Positions 1 through 45,585 of a stretch of 45,585 nt of DNA are shown here, piece after piece; the stretch's first letter is position 1; each line of letters starts with the position of its first letter. The DNA is from Alphaproteobacteria bacterium (GTDB taxonomy: Bacteria; Pseudomonadota; Alphaproteobacteria; DSM-16000; Inquilinaceae): the NCBI GenBank assembly GCA_009909005.1, contig JAAAOG010000022.1:1-45585 (forward strand), in the 5' to 3' direction. The notes below the pieces were generated by a model, which was given only the letters and a program-made list of their open reading frames with translations, was not told the DNA's origin and made no database searches. The translations under genes and the position numbers were made by a program.

Positions 1-2
1 CG

Positions 3-422
3 GAGCGCCGGCCCGAGCCGCCGCCGCTGCCGCCGCAACCCGAACCGCCGCCGCAGCCGGCTCCGCAGCCGCAGCCCCAACCGCAGCCGGCGCCTCAGCC
101 CCCGCCACCGCCGCCCGGGCCGGTGCATCAGTGCGACACCGACATGTCGGCGGCCGGCCGGCACGATGACCGCCGCATCGTCAATCTCGGCACCGAAGGC
201 GGGCTGGTCACGGTCGAGTACAACACCGTGCGCGTCCCGGACCGGATCGAAGTCTGGTATCACGGCCTGCTGCTCGCCTCGACCCCCGGCATGGTCTCGG
301 GCCGCGGCCGGCTGCAGTTCCAGTTCAACCCGATCCTCAACGACCCCTATGTCGAGGTCGTGGTGATCTCCAACCGCATGTTCCCGACCCGCTGGGGCTA
401 CCGCGTCAACTGCCCGCGCTAG
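3..422 (+). CDS. C-terminal part of a proline-rich protein of unknown function (5' truncated by window edge)
   Basis: The reading frame is open from the first full codon of the window (position 3) to a TAG stop at 420-422, so the start lies outside the window. The first ~38 codons encode a Pro/Gln-rich linker of alternating PP, PQ and PAPQ units. About 95 residues follow that look like one small beta-rich domain: a short Cys-containing segment (HQCDTD), then strands around GGLVTVEYNTVRVPDRIEVW and ending in YRVNCPR. The two cysteines, near the domain's start and end, could form a disulfide, which with the Pro-rich linker suggests an extracytoplasmic location (inference). I do not recognise the family. 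The gene converges on the aminotransferase gene, with no gap between the stop codons. Confidence 0.7.
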   Translation, partial: ERRPEPPPLPPQPEPPPQPAPQPQPQPQPAPQPPPPPPGPVHQCDTDMSAAGRHDDRRIVNLGTEGGLVTVEYNTVRVPDRIEVWYHGLLLASTPGMVSGRGRLQFQFNPILNDPYVEVVVISNRMFPTRWGYRVNCPR

Positions 423-1598
423 TCACGCGGCGCTCTCCAGAAAGCGGCGGATGCGGGCAAGGCCCTCGGCGATTGCGTCGGTCGAGGCGGCGTAGGAGAA
501 GCGCAGAAAGCCCTCGCCCTCGCGGCCGAAGCTGGTGCCGGCGATCACCGCCACCCCGGCCTCTTCCAGCAGCCGCCTCTGCAGCGCCGCACTGGAAAAG
601 CCGGTGCCGGTGATGTTGGGAAAGGCATAAAAGGCGCCGCCGGGCTCGACGCAGCGGACACCCGGCAGGTCGTTGAGCCCGTCCACGATCAGCCGCCGCC
701 GCGTGGCAAAGGTGTCGAGCATCGCCGCCGTCGCCTCCTGCGGCCCCTCCAGCGCGGCGATGCCGGCATATTGCGCGGCGGCGTTGACGCAGGAATGGCT
801 GTTGATGGCGAGCTTCGTGGCCCCCTCGATCAGCCGCTCGGGCCAGACGCCATAGCCCAGCCGCCAGCCGGTCATGGCATAGGTCTTCGACCAGCCGTCG
901 AGCAGGATCACCCGGTCGCGAAGGTGCGGATAGTCGAGCAGGCTGACATGCGCCCGCCCGTCATAGAGCATGGCGCTGTAGATTTCGTCGCTGAGGATCG
1001 CGACCTGCGGGAAGCGCTTCAGCCCCTCGGCCAGCGTGTCGAGCTCGGCGCGCGACGCCACCCCGCCGGTCGGATTGGCCGGGCTGTTGAGGATCAGCAG
1101 CCGCGACCAGGGCGACAGCCGGGCCAGCACGTCATCGGCGGAAAAGGCGAAGCCGTTCTCCTCCCGCAACGGAATCCGCACCGGCGTGGCGCCGGTGAAG
1201 CCGATGGCCGATTCGTAGACCGGGAAGCCGGGATCGGGATAGAGGATCTCGTTGTCCGGCTCCCCGAACATCAGGATGGCGAACCAGATGGTCACCTTGC
1301 CGCCCGGCACGATCAGAATGTGCTCCGCATCGACCGCCGCCCCATAGCGGCGATCGAGGTCGCGGGCCACCGCCTGGCGCAGCGGCAGGATCCCCTTGGC
1401 CGGGGTATAGCCGTGATGACCGTCGCGCAGGGCCTGGCAGGCCGCCTCGACGATATGCGGAGCGGTTTTGAAGTCCGGCTGGCCAATGCCGAGATTGACG
1501 ATGTCCCGGCCCTGCGCTGCCAGCGCCTGCGCCCGGGCCAGCACCTCGAAGGCCGTTTCGGTGCCGATGGACTGCATGCCGCGCGCCGGGATCAGCAT
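423..1598 (-). CDS. Pyridoxal-phosphate-dependent aminotransferase, class I/II (aspartate aminotransferase-like)
   Basis: This 391-residue protein has the full length of fold-type I aminotransferases. Visible landmarks are the N-terminal IVNLGIGQPDF segment, the NSPANPTGG loop that binds the substrate carboxylate and cofactor, the DEIY segment, the PLP-lysine motif SKTYAMTGWRLGY, and a C-terminal FLRFSYA segment carrying the conserved substrate arginine. It should transfer amino groups between an amino acid and a 2-oxo acid in the cytoplasm; the exact substrate cannot be read from the sequence. The ATG at 1598 is preceded by a near-perfect Shine-Dalgarno (AAAGGAGG), which settles the start. 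It lies 38 bp downstream of the APH/kinase fusion gene on the same strand and may be co-transcribed with it. Confidence 0.93.
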   Translation of the reverse strand: MLIPARGMQSIGTETAFEVLARAQALAAQGRDIVNLGIGQPDFKTAPHIVEAACQALRDGHHGYTPAKGILPLRQAVARDLDRRYGAAVDAEHILIVPGGKVTIWFAILMFGEPDNEILYPDPGFPVYESAIGFTGATPVRIPLREENGFAFSADDVLARLSPWSRLLILNSPANPTGGVASRAELDTLAEGLKRFPQVAILSDEIYSAMLYDGRAHVSLLDYPHLRDRVILLDGWSKTYAMTGWRLGYGVWPERLIEGATKLAINSHSCVNAAAQYAGIAALEGPQEATAAMLDTFATRRRLIVDGLNDLPGVRCVEPGGAFYAFPNITGTGFSSAALQRRLLEEAGVAVIAGTSFGREGEGFLRFSYAASTDAIAEGLARIRRFLESAA

Positions 1599-1636
1599 GC
1601 GGCCTCCTTTCGTTCACAGCAAAACCATAGGGCCAT

Positions 1637-3322
1637 TCAGTCTATGGCTTCCGGGCCCGGTCTGCCAGCCTCACCGCCGCATCCCCCCATCTCGTCGCGC
1701 CCACAGGCCCGGAGAGCCGCGCTCTGGTCCCTGTCGCCGGTCGTCCACCGACGGGCCCGGTCCGCGACGGCACCGGGATCGTCGCCGGCATCGACCGTGA
1801 CCCAGTCGAGCGGTCCGGGGTCGAGGGTGCTCTGCATCGCCACCACCGCCGGTCCGGCATCCGAGGCATCGCCGGTCCGGTCGGCCACCCGCGCCTCGAG
1901 CACCGGCCGCGCCGCCGTCAGCCAGAGCCCGCGAAAGGGCACGCCGGCCTGCTGCGCGATAGCGGCCAGGGCCGTGCGTTGCGCGGGCTTGGCGAAGACG
2001 GCATCGGCGATCACCGCCTGGCCGCCGGCAAGCAGCGTGGCGACCCGCTCGTTGATCTCGCGATAGACCCGGGCGCTGACCCGCGTCGCATAGGCGGCTT
2101 TCGGCAGCGTCTCCGTCGGCGGCACGCCGAACTGCGCCTTGCGGATGACGTCGCTGCGCAGGATGACGGCTCCCGGCGCCCGTCCGATTTCCGGTGCCAG
2201 GGCGCGCGCCACCGTGGTCTTGCCGGTGCCTGACAGCCCGCCGATGCCGATCAGCCTGGCTGCGGGCGGTGTCAGATAGCCGAGCGCCATGTCGAGATAG
2301 CCCCGCGCCTCGCCACGCTGGGCCGCCGCGCCGTCCGCATCGTCTTCCGCGGCCAGCGTGCGGGCGATCGTCGCCGCGACCTTGGCCCGGATCGCCGCCC
2401 GGGAGGACAGGAACAGCGGCAGGGCCGCCAGCCCCTCATCGTCGCGGCTGATCTCCAGCCAGCGATTGAGCACCCGGTTGGCGTGCCCCCGCAGGCCCCG
2501 GTGATCGAGGTCCATCAGGAGGAAGGCGAGATCGTAAAGGACGTCGATGATGGCGAAATCATCGTTGAACTCGATACAGTCGAACAATGTCGGCCGGCCG
2601 TCCAGCATCACGACGTTCCGCAAATGCAGATCGCCATGGCAGCGACGCACCATCCCGGCCGCGGTCCGCCGGTCGAGCAGCGGCGCCAGCCGGCCCAGCC
2701 ACGCCTGCGCCGCCTCCTCGAGGCGGGCGGCGCGCTCCGGCGGAAAGACGGCCGGGTCGTCGCGGAATTCGGCGGCGTTCTCGGCCAGCACCGCCTCCAG
2801 CCCGGCAGCCCCGTAGCGGGGGTCCGTGACCCGCTCTGCCCGGCCGTGAAGAGCCGCCACCGCTTCCGCAAGAGCGTCCATGGTTTCGATGGAGAGATCG
2901 CCGCGCCGCGCCAGCCGGTCGAACAGGTTCTCATCGTCGAAGCGGCGCATGACGACGACCCACTCCAGGGCCCTGTCCGTTCCGGCAGGCTCGGCATCGA
3001 CGTTTTCCTGGAGCGGCCCGAGTACCAACCCGCCGTCCGCTGCCGGAACGATGGCGGCAATGCCGAGATACAGCGTTGGCGCGGTCCGGCGATTGAGGGC
3101 GATTTCCGCCCGGCAGGCCTGCCGGCGCTTCTCCAGTGTCGAAAAGTCCATATAGGGATAGCGGACCGCCCGCTTCAGCTTCACCGCCCGATCCCCGGCG
3201 GCGAAGACGAAGGCGCCGTGCGTTTCAAAGCACGCAACCGCATGGCCGCCATGGGTCGCCGGGTCGGCGAGAAAGGCGATGGTGGCGGTCTGGTCGTCGT
3301 TCCCGGCGGTGCCCGTGCTCAT
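1637..3322 (-). CDS. Bifunctional aminoglycoside-phosphotransferase-like / P-loop kinase-like fusion protein
   Basis: The protein has two domains. The N-terminal ~330 residues carry the protein-kinase-like APH signature: HGDLHLRNV as catalytic loop and LFDCIEFND as the metal-binding aspartate region. The C-terminal ~170 residues begin with a Walker A motif (GIGGLSGTGKTTVARAL) and resemble the AAA/kinase domain paired with APH-like domains in a conserved bacterial family. The family's substrate is unknown, so antibiotic resistance should not be assumed. The frame continues upstream to 3493, but I chose the ATG at 3322 because GGGAGA sits correctly before it and the upstream part is Arg/Pro-rich and non-conserved in look. 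This gives 561 residues. Confidence 0.85.
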   Translation of the reverse strand: MSTGTAGNDDQTATIAFLADPATHGGHAVACFETHGAFVFAAGDRAVKLKRAVRYPYMDFSTLEKRRQACRAEIALNRRTAPTLYLGIAAIVPAADGGLVLGPLQENVDAEPAGTDRALEWVVVMRRFDDENLFDRLARRGDLSIETMDALAEAVAALHGRAERVTDPRYGAAGLEAVLAENAAEFRDDPAVFPPERAARLEEAAQAWLGRLAPLLDRRTAAGMVRRCHGDLHLRNVVMLDGRPTLFDCIEFNDDFAIIDVLYDLAFLLMDLDHRGLRGHANRVLNRWLEISRDDEGLAALPLFLSSRAAIRAKVAATIARTLAAEDDADGAAAQRGEARGYLDMALGYLTPPAARLIGIGGLSGTGKTTVARALAPEIGRAPGAVILRSDVIRKAQFGVPPTETLPKAAYATRVSARVYREINERVATLLAGGQAVIADAVFAKPAQRTALAAIAQQAGVPFRGLWLTAARPVLEARVADRTGDASDAGPAVVAMQSTLDPGPLDWVTVDAGDDPGAVADRARRWTTGDRDQSAALRACGRDEMGGCGGEAGRPGPEAID

Positions 3323-3438
3323 GGCGGTCTCCCGGCGCTGTCGCGCAATGACCTGGAGATACCACATCAACACCGCATCCGGCGGATCGGTTCGCTGTCC
3401 GCGCGCGGGACCAGGCGCCGCGGGCCGTTTGTGCCGGA

Positions 3439-3765
3439 TCAGCGGATGAGCCGTTCCTCGGTTTCGCGCTTCGCTTCCTCGACCGCCGCGCAAAGCAGCC
3501 TGAGCCGCACCAGCGTGAGTGACAACAGCTCGCCGGCATAGGGCGTGTCGACCGTCATGTCCTCAAGGATCCCGGCGATTTCCTGCAGCTGCGGGGCGAT
3601 CCGTTCGGTCAGATATGGATGACCGGTCCCGGCAATCCGGTCGGCCACCCGCCGCACTGCACGGCGCGCCTCGGCGATTTCCCGCTCGGCGACCGCCGCC
3701 GGCAGATCGCCCGTCTCCTCCCGGATATTCTCGTTTGCGGCGCGCCGCCTCTGCCAGCTTCCCAT
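3439..3765 (-). CDS. Small helical protein of unknown function
   Basis: This encodes 108 residues, mostly predicted alpha helix, rich in Arg, Glu and Ala (EREIAEARRAVRRVADRI, then LLSLTLVRLRLLCAAVEEAK). It has no signal peptide or membrane segment. The frame is open to 3876, but the ATG at 3765 is preceded by AGGGCGGG at acceptable spacing and the extra N-terminal residues have no protein-like composition. It is separated by 116 bp from the APH/kinase gene on the same strand and is divergent from the XRE regulator. I do not recognise a family; the helical pattern would suit a small regulatory or coiled-coil partner protein, but nothing here proves it. Confidence 0.55.
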   Translation of the reverse strand: MGSWQRRRAANENIREETGDLPAAVAEREIAEARRAVRRVADRIAGTGHPYLTERIAPQLQEIAGILEDMTVDTPYAGELLSLTLVRLRLLCAAVEEAKRETEERLIR

Positions 3766-3957
3766 GCTCACCCGCCCTGAAACGCCGCCTTTTCTGCGCG
3801 ACCAGCCGGCGATTCGTCGCCCCTGTCGCCGGGAATGCATACTCTTGGACAGATCCGACGTACGCCTTTCAGTCAAGCCACAGTCGCCGCGCCGGCCGGG
3901 CGGGTCAACTGCGCCTGAATGTCGACATCCTGCCCCAAAAAACCGTTAAAATTCAAG

Positions 3958-4011
3958 CGCATAAATTCGTAACACTGCAACGAATATATGCGCATAATCG
4001 ATTTCTCGATT
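3958..4011. repeat. Two adjacent inverted repeats upstream of the XRE regulator promoter
   Basis: The arms CGCATAAATTCG (3958-3969) and CGAATATATGCG (3981-3992) are inverted with 11 of 12 matches and an 11-nt loop. Four bases further on, AATCGA-TTTC-TCGATT (3996-4011) is a perfect 6-bp inverted repeat. Both lie just upstream of the -35 box of the candidate promoter for the XRE gene and could be operator or activator sites. The surrounding sequence is distinctly AT-rich compared with the window. Confidence 0.5.
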
Positions 4012-4027
4012 TTCCACTTCCCGGGTA

Positions 4028-4056
4028 TTGTCCGAAAGCTTAAGGGTTAATAAAAT
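4028..4056 (+). promoter_or_regulatory. Candidate sigma-70 promoter for the XRE regulator
   Basis: TTGTCC (4028-4033), a 17-bp spacer and TAAAAT (4051-4056) match -35 and -10 hexamers at 4/6 and 5/6. Transcription would begin near 4063, giving a leader of about 110 nt before the ATG at 4175. The remainder of the 409-bp gap (3766-4174) contains no supportable gene. Confidence 0.45.
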
Positions 4057-4174
4057 CCCTTCGGTCGGGTCGGATACGCAGCGCGGCACGGGGTTGCAAA
4101 CCAGGGGACGACAGACGAGCGTCGGCAATGTTCGCCTCCTAAAGATCGTTCCTTAATCGGGTTGGAAAACAATA

Positions 4175-4813
4175 ATGCCCAAGGGTAATAATACTGCAAC
4201 AGACCTCGAGGCTTTTGGCATTCTGCTTCGGCGGTATCGCGTGATGAACGGCCTGACACAGGCCGATTTCTCAGACCTTCTCGGCGTCAGCCAGGCCACG
4301 CTGTCGCGTTGGGAAAATGGCAGCCAGGCGCCCGACGTCAAGATGCGCCGGAAAGTGCATGACCTGGTCTTCCGGAAACAGCCGAAACAGGATAATATCA
4401 TCAATAATTTCGTCCGCTTCGCACGTCAGCCACGAATGCTGATGAATCGGGACTTTATTTTTCTTGCCGTTTCGCCGACGCTTTCCGAATATGTTGGGCG
4501 AACACAAAATGAACTCGTCGGCAGCTCACATCGTGAGAGGTTGTCCGAACAGGCAAAGCGCTTCTTTCCGCGCCTCATCGACGCCGGATTTTTCAAAGGC
4601 GAGGTCGCCTTCGGCCAGTTCGCGGCACATTTTCAAGGCTATGATGGGCGCGACTTCAAGTCGATAAAACAGATCTATCCGTTCTTTCTCTCGGATGGCT
4701 CGATCGTCGCACTGGTCGAAATTCAGTTGATCGATGACGAGACTTTCAAAGCCTGCCAGCATTCGCCGGACACCGTCGAAATGATCCGCGCGTTCGAGGA
4801 CACGCTCGTCTGA
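4175..4813 (+). CDS. XRE-family transcriptional regulator with a C-terminal PAS-like sensor domain
   Basis: Residues ~10-70 form a classic XRE helix-turn-helix: LRRYRVMNGLTQADFSDLLG, then VSQATLSRWENGSQAPD. The C-terminal ~130 residues (FVRFARQPRMLMNRDFIFLAVS, then IKQIYPFFLSDGSIVALVEI) look like a single PAS-type domain, with a starting 'nrdFiFlavSptlseyvGrt' pattern. It would be a one-component regulator whose DNA binding responds to a small ligand or redox state (inference). The Shine-Dalgarno is weak (TTGGAAAAC). Codon usage and the 5' region are clearly more AT-rich than the neighbours, which suggests acquisition or weak expression. There is no obvious target gene next to it other than the cupin gene 165 bp downstream. 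Confidence 0.8.
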   Translation: MPKGNNTATDLEAFGILLRRYRVMNGLTQADFSDLLGVSQATLSRWENGSQAPDVKMRRKVHDLVFRKQPKQDNIINNFVRFARQPRMLMNRDFIFLAVSPTLSEYVGRTQNELVGSSHRERLSEQAKRFFPRLIDAGFFKGEVAFGQFAAHFQGYDGRDFKSIKQIYPFFLSDGSIVALVEIQLIDDETFKACQHSPDTVEMIRAFEDTLV

Positions 4814-4978
4814 ACCGCGGCAGAGGGCTGGTGACGGTGCCGATCCCCTGTCCGGCGGCCGATGATCCGCACCCTCCGTCAAGACGCCCGACCAAAACCC
4901 TGAAATCTTCAAGGTCGTTGTCCCGCCCCGCCCCGTGATACCCATTCCGCCGGTGTCGCAGGCAGGAAAGGACAGGCC

Positions 4979-5344
4979 ATGCCGAAAGTGATCGAGGCGC
5001 CGACGGTGATCCCGGCCCCCGGCGAGCCGCCCAAGCAGATCCAGGAGTTTATCGGCCGTGCCAACACCGGCACCGCGGCCGTCAGCATTGCCCGCATGCT
5101 GAGCCCGCCGGGCTGGAGCGAACCGCGCCAGACCCCGGAATTCGACGAGTACACCGTCGTCCTGCGCGGCACGCTGACCGTCGAGAGCGCCGAGGGCACC
5201 CTCGAAGTCAAGGCCGGCCAGGCCTTTGTAGCGGAGCGCGGCGCCTGGGTGCGCTACAGCACGCCCGGCGACGAGGTCACCGAATACATCGCCGTCTGCC
5301 TGCCCGCCTTCTCGCCCGACACCGTCCACCGCGACGAGGCGTGA
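4979..5344 (+). CDS. Single-domain cupin protein
   Basis: This is a 121-residue cupin. The conserved beta-barrel landmarks are present: EYTVVLRGTLTVESAEGTLEVKAGQAFVAERG corresponds to the two cupin motifs, with E and G positions conserved but few histidines. The usual HxH...E metal triad is therefore incomplete; only acidic residues (PEFDEYTVV) are in place. It may bind a small molecule rather than catalyse metal-dependent chemistry, and resembles ethanolamine-utilisation EutQ-like or sugar-binding cupins. The ATG at 4979 has a good Shine-Dalgarno (AGGAAAGG). It stands alone, convergent with the metal operon. Confidence 0.8.
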   Translation: MPKVIEAPTVIPAPGEPPKQIQEFIGRANTGTAAVSIARMLSPPGWSEPRQTPEFDEYTVVLRGTLTVESAEGTLEVKAGQAFVAERGAWVRYSTPGDEVTEYIAVCLPAFSPDTVHRDEA

Positions 5345-5394
5345 CCCGTCACCGCCGCACCTTTTCCGCAAGGCTGCGACGCTGCCGGCCGCCG

Positions 5395-5841
5395 TCAGCG
5401 GCGGCGCCCGCCGACCAGCGTGCGAATCGAGTGTTCGACACCCTTGTGCAGCACGGCGTCGAACAGCGCCTTGCCGAACATCGCGCCGAGCGTCGCCGCG
5501 CCCGCCGCGATCGGCAGCTCCGCGCCGAGACCCGCGAAGCCGTTTTTCCCCCGCTGCCCGTTTCCGGAAGCGGCGGCCCCACTCCCGGGGTCGGGACGCG
5601 CCGCGACGGCGGCGTCGAGCATGCCGGCCCCTGCCAGCCGGTCGAGCACCGCCCTGGCTGACAACCGCCCCGGATCGTAATGCACGATGATGCTGTCGGC
5701 CCGGGCATTGACCTCGACCCGACCGACCCCGGCCAGGGCACCGGCCTCGGCGGCCGCCTGCTCGGCGCGATGCGGGCAGCGGGCTATCCAGGATGTGCGG
5801 ATCCGCACGCGACCGGGAACCTGGTGAACGTAAACCGGCAT
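5395..5841 (-). CDS. HMA-like (HMA2-type) domain protein with C-terminal membrane segment; last gene of the ferrosome-like operon
   Basis: The 148-residue protein starts with a heavy-metal-associated-like ferredoxin fold: YVHQVPGRVRIRTS (strand 1), a helix, then GRVEVNARADSIIVHYDP. The usual CxxC metal ligand is absent and replaced by PGRVRIR. A low-complexity Gly/Ala linker follows, then a hydrophobic segment with small-residue spacing (PIAAGAATLGAMFGKALFDAVL) that could be a membrane helix. The start is the ATG at 5841, with GGAG nine bases upstream; a TTG five codons earlier is less likely. It lies 65 bp downstream of the P-type ATPase gene on the same strand and is most simply its partner in metal-organelle or metal-transport function. 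Confidence 0.75.
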   Translation of the reverse strand: MPVYVHQVPGRVRIRTSWIARCPHRAEQAAAEAGALAGVGRVEVNARADSIIVHYDPGRLSARAVLDRLAGAGMLDAAVAARPDPGSGAAASGNGQRGKNGFAGLGAELPIAAGAATLGAMFGKALFDAVLHKGVEHSIRTLVGGRRR

Positions 5842-5906
5842 GGCTGACGTCTCCAACAGTCACGGGACAACAGGTTCACGCGGCACAGGTCCGGCGATTC
5901 GCCGCG

Positions 5907-8087
5907 TCACGACGGCCGGACCGGCGCACCGGCCCCCGCCAGAGCCCGGCCCAGGAGGGCAATGGTCGTGCCATTGTGCAGCACGGATGATACCACAGGC
6001 GGCAACCAACCAAAGGAGGCACCCGCCAGAATCGCCGTATTGACGCCGACTGCCGTGGCGAAGCTCTGCCGGATCAGCCCCATGGTGCCGCGTGCCAGGG
6101 CGAGCGCGTCGGCCAGCCCGTCCAGCCGGTCGTCAAGCAGCACGATATCGGCCGAGGCGCGCGCGATGTCCGCCGCGCCCGGCATGGCGATGCCGAGATC
6201 GGCCGACATCAGCGCCGGCCCGTCATTCACCCCGTCGCCGACAAACGCGACGCGGCCGCGGTCCCGCAGGCGCCGGATGATGGCCGCCTTGGCCTCAGGA
6301 TCGGCCTCCCACTCCACCGCGTCGAGGTCGAGACCGCCGGCGATCCTGAGCGCGGTTTCGCGCCGGTCACCGGTGACCATCGCCAATCGCCGTATCCCGA
6401 GCGATCGCAGCCGGGCCAGCACCGCGCCGGCTTCGGCGCGCGGCCGGTCGCGCAACGCGATCACGCCCAGCGGCCGCCCGTCAAGGGCGACGTGCAGCAG
6501 CGTTTTGCCTTCCGCGATCAGCCCGTCGAGAAGCGGCTCATGCGGCTGGAACGAGACATTCTCATGGTCGACAAGGTAATGCCGGCTGCCGATTTGCAGC
6601 AAACCATCGGCCATGTGCGCCTGAAGGCCGTGGCCGATGACGAAGTCGACCTCTTCATGGCCGATATGGCCGACGCCCTCGGCGCGGGCCAAAGCCACGA
6701 CCGCCGCGGCGACGGGATGCGTCGCGTGCTCGGCAATGGACGCGATCGCCGCCAGGAACCGCTCGCGCGGCCAGTCGGCCGGGGTGAAGGTGAGGATATC
6801 GGTCGCAGCCAGATCGCCATGGGTCAGGGTGCCGGTCTTGTCGAACACCACGGTATCGATCCCGGCCAGCCGTTCCAGCGCCTCGCCGCCCTTGATCAGA
6901 ATGCCCCGGCTGGTGGCCTGGTACAGCGTCGACTTCACCGCCACCGCCGGCGCCAGCCGCGTCGCGCAGGAATAGTCGACGAGGAAGAGGGATTCCAGGC
7001 GGCGCGTGTCGCGGGTCAGGGCGAAGACCGCGGCTCCGGTGCCGAGGCTCAGCCAGACGCGGCGGTCCGCCAGCTGTTCCGCGAGGCGCTGAGTCTGGCC
7101 GCGCCGGCCCAGGGCCTCGCGGATGAACCGGGCGATCCGCGCCGTCGTGGTCGAATCGCCGACCCGGTCGGCCCGCACGACCAGCCGGCCCTCCTCCAGT
7201 ACCGTGCCGGAGAGCACGGGCGCGCCGGCCTCCTTCGGGATGGGCAGGCTCTCGCCGGTCACCGAGGCCTGGTTGACCGTGGCAGCGCCGTCCAGGACCG
7301 TGCCGTCGATCGGGATCGCCTGGCCTGCGCCGACGTGCACGCGCTCGCCCTCGACCAGCGTGGCGAACGGGACCCGGACCACCTCGCCACCCCGTTCGAC
7401 CATGGCGCTTTCCGGGTTGGGTTGCATCAGGCCGGCGATCAGCACATCGGAGCGGTGGCCGGTCGAAGCCTCGATATAGCCGGACAGCTCCAGCAGAAAC
7501 TGCGCGATGTTGGCGGTCATGTGCTCGCCGCGCAGCGTCGCCAGCCCGACCGACAGGGCATCGAGAACCGGAACCTTGATGCCGCGGCGGACCAGCGTAT
7601 CGGCGCCGTGGCCCAGGGTTGGCGCGATACCGGCCAGCGTCACCGCCGGCCGGGGAAGCAATGGCGTGGCCAGCGCCGCCAGCCCGACCAGAATCATGCG
7701 CACCGGCGAGGGCGGCGCCTCCTCCCCGGCCGCCGGCTCCGGCTGCCCGTCGTCGCCTGCCGGCGCGGTGCCGGCCACTCCGTCCGCGTGCCCGGCCCCG
7801 GTGGGCTCGAACCGGGCGGGCTCGAAACCGGCGAGCGTACCCATCACGCGGCGACCGGTCCCGGGGCCGCCGTCATGCTCGACGATGACGCACTGTGCCT
7901 TGGCATTGATCCGCACGCCACGGACGCCTGGGAGGACGGAAAGGGCGGCGGTCAGGGCGCCTGCATCGACGCGACAAAGGTCGAGCCCGGCTGGCCGCAG
8001 GCGCAGCCGGTACCGCGTTGCGTGCAGGATCGCCGGGCCCTGGCACGTCGCGGCCGCGGCGTCCGCAGGAAGCACCTCGCCCATCAT
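5907..8087 (-). CDS. P1B-type metal-transporting ATPase with Ser-Cys-Ala metal site (P1B-6-like, ferrosome FezB candidate)
   Basis: This is a 726-residue integral-membrane ion pump. The order of domains is: an HMA-like N-terminal domain without CxxC (residues ~22-75, beginning RYRLRLR), a Gly/Pro/Ala-rich linker, membrane helices (~130-215), actuator domain with TGES (277-280), the membrane metal-site motif SCA (373-375, in DYSCATRLAP) where Cu and Zn pumps have CPC, the phosphorylation motif DKTGT (Asp416), the HP dipeptide (457-458), GDGVND (617-622) and two C-terminal helices. All catalytic motifs are intact. As I recall, SCA is the signature of the P1B-6 subgroup that includes FezB of ferrosomes and iron is the expected substrate; this is family knowledge plus inference. 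Its start has no clear Shine-Dalgarno, but it is only 9 bp from the upstream gene, consistent with translational coupling. Confidence 0.85.
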   Translation of the reverse strand: MMGEVLPADAAAATCQGPAILHATRYRLRLRPAGLDLCRVDAGALTAALSVLPGVRGVRINAKAQCVIVEHDGGPGTGRRVMGTLAGFEPARFEPTGAGHADGVAGTAPAGDDGQPEPAAGEEAPPSPVRMILVGLAALATPLLPRPAVTLAGIAPTLGHGADTLVRRGIKVPVLDALSVGLATLRGEHMTANIAQFLLELSGYIEASTGHRSDVLIAGLMQPNPESAMVERGGEVVRVPFATLVEGERVHVGAGQAIPIDGTVLDGAATVNQASVTGESLPIPKEAGAPVLSGTVLEEGRLVVRADRVGDSTTTARIARFIREALGRRGQTQRLAEQLADRRVWLSLGTGAAVFALTRDTRRLESLFLVDYSCATRLAPAVAVKSTLYQATSRGILIKGGEALERLAGIDTVVFDKTGTLTHGDLAATDILTFTPADWPRERFLAAIASIAEHATHPVAAAVVALARAEGVGHIGHEEVDFVIGHGLQAHMADGLLQIGSRHYLVDHENVSFQPHEPLLDGLIAEGKTLLHVALDGRPLGVIALRDRPRAEAGAVLARLRSLGIRRLAMVTGDRRETALRIAGGLDLDAVEWEADPEAKAAIIRRLRDRGRVAFVGDGVNDGPALMSADLGIAMPGAADIARASADIVLLDDRLDGLADALALARGTMGLIRQSFATAVGVNTAILAGASFGWLPPVVSSVLHNGTTIALLGRALAGAGAPVRPS

Positions 8088-8096
8088 CGCGGCCGG

Positions 8097-8651
8097 TCAG
8101 ATGCCGCTGCCGGGCGGCCCGTCCTCGCCATCGGAGTCCGGGGGCGGTGTCGTGGCGGCCTGGTGCAACTCCGCCTCGGCATCGCGGAAACGTTCCTTCA
8201 TCTCTTCGACGCCGCCCTGCAGGGTGGACCAGAGCGAGACGACCGAACGGATCGCCGTGCGCTGCACGGATTCGTTACTCAGCAGATAGGCCGCGGCTGC
8301 CCCCACCAGCGCGCCCATCAGCAAATCCTGCTGATGATGGCCCTGCGGCCCCGCATGCGCGTTTCCATGATCCGCATGATGCCCCTCCTGCCCATGGCGG
8401 GGACCATGGCCGTGACCGTGATGGCCATGCCCACCGTGGTCATGGTGGCCGCCCCGGTCGTGCCCATAGCCGGGGCCGCCATGGCCGGGATTGCCATGGC
8501 CGGGGCCGGCCCAGGGCGGAGCCAGCCAGGGCGGCGGATAGCTCCACCAGGGCGGCGGCGTCGTCCACCAGGTCGGCGGCGCGTCGCCTTCGGAGGCGGC
8601 GGGATGCGGCCCTCGGGGGCCGCCGTCTCGGTGATCGGAACCGCAGCTCAT
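8097..8651 (-). CDS. His/Trp/Pro-rich membrane protein of the ferrosome-like operon
   Basis: The 184-residue product is highly modular. It opens with a short polar segment, then a Trp-Pro block (WWTTPPPWWSYPPPWLAPPW), then ~60 residues of His-Gly repeats (HDHGGHGHHGHGHG) that must be able to bind metal ions. A hydrophobic Gly/Ala helix (LLMGALVGAAAAYLLSN) follows, then an amphipathic, charged helix (VEEMKERFRDAEAELHQA) and an acidic tail. This order fits a membrane-anchored metal-buffering or membrane-shaping protein. The ATG at 8651 has GAGG nine bases upstream and follows the preceding gene's stop by 11 bp; it is 9 bp from the ATPase gene. No enzymatic motif is present. Confidence 0.78.
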   Translation of the reverse strand: MSCGSDHRDGGPRGPHPAASEGDAPPTWWTTPPPWWSYPPPWLAPPWAGPGHGNPGHGGPGYGHDRGGHHDHGGHGHHGHGHGPRHGQEGHHADHGNAHAGPQGHHQQDLLMGALVGAAAAYLLSNESVQRTAIRSVVSLWSTLQGGVEEMKERFRDAEAELHQAATTPPPDSDGEDGPPGSGI

Positions 8652-8662
8652 GACGGCGCGCC

Positions 8663-9034
8663 TCAACCTGTCGTGTCGGGGGACCGGGCGGGCGTCTCCG
8701 GCTGCTCCGGGCCCAGCGCATGCAAGGTCAGGCCGCCCGCCACCAGCATGGCGGTCAGCCTGAGCAGGCCGTTGTTGCCCGCCAGCGAGGCGGCGACCGC
8801 CCCGGCACCGGTGGCCAGGGCGGCCCGGCTGCCGGCCCGAAGGACGGACCGGACCGCCGCCTCCGGCGATGTCGCACCGCTGCGGGCGCCCTCATAGGCG
8901 CCGGGCAGCGCGGAGACGCTGCCGACCACGGCACCGAGCGCGCCCAGGCGGATGGCCTCCGCAACCACGGCTTCGGTATGGCCGGCACTGCCGTGACGAC
9001 GGGGCCTCTGGTCCGACGACGGAGAATGTGACAT
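8663..9034 (-). CDS. Small Gly/Ala-rich membrane protein of the ferrosome-like operon
   Basis: This 123-residue protein has a charged, His-containing N terminus, then at least two hydrophobic Gly/Ala stretches with GxxxG-like spacing (RLGALGAVVGSVSALPGAYEG, here residues ~29-50, and LTAMLVAGGLTLHAL near the C terminus). A further stretch (ALATGAGAVAASLAG) may form a third helix or hairpin. Such glycine zippers favour tight helix packing in membranes and are common in organelle- and magnetosome-type proteins. It has no catalytic residues. It is the third gene of the minus-strand operon, 60 bp after the previous gene and 11 bp before the next. Confidence 0.72.
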   Translation of the reverse strand: MSHSPSSDQRPRRHGSAGHTEAVVAEAIRLGALGAVVGSVSALPGAYEGARSGATSPEAAVRSVLRAGSRAALATGAGAVAASLAGNNGLLRLTAMLVAGGLTLHALGPEQPETPARSPDTTG

Positions 9035-9094
9035 GGCCGCAGCCTCCTCTACGCATTCGAGTACAGATAGTGTCGACGTGGGAACAGGACCCGC

Positions 9095-9322
9095 TCAGCT
9101 TTCCGGGGCGTCGGCGCGTGGCGCGCCCGCTGACGCGGCGGCATGGCCGGCACCCCCGGAGCGGGCCCGCATGGCCAGAACGAGGCCGGCACCGAGCGCC
9201 GCGCCCAGCCAGAACGGACGCTTGCCGAGATCGGGCATGCGCAGCAGCGTGCCGTGGTCAAGCCGGCCGGTGATCAGGCTCTGCATCAGGCCGTCGAGAG
9301 ACGGGCCGCGGTGTTCAGACAT
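9095..9322 (-). CDS. Single-pass small membrane protein of the ferrosome-like operon
   Basis: A 75-residue protein with a soluble N-terminal half (DGLMQSLITGRLDHGTLLRM), one membrane helix (PFWLGAALGAGLVLAM) with a GxxxG pattern, and an Ala/Gly-rich tail. The ATG at 9322 has a strong Shine-Dalgarno (GGAGGAA), so I place the start there rather than at the upstream in-frame codon at 9349. It occupies the second position of the operon. I recognise no named family; its size and helix resemble small accessory proteins of metal-storage compartments. Confidence 0.7.
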   Translation of the reverse strand: MSEHRGPSLDGLMQSLITGRLDHGTLLRMPDLGKRPFWLGAALGAGLVLAMRARSGGAGHAAASAGAPRADAPES

Positions 9323-9401
9323 GGTTCCTCCGGACTTTCTTCCTGCCATCCTCCGCCATGGGTCCGGCGGGCGGGCGGGACGGTCTGGGTGAGCGGGTTG
9401 G

Positions 9402-9797
9402 TCACCGCGGCTCCGGCGCCAGGAGGGTCTCCAGCGCCGCCGCCGCGTTGGCCGGGTCGCCCCGGATCAGCTGCTCCCACAGGGCCGGACGGAGAACGGC
9501 CGGATCGTAGCTGATGACCACGCTTCGGGCCGGGAGGTTGATCTCCGTGCCGCGGATGCCGGCCAACCCCGCCAGCTGCGTGCGAAACGCCTCCGCCGGA
9601 CGGTGCCCCGGGATACCCGCCAAGGCAGCGTCGAGGCCTCGCGGATCGATCCGGAGGCGCAGGCGCCCGGGCAGATGATGGACGATCCGGCAATGGCGCC
9701 GGGCCTGCAGCAGAATGGCCGCCAGGCTGTGCTGCGGTTCCGATCGTGATTGCCGTTGCGGTTCGACTTGGGGCGCGCCGGCAGGCACTGAAGACAT
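9402..9797 (-). CDS. HMA-like domain protein; first gene of the ferrosome-like operon
   Basis: A 131-residue protein with a polar, Gln/Ser-rich N terminus followed by an HMA-like domain: CRIVHHLPGRLRLRID (strand 1 with the PGRLRLR motif), then GIRGTEINLPARSVVISYDP (strands 2-3). The classical CxxC is missing. There is no membrane segment. Its domain is the counterpart of that in the last gene of the operon, although sequence identity is low. The start could be the ATG at 9797 or the in-frame GTG at 9827; neither has a strong Shine-Dalgarno, and I prefer the ATG. It is the promoter-proximal gene. Confidence 0.68.
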   Translation of the reverse strand: MSSVPAGAPQVEPQRQSRSEPQHSLAAILLQARRHCRIVHHLPGRLRLRIDPRGLDAALAGIPGHRPAEAFRTQLAGLAGIRGTEINLPARSVVISYDPAVLRPALWEQLIRGDPANAAAALETLLAPEPR

Positions 9798-9857
9798 CGG
9801 CTTCGACAATGTTGGCGTGACGGGCACCCCGGCCGGCCACGGTGGCCGGGACTAACT

Positions 9858-9894
9858 GCGAATGATACGCAATTTCATGTTTGCTGCAATGCAA
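9858..9894 (-). promoter_or_regulatory. Candidate promoter with Fur-like palindrome for the ferrosome-like operon
   Basis: On the minus strand, TTGCAG lies 16 bp upstream of TATCAT, a plausible -35/-10 pair in a locally AT-rich stretch. The -10 is embedded in a 13-bp interrupted palindrome, GCGnATnATnCGC (9858-9870), whose AATGAT core resembles iron-regulated Fur-type operators. A repressor bound there would block the promoter. The site lies 31 bp upstream of the alternative GTG start and 61 bp upstream of the ATG. Confidence 0.35.
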
Positions 9895-9978
9895 ATTTCA
9901 TCGATTGCTACCGCAACCATCCGGGCAATGAGGCGGGCCCGGTTTTCATGCACTGTATTGCGTTCTCACCGGGCGACC

Positions 9979-11265
9979 TCACTCCGCCGCGCGGAGGCGG
10001 CCTTCGGCGTCGAGGCGCAGGACCCAGAAATCCTCGTAGCCGGCGCCCATGGTCGTCGTCGTGCCGGCGACCAGCAGGCCGCCATCGGCGGCGCGGGTCA
10101 GGCCCATCGGCCGGTCCCACAGCGCCCCGCCATAGTGCCGCTCCCATCGCAACGTGCCCGCCCCGTCCAGCGCGAAGAGCCAGGCGTCGGTGCTGCCGGC
10201 GCCCTGCGATTCGGTGGCGCCGGAGACGACGACCCCGCCGCCCTCGCCGGCCACCAGGCCCCAGGCGGAGTCATTGCGCGGGCCGCCGAACGCCCGATCC
10301 CAGAGAACGGTGCCATCGGCTGCCAGCCGCAGCACTCGGGCATCGAGGTCGCCGGCCGCCGTCTCGAAGACGCCGGCCACCGCCGCACCGCCATCCGCCA
10401 GCGGCACCACCGAAGTGCCCGAGTCGAAGATGCCGATGTCGACCAGCCGCTCCCACGCGACGGCACCCTCGGCATCGTAGCGCAGCACCTGCAGGTCATA
10501 GCCCCGCGGCCCGGGCATGCGGCGATAGCCGGTGACCAGCAGGCCGCCATCCGGGGCTGCGGCGACATCGACGGCGCCGTCGTCCGCCGGGCCGGGACGC
10601 GTATCCTGCCAGACGATCCCGCCTTCGGCATCGACCCGGGCGACATACAGGTCGCGGCCATTGTCCGGCTGGACGGTGGCGAAGCCGGCGATGGCCACAT
10701 CCCCGTCGGGCAGCGCCGCGATCGCCCGGCCGCGGTCATTGGCCGGCCCGCCGATGGTCCGGTCCCAGACGACCTCGCCGGCCGCGTCCAGCCGCACCAG
10801 CCAGAGATCGCTCTCGCCATGGCCGCGAGAGCGGGTCTGCCCGACGATCACCACGCCACCGCCCGGCGCCGGGACGACGCCATAGGCCTGCTCACTCTCC
10901 CGGCCGCCAAGCACGCGCTGCCAGCGTTCCTCGCCGCTGCGGTCGAGGCCGAGGAACCAGCCGTCATAATGTCCGGAAAAGGAGCGGCTATGGCCGACCA
11001 CGGCGAGGCCGTCATCGGCCAGCGCGGCAACGGCATAGGCCTTGTCCTCCCTCCGGCCGCCATAGGTGCGCTCCCAGGTGCAGCGCGCGCCGGGCGCACA
11101 GCCGGCGACAGGCGCGACCGGCTCGCCAGACTCCACCGATGGCTGGTCGGCCGGATCGCCGATCGCCGCCAGCTGCTGCGCCGGCACGCCGTCCGACCCC
11201 AGGCCGGCCGCCAGAAGAAGCGTGCCAAGGCATCCAAGGCCATGGGCCCATCGCCCGAAACGCAT
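9979..11265 (-). CDS. Exported seven-repeat beta-propeller protein
   Basis: After a signal peptide (MRFGRWAHGLGCLGTLLLAA, cleavage probably near VPAQ), the 428-residue protein has a short Cys-containing segment and then seven consecutive repeats of about 50 residues. Each follows the pattern W-x-R-x-x-GG-x-x-x-D...DGG-x-x-V-x-G...D-x-W-x-x-x-LD-x-x-G. Seven such units would close a seven-bladed propeller. It therefore acts outside the cytoplasm, probably as a binding scaffold. The ATG at 11265 has GGGAGG five bases upstream; an upstream ATG at 11310 lacks this. It is 98 bp downstream of the debranching-enzyme gene on the same strand. No catalytic motif is visible. Confidence 0.72.
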   Translation of the reverse strand: MRFGRWAHGLGCLGTLLLAAGLGSDGVPAQQLAAIGDPADQPSVESGEPVAPVAGCAPGARCTWERTYGGRREDKAYAVAALADDGLAVVGHSRSFSGHYDGWFLGLDRSGEERWQRVLGGRESEQAYGVVPAPGGGVVIVGQTRSRGHGESDLWLVRLDAAGEVVWDRTIGGPANDRGRAIAALPDGDVAIAGFATVQPDNGRDLYVARVDAEGGIVWQDTRPGPADDGAVDVAAAPDGGLLVTGYRRMPGPRGYDLQVLRYDAEGAVAWERLVDIGIFDSGTSVVPLADGGAAVAGVFETAAGDLDARVLRLAADGTVLWDRAFGGPRNDSAWGLVAGEGGGVVVSGATESQGAGSTDAWLFALDGAGTLRWERHYGGALWDRPMGLTRAADGGLLVAGTTTTMGAGYEDFWVLRLDAEGRLRAAE

Positions 11266-11363
11266 GCCGGCCTCCCGCTTCGCCAGATTCTGCGAACGAG
11301 TCTCAGACATGGGTGCGCCGGCGTCCCCTGCCCAGAGGCCCGGGCGGCCGGAACACCCGCCGC

Positions 11364-13400
11364 TCAGCTCTCCTGCTCCTCCTCGAGCCGGCGCTGCCGG
11401 TCGAGCCGCCACCAGGCCTCCAGCGTGCAGGCCACCGACCAGGCCTGGGCCGGCGCCCCGCGCGGGCGGTGGGGCGCCTCGCCGTCGAAGATCTCGCTGA
11501 CGGTGCCGAGCCCGGCATCGGCGAGATGGTCGCGAAGGCCTTCCAGCCGGTCGAGGGCGCGCCGCGCATTGCCGTGCACGCGGTATTCCGCCAGGGCGTA
11601 ATGGCCGAGCAGCCAGCCCCAGACCGGGCCCTGGTGATAGCCCTCGTCGCGCCGGGCCATGTCGCCGCGGTACTGCGGGTTGCCTTCCGGATCGTCGGCC
11701 GCCAGCGAGCGCAGGCCGAAGGTGGTGAGGAGCGCACTCCCGCATTGCCGCACCACCGTCGCCTGGTCCTCTTCCGACAATGGCGAGTGCCAGAGGCTGA
11801 CGGCCAGGATCTGGTTCGGGCGCACGGTGGTCTCGTCGCCGGCCACCCCGTCGAGCACGTCATAGAGGCCGCTGCCGTCCGGCCGGACATAACGGCCGAA
11901 GCCGCGATGCGCCGTCCGGGCGAGGCTGAAGAACGGCTCGCTGACATGGCCGAGAATGCCGGCGAAGCGGGTCATGACCATCAGCGCATTGTACCAGAGG
12001 GCGTTGATCTCCACCGGCTTGCCGGTGCGGGGGGTGACCACCCAGTCGCCGATCTTGGCGTCCATCCAGGTCAGCTGGACATCCGGCTGGCCGCAGCCGA
12101 TCAGTCCGTCGACCGGATCGCATTTGATGCCGAAGCGCGTGCCGGTTCGATAATGCTCGATGATCGAGACCAGCGCCGGATAGGCCTCGGCCAGCGCCTC
12201 CCAGTCGCCGCTCAGCTCGACATAGGCGCGCCACGCCTCGATGAACCACAGCGCCGCGTCGACGGTGTTGTAGGCCGACGGCGTGCCGTCTTCGGCGAAG
12301 ACATTGGGCAGCATGCCCTGCTCCACCCCGGCGGCGAAGCGCTGCAGGATCGCCCGGGCGGCATCGAAGCGCCCGGTGACCAGTGTCAGCCCCGGCAGCG
12401 CGATCAGCGTGTCGCGGCCCCATTCCGAGAACCAGGGATAGCCGGCGATGATCGACGGCGCATTGTCCGGCTGGGTGCGCGGGGAGGCGACGACGAAACT
12501 GTCGGCGGCCAGCAGCAGCTGCGCGATCCAGTCGGGGCAGTCCTGCAGCGTCCCGCGGTTATGGACATCGTCGAGCACGTCCATTTCGTATTGAATGCGG
12601 CGGTGCAGGGCCTCGGTCAGGTCCTCCGGCGGGTCGCCGTCGAGGCTGGCCGACACACCGACCCAGGCATCCGGTTCCAGGACCAGCGTCGCCACCCCGA
12701 CACACAGATGGTTGTCGGTATCGGCGAGGCCGCGCTCGCGCTCCACCGCCATGTCGAAATTCTCGTACCAGGTCAGCTCCGGCCGCATCGCGCCGGGACA
12801 GGCGCGCAGGCGCAGGACGGTGCCGTCGTCGTAATGCACGGCCAGCTTGCCGGGCGTCACCTTGACGTCCGGCCGGAAGCCGCCCGACGGCATTTCCTGA
12901 TGATGGTCGCGGCAGTTGATCAGCAGCCGCACCTCCAGCTTCGGCGGCGGGCCGGTGCGCAGCGGCTCGTTCCACAGCCGCCAGGCGACGCAGACGGTGT
13001 TGGCGCCGGGCTCCAGCCAGACCCGCCGGTCGAGCCGGTGCAGGCCGAGCGTCGTGGTCCAGCTCGGCAGCCGGCCCTGCAGCTCGAAGCTCTCGATCTC
13101 GCGATAGCCGGCGGGGATGACCGAGCCGCCGGTCCAGCGATTGCTGTGGAGCGGCCGGCGCCGCTCGCCGTCGACCAGCATCTCGTCCGCCTTGGCAAAG
13201 ACCAGCCGGCGGGCCCCGCCCGGCCCGACCGGGGCGATCAGCAGACCGTGATAGCGCCGGGTCAGGGTGCCCGCCACCGTCCCCGCCGCATAGCCGCCCA
13301 GGCCGTTGGTCAGGACCCACTCGCGGCGCTCCGCCTGGTCCAGATCGCCGCACAGGTCGCGGCCCAGATGCACGATCCGGGGCAACGCACTCGACACCAT
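11364..13400 (-). CDS. Glycogen debranching enzyme / amylo-alpha-1,6-glucosidase family protein
   Basis: The 678-residue protein has the two-domain layout of the archaeal/bacterial GDE family. The N-terminal beta-sandwich domain starts with EWVLTNGLGGYAAGTVAGTLTRRYHGLLIAP, a hallmark. The C-terminal (alpha/alpha)6 catalytic barrel begins around residue 300 with IAGYPWFSEWGRDTLIALPG and continues with NTVDAALWFIEAW and YHQGPVWGWLLGHYA. It should hydrolyse alpha-1,6 branch points in glycogen or similar glucans in the cytoplasm. The ATG at 13400 has AGGAAGGAAG as Shine-Dalgarno. No glycogen synthase, branching enzyme or phosphorylase is in the window, so its partners must be elsewhere. The divergent neighbour is the DUF547 gene. 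Confidence 0.9.
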   Translation of the reverse strand: MVSSALPRIVHLGRDLCGDLDQAERREWVLTNGLGGYAAGTVAGTLTRRYHGLLIAPVGPGGARRLVFAKADEMLVDGERRRPLHSNRWTGGSVIPAGYREIESFELQGRLPSWTTTLGLHRLDRRVWLEPGANTVCVAWRLWNEPLRTGPPPKLEVRLLINCRDHHQEMPSGGFRPDVKVTPGKLAVHYDDGTVLRLRACPGAMRPELTWYENFDMAVERERGLADTDNHLCVGVATLVLEPDAWVGVSASLDGDPPEDLTEALHRRIQYEMDVLDDVHNRGTLQDCPDWIAQLLLAADSFVVASPRTQPDNAPSIIAGYPWFSEWGRDTLIALPGLTLVTGRFDAARAILQRFAAGVEQGMLPNVFAEDGTPSAYNTVDAALWFIEAWRAYVELSGDWEALAEAYPALVSIIEHYRTGTRFGIKCDPVDGLIGCGQPDVQLTWMDAKIGDWVVTPRTGKPVEINALWYNALMVMTRFAGILGHVSEPFFSLARTAHRGFGRYVRPDGSGLYDVLDGVAGDETTVRPNQILAVSLWHSPLSEEDQATVVRQCGSALLTTFGLRSLAADDPEGNPQYRGDMARRDEGYHQGPVWGWLLGHYALAEYRVHGNARRALDRLEGLRDHLADAGLGTVSEIFDGEAPHRPRGAPAQAWSVACTLEAWWRLDRQRRLEEEQES

Positions 13401-13559
13401 GGTGGCTTCCTTCCTCGCTTGCGCTCCGGTCGTCCGGCTGCCCGCCGGCCCCCGGCCTGGCCGGGTGCGTCACCCGATCGTGACCGGGGGTCGGGGTGCG
13501 TCCGGGACCGGGCCGACCATCTTATCGGACGGGGCGTAGTCGAGCCCAGCGGAGGAGTC

Positions 13560-14426
13560 ATGGATCGGCGTCAATTGCTCGCCCATCTCGGCCTGGCCGG
13601 TGCGTCCGGGCTGGCGGCGCTGTCCCGGCCCGGCGCGGCCCGGGCGCAGCTGTTCGGCGCGCCGGCGGCCGACCTCTGGCCGCGCTGGCAGGCGCACGAC
13701 CCGGCGTCCGCCGCGACCATCGACCATGAGCCGTGGACGGCGCTGCTCCGCCGCCATGTCTCGGAAGGCCCGGACGGCATCAACCGCGTCGCCTATGGCC
13801 GCTGGCAGACCGCCGACCGCGATTCGCTGGCGGCCTATCTGGATCGACTCGCCGGGATCGCCATCGGCACCCATAACCGCGCGGAGCAGTTCGCCTACTG
13901 GGTCAATCTCTACAATGCCCTGACCATCCGGGTGGTGCTCGACCATTATCCCGTCGCCAGCATCCGCGATATCGACATCTCGCCCGGCCTCTTCGCGTCC
14001 GGACCCTGGGGGGCGGAGCTGATCGCGGTCGAAGGCCAGGCCCTGACCCTCGACGATATCGAGCACCGCATTCTGCGGCCGATCTGGCGGGACCCGCGCA
14101 TCCACTATGCCGTCAACTGCGCCTCGCTCGGCTGCCCGGACCTGCGCCGCACCGCCTTCACCGGCGCCGGGCTGGACGCGGCGCTGGACGACGCCGCCCG
14201 CACCTACGTGAACCATCCGCGCGGCGCCCGGGTGCGCGACGGCCGGCTGGTCGCCTCCCGCATCTATGACTGGTTCCAGGCGGATTTCGGCGGGTCCGAC
14301 AGCGGCGTCATCGCCCATCTGCGCCGCCATGCCGACCCGGCGCTTTCCGAGTCGCTGGCCGGCATCACCGCGATCGCCGACCACCGCTACGACTGGGCCC
14401 TCAACGACACCGCCGACCCGGCCTGA
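13560..14426 (+). CDS. Exported DUF547 domain protein
   Basis: A 288-residue protein with a twin-arginine-like or Sec signal (MDRRQLLAHLGLAGASGLAAL, then a probable cleavage near ARAQ). The body matches DUF547: AYWVNLYNALTIRVVLDHYP, then SLGCPDLRR, and a late YDWFQADFGG. These conserved segments, with a Cys-Pro pair and several histidines, define the family, whose biochemical role is unknown. A strong Shine-Dalgarno (GGAGGAG) three bases before the ATG fixes the start. The gene is divergent from the debranching enzyme gene; the 159-bp gap to the repeat protein downstream holds no evident gene. Confidence 0.83.
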   Translation: MDRRQLLAHLGLAGASGLAALSRPGAARAQLFGAPAADLWPRWQAHDPASAATIDHEPWTALLRRHVSEGPDGINRVAYGRWQTADRDSLAAYLDRLAGIAIGTHNRAEQFAYWVNLYNALTIRVVLDHYPVASIRDIDISPGLFASGPWGAELIAVEGQALTLDDIEHRILRPIWRDPRIHYAVNCASLGCPDLRRTAFTGAGLDAALDDAARTYVNHPRGARVRDGRLVASRIYDWFQADFGGSDSGVIAHLRRHADPALSESLAGITAIADHRYDWALNDTADPA

Positions 14427-14585
14427 CGCACCGCCATCAACACGCCAAACCTGCGCAACGCGGCAAACCGCGCCACGTCCGCGCTTGACCTCACGCCGGT
14501 GCCGTTGAACAAGCTACCGCTCCGCCAACCCGATCGTCCGCCTATAATCGCCATCATGCCTGTGCGCGCGGCCAGAATCTTCTTC

Positions 14586-15845
14586 TCAGGCGACCTCCAC
14601 ATATCCGGCGATGCCCTCATAGTTGAAGCTGTCGAGCCTCTTCATGACATGGTCCTTCTCAGCCTCGCTGGCGGTGTAGAAATGGGTGTTGGTGTCGGTG
14701 TTGTAGAAGCGATGCAGGGCGACATCGTTGCCCTCGGCCTGGGCGTTGAGGTGATAGGCGGTGCCCTCGAAGTCGAAACTGTCCAGGGTGTCGCGCACGG
14801 TATCCCGTTCCGCCTCGCTGGCGGTGTAGAAGTGGGTTCCGGTCTCCTTGTTGAAAAAGCGAAAGAAGGGCGTGGTGCCCTCGGCCGGCTCGGCGCTCGC
14901 GCGATAGGCCGCGCCTTCGAATTGGAACTCATCCAGCTCGGAGGCGACGAAGTCCTTCTCCGTCTCGCTGGCGGTGTAGAAATGCGTGCCCGTCTCGATG
15001 TTGTAGAAGCGGTAGACGGCGGTCGTGTCTGGATCATCGGTCCCGGTATCGGGGTTTGCAGGACTGTCGCCATCGTCGGGCGGGCCGTCCGGGCCGGCGT
15101 CGTCTCCAGGCGCGACCTGGAAGACCGGGCTGGAACTCTCGTCCTCGAACTGGACCCGGTTATCGAAGTCGGCCTCGCCGGAGAACGCCTGCTGGCTGTT
15201 GGCGGAGACGACCTGGACCGCCACGTCGCCCATCGCGACAAAGGCGCCGCGTCCAATCGGCTCGTTGAGTTGGCCGGTGACGGGATTATACAGTTCGATA
15301 CCCTGGCCGACCTGAGCCGCGCCGGCCGCCGCGCCGCGGATCTGGAGTTGGTCACCCGGTTCGAAGCCGTAGATCGTGACAATCTTGGAAAAGTCGTCGG
15401 CGATTCCCCGAATGCTGACATCGCGAATGGTGTCGACGAGGGGTGGGATGGAGCCGAGCGCGCCGGCGTCGATGATGAAGGTGTCGACGGACCCGTCGCC
15501 ACTGTTGACCGGGTCGTCGTCAGAGCCGCCCAGGATGGCCGGCGCCGCCGCGGTGTCCTGGACGGAGGCGAGGCGAACGACGTCCGCGCCATCGCCGGGC
15601 GTGATACTCACGCCAAGCGCGCCATCGAAGACCGTGATCCGGTCGTCGCCCGAGCCACCGGACACGCCTGTCGCCCCGGTTGCCTCGATCGTATCGTCGC
15701 CACCGAGACCGGAGACGATATTCACGGGTTTCGCTCTGATATTATCGGGCCCCGCGTTTCCCGTCACTTCCTGCGCCGACCCATTAAATGTATCGCCATT
15801 GGGGTCGTCTAGAACCCAGAATCCCGGGGTCAGTTCGATCGCCAT
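14586..15845 (-). CDS. RTX-like secreted protein with three C-terminal DUF5648-type repeats
   Basis: The N-terminal ~100 residues contain RTX-like calcium-binding turns (VSGLGGDDTIEA, VSGGSGDDRITV, TPGDGADVV) and no signal peptide, which suits type I secretion. The middle (residues ~100-230) is a beta-rich segment including DDFSKIVTIYGFEPGDQL, as found in RTX C-terminal parts. After an Asp/Pro linker come three ~45-residue repeats of the form YRFYN-x-x-TGTHFYTASE-x-E, then an FEG-x-AY ending, characteristic of DUF5648. The repeats are related to each other at both DNA and protein level. A surface or extracellular adhesive role is likely (inference). No ABC exporter or membrane fusion gene is nearby. 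The start at 15845 is supported by GGAG. Confidence 0.77.
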   Translation of the reverse strand: MAIELTPGFWVLDDPNGDTFNGSAQEVTGNAGPDNIRAKPVNIVSGLGGDDTIEATGATGVSGGSGDDRITVFDGALGVSITPGDGADVVRLASVQDTAAAPAILGGSDDDPVNSGDGSVDTFIIDAGALGSIPPLVDTIRDVSIRGIADDFSKIVTIYGFEPGDQLQIRGAAAGAAQVGQGIELYNPVTGQLNEPIGRGAFVAMGDVAVQVVSANSQQAFSGEADFDNRVQFEDESSSPVFQVAPGDDAGPDGPPDDGDSPANPDTGTDDPDTTAVYRFYNIETGTHFYTASETEKDFVASELDEFQFEGAAYRASAEPAEGTTPFFRFFNKETGTHFYTASEAERDTVRDTLDSFDFEGTAYHLNAQAEGNDVALHRFYNTDTNTHFYTASEAEKDHVMKRLDSFNYEGIAGYVEVA

Positions 15846-16211
15846 GGGAGTCTCCGCTCTTCGGTGTCTGGTGGCTAGCCGACCCGCGATTCATGGCGCC
15901 TTTGACGGAGGCGGGCGGCATCCTCTTCACCAATGATACCCACCGCGAGTTGGGTCCGCCGGAGATTGGAGACAAGAACAGGGCTGTTCAACGCTAGCCC
16001 GACTTCAGCTATTCGGCGGTTTGGCGGAGGTTAAGGTGTTGATTCCCTTGAGGGCAACCCTCAAAGGTCGGCACCACAGGCGGGTGGCCAGGTCAGGGTC
16101 GGCGCGCGTTGCGGTGCAGCGTAGGGCATGCACATGTGCATGCCGACCCCGGCGGCCGGCGCGAGATCAGGCATGCAGCAAGCTGCATGCCCTACAGGCT
16201 GTGGCCGTGAC
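15846..16211. other. Intergenic region (366 bp) without a supportable gene
   Basis: This gap separates the RTX-like gene (transcribed leftwards) from the stop of atzF. It holds the upstream region of the RTX-like gene, a perfect 7-bp hairpin TTGAGGG-CAA-CCCTCAA at 16048-16064, and the palindromic element at 16121-16195. I found no convincing open frame. Confidence 0.6.
16121..16195. repeat. REP-like composite palindrome downstream of atzF
   Basis: GTAGGGCATGCA (16121-16132) and TGCATGCCCTAC (16184-16195) are perfect 12-bp inverted arms. Each arm is also part of its own hairpin: a perfect 20-bp palindrome at 16125-16144 and GGCATGCAGC-AA-GCTGCATGCC at 16170-16191. This nested structure with GTAGGG/CCCTAC ends is typical of repetitive extragenic palindromes. 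It begins just past the atzF stop and could end transcripts. Confidence 0.65.
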
Positions 16212-18062
16212 CTACCGGAAACCCGCGGCCGATCCGCCGCCCGCCTCGGCGGCGAGGAAGGTGCGCCAGCTGCCGTACTCCGTGATGTCGTGGGCGCCGG
16301 CGGCGGCGTGGGCTTCGCAGAGGAAGCCCTTGACGCGCTCGCCGGTCTCCAGTTCGACGGTGCCGATGGCGAGCGGCGGCGGCACGGCGGCGACGAGGCT
16401 GCCGAGGCCGGCGGCGGGCAGCGACCAGACCTCCACGGCGATGGCGGCCCCGCCCGACACGGCGCGGACGAGGCCCGGCCGGTCCGGCGGGCCGCCGGGC
16501 AGGGCGTAGAAGCGGTAAAGCGGCGCCGTCAGGCATTGATGCACCAGCGCGCCGCCGCGACCGGTCAACTCCGCATTCAGCGGCATGCCGCTCATATGCG
16601 CGCCGCACACGGCGATCGGGATGCGGTCGCCGCCGGCTCCGTGCGGGGCGGACCCCGTCGATGGATCGTCCGCCGGCGGCAGCCGCGTCTCGCCGGCGCC
16701 GAGCGTCAGCCCGGTTGCGGCGTGATAGCGCCCGGCCAGCGCCAGCAGCGCCCGGTCGCGGAAGGCCGGGGCCGACAGCGTGATGCCGAAGGGCAGGCCG
16801 TCGCCCTGCCGGCCGGAGGGCACCGCCACGGCGCACAGATCCAGCAGGTTCATGAAGTTGGTGTAGAAGCCGAGATTGGTGTTGAGCCGGATCGGATCGT
16901 CGAGCACCTGCGCGATCGTGTAGATCGTCCCGGCGGTCGGCGTCGCCAGCACGTCGATCGCCTGCCAGACCGGCTCCACCGCCCGCCGCAGCTCGGCCAG
17001 GCGGTATTGCGCGGCAAAGGCGTCGGTCGCCGAATAGCGCGCGGCGCCGGCGATGATCTCCCGCGTGACCGGGTGCAGGGCGTCCGGCCGCGCATCGAAA
17101 AAGTCGCGGATGGCGGCATGGCGCTCCGCCACCCAGGGCCCGCCATAGAGCAGTGCGGCGGTCTCGGCAAAGGGGCCGAAATCGATCTCCACCGGTTCGG
17201 CACCGAGACCGGCCAGCCGCGCCACGGCCTCCTCGAACAGAAGCGGGGTTTCCGGATTGCCGAAAAAGGCCAGCTGGTCGGGCCGCGGCACGCCGATGCG
17301 CAGCTCTTGCGGCCCTGACCGGGCTGCCGACTGCACCGGCGGCGCCGGCCGGGCAAAAGCGTCCGCCGGGTCATAGACGGCCATCACGTCCAACACCGCC
17401 ACGGCATCGGCGCAGGTCGCGGCGAAGACCGAGACGCAATCGAGGCTGCGGCAGGCCGGCACCACGCCGCGGGCGCTGAGCAGCCCGCGGGTCGGCTTCA
17501 GCCCGACGACATTGTTGAATGCCGCCGGGATGCGGCCGGAGCCGGCGGTGTCGGTCCCCAGGGCGAAGCTCACCAGGCCCGCCGCCACGGCGACGCCCGA
17601 CCCGGCGCTCGACCCGCCCGGCACATAGCAGGGGTCGATGGCGTTAAGGCAGACGCCATAGGGCGAGCGGACCCCGACAAGGCCGGTGGCGAACTGGTCG
17701 AGATTGGTCTTGCCGATCAGGAGCGCGCCGGCATCCAGAAGGGCCTGTACCGCCGGTGCGGTTTCCTTCGGGACATAGGCAAAGTCCGGGCAGGCGGCGG
17801 TGGTCGGCAGGCCGGCCACGTCGATATTGTCCTTGACGGCGAAGGGCACGCCGTAGAGCGGCAGCCCGTCCGGCCCCCGCGCCTCCAGCGCCCGGGCCGC
17901 GTCCATCACCTCGGCCTCCGGCACAAGGTGGATCCAGACCGCCTCGTCCGGATAGCCGCTGATCCGTTCCAGCACCGCCCGCGCCAGCGCCGTCGGCGTC
18001 AGGCCGGCCCGGCGCTGCGCCGCCAGGCTCGCGAGGTCGAGGCTCTCCGGCAATCCGCTCAC
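16212..18062 (-). CDS. atzF: Allophanate hydrolase
   Basis: This is an amidase-signature enzyme that hydrolyses allophanate to ammonia and CO2, the last step of biuret, cyanurate and related catabolism. With a GTG start it has 616 residues, near the usual ~600. The catalytic triad is visible: Lys77 (PFAVKDN), cis-Ser151 (GGSSAGSG) and nucleophile Ser175 (GTDTAGSGR). The C-terminal ~130 residues form the AtzF-specific domain, including SGMPLNAELTGRGG and ITEYGSWRTFLA. I prefer the GTG at 18062 because AAGGAG lies seven bases upstream; the ATG at 18083 has no Shine-Dalgarno. A sigma-54-type promoter and a palindromic operator precede it. It is divergent from the ABC transporter operon. Confidence 0.92.
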   Translation of the reverse strand: MSGLPESLDLASLAAQRRAGLTPTALARAVLERISGYPDEAVWIHLVPEAEVMDAARALEARGPDGLPLYGVPFAVKDNIDVAGLPTTAACPDFAYVPKETAPAVQALLDAGALLIGKTNLDQFATGLVGVRSPYGVCLNAIDPCYVPGGSSAGSGVAVAAGLVSFALGTDTAGSGRIPAAFNNVVGLKPTRGLLSARGVVPACRSLDCVSVFAATCADAVAVLDVMAVYDPADAFARPAPPVQSAARSGPQELRIGVPRPDQLAFFGNPETPLLFEEAVARLAGLGAEPVEIDFGPFAETAALLYGGPWVAERHAAIRDFFDARPDALHPVTREIIAGAARYSATDAFAAQYRLAELRRAVEPVWQAIDVLATPTAGTIYTIAQVLDDPIRLNTNLGFYTNFMNLLDLCAVAVPSGRQGDGLPFGITLSAPAFRDRALLALAGRYHAATGLTLGAGETRLPPADDPSTGSAPHGAGGDRIPIAVCGAHMSGMPLNAELTGRGGALVHQCLTAPLYRFYALPGGPPDRPGLVRAVSGGAAIAVEVWSLPAAGLGSLVAAVPPPLAIGTVELETGERVKGFLCEAHAAAGAHDITEYGSWRTFLAAEAGGGSAAGFR

Positions 18063-18118
18063 CACGCCGCTCCTTCGATCCATAGGGCCGGGGCTCTCAA
18101 GGGCCCCCCTCACGGGAC

Positions 18119-18134
18119 AGCAAGCGACGGGCCA
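18119..18134 (-). promoter_or_regulatory. Candidate sigma-54 promoter for atzF
   Basis: On the minus strand, TGGCCC-GTCGC-TTGCT matches the sigma-54 consensus TGGCAC-N5-TTGCW with one mismatch and the obligatory GG-N10-GC spacing. Transcription would start about 12 bp downstream, giving a leader of roughly 45 nt to the GTG start. This position also argues against translation starting further upstream. Confidence 0.55.
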
Positions 18135-18234
18135 ATCCGGCCGGCCCTTGCCCGCCGCAAACCCGGCCACGATAACCCCGCCTGCGCGCCCCTCGGGCGT
18201 CCCCGCCCTGCATAAAATGTCGACATTGCTGACC

Positions 18235-18250
18235 ATATTGCATGCAATAT
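18235..18250. promoter_or_regulatory. Perfect 16-bp palindromic operator in the atzF-transporter intergenic region
   Basis: ATATTGCATGCAATAT is a perfect palindrome with core TTGCATGCAA. Closely similar copies occur at 18304-18313 and twice at 25641-25662. It is about 100 bp upstream of the -24 element of the atzF promoter. The GntR/FCD regulator of this island is the natural candidate to bind it; a sigma-54 activator is the alternative. Confidence 0.6.
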
Positions 18251-18294
18251 CTTCAGCAGTCAAGCGTGCACTGTCTTAAACAACTGTTTCACAA

Positions 18295-18313
18295 TATAAT
18301 TTTTTGCATGCAA
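18295..18313 (+). promoter_or_regulatory. TATAAT box abutting a TTGCATGCAA operator
   Basis: A perfect -10 hexamer, TATAAT, at 18295-18300 is followed three bases later by the palindrome TTGCATGCAA (18304-18313), which would overlap the transcription start. No good -35 is present (TGTCTT at 17-bp spacing). A bound repressor would block this promoter, which would read towards the transporter operon with a leader of ~250 nt. Confidence 0.45.
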
Positions 18314-18506
18314 CATGGCGCCGGGCGTCGGCCAAAGCGGTATCGGCGCCTCTCCGGTCACCGGATGGTCAAGGATTTCCCCGGCCTTCGACCTTCGGTA
18401 CCGGACTCAGCGACTGCCCGCGGAATGAGCATGCGCCGGACGACGTGTCGCGCCCTGCCCGCCCGGAGATCGATGCCGCACAGGACTTTGCGCCGCCCGG
18501 TCAAAC

Positions 18507-18522
18507 TGGCCCGAACCTTGCG
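18507..18522 (+). promoter_or_regulatory. Candidate sigma-54 promoter for the first ABC transporter operon
   Basis: TGGCCC-GAACC-TTGCG has GG-N10-GC spacing and matches the sigma-54 consensus at all but two positions. The predicted start is near 18533, 33 nt before the ATG at 18566, with the Shine-Dalgarno GAGGAG in between. The geometry relative to the start codon is like that of the other two sigma-54-type sites in this island. Confidence 0.45.
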
Positions 18523-18565
18523 GACACCCCCGGCAAAAGCAGGCTCTGGCGAGGAGAGACCAGTG

Positions 18566-20182
18566 ATGGACAGACGCGATCTTCTGAAGGCAATGGCGGT
18601 GACGGGCGGGCTGCTGCCCATGCTGAAATACCTGCCGGCCAGCGCCGCCGGGCGCGAAGGCACGCTGCTGGTGGTGACCGGCTTCGGCCCGAACAGCATG
18701 GACATCCAGCGCTCCGGCTCCAACCGGCCGAGCTACCAGATCGCCGTCAACCTCTATGACCGGCTGCTCACCTATGGCCGGAGCGAACGCCCCGACGGGT
18801 CGATCAGCTATGACTATGCCACGCTGGCGCCGGAGCTTGCCGAGAGCTGGGAGGTCGCGGCCGACGGCATGTCGGCGACCTTTAACCTGCGTCGCGACGC
18901 CACCTTCTGGGACGGGACCCCCGTCACCGCGGCCGATGTCAAATGGTCCTTCGACCGCGCGGTGTCGGTCGGCGGCTTCCCGACGGTGCAGATGCGGGCC
19001 GGCTCGCTGGAGAACCCGGAGCAGTTCGTCGCCGTCGACGACCACACCTTCCGCATCGACTTCATCCGGCCGAGCAAGCTGACCCTGCCGGACCTCGCCG
19101 TGCCGGTGCCGATCATCATCAATTCCACCATCGCCCGCGCCAACGCCACCGACGACGATCCCTGGGCCACCGAGTATCTGCACCGCAACCCGGCCGGCAG
19201 CGGCGCCTTCATGCTGGAGCGCTGGGACCCCGGGCAGCAGGTCGTCTATCGCCGCAACGACAATTGGGCGAGCGGGACGGTCCCGGCTGTCGAGCGGGTG
19301 ATCATCCGCGAGGTGCCCTCGGCCTCGACCCGCCGGGCGCTGCTGGAGCGCGGCGATGCGGATGTCTCGCTCGACCTGCCGCCGCGCGACACGTCCGAGC
19401 TGATCGCGGCCGGCGGGCTGCAGGTTACCGGCGTGCCGATCGAGAATTGCGTCCATGCGCTCGGCATCAACGTCGCCATCCCGCCCTTCGACGATGTCCG
19501 GGTCCGCCAGGCCGTCGCCTATGCGATCCCCTATGAGGAGATCTTCCGCAGCGCCGCCTACCAGCGGGGCGTGCCGATGTACGGCGCCACCTCGCCGACG
19601 CCCAGTTCGACCGCCTGGCCGCAGCCCTTCCCCTATGCCACCGACCATGACCGGGCCCGCGCCCTGCTGGCCGAAGCCGGCCTCGCCGACGGCTTCGACG
19701 TGCCTCTGGCTTTCAATATGGGGCTGGCGCAATGGACCGAGCCGACGGCCCTGCTCATTCAGGAAGGCCTGGGCCGGGTGGGCATTCGCGCGACGCTCGA
19801 CCGGGTGCCGGGCGCCAATTGGCGGACGCGCGCCATGGTCGACAAGAGCCTGCCCTTGCACCTGAAGAACTTCGGCGGCTGGCTGAACTATCCCGACTAT
19901 TACTTCTATTGGGTCTATCAGTCCGACCGGCTGTTCAATTCAATGAACTATGCCAATGCCGAGGTCGATTCCCTGGTCGACACGACCCTCCACATGGAGG
20001 TCGACGATCCCGATTATGCGCCGAACATCCGGCGGATGATCCAGATTGCCATGGAGGAGGTGCCGCTGGTTCCGCTCTGGCAGCCGTTCCTGGACGTCGC
20101 CATGCAGACCGATGTCGAGGGTTACGAGTACTGGTTCCACCGCCAACTCGACGCCCGGCCGCTGCGCAAGGCGACCGACTAA
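18566..20182 (+). CDS. ABC transporter substrate-binding protein, peptide/nickel type (SBP family 5)
   Basis: A 538-residue periplasmic binding protein. The N terminus, MDRRDLLKAMAVTGGLLPML, has a twin-arginine-like RRDLLK motif and a hydrophobic segment ending near SAAG. The body shows SBP_bac_5 landmarks: LAPELAESWEVAADGMSATFNLRRD, then FWDGTPVTAADVKWSFDRAV, and a late FDDVRVRQAVAYAIPYEEI. It captures an oligopeptide or another small nitrogen compound for the permease genes downstream. The location beside atzF and the shared regulatory sites suggest a ureide-like ligand rather than a peptide (inference). GAGGAG precedes the ATG at 18566; the open frame extends further upstream but without support. 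Confidence 0.9.
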   Translation: MDRRDLLKAMAVTGGLLPMLKYLPASAAGREGTLLVVTGFGPNSMDIQRSGSNRPSYQIAVNLYDRLLTYGRSERPDGSISYDYATLAPELAESWEVAADGMSATFNLRRDATFWDGTPVTAADVKWSFDRAVSVGGFPTVQMRAGSLENPEQFVAVDDHTFRIDFIRPSKLTLPDLAVPVPIIINSTIARANATDDDPWATEYLHRNPAGSGAFMLERWDPGQQVVYRRNDNWASGTVPAVERVIIREVPSASTRRALLERGDADVSLDLPPRDTSELIAAGGLQVTGVPIENCVHALGINVAIPPFDDVRVRQAVAYAIPYEEIFRSAAYQRGVPMYGATSPTPSSTAWPQPFPYATDHDRARALLAEAGLADGFDVPLAFNMGLAQWTEPTALLIQEGLGRVGIRATLDRVPGANWRTRAMVDKSLPLHLKNFGGWLNYPDYYFYWVYQSDRLFNSMNYANAEVDSLVDTTLHMEVDDPDYAPNIRRMIQIAMEEVPLVPLWQPFLDVAMQTDVEGYEYWFHRQLDARPLRKATD

Positions 20183-20266
20183 ATCCGTGTCGCAGACGCG
20201 AACGGAATGCACCCGGTTCTGCTTCGGCAGGCTTCGAGCCCAATTCGCGTCGCTCCACTCGTTCGT

Positions 20267-20337
20267 GTCATTCCCGCGAAAGTGGGAATCCATTCCGTGA
20301 GGTTGATTTCTGGATCCCCGCTTCCGCGGGGATGACA
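20267..20337. repeat. REP-like 71-bp element with two hairpins
   Basis: The element is bounded by TGTCAT and ATGACA and contains two hairpins: ATTCCC-GCGAAAGT-GGGAAT (20270-20289) and ATCCCCGC-TTCC-GCGGGGAT (20314-20333). This 'cattcccgcgaaag...ccgcggggatgaca' type is a common dispersed repeat in proteobacteria. It sits between the binding-protein gene and its permease genes, where it could lower downstream expression or protect the upstream mRNA. A shorter relative is at 28344-28384. Confidence 0.8.
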
Positions 20338-20372
20338 GTTTGAGGATTAACCCTGGAGATCAGGAGGACGAC

Positions 20373-21392
20373 ATGGCCCGGCTGATCATGATCCTGCGCC
20401 GCTTCGGCCAGGCCTTGCCGACCCTGGTCGGCATCATCGTCGTCACCTTCCTTCTCACCCGCGCTTTGCCCGGCGACCCGGCCGCCTATTTCGCCGGGGC
20501 CGCGGCGGACGCGGAGTCGATCGAAGAGGTGCGGGTGATGCTGGGGCTGGACCGCAGCCTGCCCGAGCAGTTCTGGATCTATCTCGGCGACCTGGCGCAG
20601 GGCGATCTCGGCATGTCGATCAGCACCGGCCAGCCGGTCCTGACAGAGATCCTGACCCGGCTGCCGGCCTCGCTGGAGCTGACGCTGACCGGCCTGCTGA
20701 TTGCCGTGGTGATCGCCCTGCCGCTGGGGATCCTGGCGGCGACGCGGCCCGGCAGCTGGGTCGACCATCTCTGCCGGCTGATCGTGACGGCCGGGGTCTC
20801 CCTGCCGATCTTCTTTACCGGACTGTTCCTCGTCTACATCTTCTACTATCTGGCCGGCTGGGCGCCGTCGCCGCTCGGCCGGCTCGACATTTTCTTCCTG
20901 CCGCCGCCGCACGTCACCGGCTTCTACACCATCGACGCCCTGCTTGCCGGGGATGTGGAAACTTTCCAGGCAGCCCTGGCACAGCTGGCTTTGCCGGCGC
21001 TGACGCTGGCCATCTTCGCACTGGCGCCGCTTGCCCGCATGACCCGCGCATCGATGCTGCAGGTCCTGTCGAGCGATTTCGTCCGCACCGCCCGGGCCAA
21101 CGGCCTGCCGCCGGGCCAGGTGCTCTCCACCTACGCCTTTCCCAACGCCCTGCTGCCCATCCTGACCACGCTGGGCATGGTCTTTTCCTTTCTGCTCGGC
21201 GCCAATGTGCTGGTCGAGAAGGTCTTCGCCTGGCCGGGCATCGGGTCCTTCGCCATCGAGGCGCTGATCGTCTCCGACTATGCCGCCGTGCAGGGCTTCG
21301 TGCTGGCCATGGCGCTGCTGTTCGTCGGCCTGAACCTGGCGATCGACATCGCCTACACCGTGATCGATCCCCGCGTCAGCCTGGATGCGTGA
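20373..21392 (+). CDS. ABC transporter permease, DppB/OppB type
   Basis: A 339-residue inner-membrane protein with six predicted helices. It begins ILRRFGQALPTLVGIIVVTFLLTRALPGDP, the standard DppB-type first helix and GDP motif, and ends with the usual DIAYTVIDPRVSLD. The cytoplasmic coupling loop is visible as ARANGLPPGQVLSTYAFPNA, close to the EAA consensus. It pairs with the following permease to form the channel. The ATG at 20373 has AGGAGG six bases upstream. It follows the REP element and is 17 bp from the next gene. Confidence 0.92.
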   Translation: MARLIMILRRFGQALPTLVGIIVVTFLLTRALPGDPAAYFAGAAADAESIEEVRVMLGLDRSLPEQFWIYLGDLAQGDLGMSISTGQPVLTEILTRLPASLELTLTGLLIAVVIALPLGILAATRPGSWVDHLCRLIVTAGVSLPIFFTGLFLVYIFYYLAGWAPSPLGRLDIFFLPPPHVTGFYTIDALLAGDVETFQAALAQLALPALTLAIFALAPLARMTRASMLQVLSSDFVRTARANGLPPGQVLSTYAFPNALLPILTTLGMVFSFLLGANVLVEKVFAWPGIGSFAIEALIVSDYAAVQGFVLAMALLFVGLNLAIDIAYTVIDPRVSLDA

Positions 21393-21409
21393 GGGAGGAG
21401 GCCTGAGCG

Positions 21410-22258
21410 ATGACCGCCGAAGCGCTGCGCCATGCCCGCTATGTCGTCACCGAAAACCCGGTGACGCTGGTCGCCTTCACCCTGTTCACGCTTCTGGTCA
21501 CGGCGGCCCTGTTCGGCCCGCTGCTGGTGCCGTACGACCCTTTGGCCACCAACACGCTGGTCGCACTGCAGCCGCCCTCCTGGGACCATTGGTTCGGCAC
21601 CGACCATCTCGGCCGCGACGTGTTCAGCCGCGTCGTGGTGGCCGCCCGCCTGGACCTGGCGATCGCGGTGTCGGCTGTGGCGCTGTCCTTCGTCGTCGGC
21701 AGCGTGATCGGCTCCATCGCCGGCTATTATGGCGGCTGGGCCGACCGCATCATCAGCCGGCTGGTCGACACCGTCATGGCGTTCCCGCTCTTCGTGCTGG
21801 CCATGGGCATCGTCGCGGCGATGGGCAACACGGTGGAGAACGTCGTCTACGCCACCGCCATCATCAACCTGCCCTTCTACGCCCGCATGGCGCGGGCCGA
21901 GGTGAATGTCCGCCGCAATGCCGGCTGGGTCGCCGCCGCCCGGCTGTCCGGCAACAGCGGCGCCCGGGTGCTGGCCTGTCACCTGTTCCCCAACGTGCTG
22001 CCGCCGATGATGGTGCAGGTCTCGCTCAATCTCGGCTGGGCGATCCTCAACGCCGCCGGCCTGTCCTTCATCGGCCTGGGCGTGACGCCGCCGACCCCGG
22101 AATGGGGGATCATGGTGGCGGAGGGCGCCAATTACATCGTCTCCGGCCAATGGTGGCTGGCGCTGTTCCCGGGCCTGGCGCTGATGCTGGCCGTCTTCAC
22201 CTTCAACCTGATGGGCGACGGGTTGCGCGACCTGATCGACCCGCAACGCCGCACCTGA
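21410..22258 (+). CDS. ABC transporter permease, DppC/OppC type
   Basis: A 282-residue permease. Typical DppC features are the N-terminal single helix (VAFTLFTLLVTAALFGPLL), the periplasmic WFGTDHLGRDVFSRVV segment, the pore helices, the EAA loop (AARLSGNSGARVLACHLFPN) and the closing LMGDGLRDLIDPQ. It partners the preceding DppB-type permease. The start at 21410 has GGGAGGAGG upstream, and the gene ends 16 bp before the ATPase gene, so the operon is tightly packed. Confidence 0.92.
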   Translation: MTAEALRHARYVVTENPVTLVAFTLFTLLVTAALFGPLLVPYDPLATNTLVALQPPSWDHWFGTDHLGRDVFSRVVVAARLDLAIAVSAVALSFVVGSVIGSIAGYYGGWADRIISRLVDTVMAFPLFVLAMGIVAAMGNTVENVVYATAIINLPFYARMARAEVNVRRNAGWVAAARLSGNSGARVLACHLFPNVLPPMMVQVSLNLGWAILNAAGLSFIGLGVTPPTPEWGIMVAEGANYIVSGQWWLALFPGLALMLAVFTFNLMGDGLRDLIDPQRRT

Positions 22259-22274
22259 GGGAGGGCGACCGGCC

Positions 22275-24083
22275 ATGACCAGCGTCCCGCTGCTGACCAT
22301 CGACGAGCTGTCGGTCGCCTTCAAGACCCGCAAGGGCACGGTGCAGGCCCTGCACGGCGTCTCCTTCACCCTGGAGAAGGGCGAGATCATCGGCCTGGTG
22401 GGCGAGAGCGGCTCGGGCAAATCGGTCACCGCCTACAACGTGCTCGGCCTGCTGGGGCCGGCGGCGCGGGTGACCGGCGGCCGCATCGGTTTCGGCGGCA
22501 TGACGATGACCACGGCGCGCGAGTCCGCGCTTCGCGAGATCCGCGGCCGCGAGATCTCGATGATCTTCCAGAACCCCCGCGGCGCCCTGAACCCCATCCG
22601 CCCGGTCGGCCGCCAGATCGAGGACGTGCTGCGCGAGCACTCCGATTTGCCGCGCCATAAACTCAAGGGCGCGGCCATCGACATGCTGCACCAGGTACGC
22701 ATCAACGAGCCCGAGCGGCGCTATGCGGCCTATCCGTTCGAGCTGTCGGGCGGCATGTGCCAGCGGGTGATGATCGCCATGGCTCTGGCCTGCGAGCCGG
22801 CCCTGCTGATCGCCGACGAGCCGACCACCGGGCTCGACGTCACCACGCAAAAGGCGATCATGGACCTGCTGGTCGAGCTGGCCCGGGCCCGGCACATGGC
22901 GACGCTGCTGATCACCCACGATCTGGGCATCGCGGCGCAATATTGCGACCGGATCATGGTGATGGAGAAGGGCCGGCTGGTCGAGGGCGGCGCCACCGCC
23001 GACCTGTTCCGCGCGCCCCGGCACCCCTATACCCGCAAGCTGATCGCCGCGACCCCCCGCCCCGACTCCACCCTGGCCGACCTGATCGCCAGCACCGGAA
23101 CCCCGGCAAGGCCGGCCGCGGAGGCGCCGGCGACCGCCGTGGCGCCGAACGCCGTGGAGCCGCTGCTCGAGGTCACCGACCTCGTCAAGGAGTACCCGCT
23201 GGCCGAGAAGACCAAAGCTTCGGGCTTGGGGCCGCTGCAGCGCTGGTTCGGCAGGACACCGCAAACCGCCGGAAAGGACGAGCCGGGGCAGCCTCCCGCA
23301 GGGGTCTTTCGCGCCGTGGACGGGGTTTCCTTCACGGTCATGCCGGGCGAGAGCGTCGGCCTGGTGGGCGAGTCCGGCTGCGGCAAGTCCACCACATCCA
23401 GCATGGTGGCGCGGCTCCTCGACCCGACCTCCGGTGCCATCCGCTTCGACGGCCAGGACATCGCCGCGGTGCCGGCCGGCCGTTTCGCGCGCTCGCCGCT
23501 GCGCGCCGGCATCCAGATGGTCTTCCAGGATCCGACCGACAGCCTCAACCCGCGCCACACCGCCTTTGCCGCGATTGCCGAGCCGATCCGGCGTCTGGCC
23601 ACTCCGGGCGACGGGCCCGCCCTGACCCGCCGCATCGAAGCCCTGGCCGACCGGGTCGGCCTGCCGCGGGAGCTGCTGTCGCGCTTTCCCCACCAGCTGT
23701 CCGGCGGGCAGAAGGCCCGTGTCGGCATCGCCCGGGCGATCGCCGTCGACCCCAAGCTGCTGATCCTCGACGAGCCGACCTCGGCCCTCGACGTCTCGGT
23801 GCAGGCGGTGGTGCTTGAGCTGCTCGACGGCCTGCGGCGGGAGCTCGGCATGAGCTATCTGTTCGTCAGCCACGACCTGAACGTCGTGCGGCTGCTCTGC
23901 CACCGGGTGCTGGTCATGCATCGCGGCCGGATCGTCGAATCCGGCCCGGCTGAGCGCCTGCTCACCAGCCCCGACCACCCGTATACGAAAGCGCTGATCG
24001 ACGCCGTCCCGCATTTCGTGCCCGACGGCGATCCCGCCGCCCCGACCCCCGAAGCCGCCGCCCTCAAACTGGCCGGGGAGTGA
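22275..24083 (+). CDS. Fused double ATPase subunit of a dipeptide-type ABC transporter (DppD-DppF fusion)
   Basis: The 602-residue protein contains two complete ABC ATPase domains. Domain 1 has Walker A GESGSGKS, signature LSGGMCQRV and Walker [13 protein letters not shown]; domain 2 has [20 protein letters not shown] and [12 protein letters not shown]. An Ala/Pro-rich linker of ~60 residues joins them. It powers the permease pair encoded upstream. Unlike the fused ATPase of the second operon, it lacks the Cys-rich oligopeptide-transporter C-terminal motif after either domain. It is the last gene of the operon; mazF follows in opposite orientation 12 bp later. Confidence 0.93.
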
Positions 24084-24095
24084 AAGGGCGGTGCA

Positions 24096-24425
24096 CTATG
24101 TCGTCAAAGTTTCAAGTCGGGCGACGACTTCGGCCATGACCATATCGTCGACTGCCTGACCGACAAATTCAATCCGACGCGCTTCTGCATCAATGGACTT
24201 GATTTGATCAACAAGGACCGCGCCTTGAATGCTCCCATTTTGGGGAAGAAGCACCTTCCACGGCCAATGCGCGGTGTTCGAAGTTATTGGACAAACCAAA
24301 ATGCAGTGTGACAATGCATTGTATTCAGCCGGAGTTATTACAAGAGCTGGCCGCCGCCCAGCCTGTTCATGCCCGATTTGCGGATTGAAGTTAATCCAAA
24401 CAAGATCCCCTCGATCAGGTATCAT
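24096..24425 (-). CDS. mazF: MazF/PemK-type toxin endoribonuclease
   Basis: A 109-residue protein with the MazF fold: start MIPDRGDLVWINFNPQIGHEQAGRRPALVI (G-D-[LI]-[VI]-W and GxEQxGxRPALV signatures), then CPITSN and VLVDQIKSID. These elements form the dimeric sequence-specific mRNA interferase of type II toxin-antitoxin systems. It overlaps mazE by 4 bp (24422-24425), the classic antitoxin-first arrangement with translational coupling. The pair sits in the nitrogen-salvage island between the transporter operon and the GntR gene and converges on the transporter operon. Confidence 0.92.
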   Translation of the reverse strand: MIPDRGDLVWINFNPQIGHEQAGRRPALVITPAEYNALSHCILVCPITSNTAHWPWKVLLPQNGSIQGAVLVDQIKSIDAEARRIEFVGQAVDDMVMAEVVARLETLTT

Positions 24426-24658
24426 AACTCTTCGCGACCCATCGGGGCATCGTCAAGAGGCGTCGGCGGAGTCAGGTTTTTTGCTTGGGCAACCAAATCC
24501 GCCAACCGATAGACCGGACGGCCCGGGCGGATCACAAGCGCACGATTCTCAATCTGTATGTCGATGGTGGCGCCGTCATGAAGGCCCAGGGTTTCGACTG
24601 CGATTTCTGGAAGCCGGACCGCACAGGACCCACCCCAAAGTCCAACTTGCGAACGCAT
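24422..24658 (-). CDS. mazE: MazE/AbrB-type antitoxin
   Basis: A 78-residue antitoxin. The N-terminal half is an AbrB/SpoVT-like swapped-hairpin DNA-binding domain (VGLWGGSCAVRLPEIAVETL, then GATIDIQIENRALVIRP). The C-terminal part (RLADLVAQAKNLTPPTPLD) would wrap around and block the MazF active site. The start ATG at 24658 has a strong Shine-Dalgarno (GGAGGG). It is expected to autorepress its promoter, which contains a short AT-rich palindrome. Confidence 0.9.
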   Translation of the reverse strand: MRSQVGLWGGSCAVRLPEIAVETLGLHDGATIDIQIENRALVIRPGRPVYRLADLVAQAKNLTPPTPLDDAPMGREEL

Positions 24659-24680
24659 GATGTCCCTCCGTCCCGGACTG

Positions 24681-24713
24681 ATTATACATAGGATATAGTA
24701 TATAGATCATCAA
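24681..24713 (-). promoter_or_regulatory. AT-rich promoter/operator region of mazEF
   Basis: On the minus strand there is a TATAAT hexamer (24681-24686) and a second possible -10 (TATGTA) spaced 17 bp from TTGATG (24708-24713). The 11-bp palindrome ATATAGTATAT (24693-24703) lies between and is a likely MazE operator. Confidence 0.45.
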
Positions 24714-24799
24714 GCGCATCATGATGAGTTCGCCTGTCGGACAGTCGCAGTTAAAGCCGCACCGACTTCAATGCCCAAAGGACGAGCTTTCCTGCCCCA

Positions 24800-25483
24800 T
24801 CACAAGACCTCCAACGGAAAGCGGCTGGTGACGAAGGCAGCCGATGCGTCCTTGACCGTCATCAGATGGCCGCGCATGGCAGCATAGGCGGCTTCTTCCT
24901 CGCCGTCCAGGATCGCCCCGACGATGGCGTCGTGCTCCCGGAAGCTCTTGGCGATGCGCCCGGCCATCTGGAACTGGGCGCGGCGGAAGGGGGCGATGCG
25001 CCGGCGCATTTCGTCGGCGGTCTCGACCAGCACCGGATTGCCCGAGCCGTCATAGATCGTCCGGTGAAAGGCGCGATTGGCGCTTTCGTAACCGTCGAAA
25101 TTCTCCGTCTCCGACAGGCCTTGCATATCGTGGTGCAGCGCCTGCAGCGCCGCCTTGGCGCCGAGGCTCATCCGCCGGGCCGCCAGCCGGGCGCACAGCG
25201 CCTCCAGCTCGGCCATCACCTCGAACATGTGCATCACCCGCTCGACGGTGAAGGCGGCGACCACCACCCCGCGATGCGGCCGCTTTTCGACCAGCCCCAT
25301 GGCGGCGAGCCGGCCCAGCGCCTCGCGCACCGGCGTGCGGGACAGCCGGTAGCGGTCGGCCAGCGACTGCTCGTCGAGCCGCGCCCCCGGCGCCAGCCGG
25401 CCGGAGACGATCTCGTCGGAAAGCTCTCGGGCCAGCCGGTCGGCGCGGGTTTCGGCGGGTTTCAACGTCGTTGTGTCGGTCAT
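24800..25483 (-). CDS. GntR-family transcriptional regulator, FadR subfamily with FCD ligand domain
   Basis: A 227-residue regulator. The N-terminal winged helix is clear: ELSDEIVSGRLAPGARLDEQ, then LADRYRLSRTPVREALGRLA. The C-terminal all-helical FCD domain carries the expected metal/ligand histidines (ANRAFHRTIYD, REHDAIVGAI, MRGHLMTV). FCD regulators usually repress and are released by a small carboxylate or amide ligand. It lies between the transporter and the hydrolase operon. Palindromes of the type TTGCATGCAA occur upstream of its own gene, of atzF and of the transporter, which makes it the probable local regulator and autoregulator. The start ATG at 25483 has no strong Shine-Dalgarno. 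Confidence 0.92.
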   Translation of the reverse strand: MTDTTTLKPAETRADRLARELSDEIVSGRLAPGARLDEQSLADRYRLSRTPVREALGRLAAMGLVEKRPHRGVVVAAFTVERVMHMFEVMAELEALCARLAARRMSLGAKAALQALHHDMQGLSETENFDGYESANRAFHRTIYDGSGNPVLVETADEMRRRIAPFRRAQFQMAGRIAKSFREHDAIVGAILDGEEEAAYAAMRGHLMTVKDASAAFVTSRFPLEVL

Positions 25484-25640
25484 GCCCGGAAGCTGGCACG
25501 CCTTTGGCCGCCGTACCAGCCCCAGCCGCGGGCTATTTCACCGCCGCCTCGGAGCGGCGGCATCCCTGCCGCCGCCGTCGGCTGGACGCCGACGCTCCGG
25601 GCGGCATGCATGACGCGGCAATGGTCAGTCGCCGCCCAAA

Positions 25641-25662
25641 TTGTATGCAATCTTGCATGCAA
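25641..25662. promoter_or_regulatory. Tandem TTGyATGCAA operator sites upstream of the hydrolase operon and gntR
   Basis: TTGTATGCAA (25641-25650) and TTGCATGCAA (25653-25662) are arranged with a 12-bp centre-to-centre spacing, about one helical turn. They share the core of the sites at 18235 and 18304. They lie 80-100 bp upstream of the sigma-54-type element at 25742 and ~160 bp upstream of gntR. The remaining part of the 324-bp gap (25484-25807) contains no gene. Confidence 0.6.
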
Positions 25663-25741
25663 GGATGCCCGGGCGACGCCGCCGCGCCTCCGGCTGCCCG
25701 GAAAACAGGCGATTTTCAAGGCACGCACTGCCGTCCGCCGC

Positions 25742-25757
25742 TGGCACAAGCCTTGCT
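25742..25757 (+). promoter_or_regulatory. Candidate sigma-54 promoter of the hydrolase-permease-atzGE operon
   Basis: TGGCAC-AAGCC-TTGCT is a full match to TGGCAC-N5-TTGCW with correct GG-N10-GC spacing. The start point would be near 25768, 40 nt before the ATG at 25808. Nitrogen-regulated (RpoN/NtrC-dependent) expression is the usual meaning of such a site upstream of amide catabolism genes. Confidence 0.65.
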
Positions 25758-25807
25758 GAACTTCTGCAACGAATTGTCACTGGACGGAAGCGGGAGGCGA
25801 CTCGGGA

Positions 25808-26494
25808 ATGGCGGAGCTGTCCTTGCCGGCCGAACCGGGGCCGATCGCGCTCGATCCCGCGCGCACCGCCCTGGTCATCATCGACATGCAGCGCGATTTC
25901 CTGGAGCCCGGCGGCTTCGGCGAGACGCTCGGCAATGACGTCGCCCTGCTGCAGCGCGCCGTCGACCCGACGAAGACGGCGCTCGGCTCAGCCCGGGCCG
26001 CCGGCCTGCTGGTCGTCCACACCCGCGAAGGACACCGCCCCGACCTCGCCGACGCCCCGCCCGCCAAGCTGGCGCGCGGCGCGCCGTCCAGGCGCATCGG
26101 CGATGCCGGGCCGATGGGCCGCATCCTGGTGCGCGGCGAGCCCGGCCACGAGATCGTGGCCGAGCTGGCGCCGGCGCCCGGCGAGCCGGTGATCGACAAG
26201 CCCGGCAAGGGCGCCTTCTACGAGACCGACCTCGACCTCATCCTGCGCAATCGCGGCGTCGACACGCTGGCCGTGTGCGGCGTCACCACCGAGGTCTGCG
26301 TCCACACCACCATTCGCGAGGCCAATGACCGCGGCTATCGCTGCGTCGCGCTCGGCGATTGCTGCGCTTCCTATTTTCCGGATTTCCACCGCGTCGGGCT
26401 GGAGATGATCAAGGCGCAGGGTGGCATTTTCGGCTGGGTCAGCGGCTCCGCTGCCTTCGCCGCAACGCTGGCGGCGGCCCGCCGGGCCGCCTGA
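25808..26494 (+). CDS. Isochorismatase-like cysteine hydrolase; biuret/triuret hydrolase candidate
   Basis: A 228-residue amidohydrolase of the isochorismatase superfamily. The catalytic triad is visible: Asp26 (VIIDMQRDF), Lys131 ([15 protein letters not shown]) and Cys164 ([12 protein letters not shown]). The stretch after it, [20 protein letters not shown], is like that of biuret hydrolases and triuret hydrolases rather than generic isochorismatases. The reaction would be deamination of biuret to allophanate, or of triuret to carboxybiuret. Its association with atzG, atzE and atzF supports this. RutB-like ureidoacrylate hydrolase is a less likely alternative because no rut genes are present. 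It is the first gene of an operon starting from a sigma-54-type promoter. Confidence 0.85.
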
Positions 26495-26525
26495 GATTGG
26501 CAGCGGCCCGCCGGGTCGCCTGAGA
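26474..26525 (+). repeat. Tandem duplication of the hydrolase gene 3' end
   Basis: The 23-bp segments 26474-26496 and 26503-26525 differ at one base and include the stop codon of the hydrolase gene in the first copy. The second copy, which begins after a 6-bp spacer, occupies the intergenic space just before the Shine-Dalgarno of the permease gene. It looks like a recent short duplication by replication slippage. Confidence 0.7.
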
Positions 26526-26540
26526 ACGGAGGGCTACGAC

Positions 26541-28112
26541 ATGGACGGCAAGGCGGCCCGGCTCTGGACGCCCGGCGACTGGAACGCCCTCTTCGGGCTC
26601 GGCACCAATGTGCTGGTCAATCTGCTGGTGATGACCGGCCTGCTGAAATTCGTCGTCGGCATGCCGGACGAGATCATCTTCGGCCGCATCCTGCCGGCCG
26701 TCGGGCTGATGCTGTTCCTCGGCAATCTCTATTACGCCTGGATGGGCTGGAAGCTGGCCCGCAAGGAGGGACGCGCCGATGTCTGCGCCCTGCCCTCCGG
26801 CCCGTCGGTGCCGCACATGTTCATCGTGGTCTTCGTCATCATGCTGCCGATCCTCGGGCAGACCGGCGATCCGGTGAAGGCATGGGAGGCCGGGCTGGCC
26901 TGGGTGTTCATCCAGGGCTTCATCCTGATCGGCGGCGCCTTCGTCGCGCCGTGGATCCGCAAGATTACGCCGCGGGCCGCCCTGCTCGGCACCCTGGCCG
27001 GCGTCTCCATCGCCTTCATCGCCATGCGCCCGGCCATGGAGATCTTCATGACCTCGATCATCGGGCTGACCTGCCTGGCGATCATCCTGGTCAGCTGGTT
27101 CAGCGGCGTGCGCTACCCCAAGGGGCTGCCGGCCGGGCTGGTGGCGATTGTCGTCGGCATGACCATCGCCTGGGTCGCCACCGCGCTGGGCTTCCCGGAG
27201 ATCGGCGGCATGAGCGCCGGCGCCCTGGCCGACAGTTTCGCCAGCTTCGGCTTTTCGGTGCCGATACCGGCCTTCGACCATGTCTTCTCGGGCTTCGAGT
27301 TCCTCGGCTTCATCCTGGTCACCGCCATTCCCTTCGGCGTCTACGATCTGGTCGAGGCCATGGACAATGTCGAAAGCGCCGAGGCCGCCGGCGACAGCTA
27401 TTCGACCACAGAAGCCATCACCGCCGAGGGCACCATCTCGCTGTTCGGCACGCTGATGGGCTCGCCCTTCGCCAACGCCGTCTATATCGGCCATCCCGGC
27501 TGGAAATCGATGGGCGGGCGGATCGGCTATTCCGCCGCCACCGGCGTGTTCGTGCTGGTACTGGCCTGGTTCGGCATTCTCGCGGTGTTCCTCAACCTGG
27601 TGCCGGTGGTCGCGATCGCGCCGATCCTGCTCTATATCGGCATGCTGATCGGCGCCCAGGCCTTCCAGACGACACCGATGACCCACGCCCCGGCGATCAT
27701 ACTGGGGCTGGTGCCGCACCTCGCCGCCTGGGCCAAGACGCTGATCGACGGTGCGCTCGGCGCCGCCGGGGCGGAGGTGACGCCCGAGCTGATCGCCGGC
27801 ATGGCGACCAACGGCGTGCTCTATGAGGGCTTGGCGGTGCTCGGCAATGGCGCCATCCTCACCGGCCTGGTGCTGGCGGCGATCGGCGTGTTCGTCATCG
27901 AGCGGCGCTTCGAGCTGGCCGCCGCCTTTGCCGGGGCCGGAGCGGTGCTGACCTTCTTCGGCTTCATGCACGGGCCGGCGGTCGGCGTCGCGGTGACGCC
28001 GATGGTGGCGGCGGCCTATGCGGTCATCGCCGGTTTCCTGTATCTCTGCGCCCGGCTGGAAACGGCCGACGAGCCCAAGCCGAAGGCGGCGGAAGCGCAG
28101 CCGGCCGAATAG
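26541..28112 (+). CDS. NCS2/xanthine-uracil-type permease, AzgA-like
   Basis: A 523-residue polytopic inner-membrane protein with about 12-14 hydrophobic segments. The N-terminal part is like purine permeases (ALFGLGTNVLVNLLVMTGLL, ALPSGPSVPHMFIVVFVIML); the middle has a conserved charged/polar helix (VYDLVEAMDNVESAEAAGD) and GSPFANAVYIGHPGWKSMG. Family members move purines or related nitrogen heterocycles with a cation. Next to the hydrolase and atzGE it probably imports the ureide, cyanurate-like or uric-acid-derived substrate (inference). The start at 26541 is supported by ACGGAGGG. The C-terminal tail is Lys/Ala/Pro-rich. Confidence 0.85.
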   Translation: MDGKAARLWTPGDWNALFGLGTNVLVNLLVMTGLLKFVVGMPDEIIFGRILPAVGLMLFLGNLYYAWMGWKLARKEGRADVCALPSGPSVPHMFIVVFVIMLPILGQTGDPVKAWEAGLAWVFIQGFILIGGAFVAPWIRKITPRAALLGTLAGVSIAFIAMRPAMEIFMTSIIGLTCLAIILVSWFSGVRYPKGLPAGLVAIVVGMTIAWVATALGFPEIGGMSAGALADSFASFGFSVPIPAFDHVFSGFEFLGFILVTAIPFGVYDLVEAMDNVESAEAAGDSYSTTEAITAEGTISLFGTLMGSPFANAVYIGHPGWKSMGGRIGYSAATGVFVLVLAWFGILAVFLNLVPVVAIAPILLYIGMLIGAQAFQTTPMTHAPAIILGLVPHLAAWAKTLIDGALGAAGAEVTPELIAGMATNGVLYEGLAVLGNGAILTGLVLAAIGVFVIERRFELAAAFAGAGAVLTFFGFMHGPAVGVAVTPMVAAAYAVIAGFLYLCARLETADEPKPKAAEAQPAE

Positions 28113-28128
28113 GGGACCCTTACGCGCC

Positions 28129-28323
28129 ATGACGGAAGAAGAGCTGGATGCCCGGATCGATGCTACCGCCGCGCAGGTCGGCCTGAGCATTGCGGCGGAC
28201 CATCGCCCCGGCGTCCGGCGGTTCCTGGCGATCGCCGGAGAGATGGCGGCAACGCTCGACCGGGTGGACCTGGACGCGGACGAGTTGGCCCTGGCGCCGG
28301 TCTACACGCCGCCGGAGGACTGA
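28129..28323 (+). CDS. atzG: AtzG-like small subunit (DUF4089)
   Basis: The 64-residue protein matches the AtzG/DUF4089 family: MTEEELDARIDATAAQVGLS, then RPGVRRFLAIAGEMAATLDRV and LAPVYTPPED. AtzG is a GatC-like helical partner that wraps around the AtzE amidase and stabilises it. It lies 16 bp after the permease gene. The atzE gene follows after 119 bp that contain a decayed REP-like element, an unusual interruption of a two-subunit gene pair. Confidence 0.88.
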   Translation: MTEEELDARIDATAAQVGLSIAADHRPGVRRFLAIAGEMAATLDRVDLDADELALAPVYTPPED

Positions 28324-28343
28324 GGGCATGGAAAGATTGGGTG

Positions 28344-28384
28344 GTCATGCCCGCGAAGCTTGCGCCCGCGTAGGCGGGGGTGAC
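28344..28384. repeat. Short relative of the REP-like element between atzG and atzE
   Basis: The segment starts GTCATGCCCGCGAAG and ends GGGGGTGAC. It has the same ends as the 71-bp element at 20267-20337 but lacks its middle part. A small hairpin (CCCGC/GCGGG, 28365-28378) remains. It separates the stop of atzG from the GTG start of atzE. Confidence 0.6.
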
Positions 28385-28442
28385 AATTCGTCAAGAGCGT
28401 CATGGTGATGGTCGCGAGACATGGCGCACGGGAGCGAACCCC

Positions 28443-29861
28443 GTGACCGCGCCCCCGGGGCCCTGGGCGTCGGCGGCGGAGATTGCCGCGGCGGTGAGCG
28501 CGGGGCGGGTTTCGGCCCGGCTGGTGGTCGAAGCGGCGCTGGCCCGGATCGGCGCCTGCAATCCACGGCTCAAGGCCTTCACCGATATCACGGCCGAGCG
28601 TGCGCTCTCCGAGGCCGACGCGGTGGACACCGCGCGGGCGGCCGGCCGGCCGCCGGGACCGCTGGCCGGCGTGCCCTTTGCCGTCAAGAACCTGTTCGAT
28701 GTCGAGGGGCTGCCGACCCGCGCCGGGTCGAAGATCAACCGCGACCGGTCCCCGGCGGCGCGCGACGCGGTGCTGGTGCGGCGGCTGGAGGCGGCCGGGG
28801 CGGTGCTACTCGGCACGCTGAACATGGGCGAGTTCGCCTATGACTTCACCGGCGAGAACGCCCATGACGGCGCCTGCCGGAACCCGCATGACCCGGCGCG
28901 CATGGCCGGCGGCTCATCCTCGGGCTGCGGCGCGGCGACCGGCGGCGGGCTGGCGCCGCTGTCGCTGGGCTCCGACACCAATGGCTCGATCCGGGTGCCG
29001 TCCTCCTTCTGCGGCATCTTCGGGCTGAAGCCGACCTATGGCCGGCTGCCGCGCACCGGCACCTTCCCCTTTGTCGACAGCCTCGACCATCTCGGGCCCT
29101 TCGCCCGCAGCGCCGCGGATCTGGCTTTGGCCTATGATGCGCTGCAGGGCCCCGACCCGGGCGACCATGCCTGCGCCGACCGACCGGCCGAGCCGGTCAT
29201 GCCGGCCCTGGAGGCGGGGGTGAGCGGCCTGCGCATCGCCATTGCCGGCGGCTGGATCGCGGAGCAGTCGGGACCGCAGGCGCAAGCCGCGGTTGGGCGC
29301 GCCGCCGCGGCGCTGGGCGCGGTCGAGACCGTCGACCTGCCGGGCGCCGCCGCCGGCCGGGCGGCCGCCTATCTCATCACCAACGCCGAGAGCTCGGCCT
29401 TTCACCTCGAAAGCCTGCGCACCCGGGCCGATGACTACGACCCCGACACCCGCGACCGCTTCCTCGCCGGGGCGCTGCTGCCGGCCGCCTGGCTGGTCAA
29501 GGCGCAACGCGTGCGGCGCTGGTGGCTGGAGCAGATGCGCGAGGTGTTCCGCCGCGTCGACGTGATCCTGGCGCCGGCGACGCCCTTCCCGGCTTTGGAA
29601 ATCGGCCAGAAGACGGTGGTGCTGGCCGGCCGCGAGGTGCCGGCACGCCCGAATATCGGGGTGCTCGCCCAGCCCTTTTCCTGTATCGGCCTGCCGGTCG
29701 CCACGGTGCCGGTCTTCGACCCCGGCGCCCTGCCAATCGGCGTTCAGCTGATCGCGCCGCCCTGGCGCGAGGATCTCTGCCTGCGCGCCGCCCACGCTTT
29801 GGAGGCGGCCGGCTTCAGCGCTCATTCCCCCGCCATTCGCGCCGCTCCGGAACCGCGGTGA
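28443..29861 (+). CDS. atzE: AtzE-family amidohydrolase (1-carboxybiuret hydrolase-like)
   Basis: A 472-residue amidase-signature enzyme. With the GTG start at 28443 (GGAG eight bases upstream), the catalytic residues are Lys82 (PFAVKNLFD), cis-Ser158 (GGSSSGCG) and nucleophile Ser182 (SDTNGSIR). AtzE with AtzG deaminates 1-carboxybiuret to 1,3-dicarboxyurea, which decays or is converted to allophanate for AtzF. Together with atzG and the cysteine hydrolase it gives a route from triuret, or a parallel to the cyanurate pathway, although no atzD or atzH is present. It ends the operon; the PAS-like gene converges from the other side. Confidence 0.9.
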   Translation: MTAPPGPWASAAEIAAAVSAGRVSARLVVEAALARIGACNPRLKAFTDITAERALSEADAVDTARAAGRPPGPLAGVPFAVKNLFDVEGLPTRAGSKINRDRSPAARDAVLVRRLEAAGAVLLGTLNMGEFAYDFTGENAHDGACRNPHDPARMAGGSSSGCGAATGGGLAPLSLGSDTNGSIRVPSSFCGIFGLKPTYGRLPRTGTFPFVDSLDHLGPFARSAADLALAYDALQGPDPGDHACADRPAEPVMPALEAGVSGLRIAIAGGWIAEQSGPQAQAAVGRAAAALGAVETVDLPGAAAGRAAAYLITNAESSAFHLESLRTRADDYDPDTRDRFLAGALLPAAWLVKAQRVRRWWLEQMREVFRRVDVILAPATPFPALEIGQKTVVLAGREVPARPNIGVLAQPFSCIGLPVATVPVFDPGALPIGVQLIAPPWREDLCLRAAHALEAAGFSAHSPAIRAAPEPR

Positions 29862-29886
29862 GGGACGCGCCCTGCCGATCGGCGCC

Positions 29887-31146
29887 CTAGTTGGCGCGGC
29901 GGTTCGCGCCCGGCCGGGCGAGCGGCTTGAGGTGGCAGAGGATGTGCTCGACGCCTGACCGGTCCCCGGAGAAGGGGACGGCGACGATGGTGTAGACCAG
30001 CTTGCCGTCGTGCATGGCGAAGCTCTCGCGGTCCTGGACGGGCTCCCCGTGTTTCACGGCAGCCCGCGCCGTGGCGAGAATCCATTCGATCACCGTGTCG
30101 GTCAGCCGGAGCTCCTCGACCTCCGGACCGGCTGGCTGATCCTGGGTGACGCGCCGGGCCCGGACGAGCGGCTGGGCACCGTCTTCGGCACCGGCCTTCG
30201 GCTCGAAGGAGACGATGAAGCTGTTCGGCCAGGCACTGGCAACCTCGTCCACCCGGATTTCAGACCAGGCGGGCATTTTCCGGCCGCGGCGCAGCTGGGT
30301 CCAGTAATCGTAGAGATTGCTGTTGCGCGAGGGGACGGGCGCACGGGCGGCGGCGTCGTCTGGCGTCTCGCCCTCCCGCCCTTTTTCCGGGCTCTCGGCG
30401 GCAAAGGCGATCTTGCGGCGCCAGCGGCTGAACGTCGACCGCCAGCCGCTTCGGCCTTCGGCGGCCGGCTCAGACGGCGACGGCGCAGGGGGGCCGGCAT
30501 GATCGGGACCGGCATGATCGGGACCGGCATGATCGGGACCGGCATGGGCGTGGCCGTTCATGCCTTTCGCGGCCGCAGCGCCCTCCCCCTGATTTTCAGT
30601 TTGGAGTGACGGCGTGTCCCCGCCGCCATTCAGGGCGATCAGAGGATTGCGACGGCGGACGGCCGGCTTGACCTGGGCGAGCGCGGCCCGTCGGTCGGTC
30701 GGGAGCGGGATGGCGCCCACCTCGCAAGAGTCCGCGCCATTGGCTTTCGCCGGAGCGCCGCCGAGCGCGGCGGCCGGTTCGGGTCCGGCCGGTCCTGCGC
30801 CGGCTGGTCCCGTGCCGCCTGGTCCCGTGCCGGCTGGTCCCGTGCCGGGTTCGCTCACCCGGCGGCTACCATTGCCACCATGGGCGCCGAGGACGGCCGG
30901 TCCGCCATGGCGCGCGCCCTTCCCGGGCTCGCCGGTCCCGCCGCGTCGGCGGCTGGCGAACAGGTCGGCGTCGGGATCGTCATTGACGGTCGTGGGGTCG
31001 AAGGTCAGATCGCCCGATTTGCGCCGGCTGCAGCGGCGTTCGTCAGTGCGGATCGGCACCCGGGCCAGGCTCGCCGCCGGGACGTCAATCGAGGCATCCT
31101 CGCCGTCCGCGAATCCCTCGTCCCAGCGCCGCGGAAAGCCGGCCAT
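29887..31146 (-). CDS. PAS-like domain protein with long Gly/Pro-rich low-complexity region
   Basis: The 419-residue product has a disordered N-terminal ~290 residues and a C-terminal folded domain. The disordered part contains two arrays of pentapeptide repeats encoded by 15-bp tandem repeats: a GTGPA-type array and HAGPD three times. The last ~130 residues begin NLYDYWTQLRRGRKMPAWSEI, then AWPNSFIVSFEP and VIEWILATARAAVKHGEPVQ, and match PAS_5-type sensor domains. It is the third gene of a ParA/RHH/PAS operon; its ATG shares one base with the stop of the RHH gene. The alternative upstream start at 31209 has no support. A scaffold or signalling role for the ParA system is inferred only from context. 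Confidence 0.7.
   Translation of the reverse strand: MAGFPRRWDEGFADGEDASIDVPAASLARVPIRTDERRCSRRKSGDLTFDPTTVNDDPDADLFASRRRGGTGEPGKGARHGGPAVLGAHGGNGSRRVSEPGTGPAGTGPGGTGPAGAGPAGPEPAAALGGAPAKANGADSCEVGAIPLPTDRRAALAQVKPAVRRRNPLIALNGGGDTPSLQTENQGEGAAAAKGMNGHAHAGPDHAGPDHAGPDHAGPPAPSPSEPAAEGRSGWRSTFSRWRRKIAFAAESPEKGREGETPDDAAARAPVPSRNSNLYDYWTQLRRGRKMPAWSEIRVDEVASAWPNSFIVSFEPKAGAEDGAQPLVRARRVTQDQPAGPEVEELRLTDTVIEWILATARAAVKHGEPVQDRESFAMHDGKLVYTIVAVPFSGDRSGVEHILCHLKPLARPGANRRAN
30494..30546 (-). repeat. 15-bp tandem repeats encoding HAGPD units
   Basis: The unit CCGGCATGATCGGGA (plus-strand sense) repeats three times from 30494 to 30538 with a partial fourth copy. On the minus strand it encodes repeated (D/P)HAGP pentapeptides within the PAS-like protein. 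The copies are identical, so the copy number could change by slippage without breaking the frame. Confidence 0.85.
30785..30844 (-). repeat. 15-bp degenerate tandem repeats encoding GTGPA-type units
   Basis: Four 15-bp units of the type CCGGCTGGTCCCGTG lie in the same gene, two identical and two diverged. They encode the Gly-Thr-Gly-Pro-Ala array. The period is the same as in the array at 30494 but the sequence is unrelated. Confidence 0.8.
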
Positions 31147-31553
31147 CAGCGTGATCCGGCTCCGTCCGGCTTGCCCTGGGCAAGTCCGAGCTCGGCAAGG
31201 CAGCTGCATTTGCCATGCAGATAGGTCGGGACCATCTCGTCGAGATGGCGCTGCAGGGCCTCCCTGATAATGGTCTGGATACTGCAGTTCAGGTGTGAGG
31301 CGAGCAGCTTCACCTGCAGGTGCTGATCCCCTTCCAGCCGCAGCGTCAGCTTGGCGGCGCGCCTGAGGTCATTCCGGCCGCGGCAGGGCTCATCGCCGCA
31401 GTCACGCACCGGGCCGTCGCCGGCCCGGTCGGCGGTCCGGCTCTTGCCTTTGACGAAGACCGACGGTTTCAGCGGCACCACGGATTGCTCCGCCGGGGCG
31501 GCGGTGCCTTTGCGGGCCATCAGGGAACTGGTCAGCGATGCGACTGCCTTCAT
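31146..31553 (-). CDS. Ribbon-helix-helix (CopG/Arc-type) DNA-binding protein, ParA partner candidate
   Basis: The 135-residue protein has a polar, Lys-rich N-terminal half and a ribbon-helix-helix domain at residues ~72-110: KLTLRLEGDQHLQVKLLASH, then NCSIQTIIREALQRHLDEM. A Cys-containing tail follows (GKCSCLAELGL). RHH proteins act as centromere-binding adaptors or repressors. It lies 14 bp downstream of parA and 1 bp from the PAS gene start, which fits a ParB-like role as in plasmid type Ib partition systems (inference). The ATG at 31553 has GAGAG as Shine-Dalgarno; an upstream TTG is unlikely. Confidence 0.75.
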   Translation of the reverse strand: MKAVASLTSSLMARKGTAAPAEQSVVPLKPSVFVKGKSRTADRAGDGPVRDCGDEPCRGRNDLRRAAKLTLRLEGDQHLQVKLLASHLNCSIQTIIREALQRHLDEMVPTYLHGKCSCLAELGLAQGKPDGAGSR

Positions 31554-31567
31554 GGTGCTCTCGGTGT

Positions 31568-32278
31568 TCAAGAGGCCCGGCCGGTGGCCAAGGCGGTGGC
31601 GGATTTCGACTGCGCCGGGACGGACATGCTGCCGGCCGGAATCATGGTTCGGGAATGACTGCGATTGAGCCGGTTGCTCAGATAGGACCAGAGGGCGCTG
31701 ATCTCCCCGGATGACCGATCGCTGCCACTCAGCTCCATGACCGTGCGGCCGTCGATCATGGCGGCGGCAAAGTCGGTGCGGTGGTGAATGATGGCCGGCG
31801 CCAGGGTTCCATGCTGGGACAGGGCGAAGACCGCTTCAGACGTGATTCGGGCGCGCGGCGTCGCCGCGTTCATGACGAAGACGAGCGGCTTCTCAAGGCT
31901 TTCCACGAGTTCGACCGTGGCGCCAGCGGCACGCAGATCGTGCGGGCTCGGCCTCGCCGGAATGACGACGAGGTCCGCATGGCCGACGACTTTCAGGATC
32001 GTCGAGGTTATGGCCGGCGGCGTATCGATCACCAGCAGATTGATGCCGAGGGACTTCATGCGATCCATGTCGGCATCCAGCTGCTGCACCGTGGTCCGCG
32101 CGAAGAGCGGCGTTTCCGCCTCCCGCTCGTTCCACCATTCGGCCAGGCTGCCTTGAGGGTCGGTGTCCACCACGGCGACCGGCCCGGCCCCGCAGCGCTC
32201 GGCTTCGACCGCAATATGACCCGCCAGGGTCGTCTTTCCGGAGCCTCCCTTTTGGGAGGCGAAGGCCAGCACTTGCAT
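31568..32278 (-). CDS. ParA-family ATPase
   Basis: The 236-residue protein begins MQVLAFASQKGGSGKTTLAG, containing the deviant Walker A of ParA/MinD ATPases. It then shows VVDTDPQGSLAEWW (switch/Walker A' region) and NLLVIDTPP (Walker B). These ATPases bind DNA or membrane as dimers and position cargo. It is an orphan ParA, not next to parB, gidB or a replication gene. It starts a tight operon with an RHH and a PAS-like gene, and is divergent from divK-pleD. The start at 32278 has a weak Shine-Dalgarno but begins exactly at the conserved ParA N terminus. Confidence 0.87.
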   Translation of the reverse strand: MQVLAFASQKGGSGKTTLAGHIAVEAERCGAGPVAVVDTDPQGSLAEWWNEREAETPLFARTTVQQLDADMDRMKSLGINLLVIDTPPAITSTILKVVGHADLVVIPARPSPHDLRAAGATVELVESLEKPLVFVMNAATPRARITSEAVFALSQHGTLAPAIIHHRTDFAAAMIDGRTVMELSGSDRSSGEISALWSYLSNRLNRSHSRTMIPAGSMSVPAQSKSATALATGRAS

Positions 32279-32478
32279 TGAACCAAGGCCCCTGCTCGTG
32301 ACGCGTTGAACTCCCGTCCGGCTGATCGCCTGATCGCCGGGCGGACATTGCCGCTCCTCGTCTCCCGGGCCGATATGCCATCGGCCGGCGCGAAGCGATC
32401 CTCCATAGAAGACGAGGCTAAAGGCCAATGGTTACCACGAAGTAAATCCTCAACGCCGCGTTGGGAAAAACAAGTACT

Positions 32479-32616
32479 CCGGCAAATTCCTTAAAATCCG
32501 GCAAAAATTGCCTCGTATCGGCATGGCGCGTCCGGGTCCGCCGGTGCGCCGGTACGCCGGCAGCGGACCCTTTCCCTTTGCCGGCACCGATACGAGGACC
32601 GGGCGATTGCGGCAAA
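32479..32616. other. Nested inverted-repeat element, possible structured RNA or regulatory hub
   Basis: CCTCGTATCGG (32511-32521) and CCGATACGAGG (32587-32597) form a perfect 11-bp inverted repeat. Inside is a second perfect pair, GGGTCCGC / GCGGACCC, and a GC-rich loop with CCGG repeats. A small hairpin GGCAA-AAA-TTGCC (32500-32512) abuts it. The motif CGGCAAA occurs at 32480, 32499 and 32610, and inverted at 32577. No open frame is convincing. It lies in the 693-bp gap (32279-32971) between parA and divK; the other parts of that gap show only the divK promoter candidate. Confidence 0.5.
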
Positions 32617-32898
32617 AAACGATGTGGCAATACCGGTCCACGATTGTTAAATCCAGGAGTCGGAACCAGGCGGCCAAAGCCGACGCTGGCGGGCCCGAAG
32701 AGGGCGTCCGGTTCACGCGGCGGCAGAACGGCGTCCGCTGACGGTAAGACCGTAAGGATGCGCCCGGATACCGATCGCTGTGGCGAGACTTCGCGCGGCT
32801 CGGTCGTGTGTCGGGTGCTGCCTCACGGTGTCGGAGAGGCCGAGCGGACGACAAGAAGGGTAAACCTTCCATTCATTGTTGAAACTATGGTCCCTTTC

Positions 32899-32927
32899 TT
32901 GTATCGAACCCGCTGTCATCGTATTGT
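32899..32927 (+). promoter_or_regulatory. Candidate sigma-70 promoter of divK
   Basis: TTGTAT (32899-32904), a 17-bp spacer and TATTGT (32922-32927) form a moderate -35/-10 pair in a locally AT-rich stretch. Transcription would begin near 32934, 38 nt upstream of the divK ATG. Confidence 0.4.
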
Positions 32928-32971
32928 CTGTGTCTTGCAGCCGGGTAATGGCCGCGAACAAGGAATCGACA

Positions 32972-33337
32972 ATGCCTAAGACCGTCCTGATCGTTGAGGA
33001 CAACGAACTGAATATGAAGCTGTTCCACGATCTGCTGGAAGCGCATGGCTATGCGACATTGCAGACCAAGGACGGCATGGAGGCGTTGAAGATCGCGCGG
33101 CAGGAACGCCCGGATCTCATTCTCATGGATATTCAGCTCCCGGAGGTTTCCGGTCTCGAAGTCACGAAATGGCTGAAGGAAGACGACGAACTAAGGGCAA
33201 TACCGGTCATCGCCGTGACGGCCTTCGCCATGAAGGGCGATGAAGAGAAGATCCGGGAAGGCGGCTGCGAGGACTATATCGCCAAGCCGATCTCGGTCGC
33301 GAAATTTCTGGAAACCGTCCAGCGTTATCTAAGCTGA
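32972..33337 (+). CDS. divK: Single-domain response regulator DivK
   Basis: The 121-residue protein is a lone receiver domain. Key residues are Asp9/Asp10-type acidic pair (IVEDN), phospho-acceptor Asp53 ([13 protein letters not shown]), the TAF threonine region ([12 protein letters not shown]) and the conserved lysine (YIAKPIS). Length and sequence match DivK, which controls polarity and cell-cycle kinases (DivJ, PleC, DivL) in Alphaproteobacteria. It lies 16 bp upstream of pleD, as in Caulobacter and its relatives. The start at 32972 has AAGGA upstream. Confidence 0.95.
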
Positions 33338-33353
33338 GCGGGAAAGGACAGGG

Positions 33354-34742
33354 ATGTCCGCGCGCGTTCTGGTCGTCGACGACGTCTTGCCCAACGTCAA
33401 GCTGCTTGAGGCGAAGTTGTCGCGCGAGTACTTCGACGTACTGACCGCGTCGAACGGACCGGAGGCTTTGGAAAAGGCCGATGCCGAAGCGCCGGATATC
33501 GTGCTGCTCGACGTCATGATGCCGGGCATGGACGGCTTCGAGGTCTGCAACAAGCTGAAGGCCAATCCGCGCACCCGTCACATCCCGGTGGTGATGGTCA
33601 CGGCACTGTCCGACGTCTCGGACCGCGTGCGCGGGCTGGAGGCCGGCGCCGACGATTTCCTGACCAAGCCGGTCAATGACGTGGCGCTGTTCGCCCGGGT
33701 CCGCTCGCTCGTCCGTCTCAAAATGATGATGGACGAATGGCGCCTGCGCGAGACCACCTCCGGCGAGCTCGGCGTGCTGTCCTCCGACGCCAGCGAGCGG
33801 GAGCAGTCCGGCGATGCCGCCAAGGTTCTCGTGGTCGAAGACAATCCGCTCGACCTCGACAAGATCGCCCAGACCCTGACCGATACAGGCGACAGCGTCG
33901 CCAGCACCGAGACCTGCAAGCAGGGGCTCGATCTGGCGCTGGGGGAGGATTTCGAGCTGGTGGTCGTCAGCCTGACCCTGCTGGAAGAGGACGGCCTGCG
34001 GCTCTGCTCGCAACTGCGCAGTCACGACCGCACCCGGCAGACCCCGATCGTCCTCCTCGCCGACGACGGCGATATCCCGCGGGTCGCGAAGGGCCTGGAG
34101 CTCGGCGCCAACGACTATCTGGTCAAGCCGATCGACCGGAACGAGCTGCTGGCGCGGGTGCGCACCCAGATCCGGCGCAAACGCTATCAGGACCGGCTGC
34201 GGTCGAATTACGAGGAAAGCCTGTCCATGGCGCTGACGGACAGCCTGACCGGGCTGTTCAATCGCCGCTATCTGTCGGTCCATCTGCAGCGTGTCATCGG
34301 CCGGGTCGCAGAGACCCGCAAGGCGGTCTCGGCCATCATGTTCGACATCGACTATTTCAAGCGGGTCAATGACACGCACGGCCATGCCGTGGGCGACGAG
34401 GTTCTTCGCGAAGTCGCTTCCCGCGTCTCCCGCAACCTGCGCAATTTCGATATGGTGGCGCGCTATGGCGGCGAGGAATTCGTCGTCATCATGCCGGACG
34501 CCCCACTCGAATCGGCCGGGCTGGTGGCCGAGCGCCTGCGCCAGCGGATCGAAACGGAACCCTTTCGGGTCTCCACGCCGGCCGGACAGCTGGAAATCAC
34601 CATCAGCCTGGGTGTCGCCTCGACCGAAGACAGCGGCGAACCGCCGGATTCCCTGATCCGGCGGGCCGACGAGGCACTTTATGAAGCCAAGGGCCAGGGC
34701 CGAAACTGCGTCGTCCTCTACGGAGAAGCGGCAAAGCACTGA
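33354..34742 (+). CDS. pleD: Response regulator diguanylate cyclase PleD
   Basis: A 462-residue protein with two receiver domains and a GGDEF domain, which makes cyclic di-GMP from two GTP. REC1 has phospho-acceptor Asp53 (IVLLDVMMPGMDG) and Lys in FLTKPV. REC2 (residues ~160-280) is degenerate at the acceptor position (VVSLTLLEEDGL), as usual for the adaptor domain. The GGDEF domain has the active motif RYGGEEF and an upstream RNFD, an RxxD inhibitory site that binds product. It is active when phosphorylated and recruits to the stalked or old pole in Caulobacter. The gene is the second of the divK operon. Confidence 0.95.
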   Translation: MSARVLVVDDVLPNVKLLEAKLSREYFDVLTASNGPEALEKADAEAPDIVLLDVMMPGMDGFEVCNKLKANPRTRHIPVVMVTALSDVSDRVRGLEAGADDFLTKPVNDVALFARVRSLVRLKMMMDEWRLRETTSGELGVLSSDASEREQSGDAAKVLVVEDNPLDLDKIAQTLTDTGDSVASTETCKQGLDLALGEDFELVVVSLTLLEEDGLRLCSQLRSHDRTRQTPIVLLADDGDIPRVAKGLELGANDYLVKPIDRNELLARVRTQIRRKRYQDRLRSNYEESLSMALTDSLTGLFNRRYLSVHLQRVIGRVAETRKAVSAIMFDIDYFKRVNDTHGHAVGDEVLREVASRVSRNLRNFDMVARYGGEEFVVIMPDAPLESAGLVAERLRQRIETEPFRVSTPAGQLEITISLGVASTEDSGEPPDSLIRRADEALYEAKGQGRNCVVLYGEAAKH

Positions 34743-34766
34743 TCCGCCGGACCGCGCCACCGCAGG

Positions 34767-35402
34767 TCAGGGCTTTTCGGCAGGCGGCGTCATCGGCAGC
34801 ACCGGCGCGCTCTCCCGGACGGCGGCGAGCGGCACCAGCGGCGCGGCATCGGCCGGCACCAGGCCGAGCAGCCGCGGGTCGTCCCGGAACACCCGTTCCC
34901 GGCGATAGGCGACGAAACCGGCGCGCTGATAGGTCTGCAGAGCCCGCGGGTGATCCAGGGTACAGGTTTCCACCTGCAGGCGCTGCGGCCCGCCGACCCA
35001 GGCCATCCGGATGATGTGGTCCAGCAGATAGGGGCCGAGCCGCCGGCCGGTGCTTTCCGGCATCATGCCGAAATAGACAATCTCGGTCGTCTCCGGGTCG
35101 TGGGCGTACAGCTCGCCGAAGCCGGCGGGTACACCTCCCTCGTACAGCACATACAACGCCGTGCGCTCGTCCTGGATGCGGGCCGTCAGGGCATCGTCGC
35201 CCATGCGCAGACGGTCGGCCCAGAGCCAGGGGGCCCCCACGGCCCGGAAGAGATAGCGGTAATAGGACAGCGTCGGCCGCTCGGCATGGATCAGGGCCAG
35301 TTTTGCCAAAGGCGGCGGCAGCGGCGGCCGAACCGGCGGTGCCGTCATCTCCAGACAGGTGACCGTGACGGCCAGCTTGCCCGGCGGCGTCGCGTCGATC
35401 AT
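34767..35402 (-). CDS. GNAT-family N-acetyltransferase
   Basis: The 211-residue protein contains a GNAT core: ALYVLYEGGVPAGFGELYAHDPETTEIVYFGMMPE (strands 2-4), then the acetyl-CoA loop RRLGPYLLDHIIRMAW (R/Q-x-x-G-x-G/A variant) and HPRALQTYQRAGF, typical of the C-terminal helix and strand. The substrate is unknown. It overlaps the sulfurtransferase gene by 4 bp (35399-35402), so translation is coupled. The C-terminal ~40 residues are Pro/Ala-rich and probably disordered. It converges on pleD with 24 bp between. Confidence 0.85.
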   Translation of the reverse strand: MIDATPPGKLAVTVTCLEMTAPPVRPPLPPPLAKLALIHAERPTLSYYRYLFRAVGAPWLWADRLRMGDDALTARIQDERTALYVLYEGGVPAGFGELYAHDPETTEIVYFGMMPESTGRRLGPYLLDHIIRMAWVGGPQRLQVETCTLDHPRALQTYQRAGFVAYRRERVFRDDPRLLGLVPADAAPLVPLAAVRESAPVLPMTPPAEKP

Positions 35403-36295
35403 GAGGAGCGCTCGCCTTGGCCGGCCGGCCCGGTGGCAACCGGCAGATCGTCCCGCAGCCCCCATTCGGCCCAGGAGCCGTCATAGACGGCCGTGTCCGG
35501 GTCGCCGAGGCGGTGGCGGGCCAGCGCCAGCAGGCAGGCCGTGACGCCACTGCCGCAGCCGGCCACCAGCGGTCGGTCGGGCGCGATGCCGGCCGCCGCC
35601 AGGCGCGTGGCGAGCGTCTCGGGCGGCAGCAGGGTGCCGCTCTCCGGGTCGATCAGCTCGGCGAACGGCAGGTTGCGCGCACCCGGGACGTGTCCGCCGC
35701 GGCGGCCCGGCCAGACCTCCGGCTCCGCCCCGGTGAAGCGGCCCTGCGCGCGAACATCCGCCAGCTGAGCTGGCGCGGTGCCGCCGGCCAGCGCGGCAAC
35801 CTCGGCAAGGCTCTTGACCAGGTGCGGGCGGAACCGGGGGCGGAAGGGCCGCGGTTCCGGCGCGGCGGTCTCGCCGCTCGCGACCGGCCGGCCCTCGGCC
35901 CGCCATTTCGGCAGGCCGCCGTCGAGCACGGCGACCCGATCATGCCCGAAAACCCGGAACATCCACCAGGCGCGGGCGGCGCTGAGCACGCCGAACATGT
36001 CATAGCAGATGACCGTATCGTCATCGCCGATACCCAGCGCGCCGACCTTGTCGGCAAACAAGCCGGGGTCGGGCAGCATATGCGGCAGGTCGCTCGCCGG
36101 GTCGGCGATGTCGTCGACATCGAACAGGACGGCACCGGGGATGCGCGCCGCCCGATGCTCGGCCCGCAAATCGCGGTCGAGACCCGGCATCCAGAAGATG
36201 ACGTCGACGATGCTCAGGCCCGGCGCGCCGAGCCGCTCATGCAGCCACGCCGTATCGACCAGCGCGCCAGGGGGGACATGGTCTTCCGACATCAT
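35399..36295 (-). CDS. sseA: 3-mercaptopyruvate sulfurtransferase
   Basis: A 298-residue tandem rhodanese. The inactive N-terminal rhodanese domain includes RIPGAVLFDVDDIADPASDLPHM and DDTVICYD; the active C-terminal domain has RRGGHVPGARNLPFAELIDP and the catalytic loop CGSGVTAC. That loop (CGSGVTA) is characteristic of mercaptopyruvate rather than thiosulfate sulfurtransferases. It moves sulfur from 3-mercaptopyruvate to thiol acceptors or cyanide in the cytoplasm. Two adjacent ATG codons occur at 36295 and 36292. It is 9 bp downstream of the alaX-type gene. Confidence 0.92.
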   Translation of the reverse strand: MMSEDHVPPGALVDTAWLHERLGAPGLSIVDVIFWMPGLDRDLRAEHRAARIPGAVLFDVDDIADPASDLPHMLPDPGLFADKVGALGIGDDDTVICYDMFGVLSAARAWWMFRVFGHDRVAVLDGGLPKWRAEGRPVASGETAAPEPRPFRPRFRPHLVKSLAEVAALAGGTAPAQLADVRAQGRFTGAEPEVWPGRRGGHVPGARNLPFAELIDPESGTLLPPETLATRLAAAGIAPDRPLVAGCGSGVTACLLALARHRLGDPDTAVYDGSWAEWGLRDDLPVATGPAGQGERSS

Positions 36296-36304
36296 AAGGA
36301 CGCT

Positions 36305-37048
36305 CTATACCGGCGGACCGGCGCCGTCGCCGGCGAGAACGATGGAGATGCGACGATTCTGCCTGCCCTTGTTCTCGATCCTGGCGATCTCGACCGGCCC
36401 GATCTCCGCCGTATCGGCGACATGCGTGCCGCCGCAGGGTTGCAGGTCGACCGGCGCGTCCTCCGGTCCGATGCGCATCAGCCGGACCCGGCCCGAGCCG
36501 GTCGGCGGCTTGACCGACATGGTGCGCACCAACTCCGGCCGCGCGGCCAGCTCGTCGTCGCCGATCCAGACGCAGACGGTCTTGTGGCCGGCGGCGACCA
36601 GGCTATTCATCTTTTCCGCCAGGGCCTGCTTGTCGAGGGCGCCGGCCGGGACGTTGAAGTCGAGCCGGCTCTTTTCGGCGCCGACCTGGCCGCCGGTCAC
36701 CTCGCCTTCGACCAGGCTGCAAAGCAGGTGCATGGCCGTGTGCATGCGCATGTGGCGATAGCGTCGGGCCCAGTCGATGACGGCTTCCACCGCGGTGCCC
36801 GCCGTCGGCAGCACCGCGCCGGCGGCCGGAACGTGGATCACGTCCTCTGACCCGTCGCCCTTGACCGTGTCGGCAATCGCCGTCTCGCCGCCCGGCCAGC
36901 GCAGCATGCCCGTGTCGCCGGGCTGGCCGCCGCCGGTCGGGTAGAACACGGTCCGGTCCAGGCGTACACCCCGTTCGTCAACCGAAACGACTGTTGCCCG
37001 ACACTCCTTCAGATACGGCTGCTCCTGAAAAACCAGCACTGTTGTCAT
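36305..37048 (-). CDS. Alanyl-tRNA editing protein, AlaX type
   Basis: A 247-residue stand-alone editing protein related to the AlaRS editing domain. Zinc ligands are seen in HTAMHLL (HxxxH) and in PCGGTHVADT (Cys and His). The N terminus (FYPTGGGQPGDTG) is typical of AlaX-M proteins. It hydrolyses Ser- or Gly-mischarged tRNA(Ala). The ATG at 37048 has GAGG close upstream; an upstream in-frame TTG is not needed. The gene is the head of a minus-strand trio with sseA and the GNAT gene. Confidence 0.92.
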   Translation of the reverse strand: MTTVLVFQEQPYLKECRATVVSVDERGVRLDRTVFYPTGGGQPGDTGMLRWPGGETAIADTVKGDGSEDVIHVPAAGAVLPTAGTAVEAVIDWARRYRHMRMHTAMHLLCSLVEGEVTGGQVGAEKSRLDFNVPAGALDKQALAEKMNSLVAAGHKTVCVWIGDDELAARPELVRTMSVKPPTGSGRVRLMRIGPEDAPVDLQPCGGTHVADTAEIGPVEIARIENKGRQNRRISIVLAGDGAGPPV

Positions 37049-37099
37049 ATCCTCAATCAAGCGCGCTCCCGGCGCAATGTGACGGTTCCGCCAGCGCCG

Positions 37100-37705
37100 T
37101 CAACCCTGCCGCCACCGCGCCCGCAGGTCGGCGCGGTGGAGCGCCAGCCATTGCAGGCCGACGAGGGTGATGGCGGTGTCGATGCGCCCGGTAGGCAGCA
37201 GGTCGATGGCGTCCTGCGCCGCCATGCGGCAGACGCGGATATCCTCGCCCTCGGTCGCCAGGCCGGCGTACGCGTCGGCGGCGGCGGCGTCGACGCGGCC
37301 GACATACATGTCGACGGTCTCGGACACGGCGCCGGGGCTGGGCATGAAGCGGGCGATCGGCTCCAGCGCCGTCAGCACCATGCCCGTCTCCTCCTGCATC
37401 TCGCGCCGCGCGACGTCCTCGGCCTGCTCGCCCTCGTCGATAATCCCGGCGACGATCTCCAGCATCCAGGATGACCAGCCGGCGACATAGGCGCCGCAGC
37501 GGAACTGCTCGATCAGCACGACTTCGTCCCGCTCGGGATCGTAGGGCACGACGGCCACCGCCTTGCCGCGGTCGAACACCTCGCGGGTCAGGACCTTCGT
37601 CCAGCCGCCGTCGAAGCGCCGGTGGCGCATCTGCAGGCAGAGCACCCGGAAGACGCCCTGATAGCCGACCTTGCGTTCGATTTCCTCGACTTCGCTCGGG
37701 ATCAT
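37100..37705 (-). CDS. Nudix hydrolase, ADP-ribose pyrophosphatase type
   Basis: The protein has a complete Nudix box within AGIIDEGEQAEDVARREM and QEETG (Gx5Ex7REUxEExGU). The N-terminal part (GVFRVLCLQMRHRRFDGGWT) and the segment EVVLIEQFRCGAYV resemble NudF-like ADP-ribose diphosphatases. A late ETVDMYVGRVDA is typical too. I use the ATG at 37705 (201 residues), which has GAGGACC eight bases upstream; an ATG at 37741 would add 12 residues but its GGAG is too near. The gene stands alone, 51 bp upstream of the alaX-type gene. Confidence 0.9.
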   Translation of the reverse strand: MIPSEVEEIERKVGYQGVFRVLCLQMRHRRFDGGWTKVLTREVFDRGKAVAVVPYDPERDEVVLIEQFRCGAYVAGWSSWMLEIVAGIIDEGEQAEDVARREMQEETGMVLTALEPIARFMPSPGAVSETVDMYVGRVDAAAADAYAGLATEGEDIRVCRMAAQDAIDLLPTGRIDTAITLVGLQWLALHRADLRARWRQG

Positions 37706-38095
37706 GCCTTGGTCCTCGTGTCGCTTGGGGAAGCGGGACATCTCCGCGCGGTGCGCAGCCTAGCCCGGCCCGGCACCCGCCGCCAGCGGCGACGCGTTGT
37801 CGCGCCGTCGCCTGATAAGAGCCCGGCAGATAGGGGATTTTCAATCGCGAAAGGCGCTGCAATGGAAAGGGGATTGCCGATTCACTCTCTCAAAGGTCGC
37901 AATGCCCGTGTTTTGGTTTGACAAACCCCGGAGCGCTCCGAATAATCCACAGGCTTGAGCACAGACCTGCACGCCGCAGCATCCGCTCCGGCCGTCAAAA
38001 TCCCAAGCGACGGCTTATAAGGACAACAATCAGATCGCCTGAAGACAGGCTCGGTTGCGGCCGTGTCCCTTTCGAAAACAGTCTGGGAGAGACCC
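37706..38095. other. Intergenic region between the Nudix gene and the second transporter operon
   Basis: This 390-bp region separates two divergent transcription units. It holds the strong promoter at 37918-37946 and its palindrome, and a ~145-nt leader for the binding-protein gene. I see no gene in it. Confidence 0.6.
37918..37946 (+). promoter_or_regulatory. Sigma-70 promoter with palindromic spacer, second ABC transporter operon
   Basis: A perfect -35 (TTGACA, 37918-37923), a 17-bp spacer and AATAAT (37941-37946) make this the best sigma-70 match in the window. The spacer contains the perfect 12-bp palindrome CGGAGCGCTCCG (37929-37940), a possible repressor site. Confidence 0.65.
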
Positions 38096-39766
38096 ATGAA
38101 CAAGAGCGACCTGGGCAAGGTTCATGCTGCGCTTCCGCGTCTCGTGGAGGATCTGGAGCACGGCCGGCTGAAGCGGCGCGCCTTTCTGCGCACGGCAACA
38201 TTGCTGGGACTTTCGGCCCCGGTGGCCTATGCCGTCGCCGGGACGATCACCGGCGAATACCCGGTGTCCCGGGCACAGGCCCAGGAGCCGCGGCACGGCG
38301 GCATCCTGCGCACCTCGATGAACATCAAGGACTGCAGCGACCCGGCGATCTACGACTGGTCGGAAAAGGGCAATGTCGCCCGCCAGGTGATCGAGCCGCT
38401 GGTCATGCTGGGCCCCGACAACATCGCCCGGCCCTGGCTGGCCGAGCGCTGGGAGGCGTCGGAGGACCTGAAGACCTGGACCTTCTATCTGCGCCAGGGT
38501 GTCAAGTGGAACAATGGCGACGACTTCATCGCCGACGATGTGATCGCCAATTTCACCCGCTGGCTCGACCCGGCCACCGGCTCGTCGAACTACGGCCGCT
38601 TTGCCGCCCTGCGCGGGCCGGATGACGGCGACCCGATGCTCGACAACGCAATCGAGAAGGTCGACGAGCACACCATCCGCTTCAACCTGCGCACCGCCGA
38701 CCTCGCCCTGCCGGAGAACATGACCGACTATCCGGCGCTGATCGTGCATCGGCGCTTCGTCGAAGAGGGCGGCAATTTCGTCGAGAACCCGGTCGGCACC
38801 GGCCCGTTTCTTCTGCAGGAATTCGCCATCGGCCAGCGCGCCGTCTTCACCAAGCGCGATGCCGCGGAGTATTGGGGCCCCGAGATCTATCTCGACGGGC
38901 TGGAATTCCTCGACCATGGCGACGATCCGGCCGCGTCGCTGGCCGCGCTCGCCTCCGGCCAGGTCGACCTGCTGTACCGCCTGTTCAGCATCGACCAGGT
39001 TCCGGCCATCCGGCAGAGGGGCGGGATCAGGCTGTACGAGGTCGCGACGGCGCAGACCGGCGTGGCCCGCATGAAGGTCACAGAACCCCCCTTCGACAAC
39101 GAAATGGTTCGGCAGGCGGTGGCCGCCTGCATCGACCATGAGGTGCTGCTGGACCTCGCCTATCAGAATTTCGGCCTGCCGGGCGAGAACCACCATGTCA
39201 GCCCGGTGCATCCGGAATATGCCGAAATCCCGCGCCCGCAACAGGATTACGACCGCGCCCGGCAGCTGCTGGCCGAAGCCGGCTATCCCGACGGGATCGA
39301 CGTCAGCATCGACTGCGTCGCCCAGCCGACCTGGGAATCGAATACCTGCCAGATCATCGCCGAGATGGTGCGGCCGGCCGGCATCAACCTGTCGGTCAAC
39401 ATCATGCCGGGCGGCACCTATTGGGACCGCTGGCTGACCGCGCCCTTCGGCTTCACCTCCTGGACGCACCGGCCGCTCGGCGTCACCGTGCTCAATCTCG
39501 GCTACCGGACCGGCGTGCCGTGGAACGAGTCGTCCTATTCCAACCCGGAATTCGACCGGCTCCTCGATCAGGCCAATGGCACGCTCGATGTCGACGCGCG
39601 CCGCGAAATCATGGCCCAGCTGGAAGCGATCATGCAGGGCGACGCGGTGATCGTGCAGCCCTTCTGGCGGGCCATTCACACCGCCAGCTCGGACCGGGTG
39701 CAGGGCTTCGAGATCCAGCCGGCCGAAGAGCATCACTATCACGGCGTCTGGCTCCAAGAGGGCTGA
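38096..39766 (+). CDS. ABC transporter substrate-binding protein, dipeptide/peptide type (SBP family 5)
   Basis: A 556-residue protein with a twin-arginine signal: an N-terminal ~30-residue charged leader, then LKRRAFLRTATLLGLSAPVA and AYAVAG. The mature part shows SBP_bac_5 features (ARPWLAERWEASEDLKTWTF, then GVKWNNGDDFIADDVIANFT, and the late FDNEMVRQAVAACIDHEVLL). It binds a peptide-like ligand in the periplasm. The long N-terminal region before the RR motif is unusual but the start at 38096 is supported by GGGAGAG. The spacer to the permease gene (39767-39881) is very GC-rich with potential stem-loops, a common way to make more binding protein than permease. Confidence 0.92.
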   Translation: MNKSDLGKVHAALPRLVEDLEHGRLKRRAFLRTATLLGLSAPVAYAVAGTITGEYPVSRAQAQEPRHGGILRTSMNIKDCSDPAIYDWSEKGNVARQVIEPLVMLGPDNIARPWLAERWEASEDLKTWTFYLRQGVKWNNGDDFIADDVIANFTRWLDPATGSSNYGRFAALRGPDDGDPMLDNAIEKVDEHTIRFNLRTADLALPENMTDYPALIVHRRFVEEGGNFVENPVGTGPFLLQEFAIGQRAVFTKRDAAEYWGPEIYLDGLEFLDHGDDPAASLAALASGQVDLLYRLFSIDQVPAIRQRGGIRLYEVATAQTGVARMKVTEPPFDNEMVRQAVAACIDHEVLLDLAYQNFGLPGENHHVSPVHPEYAEIPRPQQDYDRARQLLAEAGYPDGIDVSIDCVAQPTWESNTCQIIAEMVRPAGINLSVNIMPGGTYWDRWLTAPFGFTSWTHRPLGVTVLNLGYRTGVPWNESSYSNPEFDRLLDQANGTLDVDARREIMAQLEAIMQGDAVIVQPFWRAIHTASSDRVQGFEIQPAEEHHYHGVWLQEG

Positions 39767-39881
39767 GCACGCCTGACGGCCGCCGGTCCCGGGCCGCTGT
39801 GCTGCCGGGATCGGCCGCCGTTCCGGGCCCGGCGGCCGGCGGGCCGCCCGACGGGGAGCGACAGAGCGGAGGACCGCGCTC

Positions 39882-40814
39882 GTGCTGATTTTTCTGCTGA
39901 AGCGGCTCGGCTTCATGCTGCTGACCATGCTGGTCGTGTCGATCCTTTTGTTCCTCGTCCTGGAAATCAATGTCGAGAACCTGGCGACGCGCGTCCTCGG
40001 GCAGTTCTCTACAGAGGAGCAGCGCCAGATCTGGCTGGAAGAAAACGGCTATCTGCGGCCGATCTACATTCGCTATCTGGAATGGATCGGCGACATGCTG
40101 CAGGGCGATTTCGGCCATTCGACCCGATTCAATGTCCCGGTCTCCGAGATACTGTTCGACCGTCTGGGCAATACCGGGCTGCTGGCGCTTTGCGTCTTCG
40201 GCGTCATGGTGCCGCTGGCCCTGACGCTCGGCATCCTCGCCGGCATGCGCGAAGGCTCGAGCATGGACCGGTCGATCACCTTTTTCTCGGTTCTCACCAC
40301 CTCGGTGCCGGAATTCGCCAGCGCGGTGTTCTTCTCCGCCATCTTCGTCTTCGCGCTCGGCTGGCTGCCCGGGACCAGCGGCATGGCCCAGGGATTCAAC
40401 TGGACCGAGATGGTGCTGCCGGTGGTCGTGCTGGTGCTCTACGGCTTCGGCTATATCGCCCGGATGATGCGGGCCTCGATGGCCGAAGTGATGCAGAGCC
40501 CGTATATCCGCACCGCCATCCTGAAGGGCCTGCCCTATCGCCGGGTCATCACCAAGCACGCACTCCGCAACGCCCTGATCGCGCCCTTCACCGTGATCAT
40601 CCTGCAGATCAACTGGCTGCTGTCGGGCGTCATCGCGGTGGAATATTTCTTCTCCTATAAGGGCTTCGGGGCGCTGCTGCTGGAGGCCTCGCTGAACACC
40701 GACATCGACGTCATCCAGGGCTGCGCCATCGTCGCGGTGTTCGTCGCCGTCGGCACCCAGACCCTCGCCGATATCGGCTACACCTATCTGAACCCGCGCA
40801 TCCGGTTCAGCTGA
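39882..40814 (+). CDS. ABC transporter permease, DppB type
   Basis: A 310-residue permease with a GTG start preceded by GGAGG. The N terminus (IFLLKRLGFMLLTMLVVSIL) and the closing DIGYTYLNPRIRFS are typical of DppB proteins, as is the EAA loop (TAILKGLPYRRVITKHALRN). The GDP motif after helix 1 is replaced by EINVEN, a variation also seen in other paralogues. It acts with the next permease. Confidence 0.92.
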   Translation: MLIFLLKRLGFMLLTMLVVSILLFLVLEINVENLATRVLGQFSTEEQRQIWLEENGYLRPIYIRYLEWIGDMLQGDFGHSTRFNVPVSEILFDRLGNTGLLALCVFGVMVPLALTLGILAGMREGSSMDRSITFFSVLTTSVPEFASAVFFSAIFVFALGWLPGTSGMAQGFNWTEMVLPVVVLVLYGFGYIARMMRASMAEVMQSPYIRTAILKGLPYRRVITKHALRNALIAPFTVIILQINWLLSGVIAVEYFFSYKGFGALLLEASLNTDIDVIQGCAIVAVFVAVGTQTLADIGYTYLNPRIRFS

Positions 40815-40825
40815 GGATTTGAGGC

Positions 40826-41773
40826 ATGACCGAAGACGCGATCAGCGCCGAACGCCCCTTGCCGGCGCCCCGCCGGCCCTTCCGTGAGGCGGTCAAGTCC
40901 ATCGGCCTGCTGCGCGAGAGCTGGGTGGCCTCGCTGGGGGCGGGAATCGTGGTGTTCTGGGTGATCGTGGCGGTGCTGGCGCCGGTGCTGGCGCCCTACC
41001 CGCCCAATCAGCAGATCGGCCCGTTGAAGAACGCGCCGCCGATGACCCTGGCGGAGGAGGGCCGGCCCTATTTCACCGATCAGGGCATGGAGCGCACCTC
41101 CGGCGACGAACTCTACATCCTCGGCGGCGACAATCTCGGCCGCGACGTGCTGTCCCGCGTCATCTGGGGCGCGCGCTCCGTGCTGATCTACGCGCCGATC
41201 GCCACCGCCTGCGCCTATGTCATCGGCATCGCCATGGGGCTTCTGGCCGGCTACCGGCGCGGCTGGATCGACGATGTCCTGAGCCGGGTCAGCGATATCA
41301 TTCTCTCCTTCCCGGTGCTGGTGCTTTATGTGGTGATCATCACGGTCTTCGGACCGTCGGCCATCAACATCGTGCTGGCCGTCACCTTCGCCAGCGCGCC
41401 GGGCATCATGCGTATCGTCCGCGGACTGGTGCTCGACCTGCGCAATCGCGACTATGTCGCGGCGGCCCAGACCCGCGGCGAGAACCCGTGGTACATCATG
41501 CTGGTGGAAATCCTGCCCAATGCGCGCGGGCCCCTGATCGTCGATGCCTGTCTGCGCCTGGGCTACACCACCATCACCATCGGCGTGCTCGGCTTTCTCG
41601 GCCTCGGCCTGCCGCCGCCGGATCCGAACTGGGGCAATCTGGTCGCCGAGAACCGCGAGGTGGCGCAGATCGCGCCCTATTCGACCCTGTTCCCCTGCAT
41701 TGCCATCTCGACGCTGGTGCTCGGCCTGAACCTCCTGGCCGACGGCTTGCGCGAGATCTCCATGAAAGACTGA
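40826..41773 (+). CDS. ABC transporter permease, DppC type
   Basis: A 315-residue permease. It has a first helix at residues ~30-55, a periplasmic segment with GGDNLGRDVLSRVIWGARS (the usual G-T-D-x-x-G-R-D signature, T replaced), the EAA loop (AAQTRGENPWYIMLVEILPN) and LLADGLREIS at the end. The periplasmic insertion around residues 65-105 is longer than in the first operon's DppC-type protein. It is 11 bp downstream of its partner and 9 bp upstream of the ATPase gene. Confidence 0.92.
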   Translation: MTEDAISAERPLPAPRRPFREAVKSIGLLRESWVASLGAGIVVFWVIVAVLAPVLAPYPPNQQIGPLKNAPPMTLAEEGRPYFTDQGMERTSGDELYILGGDNLGRDVLSRVIWGARSVLIYAPIATACAYVIGIAMGLLAGYRRGWIDDVLSRVSDIILSFPVLVLYVVIITVFGPSAINIVLAVTFASAPGIMRIVRGLVLDLRNRDYVAAAQTRGENPWYIMLVEILPNARGPLIVDACLRLGYTTITIGVLGFLGLGLPPPDPNWGNLVAENREVAQIAPYSTLFPCIAISTLVLGLNLLADGLREISMKD

Positions 41774-41782
41774 GGTGGCGCC

Positions 41783-43924
41783 ATGGCCGTCCAGGAAGCC
41801 CTTGCCGCGGACCCCCGGACCGTCGCGCCCGACAATGCCGTCGCGGCCGAGGCCGCCTCCCCGGTGCTGGAGATCGACAATCTCAACATCTCCTATTTCA
41901 CCCGGGCGGGCGAAATCCCGGCGGTCATCGATTTCTCCCTGACCGTCAAGCCCGGCGAGGCGGTCGGGCTGGTCGGGGAATCGGGCTGCGGCAAGACGAC
42001 CGTGGCCATGGCGATCATGCAGTATCTCGGCGGCAATGGCCGGATCGTCGGCGGCTCGATCCGCTTCAAGGGCCGGGACATGAACGCCATGAGCGAGGAA
42101 GAGCTGCGCCAGCTGCGCGGCTCGCAGATCGCCATGGTCTATCAGGAGCCGATGGCCGCCCTGAACCCCAGCATGACCATCGGCAGCCAGCTGATGGAGG
42201 TGCCGCTCTATCACGAGCCGAACTGCTCGCAGGAGGAGGCCTTCCGGCGGGCGGTGGAGATGCTGGGCAATGTCCGCCTGGCCGACGCCGCACGGGTGAT
42301 GTCGGCCTATCCGCACCAGATCTCCGGCGGCCAGCAGCAGCGCGTGGTCATCGCCATGGCGCTGCTGTCCAATCCGGCCCTGCTGCTGCTCGACGAGCCG
42401 ACCACCGCGCTCGATGTGACGGTCGAGGCGGGCATCGTCGAGCTGATCGCCGAAATTTCGCGGTCCTTCGGCACCTCGATGCTCTATATCAGCCACAATC
42501 TCGGGCTGATCCGCGAGACCTGCGACCGGGTCTGCGTCATGTACTCCGGCGAGGTGGCGGAAGAGGGCACCATCCGGGAGCTGTTCGAGAACCCCCGGCA
42601 CCCCTATACCCGCGGGCTGTTCGGCTGCATCGCGACGCCCGGCAAGGACAAGTACGCCAAGCCGCTGACGCCGATCCGCGGCCAGCTGCCGCTGCCGCAC
42701 GAGCGCCCGCCCGGCTGCAATTTCGGCCCGCGCTGCGATCATTTCCGCGACGGCCGCTGCGATGCCGGCATGATCCGCATGCAAAGCGTCGACCCGGCCA
42801 CCGCCCACCGCGCCCGCTGCATCCGCTGGCAGGAAATCGACTGGGACAATTACCGGGTCGAGCAGGCCGCCTATACGCCCATCGAACCCGGCGAGACGGT
42901 GCTGGAAAGCCGGGAGATGCAGAAATACTACCCGATCGTCGACCGCTCGCTGGCGGCGATGCTCTCGGGCCGCGCGGTCCGCTATGTCAAGGCGAATGAG
43001 AGCCTGACCTTCCAGGCCCGCAAGCGCCAGACCGTGGCGATCGTCGGCGAGTCGGGCTGCGGCAAGTCGACCTTCGCCAAGGTGCTGATGGGGCTGGAGA
43101 CCGCCACGGGCGGCGAGCTGGTGTTCAACGGGAAGGACGTGGCGGAACAGTCGGTGATGAAGCGCACGCCGGCGCAGATCGCCTCCCTGCAGATGGTCTT
43201 CCAGAACCCGAACGACACGCTCAACCCCAGCATGACCGTCGGCAGCCAGATCGGCCGGGTCCTGCGCAAGTTCCGCATCGCCCGCGACCCGCAGGAGATC
43301 GAGCAGCGGGTTCTGGACCTGCTCGATGTCGTCAAGCTGCCGCGCGCCTTCATCAACCGCCGGCCGCGGCAATTGTCCGGCGGCCAGAAACAGCGCGTCG
43401 GCATCGCCCGCGCCTTTGCCGGCAACCCGGCCATGGTGATCGCCGACGAGCCGGTCTCCGCCCTCGACGTCTCGGTCCAGGCGGCGGTCACCGGCCTGCT
43501 GATGGACATCCAGCGCGAATACGACACCACTCTGCTGTTCATCAGTCACGATCTCGGCGTGGTGCGCTATCTCGCCGACCGGGTGGTGGTGATGTACCTC
43601 GGCCAGATCATGGAGCAGGGCGACACCGAGGCGGTGTTCGCGCCGCCCTACCACCCCTATACCGAAGCGCTGCTGTCGGCCGTGCCGATCGCCGACACCC
43701 GCGTACGCAAGCGCCGGATCATCCTGGAGGGCGCCCTGCCCAGCGTCCTCGACCCGCCCAAGGGTTGCCCCTTCCACACCCGCTGCCCCCGCAAGATCGG
43801 GGCGATCTGCGAAGACACCCCGCCGCCGGAACAGGAGGCCGAAAGCGGGCATAGCATCCGCTGCCATATACCAATGGACGAATTGCGGCGCGTCGAGCCA
43901 GTCATACAGTATAATGCCGAGTGA
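41783..43924 (+). CDS. Fused double ATPase subunit of the second dipeptide-type ABC transporter (DppD-DppF fusion)
   Basis: A 713-residue fusion with two ABC ATPase domains. Domain 1: Walker A GESGCGKT, signature ISGGQQQRV, Walker [13 protein letters not shown]. Domain 2: [20 protein letters not shown] and [12 protein letters not shown]. Each domain is followed by the Cys-containing oligopeptide-transporter C-terminal motif ([17 protein letters not shown], and [17 protein letters not shown]), which can hold a metal or Fe-S centre in some relatives. The first operon's ATPase lacks these motifs. It ends the operon; the PraR-like gene follows after ~170 bp. Confidence 0.94.
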
Positions 43925-43995
43925 GGTTGTGGCGTGACCCTTTCGCGTGGCCGGTCATCGATGGCTATGCGCATTGGTTGAGGCTGAAACCTATT

Positions 43996-44040
43996 GCTCT
44001 TGCTTTTCTTTCGGAAAAGCGATCGAATAGGAACAAGAGC
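43996..44040 (+). promoter_or_regulatory. Nested stem-loop in the leader of the PraR-like gene
   Basis: GCTCTTG (43996-44002) and CAAGAGC (44034-44040) are a perfect inverted pair enclosing a hairpin GCTTTTC-TTTCG-GAAAAGC (44002-44020). It lies 55 bp upstream of the start codon and may be a terminator of the transporter operon, an operator or a leader structure. Confidence 0.4.
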
Positions 44041-44094
44041 TGGGACTCCCTATGCTGGGGGTTGTTCGGCCCGGAGCGTTTAAGGAGCAGAGAC

Positions 44095-44568
44095 ATGATG
44101 CCGGAAATGGAAAACGAGCCGAAGCGGCGGAAAACCATTGCCGAGGACGGACCGGACCCGGTGGACGTTCATGTCGGCATGCGGTTGCGGCAGCGGCGCA
44201 CCCTGCTGGGCATGAGCCAGGAGAAGCTGGCCAAGGCGTTCGGCGTCTCATTCCAGCAGGTCCAGAAATATGAGCGCGGCGCCAACCGCATCAGCGCCAG
44301 CCGGCTGCATCTGCTGACAAAGACACTGGATGTGCCGGTCAGCTATTTCTTCGAAGGCCTGCCGAACGACCTAGCCCCCACCGCCGCGGGCGTCGAGGAG
44401 GCGGAGGAGCCGGATCAGATGACCAGCCGGGAAACGCTGGAGCTGGTGCGCGCCTATTACCGCATCGGTGATCCGTCGGTGCGCAAGCGCCTTGTCGACC
44501 TCGCCCGCGCGCTGGGCCGGGGCGAAGGCAACGGCCACCATGACGAGGACGAGGCACCGCTCGTGTGA
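44095..44568 (+). CDS. XRE-family transcriptional regulator, PraR-like
   Basis: The 157-residue protein has a short charged N terminus and an XRE helix-turn-helix at residues ~28-85: VHVGMRLRQRRTLLGMSQEK, then FGVSFQQVQKYERGANRISA and VPVSYFFEGLP. This is the pattern of the PraR/phage-repressor-like regulators widespread in Alphaproteobacteria, which control symbiosis, quorum-sensing or surface genes. The C-terminal half (TLELVRAYYRIGDPSVRKRLVDLARAL) is typical too. The start at 44095 (alternatively 44098) is supported by AAGGAG. Confidence 0.87.
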   Translation: MMPEMENEPKRRKTIAEDGPDPVDVHVGMRLRQRRTLLGMSQEKLAKAFGVSFQQVQKYERGANRISASRLHLLTKTLDVPVSYFFEGLPNDLAPTAAGVEEAEEPDQMTSRETLELVRAYYRIGDPSVRKRLVDLARALGRGEGNGHHDEDEAPLV

Positions 44569-44691
44569 GCCGGGCCTGTCGCCCGGCCGGCACCGCCCGG
44601 CCGTGGTCGGCCGCGCATGTCTTATATTGAGGCGTACGCGCACTTTCCCGGTTATGGTGGGCGCGGTCCCCGCAGAGTAGACAGTGCCCGC

Positions 44692-45018
44692 ATGCCGTTC
44701 GAAAACCGTACTCTCGCCTTCGACAGCCTGGAGCTGGCCGAAGCCCTGACCGGCCACAGTGCCGTGACCAAGAAGCCTTTCCCGTCCGGGATCGTGGTCT
44801 CGGTCGAGTTGGAAGAGGACCCCAAGCCGGTTATCAAGCTCACCCTGCAGGACTATCAGATCGCCCGCAAGGTGACCGTGGCCATGGAACCCGAGCAGAT
44901 GGCCGCTGCCCTTATTCATTATTGCAAGGTGAAGAAGGTGCCTCTGCCGCGCCGCTCGCGCAAATCCCTGCACGTTGAAGACGGCCGCGTTCTGCTGAAG
45001 ATCATCAAGGAGAAATAG
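44692..45018 (+). CDS. Conserved-looking small protein of unknown function
   Basis: A 108-residue basic protein without signal or membrane segment. It has an alternating strand/helix pattern (GIVVSVELEEDPKPVIKLTL, then QIARKVTVAMEPEQMAAALI) and a Lys/Arg-rich C-terminal part (KVKKVPLPRRSRKSLHVED). The composition is normal for a real protein. The start ATG at 44692 has no good Shine-Dalgarno. It follows the PraR-like gene by 123 bp. I do not recognise a family. Confidence 0.6.
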   Translation: MPFENRTLAFDSLELAEALTGHSAVTKKPFPSGIVVSVELEEDPKPVIKLTLQDYQIARKVTVAMEPEQMAAALIHYCKVKKVPLPRRSRKSLHVEDGRVLLKIIKEK

Positions 45019-45092
45019 GGGGCGCCGACACGGTTCTGCCGCGCTCAGGCCGGCTTGACCATGGGCGCCGGGCAAAACCTGCCTCCTTCCGC

Positions 45093-45251
45093 TTAAGCCC
45101 CGGAGCCGCCCGACGCCGGACGCGGCGGTTCGAAAGCCAGCGCCAACTGTCCCGCCTGCCGGAAAAGGTCGTGCGCTTCGCGGTCATCCGCCGCCCGGAT
45201 GGCCCGTGCCAGCAGATCTTCGAAAGTCTCGAGCAATTGATGCGTTTCCAT
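45093..45251 (-). CDS. Very small protein of unknown function
   Basis: A 52-residue acidic, helical peptide (METHQLLETFEDLLARAIRA, then EAHDLFRQAGQLALAFEPP) ending in a Pro/Ser/Gly tail. The ATG at 45251 has CGGAG nearby. Codon composition and amphipathic helix pattern support a real gene, but its shortness keeps confidence moderate. It converges on the preceding hypothetical gene. Confidence 0.5.
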   Translation of the reverse strand: METHQLLETFEDLLARAIRAADDREAHDLFRQAGQLALAFEPPRPASGGSGA

Positions 45252-45585
45252 GGCTCCGAACCTCCGCCAATTCCTTCTGCGTTCACGCAATAAACAAGCC
45301 GGAGCATGCCGGCTAAATTCAGGCCATTTGTGGAGACGGCAAGGTTTGATTGCGGCCGCATCTCGACATGCTTAACGCCAAGGCGCCGCGGCCGGGCTAC
45401 ACACGCCCCGTGTCCGATCGGCCCGGTCCGAAACGGCGTCAGTGAGATTTGCGGAAACGCGCCGGGATTCGCTGTCGATAACAAACTGAATTGACCGGTG
45501 TAGGTAACACATCAATTGTCCGCTCGTTCATGGTTTGGTCCAGTGGGCTGGAGCGGTGTCAACCCTCTGCTATCCTATCCCTTTG
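45252..45585. other. Terminal intergenic region (334 bp)
   Basis: No gene is visible to the end of the window. It contains a hairpin AGCCGG-AGCATG-CCGGCT (45297-45314) and a weak promoter-like pair TTGACC-N17-AATTGT (45491-45519) reading out of the window. Confidence 0.5.

What the first reader, a model, noticed from the sequence alone, without database searches (positions are those of the whole stretch)
5395..9797. Six-gene operon resembling ferrosome (fez) loci
Six minus-strand genes with mostly short gaps (9-79 bp) combine a P1B ATPase with an SCA metal site, two HMA-like proteins lacking CxxC, a His-rich membrane protein and two Gly/Ala-rich small membrane proteins. Ferrosomes, lipid-bounded iron-storage organelles, are made by a six-gene fez operon in Rhodopseudomonas palustris and Shewanella putrefaciens, with the P1B-6-ATPase FezB at the core. 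The match in gene number and part types is seen; the identification as fez is inference from memory of that family. If right, this organism makes an iron organelle not expected from its other genes.
Basis: partly seen in the sequence, partly recalled or inferred. Interest (0 to 1): 0.87.

Follow-up and report, generated by a model that had tools for sequence, protein, structure and literature searches.

The report
Ferrosome operon with a MamC-like protein
This alphaproteobacterium carries a complete six-gene operon of the kind that builds ferrosomes, membrane-bound iron-storage organelles, and one of its small membrane proteins turns out to be related to MamC, a protein of the magnetic organelles of magnetotactic bacteria, which links two iron organelles that had seemed separate.

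Summary
The six minus-strand genes at 5395-9797 are real, intact and operon-like. The ATPase carries the SCA (P1B-6) motif. It falls in a 100/100-supported clade with ATPases that sit in syntenic operons of Shewanella, Vibrio, Azospirillum, Magnetospirillum and a genome of Rhodospirillum rubrum size. It is far from the CPC-type ATPases of its own genome. The other five genes match the other parts of the six-gene Shewanella operon: HMA2, HMA2, YtxH-like and Gly-zipper proteins firmly, and the 75-aa protein weakly. Gammaproteobacterial copies are enriched for Fur boxes upstream. I therefore support the fez (ferrosome) reading. Two limits remain: the R. palustris and S. putrefaciens operons could not be fetched by name, and no organelle can be seen from sequence. 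Twelve same-family genomes lack the ATPase, so the operon is sporadic. New here: the Gly-zipper gene (8663-9034) belongs to a family homologous to the magnetosome protein MamC. A MamC profile run over 7073 ORFs from fez loci hits only this gene (79 of 79 hits). The reverse search finds only MamC. Profile-profile E is 1.4e-14. I found no report of this link in the papers I could search; the two primary ferrosome papers were not readable.

The parts
9402..9797 (-). g1: 131-aa HMA2-like protein without CxxC, with the HHxPGRxRxR motif; first gene of the operon
   Evidence: HMA_2 E 1.7e-4; profile of relatives without the window E 1.1e-25; syntenic first or second gene in nearly all fez loci
9095..9322 (-). 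g2: 75-aa Gly/Ala-rich protein, probably a shortened form of the 'FWKGA' protein at the same place in gammaproteobacterial fez operons
   Evidence: top phmmer hit is the position-equivalent protein of L084 (E 0.001); L091, L096 and L094 rank next among operon proteins; not found by the FWKGA profile, so weak
8663..9034 (-). g3: 123-aa helical membrane protein, member of a fez family homologous to magnetosome protein MamC
   Evidence: profile of fez relatives E 1.4e-10; NCBIfam MamC E 0.017 on its own, 20 of 25 family members hit MamC; hhalign E 1.4e-14; AF2 helices 16-52, 57-84, 89-106
8097..8651 (-). g4: 184-aa YtxH-like protein with a His/Pro-rich N-terminal segment (21 His), GALVGAAAAYLLSN segment and EEMKERFRDAEAE tail
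   Evidence: profile without window E 1.9e-24; alignment A2; His count
5907..8087 (-). g5: FezB-type P1B ATPase, 726 aa, N-terminal HMA2-like domain without CxxC
   Evidence: TIGR01525 E 4.5e-134; SCA clade 100/100
6963..6971 (-). SCA metal-site triplet of g5 (residues 373-375, in DYSCA)
   Evidence: sequence; C374 is invariant in the first alignment; motif table
5395..5841 (-). g6: 148-aa HMA2-like protein without CxxC, with a C-terminal hydrophobic segment; downstream of the ATPase as in R. rubrum-size genome G610 and Magnetospira
   Evidence: HMA_2 E 4.3e-6; profile without window E 2e-21; synteny
9863..9877 (-). TGA-N9-TCA sequence in the leader, compatible with an iron-regulator (RirA/IRO-type) box; may be chance
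   Evidence: pattern match; about one such match in 20 leaders of this length is expected by chance; no good Fur box there

Best explanation
The locus is a complete fez operon of the six-gene proteobacterial type, expected to build ferrosomes. Shown by sequence: a P1B-6-type ATPase (FezB-like) with SCA site, a YtxH-like protein, a MamC-related helical membrane protein (g3), two CxxC-less HMA2-like proteins and a small truncated 'FWKGA'-type protein (the last weakly) are encoded together, with order and partners conserved in many genera. Inferred from the literature on fez operons: FezB pumps Fe(II) from the cytoplasm into a small lipid-bounded vesicle, where it precipitates with phosphate; the store supports the cell through iron limitation or anaerobic shifts. 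Inferred here: the HMA2-like proteins handle or sense iron at the pump without cysteine ligands; the His/Pro-rich segment of g4 buffers metal; and g3, being related to MamC, shapes the vesicle membrane or contacts the mineral.
For: ATPase in SCA clade with 100/100 support, sister to the R. rubrum-size genome and two others (100/99) and apart from its own genome's CPC ATPases. Profiles built without the window recover the window genes: ATPase 6e-235, g1 1e-25, g4 2e-24, g6 2e-21, g3 1e-10. The same gene set and order occurs in about 100 loci, including named Shewanella, Vibrio, Ferrimonas, Photobacterium, Kluyvera and Magnetospirillum, and the exact six-gene form in Shewanella genome G797. R. 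palustris makes ferrosomes from six fez genes (PMC12016538). R. palustris rpa2333-2338 are listed among metal-ion-transport genes that change with light (PMC6879726). P1B-6 substrate is listed as Fe(II) (PMC7558416). Fur-box-like sites lie upstream of 24 of 59 fez loci of the scan set (almost all gammaproteobacterial) against 3% of control windows. The Cereibacter copy lies beside FeoA and TonB receptors.
Against: No clear Fur box upstream of the window operon (best 12/19). No iron genes among its direct neighbours. The proven R. palustris and S. putrefaciens operons were not compared by name. g2 homology is weak. Twelve genomes of the same family lack the ATPase, so there is no lineage-level conservation.
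Confidence: 0.85

Rival explanations
1. The operon exports iron (or another transition metal) across the cell membrane as a detoxification system and forms no organelle; the small proteins are pump accessories.
For: The parts are membrane proteins and a P-type pump; nothing in the sequence proves a vesicle. P1B-6 pumps had been classified from sequence only in older work (PMC4932525).
Against: A six-gene fez operon is reported to make ferrosomes in R. palustris (PMC12016538) and C. difficile FezA/FezB are required for ferrosomes (PMC12574912); g3 belongs with an organelle membrane protein, MamC.
Confidence: 0.1
2. The similarity of g3 to MamC is convergence: two short Gly/Ala-rich helical proteins of similar composition, not common descent. 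(This concerns the MamC claim only; the fez reading would stand.)
For: Both are small and Gly/Ala-rich; shuffling MamC only within 10-residue blocks still reaches 21 bits once in 2500, so part of the score is local composition. The window's own g3 hits MamC only at E 0.017.
Against: Two-way specific searches (79 of 79 and 30 of 30 hits), 20 of 25 members hit MamC among 18,950 models while every other model is hit by one member only, hhalign 98.3% over 86 columns with a control at 0.8%, and helix boundaries that coincide under the sequence alignment.
Confidence: 0.12
3. The contig is a contaminant in the assembly, so the operon does not belong to this organism.
For: Same-family genomes lack the ATPase; the assembly is fragmented (230 contigs, 3% contamination).
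Against: PleD on the same contig is 70-76% identical to most same-family genomes against 60% or less outside the family.
Confidence: 0.04

Closest known systems
fez operon of Shewanella/Vibrio type (ferrosome; Grant et al. 2022 for S. putrefaciens, not readable here)
   Same: Six genes: two HMA2-like, a FWKGA/YtxH-like, a MamC-like, a YtxH-like protein and a SCA ATPase; same order from g1 to the ATPase
   Different: In the window g6 lies downstream on the same strand instead of divergent upstream; g2 is reduced to 75 aa without the His/Pro-rich head; the His-rich segment is on g4 instead
fez-like operon of the genome with a 4,352,825-bp contig (size of the Rhodospirillum rubrum chromosome, from memory; L157)
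   Same: g1, MamC-like, YtxH-like with a long N-terminal segment, ATPase, g6 in the same order and strand; nearest ATPase, 52% identity
   Different: No separate g2 seen; N-terminal segment of the YtxH-like protein is Pro/Gly/Tyr-rich rather than His-rich
Ferrosome operons of C. difficile and D. magneticus
   Same: FezB P1B-6 ATPase core (literature)
   Different: Smaller or different accessory genes (FezX/FezA from memory; FezC, a DUF4405-like cytochrome, PMC10979944); no FezC-like cytochrome here; not compared by sequence
MamC (magnetosome, NF038051)
   Same: g3 family is homologous over 86 columns; three-helix layout with the same boundaries
   Different: g3 sits in fez operons, scores far below the MamC cut-off (100 bits), and MamC forms its own clade

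Membership tests
fez (ferrosome) operon | P1B-6 ATPase with SCA site (FezB) | tested here: met
   DYSCA motif and SCA clade at 100/100
fez (ferrosome) operon | ATPase lacks the CPC motif and N-terminal CxxC | tested here: met
fez (ferrosome) operon | accessory small membrane/HMA-like genes homologous to those of known fez carriers' genera | tested here: met
   g1, g3, g4, g6 firmly, g2 weakly
fez (ferrosome) operon | direct homology to RPA2333-2338 and the S. putrefaciens operon | not tested
   these records could not be fetched by name; Shewanella species and genome G797 used instead
fez (ferrosome) operon | iron-starvation (Fur-type) control | tested here: inconclusive
   enriched in the fez loci fetched, almost all gammaproteobacterial; no clear box in the window
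fez (ferrosome) operon | iron- and phosphorus-rich membrane-bound granules that depend on the operon | not testable with these tools
   needs microscopy
MamC (magnetosome protein, NF038051) | score over the curated cut-off of 100 bits | tested here: not met
   15.4 bits for the window, 40.4 at best among fez relatives; so related to, not a member of, MamC proper
MamC (magnetosome protein, NF038051) | homology over the whole helical core | tested here: met
   family-level profile comparison, 98.3%, E 1.4e-14; matching helices
MamC (magnetosome protein, NF038051) | location in a mam gene cluster | tested here: not met
   g3 lies in a fez operon; no mam genes seen in the window ORF list

The most novel reading that the evidence does not exclude
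Ferrosomes and magnetosomes share a membrane-protein family: g3 of fez operons and MamC descend from one ancestor, and MamC, one clade at 100/99 placed among fez g3 proteins, was recruited into magnetosome clusters from a ferrosome-type operon. If so, the role of MamC at the mineral surface predicts that g3 touches or shapes the ferrosome's iron-phosphate core.
Probability: 0.6. Interest if true: 0.83.

Novelty: new member of a known kind. Interest (0 to 1): 0.66.

Why it matters
A ferrosome operon in this lineage is useful but expected in kind. The link of its g3 protein to MamC is the part a specialist should look at. It would give a sequence-level bridge between ferrosome and magnetosome membranes, suggest where one magnetosome gene came from, and make the role of an uncharacterised ferrosome protein directly testable, for instance by swapping g3 and mamC. 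At least four genomes in the order searched carry both a FezB-type ATPase and a full-scoring MamC, so both organelles may occur in one cell.

Tried and rejected
PADLOC gave nothing for the five small proteins, so a defence system is not indicated. FWKGA profile against g2: no hit; only single-sequence search gave a weak link. Solved structures for g3: no credible match. A direct look for RPA2333-2338 in papers gave only two mentions without sequence. Class-wide searches with two different FezB queries met few carriers and no genome that could be named as Rhodopseudomonas. The non-SCA ATPase of G339 (DYGTG motif, with an EcsC-like gene next to it) was considered as a relative and placed outside the clade. 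Grant 2022 and Pi 2023 are not held, so I could not check whether they mention MamC. Two structure jobs were run; the MamC model has low confidence (pLDDT 65), so the helix match is support, not proof. One tree of g3 and MamC has many long branches; the origin of MamC inside fez g3 is weakly supported.

Full report
OBSERVATION. Six minus-strand genes occupy 5395-9797 with gaps of 79, 60, 11, 9 and 65 bp. The ATPase (g5) is a heavy-metal P1B pump (TIGR01525 E 4.5e-134) with SCA in DYSCA, the phosphorylation motif DKTGT, TGES and GDGVNDGP. g1 and g6 resemble HMA_2 weakly and lack CxxC. g4 has 21 His in 184 residues and a YtxH-like core. g3 is Gly/Ala-rich with hydrophobic helices; g2 is 75 aa and Gly/Ala-rich, but a simple hydropathy scan finds no clear membrane segment in it.

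WHOLE-FAMILY SYNTENY. A search of plasmids and genomes found the ATPase's relatives in Cereibacter, Azospirillum, Vibrio, Arcobacter and G017, each with the same neighbours. A genome scan with a FezB-specific stretch returned 80 loci in Shewanella, Vibrio, Photobacterium, Ferrimonas, Kluyvera, Hafnia, Magnetospirillum, Aromatoleum, Competibacter and others. In nearly every one that is not cut by a contig end, the order g1 - (FWKGA protein) - g3 - g4 - ATPase is kept, with a second HMA2 gene nearby. Profiles built without the window sequences recover window g1, g3, g4, g5 and g6 with E from 1e-10 to 6e-235. g2 is the exception: its best single-sequence hits are the FWKGA proteins that sit at the same place in L084, L091, L096 and L094, the best at E 0.001; this is suggestive only. 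In Shewanella genome G797 the operon has exactly six genes.

ATPASE PLACE. A maximum-likelihood tree puts the window ATPase in the SCA clade (100/100), sister to ATPases of G610, G604 and G469 (100/99), away from the CPC-type pumps of the same genome, the non-SCA ATPase of G339 and a Rhodococcus pump. G610's contig is 4,352,825 bp long, which from memory is the size of the R. rubrum ATCC 11170 chromosome.

IRON LINK. P1B-6 is listed with Fe(II) as substrate (PMC7558416). R. [quoted passage not shown] C. difficile FezA and FezB are needed for ferrosomes and are repressed by Fur (PMC12574912). Upstream of 59 fez loci of the scan set (all but two gammaproteobacterial), 24 have a site matching the Fur box at 14 or more of 19 bases, against 3.0% of 2360 control windows from the same loci; many of these species are related, so the count is not of independent events. 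The window leader has no good Fur box; it has one TGA-N9-TCA sequence, which could be chance.

DISTRIBUTION. Of 12 other genomes of the same family, none has the ATPase at the threshold used, although PleD from the same contig is 70-76% identical to most of that family and 60% or less outside it. The contig therefore belongs to the lineage, and the operon is sporadic (gain by transfer or repeated loss; not resolved). In the order of G398, 36 of 317 genomes have a FezB-type ATPase.

THE MamC LINK. NCBIfam's MamC model was a faint hit for window g3 (E 0.017). Across 317 genomes of one order, the MamC model finds 31 genomes with true MamC over the cut-off. Below these lie a few fragments of MamC and then, at E 9e-10 to 1.4e-4, eight genomes; in seven of them (G601, G612, G610, G606, G604, G469, G608) the hit lies within about 1.4 kb of the FezB gene, that is, it is fez g3; the eighth (G602) lies elsewhere. 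A profile from fez g3 proteins of the (almost wholly gammaproteobacterial) first part of the scan finds all 30 MamC among 824 ORFs of the MamC loci and nothing else, best E 6e-13; one from alphaproteobacterial fez g3 likewise, best E 4.5e-15. A MamC profile against 7073 ORFs of fez loci gives 79 hits at E below 1, all 79 being g3. Full shuffles of MamC reach at most 13 bits and local shuffles at most 21, against medians of 28 and 37 for the real proteins. Profile-profile comparison: 98.3% probability, E 1.4e-14, 86 columns; the control YtxH family against MamC: 0.8%. Scanned one by one against 18,950 NCBIfam models, 20 of 25 g3 proteins hit MamC, while every other model is hit by one member only. 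AlphaFold2 gives helices 16-52, 57-84, 89-106 for window g3 (pLDDT 78) and 13-37, 43-69, 75-122 for MamC (pLDDT 65); with the 14-residue offset of the hhalign alignment the two loops fall at the same places. MamC forms one clade at 100/99, placed among fez g3 proteins on a midpoint-rooted tree with weak support for its exact position. I take homology as well supported and the direction of descent as a guess. Papers holding both words, MamC and ferrosome, number four; the one I opened for this (PMC12713370) uses MamC as a GFP label and mentions ferrosomes separately.

MECHANISM. Shown: gene content, SCA site, conserved partners, MamC relation. Inferred: Fe(II) pumping into a vesicle, storage as an iron-phosphate solid, use under iron limitation; HMA2-like proteins as cysteine-free iron handlers; His/Pro-rich segment as a metal buffer (in gammaproteobacteria the His-rich segment is on the FWKGA protein, in the window on g4); g3 at the membrane or mineral.

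VERDICT. The locus is a new member of a known kind. The MamC relation of its g3 family is the more interesting result and deserves a direct check against the primary ferrosome papers, which I could not read.

Noticed in passing
window 4175-4813 (+): HTH (XRE-type) gene with a PAS-like rest and low third-position GC (0.65 against about 0.85-0.9 in neighbours), two genes beyond the 3' end of the fez operon; perhaps recently acquired.
   Followed up: no
L020 3964-4647: In the Arcobacter plasmid the fez operon includes a DUF2202 (ferritin-like) gene between the HMA2 gene and the small membrane genes.
   Followed up: no
L017 (Cereibacter azotoformans pORIO2): The fez-like operon lies on a conjugative plasmid between TonB receptors, FeoA and a sigma/FecR pair; its ATPase has ACP instead of SCA.
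   Followed up: partly
L053 / G569 C71 (Magnetovibrio MAG): A second g3/MamC-like gene next to a second HMA2 gene lies about 5 kb from the fez operon on the other strand.
   Followed up: no
G602 C1 2646654-2646908: A MamC-like gene (E 1.4e-8) far from that genome's FezB gene at 1334171.
   Followed up: no
G503, G521, G534, G548: Genomes that carry both a FezB-type ATPase and a full-scoring MamC, so both organelles may occur in one cell.
   Followed up: no
L016 (G339): P-type ATPase with DYGTG in place of a metal-site triplet, beside an HMA2-like gene and an EcsC-like gene: outside the SCA clade, function unclear.
   Followed up: partly
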